This document shows, piece after piece, positions 1-22,714 of a stretch of 22,714 bases of DNA (position 1 is its first letter; every line of letters starts with the position of its first letter). The stretch covers positions 1 through 22,714 of the IMG/VR virus record IMGVR_UViG_3300021590_000027; one strand, 5' to 3'. The position numbers were made by a program, and so were the translations under genes. The notes below the pieces were generated by a model, which had not been told where the DNA came from, ran no database searches, and saw only the letters and a program-made list of their open reading frames with translations. The DNA is from a virus.

Positions 1-641
1 GCCAGTATAACTCCGTCCTAATAAATACTGAGATTGGGGACCCGAAAGCCTTTAATGTTTTCCTCCAACCCAGATTCGAGAAACAGTTTCACCAGCCTTT
101 CCTCCTGAACTGTCGTTCTCTTTACTCCTTAGCAAATGTCTTAGGTCTCAACGTTCAATTGATTACCAAAGGAGAAGAGGGAAAAGCAGGAAAGGTTGAG
201 AGCAATATTACCACTACTGAAAAGTTCCCGGTCTTAGAGTACATAAAACAGCATAAGTCCCAGCTTTTAGTCCTCGATTCTATTACTACTCCGATTAAAG
301 GCGCAATAGGTAGTGCGAGACAAAACTTTGGTGCAAGGGCTGATGTCATATCGAGAATTCTCGGTCAGCTATCTCTCATTTTGGATGAGACTAACGTGGC
401 TATTGTAATAGTAGCACATCAAAGTCAAGATAAAGCAAACAAATTCGATGAAGGAAGAATCTGGGGTGGAGACACTTTGGCTTATAATGCTAAATATATT
501 TTACAGCTTCGTACACCCCATTTCAAGGTCGAAACTGATTCTAAGACCTTATACAAACAAATTCGTAGAAGAAGGTATTTAGGGAAACTGGAAAGTAAAT
601 GGTTCCAGCTTCCCCTAAAGAAAGATTTTGGTTTTGTATAA
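1..641 (+). CDS. RadA/RecA-like recombinase ATPase, C-terminal part (5' end outside window)
   Basis: The reading frame is open from base 3 to the stop at 639-641, so the N-terminus and Walker A loop lie before the window. The visible part has the RecA-fold order: a VLINTE strand near the start (compare DTE in RadA), a Walker B strand LLVLDSIT around base 270, a helix with ARADVISRILGQL, and an L2-like segment IVIVAHQSQDK followed by WGGDTLAYNA, matching the RadA/RadB 'TNQV...GG..laH' region. Family members are ATP-dependent strand-exchange proteins or accessory paralogues acting in recombination-dependent replication and repair. The TNQ motif reads AHQ, so this is a divergent viral paralogue rather than a host-like RadA. 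It leads a cluster of replication genes. The superfamily call is secure; recombinase versus mediator cannot be decided from this fragment. Confidence 0.8.
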   Translation, partial: QYNSVLINTEIGDPKAFNVFLQPRFEKQFHQPFLLNCRSLYSLANVLGLNVQLITKGEEGKAGKVESNITTTEKFPVLEYIKQHKSQLLVLDSITTPIKGAIGSARQNFGARADVISRILGQLSLILDETNVAIVIVAHQSQDKANKFDEGRIWGGDTLAYNAKYILQLRTPHFKVETDSKTLYKQIRRRRYLGKLESKWFQLPLKKDFGFV

Positions 642-670
642 TTCGATTATCAAGCGATGGAGCAAGAAGA

Positions 671-1018
671 ATGAAGATTAACTTGGAGAAGATAAGTGCT
701 GCAATAGGCACAGTTATTACTTCTAAGAGGAACAAGAAGTCAGCCAAAGAGCTGAAGAATAAGATACTTCTAAAGATTCGGGAAGAGAAACAGAACGAAA
801 CCATATCAAGGGCTGCCTTGGTGATGGCACTTGAAGATTTGACCAAAGGCATGAACAAGGATGACTTAGATGATGCCATAGACCGTTTCTTAGAAGAGTT
901 AGTTGCCGAATTATTTGAGGATTTGGATATAGTAGATTTAGGAGATATGTTATCTCCTGATGCTCCCTCCCCAAGCATTAAAAACAATACTTCTGACGAT
1001 AATCCCATGTACCGGTAA
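671..1018 (+). CDS. Small acidic protein of unknown function
   Basis: 115 residues. I chose the ATG at 671 because a GGAG lies about 8 bases upstream. An in-frame ATG at 599 would overlap the upstream ATPase gene by 43 bases and has no clear ribosome site. The N-terminal third is basic (Lys/Arg-rich, residues about 1-45). The middle is predicted helical and strongly acidic, with DLDDAIDRFLEELVAELFED around residues 72-95, and the tail is polar and low in complexity. No family is recognised. It sits between the RadA-like gene and the ERCC4 nuclease with only 3 bases before the latter, so it is probably co-translated with them. A role in the recombination module is a guess from position only. 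Confidence 0.7.
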   Translation: MKINLEKISAAIGTVITSKRNKKSAKELKNKILLKIREEKQNETISRAALVMALEDLTKGMNKDDLDDAIDRFLEELVAELFEDLDIVDLGDMLSPDAPSPSIKNNTSDDNPMYR

Positions 1019-1021
1019 GTC

Positions 1022-1666
1022 ATGGAAAGAGAAGTTGTCATTGATACACGGGAACCCAAGCACGTGTATGAGATTGCAGTGAAGACTCTCAAGGATTATA
1101 CCGTAAAACGAGCTAAGTTAGAAGTTGGAGACATTCAATTCGAGGACATAATAGTAGAACGAAAGACACCCTCGGATTTTGTTACATCGGCAAGACGTTC
1201 AGACTTTTGGACAAACTTGTATGTAATGAAGACGAACTATAAGCATTCCTTCCTTCTTATAGACGGAGATGATTACTCTTGGCGAGAAGTGATTTCAAGA
1301 AGGGGCATCACAAATTCGATGATAGAGGGTGCAAAGGTTTCAGTTCTCATGATGGGAATTCCGATAATGGAATTTGCAAAATTAAGTAGTGCGTTCAAAC
1401 ATCTTGATGTGATGTTTCAGAAAAAGGTGAGTGTTAAACCTCCCCGAACAGCAGACCTCAAAATTTCAAAACAAAGTGCAAATCTACATTCTCTACGAGT
1501 AGCGTGTCTTATGTGTGTACCTCGAATTGGAAATGTCACTGCTGAGAAACTGCTTCAAGACCACAAAAAACTCATCAATGTAATAGAAGAATCTAAGAAC
1601 GTTAAGACTCCTGCAATGAAAAGAATAAATGATTTCTTCTTTGGTGAAGATAAAGATGTTGAATAA
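1022..1666 (+). CDS. ERCC4-type (XPF/Hef-like) structure-specific endonuclease with HhH domain
   Basis: 214 residues. The N-terminal half carries the XPF/MUS81/Hef nuclease signature: IDTRE at residues 7-11, VGD at 35-37 and ERKTPSD at 46-52 (canonical GDxnERKxxxD), then a basic patch SARRSDF and the strand SFLLIDGDD. The C-terminal part has a helix-hairpin-helix region, CVPRIGNVTAEKLLQDHKKL, as in the (HhH)2 dimerisation/DNA-binding domain of the family. No helicase domain is present, so this matches the short nuclease+HhH form rather than full-length Hef. Family members cut branched DNA such as flaps and stalled forks as dimers. All expected acidic and ERK catalytic residues are visible. 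It starts 3 bases after the preceding gene and overlaps the next by 11. A fork or recombination-intermediate processing role is inferred. Confidence 0.9.
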   Translation: MEREVVIDTREPKHVYEIAVKTLKDYTVKRAKLEVGDIQFEDIIVERKTPSDFVTSARRSDFWTNLYVMKTNYKHSFLLIDGDDYSWREVISRRGITNSMIEGAKVSVLMMGIPIMEFAKLSSAFKHLDVMFQKKVSVKPPRTADLKISKQSANLHSLRVACLMCVPRIGNVTAEKLLQDHKKLINVIEESKNVKTPAMKRINDFFFGEDKDVE

Positions 1667-2327
1667 AATTCGGGAAAGGATTAGTAAGATACTTACCTGT
1701 ATGCTACCAAGGACCAAAGTCTATTTTGAAGACTTTGAGACTTTGGCTCTATTGGCAGAGAAGAGCATGGACACTTTAAAACATTTAGGAGAAAAGGAAC
1801 ATCCCTCAACCACAAGTGTGAGAGCTAAAACTTTGGAAGTCCAAGCTGATTCGACCGTGCATGACGCAATCAGGTCTCTTCTTTACGACCATACAAGAGT
1901 GACCGAAGAAAAGGCAGACATTCGGAATTTTCTTCAAAATCTCGATGATGTTATAGACAACTTAGAAGCAGTTGTGTGGAGAATAGCTAACTTCGATTGT
2001 AATCCTCGTGCTCTCCGTCTTAGAGACTCTTTTATTCCTTATATCGAAAAAGCTGTGATTGATATTAGTTGTGCAGTGTCTCTTCTTCCAGATGTCATTC
2101 ACAATCAAAAACAACTTAATACTTTCATAGAGAGCATTAATCAATGTGAGGTTAGAGGTGACGAGTTATATAGAGGTTGGTTCATGTCTGTCACAAACGG
2201 AGTGTTTAAAAGCGAAGGTGAGAGGTTCTTCTTGTTAGATGTTCTTCAGAGGCTGGAAAATGTGTTAGACGCAGCGGAAGATGTTGCAGATAATCTTGAA
2301 ACTTTCCTTTTAAAAGGAGGAGTTTAA
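1656..2327 (+). CDS. DUF47/PhoU-like protein (putative phosphate transport regulator)
   Basis: 223 residues from the ATG at 1656, overlapping the nuclease gene by 11 bases. An earlier in-frame start at 1629 would overlap it further and is less likely. The all-helical sequence follows the DUF47 (UPF0111, PhoU-related) pattern: a first helix FEDFETLALLAEKSMDTL; an acidic ExxxD site at E61-D65; ADIRNFLQNLDDVIDNLE at about residues 87-104 (family: ReDI..L...LDDviD.iE); a second ExxxD at E165-D169; and a C-terminal VLDAAEDVADNLETFLLKG at about 203-221. Family members bind metal clusters through these acidic motifs and usually sit beside Pit-type phosphate transporters, whose activity they are thought to control. 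No transporter lies nearby, so a viral copy might act on the host's. The family call is from motif memory, not a search. Confidence 0.75.
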   Translation: MLNKIRERISKILTCMLPRTKVYFEDFETLALLAEKSMDTLKHLGEKEHPSTTSVRAKTLEVQADSTVHDAIRSLLYDHTRVTEEKADIRNFLQNLDDVIDNLEAVVWRIANFDCNPRALRLRDSFIPYIEKAVIDISCAVSLLPDVIHNQKQLNTFIESINQCEVRGDELYRGWFMSVTNGVFKSEGERFFLLDVLQRLENVLDAAEDVADNLETFLLKGGV

Positions 2328-2483
2328 ATGAAGCCGATGGAAGGTCAGACGATTGAAATGTACGGTGTTCGAGTTACAGTCTTTAGGAATGGAGATGTGT
2401 ATGTTTCAACTAAAGGTGACGTCACAATAGTAGATGCTCGTGCTGTAATTGCGAATAATAAGATTATGGAGGTTGGAAAATGA
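2328..2483 (+). CDS. Small hypothetical protein (51 aa)
   Basis: An ATG follows directly after the preceding stop, with a strong AAGGAGG about 7 bases upstream. The 51-residue product begins MKPMEGQTIEMYGVRVTVFR and continues with alternating hydrophobic residues (VYVSTKGDVTIVDAR), suggesting a small all-beta fold such as a mini-barrel. The stop overlaps the next start (ATGA). No family recognised. Support is the ribosome site, the gapless packing and the coupled overlap. Confidence 0.65.
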   Translation: MKPMEGQTIEMYGVRVTVFRNGDVYVSTKGDVTIVDARAVIANNKIMEVGK

Positions 2484-2641
2484 CTTATAGCACAGAACAT
2501 AGTCACGAATTAAGATACGAAAGTGGGTCCGTAACTATTGTCATATCAATATTAGAAAGAGGAGATTCAGAAGAAGAAAGAAAGAATGTACAGAATCTCA
2601 TAGAAAAACTCGATAAACTAATCAAGGAGTTCTTTGATTAA
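2480..2641 (+). CDS. Small hypothetical protein (53 aa)
   Basis: 53 residues, starting in an ATGA overlap with the preceding gene and with GGAGG about 7 bases upstream (within ATTATGGAGGTTGG). The N-terminal part is beta-like (SVTIVISILERG). The C-terminal half is a charged amphipathic helix (KNVQNLIEKLDKLIKEFF) that could mediate dimerisation. No family recognised. Position between the DUF47-like gene and the primase suggests an early-region accessory protein. Confidence 0.6.
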   Translation: MTYSTEHSHELRYESGSVTIVISILERGDSEEERKNVQNLIEKLDKLIKEFFD

Positions 2642-2659
2642 GATAGTTAACCACAGTGT

Positions 2660-3520
2660 ATGAACTACGACATTTTCTACTATATTCCTAAAGGTTTTTA
2701 CCGAAGAATTGCCGTTGAAAGTCGAAAGCAGTTTCCAGTTCATTCTTCAAGAGAAATCAAAAAACGATTGATGACTCGAGCTCCTCTTTATGCAAGCATT
2801 AGCGTCTTTCAAGAAAGCAAAGCCTTTCCCCTCTACTTCTTTTTTGATTTTGATTGTGAAAAACACATAGCCGAAGGAGAAATTGCTAAACTCCAAGATT
2901 ATTGTAAACGACACAGCTATTCTTTCACTGTTGCGGAACCTAAACGTGGTTATCACTTCTATATTCATCTCTCACCTACCGAAATAGACGCAAACGCATT
3001 CCGATGTATATCAGACTACATCATCGAAACAGTGGGAATTGAACACTATGATGATATTACAGACGGGGTCCTCAACGGCATTGCCCGTCTCCCAGGAAGC
3101 TATTATCCAGAACTTAATCGAAGAGTTAGGATAGTCAAACAAAGCTTAGCTAAGTTCATGAGTCCTTTTGAGTTATTGGATGGCAATGAGTTACCAACTC
3201 AGATTTTTCATTCGCTGCCAGACGATATAGACTTGGAATACTACCGTCCTTGCATTGATTACTTTATCCAAGAAAGTCACCCATCTCAGTTCATAAGGTT
3301 TGGATGGGCAGCTCTAAGAATAGCACAAGGCAAAAGTAACGAAGAAATGATTAATGAAGCAAGGCGATATAACTGGGAAGACTGGGATGAGGAAATGACA
3401 GAGTATCAGATAAATCAGATTAGGAGCAAACGATATAGAGTTCCGTCTTGTGGGACTATACGGAAGAAGGGGTATTGTATTCCCCAATTATGTAAATGGA
3501 GGAAACATAAATGTCATTAG
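2660..3520 (+). CDS. Archaeo-eukaryotic primase (AEP/PriS-like) with C-terminal Cys cluster
   Basis: 286 residues. The AEP catalytic core is visible in order: motif I FFFDFDCE with the DxD pair D63/D65; motif II GYHFYIHL with H99 (family: s.GfHvYi); and motif III-like VLNGIARLPGSYYPELNRRV, with the Arg/Pro-Gly-Ser of archaeal and viral primases. These residues bind metal and nucleotide for primer synthesis. A helical middle region follows, with W..WDEE residues, and the extreme C-terminus has C264, C273, C278 and C285 plus a His, a likely zinc or iron-sulfur site. No helicase domain is fused. The ribosome site is weak. Together with PolB at 5003 it gives a self-supplied replisome core. A PrimPol activity is possible but not shown by sequence. 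Confidence 0.82.
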   Translation: MNYDIFYYIPKGFYRRIAVESRKQFPVHSSREIKKRLMTRAPLYASISVFQESKAFPLYFFFDFDCEKHIAEGEIAKLQDYCKRHSYSFTVAEPKRGYHFYIHLSPTEIDANAFRCISDYIIETVGIEHYDDITDGVLNGIARLPGSYYPELNRRVRIVKQSLAKFMSPFELLDGNELPTQIFHSLPDDIDLEYYRPCIDYFIQESHPSQFIRFGWAALRIAQGKSNEEMINEARRYNWEDWDEEMTEYQINQIRSKRYRVPSCGTIRKKGYCIPQLCKWRKHKCH

Positions 3521-3657
3521 AGTGTCTCGTTTGTGGCAATAAGGATTTGAAAAGGCTTAAAATAGGTTTGTTGTATTGTCCTCTTTGTTATTCTTTGTAT
3601 TGGACTACTGTTCCTGAACAATATAGGGAGAGACGGAAAGATGAAAAAACTGAGTGA
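3511..3657 (+). CDS. Zinc-ribbon microprotein (48 aa)
   Basis: 48 residues overlapping the primase 3' end by 10 bases, with GGAGG at 3498-3502 giving good spacing to the ATG. It has two CxxC knuckles, CLVC near the N-terminus and CPLC in the middle (residues 5-8 and 23-26), the pattern of a small zinc ribbon, followed by a basic/acidic tail. It overlaps the next gene by 17 bases. Such ribbons commonly bind nucleic acid or protein partners; here it may act as a transcription or replication adaptor, which is inference from fold alone. Confidence 0.7.
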   Translation: MSLECLVCGNKDLKRLKIGLLYCPLCYSLYWTTVPEQYRERRKDEKTE

Positions 3658-4294
3658 TTGGATAGATAAGGAACGTGTATCGCAAGAGATTACGATTCTA
3701 AAAAAGAAAATCCAGTCTCTTGATAGAGTTCTTCAAGACAGATTGGAAGACGTTAAACTTAAAGTAATCTATCATAATAGTGATGAGTGTTACGGTCAAT
3801 ATTTTCCAGAAGATGACTATTATCTTTCAATTGTAATTGATTATTGTGACAACTACGCGAATAAGCTAATAGCGATAGACGAAATCCTCAAAGAAGAGAG
3901 TGGGTACGGTCAATATGAAGGTTTCATGGTAAAGAGCGAAGGTGTAATTATTTCGCCGTTTGATATAACACGAAGAGAGTTCTTAGAAATTGCTCAGTCC
4001 AAAAACGACGAAGAGGTTCGCCAATTGATACGAGAGATTTATAAAATTTCACGAAGGCTGAGAAGTGCAAACGACACAATAGACAAGTCTTCCCACATGT
4101 TAGATCTTCAGAAGAAATTCAAAGTTGAGTTTCAAGATAAGGAAAAGATTGAGGAATTGAAGGAAGGACTGGCTAAAATAACTAAGTTAAAGAATGAGTT
4201 AATTGCTCAATTGCAGATTAGAAAAGAGGAACTCAAACAGAAATTTGGAATAGATATAGAAGAACTCCAAAATAGGATACAACGAACACGTTAA
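3641..4294 (+). CDS. Coiled-coil protein of unknown function
   Basis: 217 residues with GGAG about 9 bases before the ATG. Residues about 1-40 (ITILKKKIQSLDRVLQDRLE) and about 130-217 (LDLQKKFKVEF to LKQKFGIDIEELQNRIQ) have heptad-like spacing and high Lys/Glu content, predicted as coiled coils. The centre contains Tyr-rich acidic stretches (ECYGQYFPEDDYY and SGYGQYEGFMV), the YGQY element appearing twice. No enzyme motif is seen. It might be a scaffolding or DNA-organising protein, but no function can be assigned. It is followed after one base by the methyltransferase gene, so it is in the same transcription unit. Confidence 0.75.
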   Translation: MKKLSDWIDKERVSQEITILKKKIQSLDRVLQDRLEDVKLKVIYHNSDECYGQYFPEDDYYLSIVIDYCDNYANKLIAIDEILKEESGYGQYEGFMVKSEGVIISPFDITRREFLEIAQSKNDEEVRQLIREIYKISRRLRSANDTIDKSSHMLDLQKKFKVEFQDKEKIEELKEGLAKITKLKNELIAQLQIRKEELKQKFGIDIEELQNRIQRTR

Positions 4295-4295
4295 A

Positions 4296-5006
4296 ATGAA
4301 TGACAATGATTGGCATAAGCTACAAGAGGATCTCATAAAGAGCAAGTATCATTATTTTCACACAGATCGAGGAGTGTTACTCCTTGGGGATTGCATCAAT
4401 ATCCTAAAAGACTTACCAGATAAGTCTGCCGATTTAATCCTCACGGATCCTCCTTACGCATTAGGAAAAGAGTATGATGTTTACGAGGATACTGAAGAAA
4501 ATCTCAAATCTCTTATAGAAGAATTCATGCCACAGGCTCTACGAGTAAGTAAGGCTATGCTACTTACCTGTGGTCTCACTAATATTTCTCTTTATCCTCC
4601 TCCACGCTGGATTTTAGCTTGGGTTTATAAGACGACAAACTCAAGAGGTAAATGGGGATTTGCTCAGTGGCAGCCAATCCTTGCGTATGGCGTAGACCCA
4701 TACTTGAGAGCGGGACTTGGAGCGAGAAGTGACGTCATAGAAGCAACAGGATTGGATAATCAAACTTATGATCACCCCTGTCCTAAACCCATCAAGTTTT
4801 GGGAAAGATTGTTGTTACGCGGAAGTCCTAAAGAAGGGGAAATTATTCTTGATCCATTTGCAGGTTCAGGAGTGACTGCAGTAGCCTGCGAAAAACATAA
4901 TCGTAGATGGATATGCATTGAGATTTCTGAGCGTTATTGTGAAGTAATTCAAGAAAGAGTATTAGGTCACGATAAATACCAAAAGAGTTTGGAGGAATTT
5001 TTATGA
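4296..5006 (+). CDS. DNA adenine-N6 or cytosine-N4 methyltransferase, beta-class order
   Basis: 236 residues. Motif IV DPPY is at residues 51-54, after GDCINILKDLPDKSADLI. The SAM-binding motif DPFAGSG lies near the C-terminus (about 186-192), followed by RRWICIEISERYCE (motifs II/III type). Catalytic motif before SAM motif is the beta-class arrangement. DPPY is typical of N6-adenine methylation but occurs in some N4-cytosine enzymes. HPCPKP just before the SAM motif is also typical. The target-recognition region is short (about 100 residues). No restriction endonuclease lies next to it, so it is an orphan enzyme, as often found in viruses, where it can shield DNA from host restriction or mark replication state. 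It overlaps the polymerase start by 4 bases. Confidence 0.9.
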   Translation: MNDNDWHKLQEDLIKSKYHYFHTDRGVLLLGDCINILKDLPDKSADLILTDPPYALGKEYDVYEDTEENLKSLIEEFMPQALRVSKAMLLTCGLTNISLYPPPRWILAWVYKTTNSRGKWGFAQWQPILAYGVDPYLRAGLGARSDVIEATGLDNQTYDHPCPKPIKFWERLLLRGSPKEGEIILDPFAGSGVTAVACEKHNRRWICIEISERYCEVIQERVLGHDKYQKSLEEFL

Positions 5007-7024
5007 TGGAACTTGTGAATGCTTCTCTTATTGGCTCAAGAAATTCGAGACCAACCGTCAAGCTTAAATTTAGAGAAGGTTGGAATGTCACGTACTCTGT
5101 AAGAAAGGGAGAGTATCCTTATTTCTATATCAAACCTGAAGAGGAAATTCTCTTCCCAATTATTAAACGAGAAAGTGGATTCGTGTCTTATACCGGAGAG
5201 CCTTTGGACAAAATCTCATTCAAATCAATAGAAGATCTCAAAAGAGGAAAGAGGAATGTGGACTTCAGTGCAGAAGCAGATATTCCATACTTGACACGCT
5301 ATCTCGTAGATAGAGGCTTGACGTACGGTCTTAATAGAAGGATACTTTATTTTGATATTGAAGTAGAGAGAGACAATGGTTCTCTCGACACAGAAAATGC
5401 TCCTCTTCCGGTTACTGTGATTGACGCTTACGATAGTTTCACAAAGAAGCACTATCCTTTTGTGTTAGAGGATTATGCAATAGAGGGAGTGAAGGCTTTT
5501 GTGTTTAAGAATGACGAACAGCTCATAAAATCCTTCTTATCCTTTTGTGAAAGATTAGATCCGGACCTGATTGTTGGATGGAACTCAAGTAATTACGATC
5601 TTCCTTACCTCTTTAATCGTTCAAGGAATAAGAAGATGTTTCGAGATTATCACGACGAACTCACCATAGGAGAAAGTCAGCCGCTTGACTTAATGCGAGC
5701 GTATAGAGAATTTGGAGAGCGAGGAGGAAGATACTTCTTAGACCATGTGGCTTTCCTCATTTTAGGAAGACGGAAGGATAAGTCGCTTCCTGAACTTCTT
5801 CATTGTATAGAAGACGTCACTCTCACTAAAGAAATAGATGAAGCACTCAAGCTGACTCAATTAGTTTTCTCTTTCCAAAATCTCGTTCCTCTTAATACCA
5901 TAGATATAATGAATAGAAGTTCGATTATCGAAGCCTACCTCCTAAAGAAGTATCACAATAAGTATGTTCTTCCGAATAAAAGACACGCATCACATACAAA
6001 GTATAAGGGAGCACTCGTTAGAGATCCACAGAAGGGTTTACATAGAGATGTCACTGTCTTAGATTTGGTCAGTCTGTATCCTTCGATTGTAATGCACTTT
6101 AACATCTCTCCTGACAGAGACATCAGGAATCCAGGGATACTCACGGAGACAATCAAAGAAATATTTGAACGGAGGCTCGAATACAAGAAGCTATACAAGG
6201 AAAGAGGCGACACTCAGAGTCAAATATGGAATGTGTCCTATAAGTTCCTTCTAAACGCGTGCGTTGGGATGCTGGGATACGGAAAGTCCAGATTCTACAA
6301 TAGAGATTTAGCAGCAGAAGTCACAGCTTATGAACGTAAAATCCTAACCTTCATTTGGGAGTACGTGGAAAACAAAGGCATTCCTATACTTGCAGGGGAC
6401 ACGGATGCACTTATGATTACTCATCCTCATCCTGAAGAAATAATGAATGAAATTAATGATGAACTTCACTCAAAGTGGGGTCCTGAGTTTAACTTGGATG
6501 TAGATAAAAAGTTTAGGGTCCTCTTCTTGTATAATAAGAAGAAGAACTATTTCGGGATTACAGACGAAGGTAAGCTGAAGATAACGGGAACAGTAGTAAA
6601 CAGAACGTCTTGTCCTCTGTATATCAGGAACAAGCTTATGACGGCATTCGAGTTAATCTTAAATGGAAAATGGGATGAACTTAAAGAAATCAAATCGCAG
6701 ATTAGAACTGAAATAAGAGAACAGGACGTAATGGATGTAGCAGAATGGGTAAGATTGTCTTCAACTTCACCCAAGGTTGAAACTGCTCATCTCAAGGCAG
6801 CGAAGAATAGACTTCGGTTGTATCGCATTCCTTTCCACTCGGGTGAAAAGTTACCAATTGTTCCTACAAAAGTGGCATCAATAGGAAACTTAGCCATCCA
6901 TGAGAACATAACAGATGACCTTCCCGAAATAGATTATGATGCCATTTTGGTGAAATGGTTTTATAATCCTCTGAAAGAAATAGAGGACACCCTGTCTCAA
7001 ACAAACCTTAATGGATTTATATAG
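5003..7024 (+). CDS. Family B DNA polymerase with 3'-5' exonuclease domain
   Basis: 673 residues, with GGAGG at 4991-4995 before the ATG. The exonuclease motifs are Exo I FDIE (D118, E120), Exo II WNSSNYD (N194, D199) and Exo III HCIEDVTLT (D271). The polymerase motifs are motif A DLVSLYPS (D354), motif B KFLLNACVG (K414, N418) and motif C AGDTDA (D466, D468), followed by KKKNYFG (about 512-518), the KKxY motif. All catalytic acids are present, so both activities are expected. It is shorter than typical archaeal PolB (about 770-800), mainly at the N-terminus and thumb. Some usual residues differ: Exo III Tyr is His, the motif B Tyr of NSxYG is Val, and motif C lacks its leading Tyr. No TPR insertions of protein-primed polymerases are evident, consistent with the primase upstream. 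Confidence 0.95.
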   Translation: MMELVNASLIGSRNSRPTVKLKFREGWNVTYSVRKGEYPYFYIKPEEEILFPIIKRESGFVSYTGEPLDKISFKSIEDLKRGKRNVDFSAEADIPYLTRYLVDRGLTYGLNRRILYFDIEVERDNGSLDTENAPLPVTVIDAYDSFTKKHYPFVLEDYAIEGVKAFVFKNDEQLIKSFLSFCERLDPDLIVGWNSSNYDLPYLFNRSRNKKMFRDYHDELTIGESQPLDLMRAYREFGERGGRYFLDHVAFLILGRRKDKSLPELLHCIEDVTLTKEIDEALKLTQLVFSFQNLVPLNTIDIMNRSSIIEAYLLKKYHNKYVLPNKRHASHTKYKGALVRDPQKGLHRDVTVLDLVSLYPSIVMHFNISPDRDIRNPGILTETIKEIFERRLEYKKLYKERGDTQSQIWNVSYKFLLNACVGMLGYGKSRFYNRDLAAEVTAYERKILTFIWEYVENKGIPILAGDTDALMITHPHPEEIMNEINDELHSKWGPEFNLDVDKKFRVLFLYNKKKNYFGITDEGKLKITGTVVNRTSCPLYIRNKLMTAFELILNGKWDELKEIKSQIRTEIREQDVMDVAEWVRLSSTSPKVETAHLKAAKNRLRLYRIPFHSGEKLPIVPTKVASIGNLAIHENITDDLPEIDYDAILVKWFYNPLKEIEDTLSQTNLNGFI

Positions 7025-7033
7025 GAGGAGAAA

Positions 7034-7669
7034 ATGAAAGTTGTACTGAGTGGAGATTGGCATATTGGTCAGGGAGAAATCTCTCCTGAGATGATAGCAG
7101 AGATAGCTAAGAGATATTGGAACGGAAAGAAAGTGATTTTGATGGGAGACCTCATTGATTGTGGAATCGACAGGGGAATGCAATTTGATAACGAAATCCA
7201 ACCACAGTCTCAACTTCGATGGGTCAAGATAATTACAGACAAATTGGACGTCGTAGGTTACTGTCTTGGAAATCACGAATACAGAGTCTTCAACGAGGTT
7301 GGTCTCAATGTCTACGAGGAGTATTTAGGAAAGCCAACTCACAAGGTTGAAATAGATGGAGTGGAATTCTATTTTGCTCACGGAAGAAGCGCTGCAATGG
7401 ATATATTCACAGAACATCGAAGACTCCTTCAGTATATTGACGCGGATGTTATAGCGTTAGGACACAATCATACGCTCGCTAAACTCGATGTGCTACGTGG
7501 AGATAAGAGAATCACACTTCTGCGAACAGGTTCTTTAGCACGGGGACTTCGATATGCGATTGAAATGTCTCTTCCGCCTACCATTAATGGGTGGACGGAG
7601 TATGACACTCGGAAGCGAGCAGCAAAACTAATGATGATTGACAAGAATGGAGAAGTTCATGAAATATAA
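7034..7669 (+). CDS. Calcineurin-like metallophosphoesterase
   Basis: 211 residues, with GGAGG at 7024-7028 (overlapping the polymerase stop) and good spacing to the ATG. All metallophosphoesterase motifs are present: GDWH (D8, H10), GDLID (D39), GNHE (N80, H81), AHG (H116) and GHNH (H144, H146). These bind a two-metal centre that hydrolyses phosphodi- or monoesters. The protein is a bare catalytic domain without the capping domain of Mre11 or the OB domain of the PolD small subunit, so neither should be assumed. Direct adjacency to PolB suggests a nucleic-acid or nucleotide substrate, but the substrate cannot be read from the sequence. Confidence 0.88.
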   Translation: MKVVLSGDWHIGQGEISPEMIAEIAKRYWNGKKVILMGDLIDCGIDRGMQFDNEIQPQSQLRWVKIITDKLDVVGYCLGNHEYRVFNEVGLNVYEEYLGKPTHKVEIDGVEFYFAHGRSAAMDIFTEHRRLLQYIDADVIALGHNHTLAKLDVLRGDKRITLLRTGSLARGLRYAIEMSLPPTINGWTEYDTRKRAAKLMMIDKNGEVHEI

Positions 7670-7698
7670 TTATAAAGGTAGGAGGTGTTGATATTAAA

Positions 7699-8073
7699 AT
7701 GGAAGGAACTGAAGGCGAGAAGAAAGAAATGGTTTTGATTTTCCACAGGGACAACAAGGGAAATGACATTGCTCGGTTACCTAACGGTAAGATAGTCCTT
7801 CATCACAGAAAGGACACGTGTCCAGTCGTGGAAGGGATTGAATACAAGTGTCTCGTAGAGGAAAAAGAACATTGGTGTTTTGCTTGGATTGAGGGACCAG
7901 TTTATTATCCCAGAATTATAGTAAAGTCGGACAGAAGCTGCATAGGAATGGAAAAGAGTAAAACAAGAAGACTCTATCCTGATGTATATGCAGCCATAAA
8001 TGACTTAAAGAACAGGACGAATCAGTCCTACATTCTGTTAATCGTTAATGAGGAGGTTCAAAATGGAAATTAA
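7699..8073 (+). CDS. Hypothetical protein (124 aa), beta-rich N-terminal half
   Basis: 124 residues. AGGAGGTG lies about 12 bases before the ATG, a slightly long spacing. The N-terminal half alternates strands and turns (GNDIARLPNGKIVLHH and EGIEYKCLVEEKEHWCFAWI), which would suit a small OB or SH3-like barrel; the C-terminal half contains YPDVYAAINDLKN and is probably helical. Four cysteines are scattered, without a clear metal site. No family is recognised. It overlaps the ClpP-like gene by 11 bases, so the two are translationally coupled. Confidence 0.7.
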   Translation: MEGTEGEKKEMVLIFHRDNKGNDIARLPNGKIVLHHRKDTCPVVEGIEYKCLVEEKEHWCFAWIEGPVYYPRIIVKSDRSCIGMEKSKTRRLYPDVYAAINDLKNRTNQSYILLIVNEEVQNGN

Positions 8074-8662
8074 AGAAAAGGAAGCAGAGGAAGAAGGAAA
8101 GTTTGCTTGTCTGGATGACTTCTTGAGGTATCAAGACCTGAAGGATGGAATAATTCACATCACTGGAGAGTTGAGTAATTTCAGGGCAAGAGACTTAGCT
8201 TTGTTTTGGGGTGAAATAAAAAGAAGATTTAAAGCAGGGGACACTCTTACCGTTTATCTGGATTCCGAAGGTGGTGAGGTCCACGGTGCTTTTGCGATAT
8301 ACGACGCTTTGCGAAGAATATCTAAAGAGGGCGTAAAAATCAGAATTATAGTGGAGGGTTTGGCAGCAAGTGCTGCTGCTATGATTGTTCTTCAAGCTGG
8401 AGACGAACGAATATCTCGTCCTCATGCGACATTCCTCTTACACGAACCAAAAAGATGGGTATTCTTCAATTCAGAGTCAACTTCTCAGCTTGAGAACGAA
8501 GTCACAGAAATGAACAGGATTACGGATTTGATAGTGAAAATCTTAGCTGACCGTTGTGGTAAGACGGAAGAAGAGGTGAGAGAAACCATACGACTTAGGG
8601 AAGTGTGGATGTCTCCCGAAGACGCTAAGGAGTGGGGATTAATAGACAAAATTGAAGAATAG
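8063..8662 (+). CDS. ClpP-like serine protease (S14-type)
   Basis: 199 residues from the ATG at 8063, set by AGGAGG at 8051-8056; an in-frame start at 8048 precedes this site. The ClpP/crotonase fold is clear: VYLDSEGGEVHGAFAIYDAL (oxyanion-side glycine motif), GLAASAAAMI with nucleophile S103, and HATFLLHEP with H127. The C-terminal element VWMSPEDAKEWGLIDKI matches the ClpP 'fMs..EA.eyGLiD' region. The residue aligned with the catalytic Asp (RD in ClpP) is Glu180. In tailed viruses ClpP-like enzymes often serve as prohead maturation proteases beside portal and capsid genes. Here it lies among nucleotide-metabolism genes, so it may instead remodel host or viral proteins. No ClpX-like ATPase is nearby. 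Confidence 0.88.
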   Translation: MEIKEKEAEEEGKFACLDDFLRYQDLKDGIIHITGELSNFRARDLALFWGEIKRRFKAGDTLTVYLDSEGGEVHGAFAIYDALRRISKEGVKIRIIVEGLAASAAAMIVLQAGDERISRPHATFLLHEPKRWVFFNSESTSQLENEVTEMNRITDLIVKILADRCGKTEEEVRETIRLREVWMSPEDAKEWGLIDKIEE

Positions 8663-8672
8663 GAGGAGAGTC

Positions 8673-8996
8673 ATGGAGTCAGTAGATAGACACTTGGAAT
8701 TGATTCGTAGTATGATTCAACACAAGAATGAAATGTATGGTGACGCATTCCACAAGACATGGGAAGAGTATGGATTACGCTCTGTTTGCATTCGACTCAC
8801 AGATAAGATATGTCGTCTGAAGAACTTAGAGAAGAAGGACCTCCATAAGAACTTCCCCGCTATCTGGGATACGCTCAGTGACATCATCGGCTATTCTCTA
8901 TTGGCTCTCACAGAGTTGGAAGAGGAAGATAAGAAAATCTTACAGCTTGAGCGAGAGAAACGTAGGACTCACTTCTTGACTGAACCCAGACATTAA
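8673..8996 (+). CDS. DUF1599/Nmad1-like protein (nucleotide-modification-associated, MazG-like helical fold)
   Basis: 107 residues; the start at 8673 is fixed by AGGAGG at 8661-8666. The sequence matches the pattern I associate with DUF1599 ('nucleotide modification associated domain 1'): KNEMYGDAF (K18 to F26), IRLTDKICRLKNL (40-52) and DTLSDIIGYSLLALTEL (66-82), with paired acids D66/D70 like the ExxD metal site of all-alpha NTP pyrophosphatases. The C-terminus is a charged helix. Family members are phage-encoded and are thought to act on nucleotides or base modification. This copy follows the ClpP-like gene and precedes the class III reductase genes, fitting a dNTP-pool role. The family call is from memory; the exact activity is unknown. 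Confidence 0.65.
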   Translation: MESVDRHLELIRSMIQHKNEMYGDAFHKTWEEYGLRSVCIRLTDKICRLKNLEKKDLHKNFPAIWDTLSDIIGYSLLALTELEEEDKKILQLEREKRRTHFLTEPRH

Positions 8997-9012
8997 TATT
9001 TGCGATATAACA
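8996..9012. promoter_or_regulatory. Copy A of a shared intergenic element (possible promoter/operator)
   Basis: ATATTTGCGATATAACA lies just after the DUF1599-like gene, in the 127-base gap before the next gene. It aligns with copies at 12490-12506 and 12551-12567 with consensus about ATATYTKCGATRTAM. The left flank ATTAATATTTGC (8992-9003) is also an imperfect inverted repeat (11/12) of GCAAATATGAAT at 9071-9082. It may hold a TATA-like box or a regulator site. Orientation and function are not proven. Confidence 0.35.
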
Positions 9013-9123
9013 CAATTTTATACTCAGGACATAGAATTACATAACCGTCATTAAAACATTTTGTTCTCGTGCAAATATGAATGTCTGATGCAAAATTTAA
9101 GAGTGATGTAGGAGGTAAGTCTT

Positions 9124-9297
9124 ATGGGCATTATTGATATTATCTTGGATGTCTTTGAGGATGCGATGGATGCAGAAGCAGAACTTCAAGTGAAGAACGA
9201 CGAAGACCCGGTCAAACATTTTAAGGTTAAGGAAAAGCTACGTAAGCAATACCTCCGTAAACTCAGATTCTTACTTTGTGATGTAATGGAAGAATGA
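9124..9297 (+). CDS. Small hypothetical helical protein (57 aa)
   Basis: 57 residues with GGAGGT at 9111-9116, 7 bases before the ATG. The first part is acidic and amphipathic (IIDIILDVFEDAMDAEAEL); the second is basic (KHFKVKEKLRKQYLRKLRFL), so it probably forms a helical hairpin. No family recognised. It is the first gene after the 127-base untranslated gap carrying the shared element, so it may lead a transcription unit with nrdD and nrdG. Confidence 0.65.
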   Translation: MGIIDIILDVFEDAMDAEAELQVKNDEDPVKHFKVKEKLRKQYLRKLRFLLCDVMEE

Positions 9298-9302
9298 AGT
9301 CC

Positions 9303-9328
9303 TTAATTATTAATAATATTAATTATAT
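9303..9328. promoter_or_regulatory. AT-rich dyad element upstream of nrdD
   Basis: The 43 bases before nrdD are almost pure A/T up to the ribosome site. They contain ATTAAT-AAT-ATTAAT (9309-9323), a self-complementary hexamer repeated with 3-base spacing. This could be a TATA-type promoter or repressor site giving nrdDG separate control. It does not resemble the bacterial NrdR box. Low confidence, because A/T-rich DNA forms such dyads by chance. Confidence 0.3.
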
Positions 9329-9340
9329 AGGAGGATGATT

Positions 9341-11047
9341 ATGAACATAGAAAAATTCCTAACAGGTGGAAACGTGGTGGACGTGAATGCGAACTATTCT
9401 CCTGATATAGCAAACGTTAGGAAACAATTAGCCTCTGGAGCTGAGTTAGTCTTCAATAAAGAACTCATATCGGAATGGTTTGATAGAGGACGAGAAATAT
9501 TAGGACGACATGGTAAGGAAATTTACATTCATGACCTTTCAAAGAACATCTTAATGCCATATTGTTATAGCATAAGTGTTGAGCCTATTCTTGCAGAGGG
9601 TTTAACATATTATCCTCACTTTAAGAGTAAGCCACCAAAGAGACTGGATTCCTTCATAGCACAGTTGATTGAGTTCACGTCATACGTAGCCAACAGGACA
9701 AGGGGAGCGATAGGCATTCCTGATCTCATATTAGGATTAACTTATTTCGTAAAGAAGGAGGGTGCAATTTCTCTTAATGAGTACAGACTCACAGACTATC
9801 GTTTCAGGAATGAACTTCAGCGATTATTCTACTCCTTCAATCAACACCTTCGGCAAGGCGCAGAGTCTCTTTATACCAACATATCGTTCTTTGATTCCTA
9901 TTATCTGGCTCATCTATTCAATAAGAATTCTTGGGGACTCGACATAGATGAATTATCCGCTGTTCAGTCAGCAGTCATGAGATGGCATACAAGGGAAGTT
10001 GAGACTCAAATGCTGAGATTCCCAGTTATCACTGCAGCTCTCAAGGTTAAAAACAAAAAGATTCAGGACGAAGAATTCCTTGAATTTGCAGTCAAACAAA
10101 ACCTTCATCACACAATGTACAACTTCTTAGTCTTACCACACCTTGATGCCATCGCCTCTTGTTGTCGATTGATCTCCTCGAAAAAGCCGTTCTTCAACTC
10201 CTATGGTTCTGGTGGTGTTCAAATAGGTTCGCATCAAGTTGTGAGTCTCAATCTTCCAGGAATCTATCTAAGATACCCAGATACGTTTGAAGAGCGTATA
10301 AAAGAGAATCTTCAGCTTGCTAAGGAGTTTCTCGATTGGCACAGAAAACTTCTTGAAGAATATCAGTATCTTGATGCCACGTTTGAGTTAGGGCTTCGAT
10401 CATTGCGAAGGATGTATTCAACGATTGGTATCATAGGTCTTTGGGACCTCAAGCAATTGATAGGCTTGACTTATTCTTGGGATGATTTGGAAAACCTCCT
10501 AAAGGAGATTCGTCGTGTAATCGATAGTTGGGAAGGATTTTACAATTGTGAGTTAGTTCCAGCAGAGTCGGCTGCAATCTCTCTCTATGACACAGACAAA
10601 GCATACGCAGAAAAACATCAGAAGGACAAAAGCAAATACTATGAAAACGGAAGAATGTATTCCAATCAGATTGTATCTCCTTGGGTGGAAATGTCCCTTG
10701 GAGAACGCGTAGAGATAACAGGAAGATTTTCAAAGTTCTTTGATGGTGGACAAATGATGTTCGTAAATGTTCCTTCAGTGTTCCAGAATGTACATCAGAT
10801 GAGGAAAATAATAGAAGCAATAGTCAAGAAAGAAGTACCATACTTTGCATTTGATAATTACCTGTCCCGTTGTCTTAAACATAATCATCTGACGTTAGGA
10901 GACGTAGACGCCTGTCCTATCTGTGGTAGTAAGGATATTCTCAAGTTTAGACGGATAGTTGGCTACTTTGTGGAACAATCTAATATGCACGAAAGACGAC
11001 TGAGAGACTTGCCTTATAGAAAAGTTGACAAGACGGATTGGATATGA
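9341..11047 (+). CDS. nrdD: Anaerobic (class III) ribonucleoside-triphosphate reductase
   Basis: 568 residues; the ATG at 9341 has GGAGG 6 bases upstream (the ATG at 9335 abuts it). It reduces ribonucleotides to deoxyribonucleotides using a glycyl radical in oxygen-free cells. Visible: IYIHDLSKNILMPYC with C75; ASCCRLIS with C274/C275 followed by GSHQVVSLNLP; the PAESAA element (407-412); and a C-terminal metal site CLKH (511-514) with CPIC (525-528). The glycyl-radical loop RRIVGYF has Gly541. The N-terminal ATP-cone (about 90 residues) of E. coli-type NrdD is absent, so dATP feedback may be lost. The adjoining activase gene excludes a pyruvate formate-lyase type. It implies an anaerobic host and would supply dNTPs for PolB. 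Confidence 0.92.
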   Translation: MNIEKFLTGGNVVDVNANYSPDIANVRKQLASGAELVFNKELISEWFDRGREILGRHGKEIYIHDLSKNILMPYCYSISVEPILAEGLTYYPHFKSKPPKRLDSFIAQLIEFTSYVANRTRGAIGIPDLILGLTYFVKKEGAISLNEYRLTDYRFRNELQRLFYSFNQHLRQGAESLYTNISFFDSYYLAHLFNKNSWGLDIDELSAVQSAVMRWHTREVETQMLRFPVITAALKVKNKKIQDEEFLEFAVKQNLHHTMYNFLVLPHLDAIASCCRLISSKKPFFNSYGSGGVQIGSHQVVSLNLPGIYLRYPDTFEERIKENLQLAKEFLDWHRKLLEEYQYLDATFELGLRSLRRMYSTIGIIGLWDLKQLIGLTYSWDDLENLLKEIRRVIDSWEGFYNCELVPAESAAISLYDTDKAYAEKHQKDKSKYYENGRMYSNQIVSPWVEMSLGERVEITGRFSKFFDGGQMMFVNVPSVFQNVHQMRKIIEAIVKKEVPYFAFDNYLSRCLKHNHLTLGDVDACPICGSKDILKFRRIVGYFVEQSNMHERRLRDLPYRKVDKTDWI

Positions 11048-11790
11048 GAGAAATTAACTTTGGAGGAACTGTACTCTCGACGATTGACTGGAGAGGATTG
11101 AACTCTCTTGTCTTATTCTTGAGAGGCTGTCCTCTCCGCTGTCTTTATTGTCAGAATTTCAAATTGTTTCAAGAACCTAACTATGTTCCCTTAGAGGACG
11201 TGAAGTCTCAAACAGAAAAGGAATTAGATTTTGTTGATGCCTTAGTCTTTTCTGGTGGAGAGCCAACTCTTCACGAAGAATTCATAGAAGAAATTGGAAC
11301 GTGGATGCACAATGCAAATAAGTTAGTAGGCATTCAGACAAATGGCTACTTCGCCTCAAGCATCAAAAGAGTTTTGAAATCTGGAGTTATAGATAAAGTC
11401 TTCTTGGATGTCAAAGCTCCTCTTAGAAATAACCCGTTGTGGTTCAAGGTAACTCAAGTTAGCAATGTAGAAAAATCTGTACGGAGTACACTTTCTTCAT
11501 GTAAAAATTCAAACACTCCTCTTCAAGTTCAGACCACCGTCTTCAAGAGGTTGGTGGGTGAAGAGGAAGTCCTTCAAATAGCAGAAGAACTCGATAACCT
11601 CAAATTCAATGGGGAATACGTGATTCAACAAGGACTATGGGATAACGTTCCCCGTTATGGACGCAAACTCATAAAGAAGGAAGACGAATTTACTCCTGAA
11701 GAATTAAGAATAATTGGGAAGAAGATTAAGGAACAATTCTCATTTCCCGTATATATTAGAACAAGAGAGGGTGAAGAACTTATAGAATGA
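11044..11790 (+). CDS. nrdG: Anaerobic ribonucleotide reductase activating protein (radical SAM)
   Basis: 248 residues from the ATG at 11044, which overlaps the nrdD stop (ATGA); the in-frame TTG at 11038 is less likely. The radical-SAM motif CPLRCLYC (C29, C33, C36) binds a [4Fe-4S] cluster and S-adenosylmethionine, and is followed by VFSGGEPTL (the GGE motif), VGIQTNGY and KVFLDVKAP. The enzyme abstracts hydrogen from the NrdD glycine to make the active radical. It resembles the longer archaeal/thermophile activase form rather than the roughly 155-residue E. coli NrdG. Coupling to nrdD strongly supports the assignment. The stop overlaps the next start by 4 bases. Confidence 0.92.
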   Translation: MREINFGGTVLSTIDWRGLNSLVLFLRGCPLRCLYCQNFKLFQEPNYVPLEDVKSQTEKELDFVDALVFSGGEPTLHEEFIEEIGTWMHNANKLVGIQTNGYFASSIKRVLKSGVIDKVFLDVKAPLRNNPLWFKVTQVSNVEKSVRSTLSSCKNSNTPLQVQTTVFKRLVGEEEVLQIAEELDNLKFNGEYVIQQGLWDNVPRYGRKLIKKEDEFTPEELRIIGKKIKEQFSFPVYIRTREGEELIE

Positions 11791-11948
11791 TACTCAAATG
11801 TAATGATTGTGAATTGGCGATAAGCATTCGAGAAGAAGGAGATTATATTGTGTTAAGTGAAACCGAGAGACTCCCAAAAAGATTACTCACGAAGAGTGGG
11901 ATATTGAATTGTCCTTTCTGCAAGAAAATAATGGAGATAGAAGAATGA
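11787..11948 (+). CDS. Zinc-ribbon microprotein 1 of a tandem pair (53 aa)
   Basis: 53 residues starting in the nrdG stop (ATGA). CNDC (5-8) and CPFC (42-45) form a four-Cys zinc ribbon with a beta-rich middle (DYIVLSETERL). Its layout parallels the next gene (first CxxC at 5-8, second CxPxC-type pair near 37-45, same length), so the two look like tandem duplicates that diverged. Co-translation with nrdG suggests a role in the same expression unit, but nothing shows a direct link to reductase function. Confidence 0.7.
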   Translation: MILKCNDCELAISIREEGDYIVLSETERLPKRLLTKSGILNCPFCKKIMEIEE

Positions 11949-12106
11949 TAGTTGAATGTAAAGCTTGTGGAAAAGTTTTTGGAGTAGTCCTTAAGGAGAA
12001 AGAGGGTGAAGTCACACTCAAGAAAGTTTCATACCTAAAAATGAAATGTCCCTATTGTGGTGAAGAAATAGAGTGGGGAAAACCAAAGAATGAGAAAGAA
12101 CTATAA
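11945..12106 (+). CDS. Zinc-ribbon microprotein 2 of a tandem pair (53 aa)
   Basis: 53 residues starting in the stop of its upstream paralogue (ATGA). CKACGKVFG (C5, C8) and CPYCGEE (C37, C40) form a classic zinc ribbon, closer to the canonical CPxCG form than the upstream copy. The tail is charged (WGKPKNEKEL). The start at 11945 is preferred over an earlier in-frame one because it is the ATGA-coupled start. Likely nucleic-acid- or protein-binding; function unknown. Confidence 0.75.
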   Translation: MIVECKACGKVFGVVLKEKEGEVTLKKVSYLKMKCPYCGEEIEWGKPKNEKEL

Positions 12107-12134
12107 ATTGGAAAGATGAGGAGGATGAAGAAAA

Positions 12135-12293
12135 ATGCTTTCAAAGAAGGAAACTGAATATCTTGATAGATCTTTTGACGCCTTCCTTCGGGAAGTACAA
12201 GAACGATTTCATCTTACTCCCAAGGAAGTTCTTCGGGAGTTAGATATTCGTTTGTCAATTCTACTTTCAAAATATGGATATGGAGGAGAATAA
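12135..12293 (+). CDS. Small hypothetical helical protein (52 aa)
   Basis: 52 residues with AGGAGG about 9 bases before the ATG. Helical, with ETEYLDRSFDAFLREVQERF followed by a second helix, LTPKEVLRELDIRLSILLSK. No family recognised. Its stop abuts the next ATG, so translation is coupled to the small membrane protein that follows. Confidence 0.6.
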   Translation: MLSKKETEYLDRSFDAFLREVQERFHLTPKEVLRELDIRLSILLSKYGYGGE

Positions 12294-12467
12294 ATGCTCG
12301 AAAGAATCAAGAATGTGATTGGAAAAATTGATCAGTTGATAGACAAATGGACCTTCCGGGTAATTGATGTATTCTTAGCGATAACCTTTGTGACTATCGT
12401 GCTCTTCTTCTGTTTCACAGTCCTATTCTTTGTTTACTTTCTATTCACTCACTACATTCCATTGTAG
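12294..12467 (+). CDS. Single-pass membrane microprotein (57 aa)
   Basis: 57 residues starting right after the previous stop, with GGAGG about 8 bases upstream. Residues 1-24 are charged and helical; residues about 25-52 are a long hydrophobic segment (VFLAITFVTIVLFFCFTVLF and on), one transmembrane helix. Net positive charge before the helix suggests an N-in orientation. It is the first of three such microproteins within 900 bases. Holin, membrane anchor or exclusion roles are possible; the sequence does not decide. Confidence 0.65.
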   Translation: MLERIKNVIGKIDQLIDKWTFRVIDVFLAITFVTIVLFFCFTVLFFVYFLFTHYIPL

Positions 12468-12489
12468 TTAAATTCTTCACCAGATGCAC

Positions 12490-12506
12490 ATATCTTCGAT
12501 ATACGC
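12490..12506. promoter_or_regulatory. Copy B of the shared intergenic element
   Basis: ATATCTTCGATATACGC lies in the 104-base untranslated gap after a membrane microprotein gene. It matches copy A (8996-9012) at most positions, and its core TTCGATATACGCGAA ends in a short TTCG/CGAA inverted repeat. It sits 61 bases upstream of copy C. Possible promoter or operator, unproven. Confidence 0.35.
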
Positions 12507-12550
12507 GAATTTATCTGCTCGTCCTATATTTCACTATTCACCAAACAATA

Positions 12551-12567
12551 ATATTTCGATGTACTGC
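12551..12567. promoter_or_regulatory. Copy C of the shared element; possible leaderless promoter
   Basis: ATATTTCGATGTACTGC lies immediately before the ATG at 12572, which has no ribosome binding site. The AATAATATTT stretch (12547-12556) is about 20-25 bases upstream of the ATG, where an archaeal TATA box would stand for a leaderless transcript. The ATG itself is inside GCAAATATGAA (12566-12576), a sequence also present at 9071-9081. Confidence 0.4.
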
Positions 12568-12571
12568 AAAT

Positions 12572-12760
12572 ATGAAGAAGTTAGAATTAGAAGGTTTGGA
12601 GGACGATAGGATAATAGTCGAGTTGTTTGATGATAATTCTGTCGAAATAACAGCAATAGACGTGGATGGAGACAAATCAGGTCATATCTTTTTGTATCGA
12701 ACGGAGTGGGAACAGATTATGGCTTATCTCATTAGCACCAAGTTGAATTCGGAGGTATGA
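12572..12760 (+). CDS. Small acidic hypothetical protein (62 aa)
   Basis: 62 residues, without a Shine-Dalgarno site and just downstream of a TATA-like stretch, so it may be translated from a leaderless message. It is beta-rich and acidic at first (DDRIIVELFDDNSVEITAID and GHIFLYRTEW), with a short helix at the end. No family recognised. Its stop lies just after an internal GGAGGT that serves the next gene. It probably starts the unit running to 14392. Confidence 0.6.
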   Translation: MKKLELEGLEDDRIIVELFDDNSVEITAIDVDGDKSGHIFLYRTEWEQIMAYLISTKLNSEV

Positions 12761-12762
12761 AG

Positions 12763-12927
12763 ATGGAATTGAAATGGAGTTTAGGAGAACCTGAGTGTGA
12801 ACTTGTCTTTCAAATAGGCAAGATATATCCTACACATGTTATATGCACTCTCTACGAACAAAATGTTCTTGGAGAAAAACGTTTTGTAGAACAAAAGACT
12901 TTTAAATTGGTGGAGGTCAAGAAATGA
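12763..12927 (+). CDS. Small hypothetical protein (54 aa)
   Basis: 54 residues. The start at 12763 is chosen because GGAGGT at 12751-12756 is 6 bases upstream; the ATG at 12757 abuts that site. Predicted mostly beta (CELVFQIGKIYPTHVICTLY), with a basic C-terminus. No family recognised. It ends in an ATGA overlap with the next microprotein. Confidence 0.55.
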   Translation: MELKWSLGEPECELVFQIGKIYPTHVICTLYEQNVLGEKRFVEQKTFKLVEVKK

Positions 12928-13043
12928 AAAGGAACTATTTGTGGAGAGTGATAAACGAAAATATTATATCGTTTAAGGTCTGGTTCACCTGCTGGATTGC
13001 AGGTGCAATAATCAGTCTTCTAATACTATTCTTCCTACGATGA
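12924..13043 (+). CDS. Single-pass membrane microprotein (39 aa)
   Basis: 39 residues with GGAGGT at 12912-12917 and an ATGA overlap with the previous gene. A short positively charged head (MKRNYLWR) is followed by a hydrophobic helix, VWFTCWIAGAIISLLILFFL, reaching the C-terminus. It overlaps the next start by 4 bases. Function unknown; a small membrane effector or lysis-related role is only a possibility. Confidence 0.55.
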   Translation: MKRNYLWRVINENIISFKVWFTCWIAGAIISLLILFFLR

Positions 13044-13162
13044 TGAACATGAAGGTGGATGTAATTGAGACCTTAGCTTTTACGGCAATTTATATTTTTA
13101 TGATTGCAGTGATTGCTCTTCCATTTCTTATCCTAATCTATAATCGGTTCTTTTCCCAATAA
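13040..13162 (+). CDS. Single-pass membrane microprotein (40 aa)
   Basis: 40 residues, starting in an ATGA overlap with the preceding microprotein. A short head with MNMKVDVIE precedes a hydrophobic helix, AFTAIYIFMIAVIALPFLIL, and a short tail. There is no ribosome site of its own, so it depends on coupling. It pairs with the upstream gene, as two-component membrane systems (for example holin pairs) often do, but sequence gives no further support. Confidence 0.5.
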   Translation: MMNMKVDVIETLAFTAIYIFMIAVIALPFLILIYNRFFSQ

Positions 13163-13173
13163 CAGAGGCAGAA

Positions 13174-13764
13174 ATGTTATCAGATGCTGAAATTCTTGAG
13201 GAAATGAAGAGGGGAAACATAGTGATCGAACCATTCAGGGAAGAACAGCTTAATCCCAACAGTTATGACGTAAGACTTGGTGAATACTACGCAGTCGAGT
13301 TCCCTTACTCACAAGTACTCGATCCTTACAATAAGTATCTTGTAGAAAAACATTGGAAAATTAGGAGGGCTACTGATCGCATAATCATTCGTCCTGGAGA
13401 GACCATCCTCGCTCATACTCAGGAAGTCATAGGAGGAAGGGGAAACATAGCGAGCAAAATGAATGCAAGAAGCTCACTCGGAAGACTCGGTATATCGGTA
13501 TGCAAATGTGCTGGATTTGGGGATGTAGGTTTCATAAACAAATGGACTATGGAAATCACTAATCACTTACCCTCAACATCGGTAGTCCTTTACGTAGGGA
13601 TGCGGGTTGCTCAAATCTCCTTCTTTAGGACAGGCATAGTCCTTCACGAGTACAAAGGCAAGTACGGTCAAGAAGAGTGGAAACCTGAAGACATGCTCCC
13701 TAAGATGTGGAAGGACTACGAACTTCATGATGATAAATATAAAGGTTTGATTAGGAGGGATTGA
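13174..13764 (+). CDS. dcd: dCTP deaminase (Dcd/dUTPase family)
   Basis: 196 residues. The N-terminus MLSDAEILEEMKRGNIVIEP with NPNSYDVRLG is diagnostic for Dcd. The active site shows ARSSLGRLGI (R99, S100, S101), then GFGDVGF and WTMEITN with catalytic Glu127, and GMRVAQISFF. It deaminates dCTP to dUTP; some archaeal forms also hydrolyse dUTP to dUMP, the thymidylate precursor. Which form this is cannot be settled by eye. It complements the viral NrdD/NrdG in controlling pyrimidine dNTPs. GAGG lies about 6 bases before the ATG, and the next gene starts 1 base after its stop. Confidence 0.92.
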   Translation: MLSDAEILEEMKRGNIVIEPFREEQLNPNSYDVRLGEYYAVEFPYSQVLDPYNKYLVEKHWKIRRATDRIIIRPGETILAHTQEVIGGRGNIASKMNARSSLGRLGISVCKCAGFGDVGFINKWTMEITNHLPSTSVVLYVGMRVAQISFFRTGIVLHEYKGKYGQEEWKPEDMLPKMWKDYELHDDKYKGLIRRD

Positions 13765-13765
13765 T

Positions 13766-13903
13766 ATGCCCGGTGGTGATGGGACTGGTCCCATAGGTAT
13801 AGGACCTCATGATGGTCGAGGTCGAAGCAAAGGCGGTAGAGGTCAGAAGTCTAAAAGACGAGGAGCTGGTCGAAAGACTGGTGATCGTAAAGGAAATTGT
13901 TAG
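13766..13903 (+). CDS. DUF5320-like basic microprotein (45 aa)
   Basis: 45 residues with AGGAGG at 13753-13758, 7 bases before the ATG. The N-terminus MPGGDGTGPIGIGPHDGRGR matches the short Gly-rich signature of DUF5320 proteins (MPxGDGTGPxGxGPxTGRG) found in anaerobic bacteria and archaea. In place of their usual Cys/coiled-coil tail, it has a Lys/Arg/Gly-rich region (KGGRGQKSKRRGAGRKTGD) ending in Cys. It is very basic, so nucleic-acid binding is plausible. The function of the DUF is not known to me. Confidence 0.65.
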   Translation: MPGGDGTGPIGIGPHDGRGRSKGGRGQKSKRRGAGRKTGDRKGNC

Positions 13904-13915
13904 GGGGTGAAAATT

Positions 13916-14284
13916 ATGCCAAGGGCAAAAGAAGAAGTGATGGGTTATGCAGACGACGTTTACCTAATGTGGTTGAAAAATCATATAGACTACGTGAAAT
14001 CAATAGTTGAGCATCTTGAAGGAATCTATTCAGTGTATCTCGAAATCAAAGAAGACGCTGATTCGGACTTTGGATGGATAGCATCCGATGAGTTCATAGA
14101 AGCAATGAACGAGATGAAGAAGTACCTCGATAAGATATTTGCAGACTTACTCCAACACCAAAAGACGATAATATCAGGGAAACTCCTATGGAACGAAATC
14201 AAAAATCAATACGAAAAAGAAAAGAAGAAAGCCGACAAAAAGAAAAAATCAAAACGAGAAGAAGTTGACCCGTCATTTCAATAG
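13916..14284 (+). CDS. Helical protein with Lys-rich tail (122 aa)
   Basis: 122 residues from the ATG at 13916, with GGGGGTG about 7 bases upstream; an in-frame GTG at 13907 lies inside that ribosome site. The body is helical and acidic (YVKSIVEHLEGIYSVYLEIK and FIEAMNEMKKYLDKIF). The tail is a run of lysines (KEKKKADKKKKSKREE), typical of a flexible nucleic-acid-binding end. No family recognised. It is one of three adjacent Lys/Arg-rich products. Confidence 0.7.
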   Translation: MPRAKEEVMGYADDVYLMWLKNHIDYVKSIVEHLEGIYSVYLEIKEDADSDFGWIASDEFIEAMNEMKKYLDKIFADLLQHQKTIISGKLLWNEIKNQYEKEKKKADKKKKSKREEVDPSFQ

Positions 14285-14287
14285 GAA

Positions 14288-14392
14288 ATGAGAGCAAATA
14301 GAAAGGGAAATCGAAAAAGTAAAATAAGAAGTCGAAAGCGGTGGGATAAGAAAAGAATTAAAAGAAATCCCACCCGTGTTTTTAATTTTTAA
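14288..14392 (+). CDS. Very basic peptide (34 aa), possible gene
   Basis: 34 residues, of which about half are Lys or Arg (MRANRKGNRKSKIRSRKRWD and on). It starts 3 bases after the preceding stop. An AGGA is only about 1-2 bases from the ATG, so translation initiation is uncertain. Its coding sequence contains the terminator hairpin and U-tract, which could mean the frame is fortuitous. Two neighbouring basic proteins make a real DNA-binding peptide plausible. Confidence 0.35.
   Translation: MRANRKGNRKSKIRSRKRWDKKRIKRNPTRVFNF
14340..14390 (+). terminator. Hairpin plus U-tract terminator between convergent operons
   Basis: GGTGGGAT (14340-14347) pairs perfectly with ATCCCACC (14367-14374) across a purine/A-rich loop of 19 bases. 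It is followed by CGTGTTTTTAATTTTT, giving two T-tracts. On the minus strand the same stem is not followed by a T-tract, so it should end the rightward transcript. It lies exactly where the two gene sets meet; the stop codons at 14390-14392 (+) and 14389-14391 (-) overlap. Confidence 0.7.
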
Positions 14393-15600
14393 GATTTTAA
14401 CATGTCTTCTATTTCATCCGGATGTATCACGTAATTATAAATGCTTTCTACATTAGGTTCATAAATCCCTCCCCAGATGTTGTGCCATGACAATCCACTA
14501 TCTCTACCTTGAAACGTCACACCTGATACTTGAATACACTCACCTCTTCCCAAATCAACAAGCGTGCTTCCTGACACCCAACATGTTCCAGAATCTCCAA
14601 GAGGATACGGATTTTCCCACGAGGGTAAACAACAAGGTTGAGTAAGGGCATATTCTTTATTATAATATTCGTGAGCTCTATATACGCTTGTACCTATCAC
14701 GTAATCAAGATTCGTGTTTATTATAGGAATAGTTCCCCAAGCTCCTCTTCCAAGATCCTTTATGTTTAAATTTGAATCACGAGTTTCAGCATAAAGTTTA
14801 TTCTCGTTATAATAAAACCAAAATACTTCGCTTTCTCCATCTTCAGATAATCCTTTAGTAACCCCTTGTCTGCGTATTGGACGTGGACCAGTGAAGCTGT
14901 TTTCGATATATTCTCCTTTAATTGTACCATTGATATCCGAATACGCAACTATTTTTTCCCATTGGATAGTACCTAACAAGGATCCGAATGATAAGTCATA
15001 CCCACCTACTATTACTGTGCCACTTTTAACATCCCAACAATAATACCAATTTTCGTAAGGAATGCCATCTATCACACTACCAGACCATATTTCATTGCCT
15101 TCGAGATCGTACATTACAGGGAATATCACGAAATTGAAAAACGAATCAACTTCGACATCGAATGTTAGGATTCTGTTGTTGTAAACTATGAACTCTCCAT
15201 CAACAGTTGTACATCCAGGATTGTGATAAGGGGTTGGTTGACTGTCTTTCCAATCCTCCTTCTTGAATCTTACTATTTGATTTCCGACTGAAGCCCAGAC
15301 GTCTCCGTTTCCATCGAGCCAGATAGGAGGATTGATGTGTTCGTGTCCAGAATAATCGTTATTTGAATTCACAAATATGGGTCTGCAAAAAGGTCCTACT
15401 CCAAGCACCACAAACCCACTTCCTGATGCTGATATCCAAGGTTTGTACATTAAATCTGGAAATTCTTCTGTTCTCCCGTGAATATATATATCCCCGTCAT
15501 ATTCAACTCTAAATTTATGAAGAGCTGGAAGATTAGATCCTTGAACACGAACTCGAGATTTTGTGTTTTCTATTATCACTCGAGTACCCGTTAGATTCAT
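14389..15600 (-). CDS. Beta-propeller-like structural protein, paralogue 3 of 3 (putative tail/adhesion)
   Basis: 403 residues, starting in an ATGA overlap with the upstream gene and with AGGAG about 9 bases before the ATG. It is beta-rich and aromatic, with a blade-like element PIWLDGNGDVWASVGNQIVR at about residues 91-110 (pattern D..G..W). The N-terminus GTRVIIENTKSRV matches the starts of the two upstream genes (G..V.(I/L)..T.(S/D)R). The end IYNYVIHPDEIED resembles theirs too. No enzyme motif, signal peptide or membrane helix is seen. As the last gene of the tail-hub operon it probably forms part of the tail tip or fibre contacting the host surface; this is inferred from context. The stop overlaps that of the convergent gene. 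Confidence 0.8.
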   Translation of the reverse strand: MNLTGTRVIIENTKSRVRVQGSNLPALHKFRVEYDGDIYIHGRTEEFPDLMYKPWISASGSGFVVLGVGPFCRPIFVNSNNDYSGHEHINPPIWLDGNGDVWASVGNQIVRFKKEDWKDSQPTPYHNPGCTTVDGEFIVYNNRILTFDVEVDSFFNFVIFPVMYDLEGNEIWSGSVIDGIPYENWYYCWDVKSGTVIVGGYDLSFGSLLGTIQWEKIVAYSDINGTIKGEYIENSFTGPRPIRRQGVTKGLSEDGESEVFWFYYNENKLYAETRDSNLNIKDLGRGAWGTIPIINTNLDYVIGTSVYRAHEYYNKEYALTQPCCLPSWENPYPLGDSGTCWVSGSTLVDLGRGECIQVSGVTFQGRDSGLSWHNIWGGIYEPNVESIYNYVIHPDEIEDMLKS

Positions 15601-16703
15601 GTTACAATTTCTCCTAAGAGGTAATCCATTAAGGGTTGTCTATTAGGCGATAGATTTTTCCAAGATTTAGATCGAGCAAGACCCGGATCTCCCTTCAGTG
15701 GGTAAACTTGTGTTTCTCTCGTGTAAAATTCTTGAGTATACATATCCCAGACTTGAAGGGTTTCACTCCCCCACCCGAAGACCCAAGTTGAATAGTCTCC
15801 CATCGAGAATAACTGAGACCAAGATTGAGAACTGTGCCCTATCGAAGCTCGTACAGAATGACTATAATCACTGAAATTAGTCCATGTATAACCATAGCTT
15901 GCTTTTCCATCTTTAGTACCTAACACGAGAATGTCATAGAGGACGCTTTCACTGACGCCCCACGCTTCTTCTGACGGTACAGATTTTACATCCACCAATT
16001 GAAGACTCTTATCGATTACATTATATACATTTATACCGCCATCAGACGTGAGAATCCAATATCTTCCATATACATCTATTGCTACGCCTTTGATTTCCTC
16101 AGTTACATATTTAGTGCTTGTCACATTCCCTTCATGGTCTCCAATGGCTTGGTCTATATCTATTAAGGAAATTTGATGTGAATCGGTTGCTATTATGCAC
16201 CGTCTCTTTCCGTCAAAATACATCTCATTTGGTGTAGTCATAGAGACACTGAAGTAAGGCGCATAATTCTTCCATACACGAATCCCGGAATCGCTTGCGA
16301 GGGCTATATATAGGTTTTCATCTTCAAATATTGTAAATATATCTCGATTTCTGTCTGTGATACACGAAAATTTTTGTAAATCATAATTCGGTGGAGAGCG
16401 TATTTCGAGATCCCCATCAGGATTGACGGTGTAAACCCTCCCTCCAGAATCAACATAATAATATCTTCCAGAATGTTGATCCTCCTCATCTTGAGGAAAC
16501 TCTCGTGAATATTTAAGGTTTGAAACGTACAGTCTATACGCATTGTCTTTATACAAGAAGGGAAAGTTACATAAAGAATAGTTTGTATGAATATGAATGT
16601 CTTCGTCCATTTCGTAAATGATCTCTGACGCTGTTTGCGTTTTTATCCCAATCAATCTATCCTTTGTATGAATGAGTTGTACTCCTTCTCCTCTTTTTAT
16701 CAT
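15597..16703 (-). CDS. Beta-propeller-like structural protein, paralogue 2 of 3
   Basis: 368 residues with ATGA overlaps at both ends; only a weak GGGAT precedes the start, so translation is probably coupled. It begins with GEGVQLIHTKDRLIGI, which matches the sister proteins, followed by EDIHIHTN (sister: GDIYIHGR). Blade-like elements include YYVDSGGRVYTVNPDGDLEI and VAIDVYGRYWILTSDGGINV, the latter with the D..G..W......G...Y form of two-component/NHL-type propeller repeats. The C-terminus ends MDYLLGEIVT. No catalytic signature. Likely a virion surface protein; binding to host glycans or S-layer is inference. Confidence 0.8.
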   Translation of the reverse strand: MIKRGEGVQLIHTKDRLIGIKTQTASEIIYEMDEDIHIHTNYSLCNFPFLYKDNAYRLYVSNLKYSREFPQDEEDQHSGRYYYVDSGGRVYTVNPDGDLEIRSPPNYDLQKFSCITDRNRDIFTIFEDENLYIALASDSGIRVWKNYAPYFSVSMTTPNEMYFDGKRRCIIATDSHQISLIDIDQAIGDHEGNVTSTKYVTEEIKGVAIDVYGRYWILTSDGGINVYNVIDKSLQLVDVKSVPSEEAWGVSESVLYDILVLGTKDGKASYGYTWTNFSDYSHSVRASIGHSSQSWSQLFSMGDYSTWVFGWGSETLQVWDMYTQEFYTRETQVYPLKGDPGLARSKSWKNLSPNRQPLMDYLLGEIVT

Positions 16704-18166
16704 TGTTCTATCCCATCTGGTCCGAATAGATAATAGTATATTGCCTTAGTAAATGGCTTCCAATTCCTTCCCCAAATTAAATGTGTTACTAATCCTCCAT
16801 CTCCATTAATTCCGAGAGTGAAGTTAGTAGCCGATGTTCGTTCAGGAGCAAATTCTCCCGCCCACTGAATTGCCTGAGAGCGAGAATCATAAAATCCAAG
16901 GGGACAACGGTCAAAAGTGCGAGCGCTGTACCAACAAGAAGAGTCACCTAAAATTTGAGAAGCTGTGATAGTACGAGCGATGAGAAAGGAATGTTGTCCT
17001 CCCAAAGGTTTCACATTACTACAATAAGTTGGACAGTCTTTCCAGTATGTGTCGTACGTGTAGCAATAATAATCACAATCTGTGCTTGTTCCACCCAAGC
17101 AAGTTCTGTAATTCGTTTTGGCTAAGAACAAAAGGGGAGCGCCTGAAGGATTACATCCTCCAACGGCGATATCACCGTTAGCATTAGTAGAAATACTTGT
17201 GGCTCCACCATATCTCTTACCGAGCGGGAAGGTGTGTTCTTCTCCTAATCCGTATATCGTTTTTTCGTTTATAATACTGAGTTCATCTTTGTGAACTATC
17301 TTAATTCTGGTGGGACAGGGATTTTTTCCAGACGGGTATGGACATTTATATATTGTGTACTGGTGATACGGATCTTGCCCTTCTTTATAATACTTCCAAT
17401 GACTGACTCCTTTAAAACACTCTGGGAAATAATAACCTTGCCACGGGTGAGAACTGTAATCATAACATCTTAAATGAGATACAGTTAAGAACCAATAATT
17501 GCCGTCTTTATCTTTGGTAACGTCAGGACTTTCTCCCCACAGCGGGATCATCGCAACCATAGAGCCATCAGTTCCATCGAGGAACTTAGCCATCATCCCT
17601 CCAGCAATCACTAATACGTTCTTTTTTCCGTCATAATAAAAGTTAGACACTCCTCCTATGTTTCTGCTCCATTTAAACTCAAAAGTCTTTCGATCGTATG
17701 CAAATATACTCATACCGTTGGAGAGATAGAATAAATCATTTCCAAGCACAAGCCGAAAACAACGACCAACGTTTCCAAACCCCTTCAATTCTCCTTTCGT
17801 ACAACCCCAAGACGAAAAAGGGTATAGAAAAACACCCCATCTTCCTCCAATCCAAATCGTTCCTTCTTCGTCTAACCACACATCTTTGCTATCGGATCCA
17901 AACCAAAAGTCGTTGCTAACATATCGGAATACTCGTCCCCATCCTACTATAGCTTCTGTCGTTAACATGGTATATCCGGGATAAGGAGTGTGGGTAGATA
18001 CTACTGAAGCGATCCAAGGATAAGCGGCGTAAGGTACGTTATCATCTTGATGAATTTCGCCATTACCCTCTCTCTTTCCACCGATTATTATGCTTTCTAC
18101 TGTGGTTTCATCTGCAACCATTCGACTTCCTGTATTGTAAAGAAGAACATTACTGCCTGTCTTCAT
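16700..18166 (-). CDS. Beta-propeller-like structural protein, paralogue 1 of 3, Cys-rich
   Basis: 488 residues, the longest of the three. The start overlaps the hub gene stop (ATGA), with AAAGGGG about 10 bases upstream. The N-terminus TGSNVLLYNTGSRMV matches the sister proteins. Blade-like elements: VWLDEEGTIWIGGRWGVFLY, VTKDKDGNYWFLTVSHLRCY and ISTNANGDIAVGG. It has a Cys-rich stretch in the last third (CLGGTSTDCDYYCYTY, then DCPTYC, SSCW and DRCP), suggesting disulfides or a metal site in an exposed insertion. The C-terminus AIYYYLFGPDGIEQ resembles paralogue 3. Probably attached to or assembled on the tail hub encoded upstream. Confidence 0.8.
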   Translation of the reverse strand: MKTGSNVLLYNTGSRMVADETTVESIIIGGKREGNGEIHQDDNVPYAAYPWIASVVSTHTPYPGYTMLTTEAIVGWGRVFRYVSNDFWFGSDSKDVWLDEEGTIWIGGRWGVFLYPFSSWGCTKGELKGFGNVGRCFRLVLGNDLFYLSNGMSIFAYDRKTFEFKWSRNIGGVSNFYYDGKKNVLVIAGGMMAKFLDGTDGSMVAMIPLWGESPDVTKDKDGNYWFLTVSHLRCYDYSSHPWQGYYFPECFKGVSHWKYYKEGQDPYHQYTIYKCPYPSGKNPCPTRIKIVHKDELSIINEKTIYGLGEEHTFPLGKRYGGATSISTNANGDIAVGGCNPSGAPLLFLAKTNYRTCLGGTSTDCDYYCYTYDTYWKDCPTYCSNVKPLGGQHSFLIARTITASQILGDSSCWYSARTFDRCPLGFYDSRSQAIQWAGEFAPERTSATNFTLGINGDGGLVTHLIWGRNWKPFTKAIYYYLFGPDGIEQ

Positions 18167-21100
18167 AATAACGGTATCCCCTTTACTACTTGCCCAGTCC
18201 TATAAATTTTGATGTCAACTGTCTGCTCTTCCGCGTTATAATTTACTATTTCTCCTATCTCTATCCAAGGAATCTCTCCCAACATCGGTGGTCTCGGATT
18301 TGAAGGACAAGGATGACCTGGAAGTATAGGACCTTTCTCAATTTTCTTTGCCTCTCTATGCATTATATTTTCAATTTCGTTTAGTTTAGGACTACCCGGA
18401 TGGACTAAGTCCGTATCCCTACATTCAAGAGTTGTAAGTAGCTTCCCGCCCGTTTGTTCACCCATTTCATAAGTGATTTTCATGATTCTGTAATATCCAT
18501 CCTTATCAGTGGAAGGGGGAAGTCCTTTTACACCATCGAAGTCTATGTACATACCAGTATGTATAGGGAGTGGGGTCGTTTGTCCCAATTCATGTATTGT
18601 TTTCTTTGTAAGGACAAGATCGAAAAAACGAGCCTCGAATGTCACATCAGGAAGTCGAAGTTCTCCAAGCCTCTTTTCGGCAAACTGTTGTAAATCCGAA
18701 AGATCGTCTATATCCACGTTAGATATAGCTATATACTCTTCAACTGGTTTAGCATTATTTTCTCGTTGTTCAACCGCAACAACCGGGAAATCCTGACAAG
18801 TTACTGCTAATCTATTTATCTTCGTATCCTCAGAGGTTTGTTCTTCTCTTACTCTTACACTTATCAACTTGCTCAAAAAATTACCGTCTTCTGGATTGTT
18901 ATTAATCTTCAATACAAAACTTCGAGCGAGAGGGTTTCCAACTTTCACGAATGGGTCGTAACCCCAGAGTTGAGAGGGATATTCAAAACTATGACCACGA
19001 AAGTAGAGAGTCCGTCCTTCTCCCCACATATCCAACTTTTCTTCATTTTCACATGTTTCCCGTGAAGCAAAAACCGCCAACCTCCTCCCTCTATCAACTT
19101 CAGAAGATTGGAAGGAAGGAGGGCAGTTATCGTCCCAATAAATACAATAAAACAAATAGTCACAAACATTGCAAAGTTGCATTATTCCATCCCACTTGGT
19201 AGTACCATAAAAGAAGTTAAATCCAGATCTTCCAGCGTTCGCTGCATATTTTTCTCCCCAGTCTGGCATGTCTTCTATATACATCGGGAACAAACCAGTA
19301 GTTTCCTTCCACCAAGCGCCCACAGCGAGATACCACCAGAACCACCAACACGAGGCTCCTTTATACGAACAGGTTGATATTCCATGCGTGTATTTCTCTC
19401 TCCATTTTTCGCATACACATTTAAATACATCTGGACACTCGTCGTCACAACACATTTCCTTATCCCAACTACCGAGCCACATGTATACTACATCTTGGAG
19501 TCTGAAGACAGGATCGAGGGTATAGAGACAACTTTCTTCATCCCAGAAACAGTTTTGTTTGGTAAGATACCATTCGTTGGAGACAGCTCGAACTATTGTT
19601 TCTTCTCTGCCTTTCACTAATTCTCTATCCATTGAAAGAACAGGACCTTTAAACAAAGTAACAAGCGGATAATCAGGATTTCCAGTGTCATACACAATAT
19701 GAATAAGATCTCCAGTAAGGAATTTGGGTAGCCCTTTAAATCTTACCTCTGCAGTATCAGGAGCTGCCCATTCTTGTGTAACCTTATAGCTTATGAGATC
19801 GGGAACGTTACCTCCATTTATCAACCAGTGAGTGTAAAGTGCACCTATTGGTTCTGGCTCTAAAAGTAAAGACGGATTTAAGTTGATAGAGAATAATGAA
19901 GAAATATTAACTGGCTGAAGAAGAGATTTCCATACCCAAAACTTCTTTAAAATGTTAGGTACTTCCATCGAAACATTTGCATACATTAGATATTCTAAGA
20001 CGGGTACTGAAAAACCGTTAATATCAGGATTTACCTCTAACTCAAAAGATAAATACTCACCCACGGAACTAACACGAGAAAGTAGAGGAAGGAGCGAAAA
20101 CGTTTCTCCAATCAAGTAAGAAGAACTTAGCTTGAAATCCGTTTTACACGTCGAATAACAATAAGAGTCGTGAATTATTACATATTGAGGTTCTCCCAAT
20201 GTAACGACGGGTTCTGGAGTGACATACTTAGCTACTATCAAATCATCTAAACACCCTTCGTATCCAAATTCCTTATCGTCGGGAGATGGAGCTTGATTTA
20301 AAATGATAAACTTTTTTAAATCCGAAGGATTCACGTCTGTAATTCTACCCTCTCGTTCTCCTCCTGGTTCTACGTATCCAATTTGTTCTGTAAAGTCACC
20401 ATTCCATATTTCCCCGTGTATTGTGCTTCCCTCTTTCCATATTCTAACGCCGTGCCAGCAGTCGTCGGAGAACATTTCTTGAAGTTTTTCATTGTCTCCA
20501 CCTGGTGCATACATTTTGTCTTTGTGATCTCCATCGTCGTCTTTCACACTTAAGTAGTAAGCGTAGTCATTATAGAAGGGTTGAAAAGCTATAAGATTTG
20601 TCGTGTTAGGAACTTCATCAGATACACCTATGTACGATATAGTAAAGGGATTCAAGAAATTCTTAATTTTGCATTTAAACTGAATGAAAAAGGAGTCTGG
20701 TATGTCGAGAGCATTTTTCGTGCTAAGATAAGCTTGATACTCATAACTATCGAAAGTACCAAAATTGAGTAGACCATTCTTTATATTCATCTTAGAAGGA
20801 TGACTGGATATCCACTGTGCATCGTCCATGAAGTCATCCCCGAGTATGAAAGTGGTTTTAATATTACTTTCGGATGTGGCTAATGGGTTATCATAAAACA
20901 TAAATAAACAGATATTAGAACCTGTGGGTATTTCATCCACCTTAACCCATATTCGGGATGTTCCATTATACTCCCATCTTTCAATCCAATATGGTAAGAG
21001 TTTGAGAGAAGGATTAGTAAATCTTAGGTCTCCTCCATCCAATCTACAATTTTCGTAGTCGAAATTCTCTGGTATAAGAGTCAAGCAAATTTGATAATCA

Positions 21101-22714
21101 GTAAGAGTTTGACCTGTATTGTTCTCAATTGTGATGTTTCTTTTACGTTTCCAAGAACCCGGAATTAAAAGAAAATTATTACTCCTCAAGTAAGCAGGAA
21201 CATAGCTTGAGACAGGCAGAGTACCATTCTGAGAGCAACTAAAGGATAATTCTGAAAGTGGGAAAGATTCAAGCCTTCCACTAACCATTATTGTATTATT
21301 CTTTTTGAAGTCTTCAAGAGGAAATAAACAATCTAATTGAAAGTCACGATAAACTCGGAATATTAAAGAATCCTTGCCTATTAACGTGGCTGTTGGAAAT
21401 GGCTCGATGTATTTACGAATGAATATGCTATCAAGTCTTATTCCCACTTTTGTATTTTGATCTTTGGAATCTGTGAATTTAATTTCCACGTCTCCAGAAT
21501 CAGTGAAGGAGGAAGTTTGAACGAAAACGCAGTCCTCATATTCAGAGTCAGCTACGTCTGACCATTTTTCTGTTCCATTAACATATATCGCGTGCGTAGG
21601 AGAAACTCCACTATTCGTTTCTTTCTGCCAACAATTTAATACTTTCTCTCCCAAAGGAAGTGAGATAGTCTGTTTGACAGTAACATGAGGATTCTCACAA
21701 TTCTCCTTGAAGCCAGCCTTAAGTTCATAATCACCGTGACAAGCGTCAGCTACTCCATAATATGGCTCACCTGAGTCTGAAGGAGAAAATTCAAAAGTCC
21801 AACTCGAAACATCACTTCTTTCAAATCCATCATAAAATAGGAAGACTTCCCTTGGTTGTTCAGGACGTACATATTCCCATTCGGAGTGACCACAAACTAA
21901 GATAGCGCACACATGAAAACCTGGAGGTATCTCAGGTATTTTTATCCAAACCTTAGAATTGCCATTGTAAGTCCACTCTTCCCACCAGAATGGTAATTCT
22001 TGAGAATAGTCTTCAGTGAAAAAATTGATATCACTACCATATTTATTACAGAGAGAATAGTTAAAGTTGGAAGTGTTAATTTCAACTGGTATTTGAAAAT
22101 TATATAAGGTATTTCCGGTATCATTTTCTATCATAATTGGGAATCGAAAAGAATAAGGATAAGGAGGAGGTGGATAAAGAGAACATCTAAATTCTGTTTC
22201 GAGGCTTGTGTCTATCAAAAATTCAGAAGGAAGTGCAGAAACGAATAAAGAAGGCGATAGTGAAGGAGAAATAGTTTCTTGGAAGGATATAGGAAATTTT
22301 CCCCCTTGTCTTCCATCAAACAATAAACTTATTTCTAATTCAAAGTTAATTGGATATATAGCTTTATCTATTTCCCCCAATTCAACCACTGGTTCTGGCT
22401 CAACGTACTTACGGAGTCGCAGGTTGTCTATTCGAGCATCATTATAAACTTTGTAACCATCTTCGTGCCTAACAAAAATTCTAACCTTTTTTATGTTTGA
22501 ATTAGCTCCACCAACACTTCTTGATATCCATTGTCCCGGAGAGTACAAATCGGCTAAGTTCGTCCAAGTATGATCCTCTCTTGGACTGTACTTGAAAGTG
22601 TTCCATTTTTGATATATGCTTCCATCTGCTTGATAATCTTGAACTTTATTAGAAAATCCTTCAGCATAAGTATGAATATGATCAGTGTAATTGTCACTAT
22701 CATTCGCGTCACCT
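18163..22714 (-). CDS. Giant virion protein: repeated DUF2341/ConA-like units fused to a tail-hub-like domain (N-terminus outside window)
   Basis: At least 1516 residues, open to the window edge; no start is visible, and a TTG-initiated reading from 22548 is unnecessary. From the N-terminus there are three ConA-like units, each ending in a (I/L)D....(R/A)KY(V/I)xPxP...LG motif (about 22385-22430, 21395-21430, 20205-20240). Units 2 and 3 begin with a DUF2341 domain: IMIENDTGNTLYNFQIPVEI at about 22150-21880 and ITIENNTGQTLTDYQICLTL at about 21165-20865. From about 19860 on it resembles phage tail-hub (gp27/GPD-like) proteins: TLFKGPVLSMDREL, then LQQFAEKRLGEL, YYRIMKITYEM and LLTTLECRDTD. An insertion at 19051-19557 is very rich in Cys and Trp. 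The end resembles the start of an OB-fold (GEIVNYNAEEQTVDIKIYRT). Probably the tail-tip hub with host-binding lectin modules. Confidence 0.85.
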   Translation of the reverse strand, partial: GDANDSDNYTDHIHTYAEGFSNKVQDYQADGSIYQKWNTFKYSPREDHTWTNLADLYSPGQWISRSVGGANSNIKKVRIFVRHEDGYKVYNDARIDNLRLRKYVEPEPVVELGEIDKAIYPINFELEISLLFDGRQGGKFPISFQETISPSLSPSLFVSALPSEFLIDTSLETEFRCSLYPPPPYPYSFRFPIMIENDTGNTLYNFQIPVEINTSNFNYSLCNKYGSDINFFTEDYSQELPFWWEEWTYNGNSKVWIKIPEIPPGFHVCAILVCGHSEWEYVRPEQPREVFLFYDGFERSDVSSWTFEFSPSDSGEPYYGVADACHGDYELKAGFKENCENPHVTVKQTISLPLGEKVLNCWQKETNSGVSPTHAIYVNGTEKWSDVADSEYEDCVFVQTSSFTDSGDVEIKFTDSKDQNTKVGIRLDSIFIRKYIEPFPTATLIGKDSLIFRVYRDFQLDCLFPLEDFKKNNTIMVSGRLESFPLSELSFSCSQNGTLPVSSYVPAYLRSNNFLLIPGSWKRKRNITIENNTGQTLTDYQICLTLIPENFDYENCRLDGGDLRFTNPSLKLLPYWIERWEYNGTSRIWVKVDEIPTGSNICLFMFYDNPLATSESNIKTTFILGDDFMDDAQWISSHPSKMNIKNGLLNFGTFDSYEYQAYLSTKNALDIPDSFFIQFKCKIKNFLNPFTISYIGVSDEVPNTTNLIAFQPFYNDYAYYLSVKDDDGDHKDKMYAPGGDNEKLQEMFSDDCWHGVRIWKEGSTIHGEIWNGDFTEQIGYVEPGGEREGRITDVNPSDLKKFIILNQAPSPDDKEFGYEGCLDDLIVAKYVTPEPVVTLGEPQYVIIHDSYCYSTCKTDFKLSSSYLIGETFSLLPLLSRVSSVGEYLSFELEVNPDINGFSVPVLEYLMYANVSMEVPNILKKFWVWKSLLQPVNISSLFSINLNPSLLLEPEPIGALYTHWLINGGNVPDLISYKVTQEWAAPDTAEVRFKGLPKFLTGDLIHIVYDTGNPDYPLVTLFKGPVLSMDRELVKGREETIVRAVSNEWYLTKQNCFWDEESCLYTLDPVFRLQDVVYMWLGSWDKEMCCDDECPDVFKCVCEKWREKYTHGISTCSYKGASCWWFWWYLAVGAWWKETTGLFPMYIEDMPDWGEKYAANAGRSGFNFFYGTTKWDGIMQLCNVCDYLFYCIYWDDNCPPSFQSSEVDRGRRLAVFASRETCENEEKLDMWGEGRTLYFRGHSFEYPSQLWGYDPFVKVGNPLARSFVLKINNNPEDGNFLSKLISVRVREEQTSEDTKINRLAVTCQDFPVVAVEQRENNAKPVEEYIAISNVDIDDLSDLQQFAEKRLGELRLPDVTFEARFFDLVLTKKTIHELGQTTPLPIHTGMYIDFDGVKGLPPSTDKDGYYRIMKITYEMGEQTGGKLLTTLECRDTDLVHPGSPKLNEIENIMHREAKKIEKGPILPGHPCPSNPRPPMLGEIPWIEIGEIVNYNAEEQTVDIKIYRTGQVVKGIPLL

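Follow-up and report, generated by a model that had tools for sequence, protein, structure and literature searches.

The stretch of DNA analyzed here (the window) is a virus record of 22.7 kb, in which a gene for a DUF47 protein is embedded among genes for DNA replication and nucleotide supply (Table 1). The longest open frame at this locus begins at position 1629; ATG 1656 was chosen as start, which agrees with the N-terminus of the relatives (MLKRI...). Upstream of the DUF47 gene are a Rad51-like recombinase fragment, a 139-aa protein and an ERCC4-type nuclease, with which it overlaps by 11 bases. Downstream, two small ORFs are followed by a probable primase, a methyltransferase, a family B DNA polymerase and a phosphoesterase, and further on by a ClpP-like head maturation protease, the anaerobic ribonucleoside-triphosphate reductase NrdD, its activase and a dCTP deaminase. 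The replication setting described in a first-pass annotation of this DNA is thereby borne out, polymerase, primase, reductase, activase and deaminase all being present. Its placement of the gene between nuclease and primase holds for the overlap with the nuclease and for the order, but the two small ORFs intervene before the primase.

Table 1. Genes and other features of the window with their positions, strand and the evidence for their assignment.
Feature	Position	Strand	Evidence
139-aa protein	599..1018	+	no family match
ERCC4-type nuclease, directly 5' of DUF47	1022..1666	+	PF02732 6.5e-13
DUF47 / PitR-type (PhoU-like) protein, 223 aa	1656..2327	+	PF01865, structure model and PDB matches, invariant sites
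Small ORF, 51 aa, gapless after DUF47	2328..2483	+	sequence; without Pfam match
Small ORF, 53 aa, between DUF47 and primase	2480..2641	+	sequence; without Pfam match
Probable DNA primase, PriL-like C-terminal part	2660..3520	+	NCBIfam PriL models to 4e-8, below cut-off
Family B DNA polymerase	5003..7024	+	PF00136 1.8e-31
Anaerobic ribonucleoside-triphosphate reductase NrdD (nucleotide supply)	9335..11047	+	PF13597 5.9e-70
NrdD-activating radical SAM protein (NrdG2)	11038..11790	+	TIGR02495 1.7e-39, above cut-off
dCTP deaminase	13174..13764	+	TIGR02274 2.1e-31, above cut-off
Three adjoining proteins, 368-488 aa	14389..18166	-	beta-propeller-like repeats by eye; without Pfam match
1461-aa protein with DUF2341 domains	18163..22548	-	DUF2341 4.9e-29

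The end of the DUF47 gene contains AAAGGAGGAG, a candidate ribosome-binding site for the small ORF that follows. That the conserved C-terminal KGG motif of the protein is kept purely as such a site fails as a general reading, since different codons (ggt, ggc, gga) are used for the glycines and several viruses have no close 3' gene; it may apply in the window itself. The 139-aa protein occupies the same place in related viruses and evolves as fast as DUF47 (43-60% identity). On the opposite strand, the three beta-propeller-like proteins are possible host-recognition or tail-fibre proteins, and the DUF2341 protein might belong to the virion surface or the tail.

Family assignment, fold and putative metal sites

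The gene product belongs to the DUF47 family. Profile PF01865 (DUF47/PhoU_div) matches residues 19-219 with an E-value of 1.6e-10 and 41.1 bits, well above the curated cut-off of 24.4 bits, whereas PF01895, the PhoU domain, has no match in the protein. The narrower equivalog model TIGR00153 gives 34 bits, below its cut-off of 104.3 bits; as it is also missed by three Pit-linked proteins from host-type genomes (35-46 bits), this model does not cover the ANME-1-type branch of DUF47. PHROGs holds no matching DUF47 family (best value 0.036). The one significant relative of solved structure found with phmmer is 3l39, a PhoU-like protein from Bacteroides (7.2e-6). Together with the structural matches described below, this relative and the PF01865 match confirm the DUF47/PhoU-like identity that had been read from the sequence.

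An AlphaFold2 model of the viral protein reached a pLDDT of 87.7 and a pTM of 0.84, with one of the five models confident and the other four poorer. It is composed of six long helices that form two three-helix bundles, the architecture expected from the first reading. The first 15 structures listed by Foldseek are all DUF47 or PhoU structures. In VIA-align, 3l39 reached a Z-score of 26.1 over 202 aligned residues, followed by the DUF47 structures 2olt (20.7) and 2iiu (20.3) and by the PhoU structures 1t72, 4q25 and 1sum (18.5-20); unrelated helical proteins come next with a Z-score of about 16. Among the viral proteins in BFVD, no structural relative with E below 0.001 was found. The paired ExxxD-type sites noticed before are four E/D-xxx-D sites (E61-D65, D97-D101, E165-D169 and D205-D209), which in the model occupy helices 2 and 3 of both bundles. 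None of them varies among the nine distinct viral copies or among the 40 host-type copies; the putative metal-site motifs are intact.

Related viruses and cellular relatives

Eight IMG/VR contigs share the ERCC4 gene, and all of them carry DUF47 above the PF01865 cut-off; a further scan found DUF47 on the same eight contigs and on one more (L046); gene order was compared in the eight. The order ERCC4, DUF47, primase is common to all eight, so that the neighbourhood is conserved in related viruses. The three closest contigs have just this order, with DUF47 approximately 79% identical; in the other five, whose DUF47 is 50-53% identical, ERCC4 is followed first by a methyltransferase-like gene and then by DUF47. 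Up to approximately 540 bases separate DUF47 from the primase in the eight contigs. Where dS is measurable, dN/dS of the viral DUF47 copies is 0.05-0.15, hence the gene is under purifying selection. Across the clade it diverges faster (51-53% identity) than ERCC4 (72-75%), the primase (71-73%) or the methyltransferase (82%). A Pit gene (PF01384, PHO4) was found in none of the nine records, i.e., the window and its eight relatives, several of which are fragments, in agreement with the claim of a transporter-less copy; PhoU (PF01895) was not found in four related viral records.

The window probably derives from a head-tailed virus of methane-oxidising archaea (ANME-1). In the published study (PMC9894754), CRISPR spacers link to ANME-1 two complete ekchuahviruses, GBV302 (80.6 kb) and GBV301 (71.8 kb). 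As a 2026 preprint (PMC12934983) counts two viruses of Thermococcales as members of the same family, this host is only probable for the window.

In a scan of species genomes, the closest cellular relatives of the viral protein came mostly from Methanophagales (ANME-1) and similar archaea (33-41% identity), followed by distant bacteria (24-28%). Among 393 genomes of the same phylum, approximately 45 contain a match with 36-43% identity, and the rest, with few exceptions, stay at or below 28%. All 12 host-type genomes checked have their sole DUF47 match next to their sole Pit gene, and Pit lies directly 3' of DUF47 in 39 of 40 host-type loci, mostly at most 15 bases away. In bacteria, PitA is present in 97.8% of the genomes that have PitR (PMC13170248), and DUF47 is thus indeed the usual companion of Pit, as had been stated. 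The adjoining Pit gene that marks a PitR-type protein is found with the cellular relatives and was not found with DUF47 of the window or its eight viral relatives.

In a tree with archaeal DUF47 outgroups only, the nine viral DUF47 proteins form one clade (support 99/99), and a split with 100/100 support separates the host-type group, including the viral copies, from the other DUF47 of archaea; in an earlier tree with far bacterial outgroups the viral clade had a support of 61/100. A topology test with the cellular host-type sequences grouped without the viruses resulted in a p-AU of 0.23. Viral DUF47 groups with the host-type set, inside or beside the cellular ANME-1 radiation, and it clearly descends from a Pit partner.

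Several ANME-1-type genomes (L090-L093, L095-L097) encode a second, Pit-less chromosomal clade of DUF47, with three copies in one genome (G248). This paralogue mostly lies directly 5' of a PHP-domain gene, and its TRVTEEK loop is changed to SR(E/D)GEEK; in one case (L095) it shares a contig with a Pit locus and with Pst-like genes. In eight alignment columns that are fixed except for a change in the paralogue, the majority of viral copies retain the Pit-linked state at six and have the paralogue's residue at none, which hints weakly that the viral protein may still see a Pit-linked partner. Of 93 invariant positions of Pit-linked proteins, 43 are kept in the viral copies versus 55 in the paralogue; since the viral copies have lost more than half of these near-invariant positions, the partner may also have changed.

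A contig of 11.1 kb from an ANME-1-type genome (L111, G319:C89) represents a second head-tailed virus. It encodes a tape measure protein (phrog_28, 5.7e-51), NrdD, DNA methyltransferases, a phosphoribosyltransferase and its own Pit-less DUF47 (6443-7102, + strand), in which the DHTRVTEEK and KGG motifs are kept. There, DUF47 adjoins a glycosyltransferase-like gene. In the tree it joins the viral clade at 98/94, a placement to be taken with caution because of long branches. Scans of viral contigs with its DUF47 and tape measure proteins detected no relatives.

A possible action on host phosphate control

Among the relatives, PitR of Staphylococcus aureus has been studied best; experiments on archaeal DUF47 were not found in the literature. 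S. aureus PitR restrains the phosphate-starvation response, its loss derepresses that response, and upon loss of both PitR and PhoU phosphate over-accumulates (PMC13170248). The suggestion of the first-pass annotation that the virus opens or holds open phosphate uptake is not supported by these data. With PitR as the model, the default expectation for an extra functional copy is restraint or a reset, not opening; the latter would require a dominant-negative effect, i.e., a viral copy blocking the restraining host protein. That the gene may serve viral DNA synthesis is sensible given the nucleotide-supply genes around it, while the opening of uptake as the means is without support.

As family members act with Pit, and in view of the PitR data, we propose host Pit as the route by which the viral protein influences phosphate control in the host, which we regard as reasonably probable. 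The Pit accessory protein of an archaeal host (DUF47, PitR type) would have been captured by the virus and would then have diverged fast. During infection the viral protein might dock on the host's own Pit, or on a signalling partner served by the host protein, and replace the host DUF47 or work alongside it. Phosphate uptake or the starvation response would thereby be uncoupled from host control at the time of viral dNTP and DNA production; uptake could rise or fall, or the starvation response could be silenced. That the host Pit itself is the site of action we infer from descent and conserved residues. The wider proposal, that head-tailed viruses of ANME-1 took a Pit regulator without its transporter and made it a dedicated effector seizing the host importer, is tentative.

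Two versions of an action through Pit differ in the direction of the effect. The viral copy could stand in for the host protein or act as a clamp, doing its job while host regulation collapses and thus keeping the starvation response off or limiting a toxic influx of phosphate. This agrees with the intact motifs, the retained Pit-linked residues and the known sign of PitR, while the fast divergence is more in keeping with an altered behaviour than with a preserved one; taken singly, this version is rather unlikely. The version close to the original idea, in which the viral copy displaces host DUF47 from Pit but cannot itself restrain, so that uptake stays on, is unlikely. It is consistent with the restraining role of PitR and the over-accumulation upon loss of PitR and PhoU (PMC13170248), with viral copies that keep the core but have changed at many of the positions that do not vary in the host protein, and with nucleotide-synthesis genes in the same virus; a pure decoy, however, could have lost the four putative metal sites, all of which are kept under purifying selection.

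Outside phosphate control, the protein could be a helical scaffold repurposed for viral replication, e.g., as a partner of the nuclease or primase. Its fixed place in the replication block and the 11-base overlap with ERCC4 in the window would fit, yet a methyltransferase-like gene separates it from ERCC4 in five of the eight contigs, the distance to the primase can be as large as stated above, its neighbour in the second virus is a glycosyltransferase-like gene, and all four putative metal sites of DUF47 are preserved, which makes such a role quite improbable. A host gene carried along by chance or a mis-joined contig is ruled out by the same gene in the same place in eight related contigs; dN/dS well under 1 also speaks against inert cargo, and host contamination does not apply as host copies are only 36-43% identical. 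We consider an origin of this kind extremely improbable. If action through the host Pit is true, a host importer would be controlled by a stolen accessory subunit, and viral DNA synthesis would be tied to phosphate control in methane-oxidising archaea. A lone conserved regulator that can be traced to a regulator-transporter gene pair of the host offers a specific, testable target, the host Pit.

Relation to known systems

Discussion of phosphate genes carried by viruses mostly concerns pstS or phoH. PhoU (PF01895) is the partner of the PstSCAB transporter. The viral protein resembles PhoU in overall fold, as the Z-scores of 18.5-20 indicate; in contrast, its sequence and closest structure are DUF47, and its host relative is paired with Pit and not with Pst. 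With the DUF47/PitR proteins, such as S. aureus PitR and Methanophagales DUF47, it shares the family match, the two three-helix bundles and the four E/D-xxx-D sites, but it differs from them in having no transporter gene, in forming a long-branch clade and in its location among replication genes.

A 'PhoU' was named among the auxiliary genes of ANME-1 viruses (Laso-Perez et al., 2023; PMC9894754), and this auxiliary metabolic gene very likely belongs to the same family as DUF47 of the window. The main text of that paper only lists the name; it does not separate DUF47 from PhoU and contains neither the neighbourhood nor the link to host Pit. Relative to that text, the identity as DUF47 and Pit partner, the conservation in the replication block, the host-type origin and the second viral lineage are new. 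DUF47 is also borne by the uncultured 735-kb phage LR756501 (L110), where DUF47 and a Pit-like gene are located near each other. This resembles the present case in that DUF47 is carried by a virus; it differs in that the phage protein is only 25% identical to that of the window and has close by a Pit-like gene, which the window lacks.
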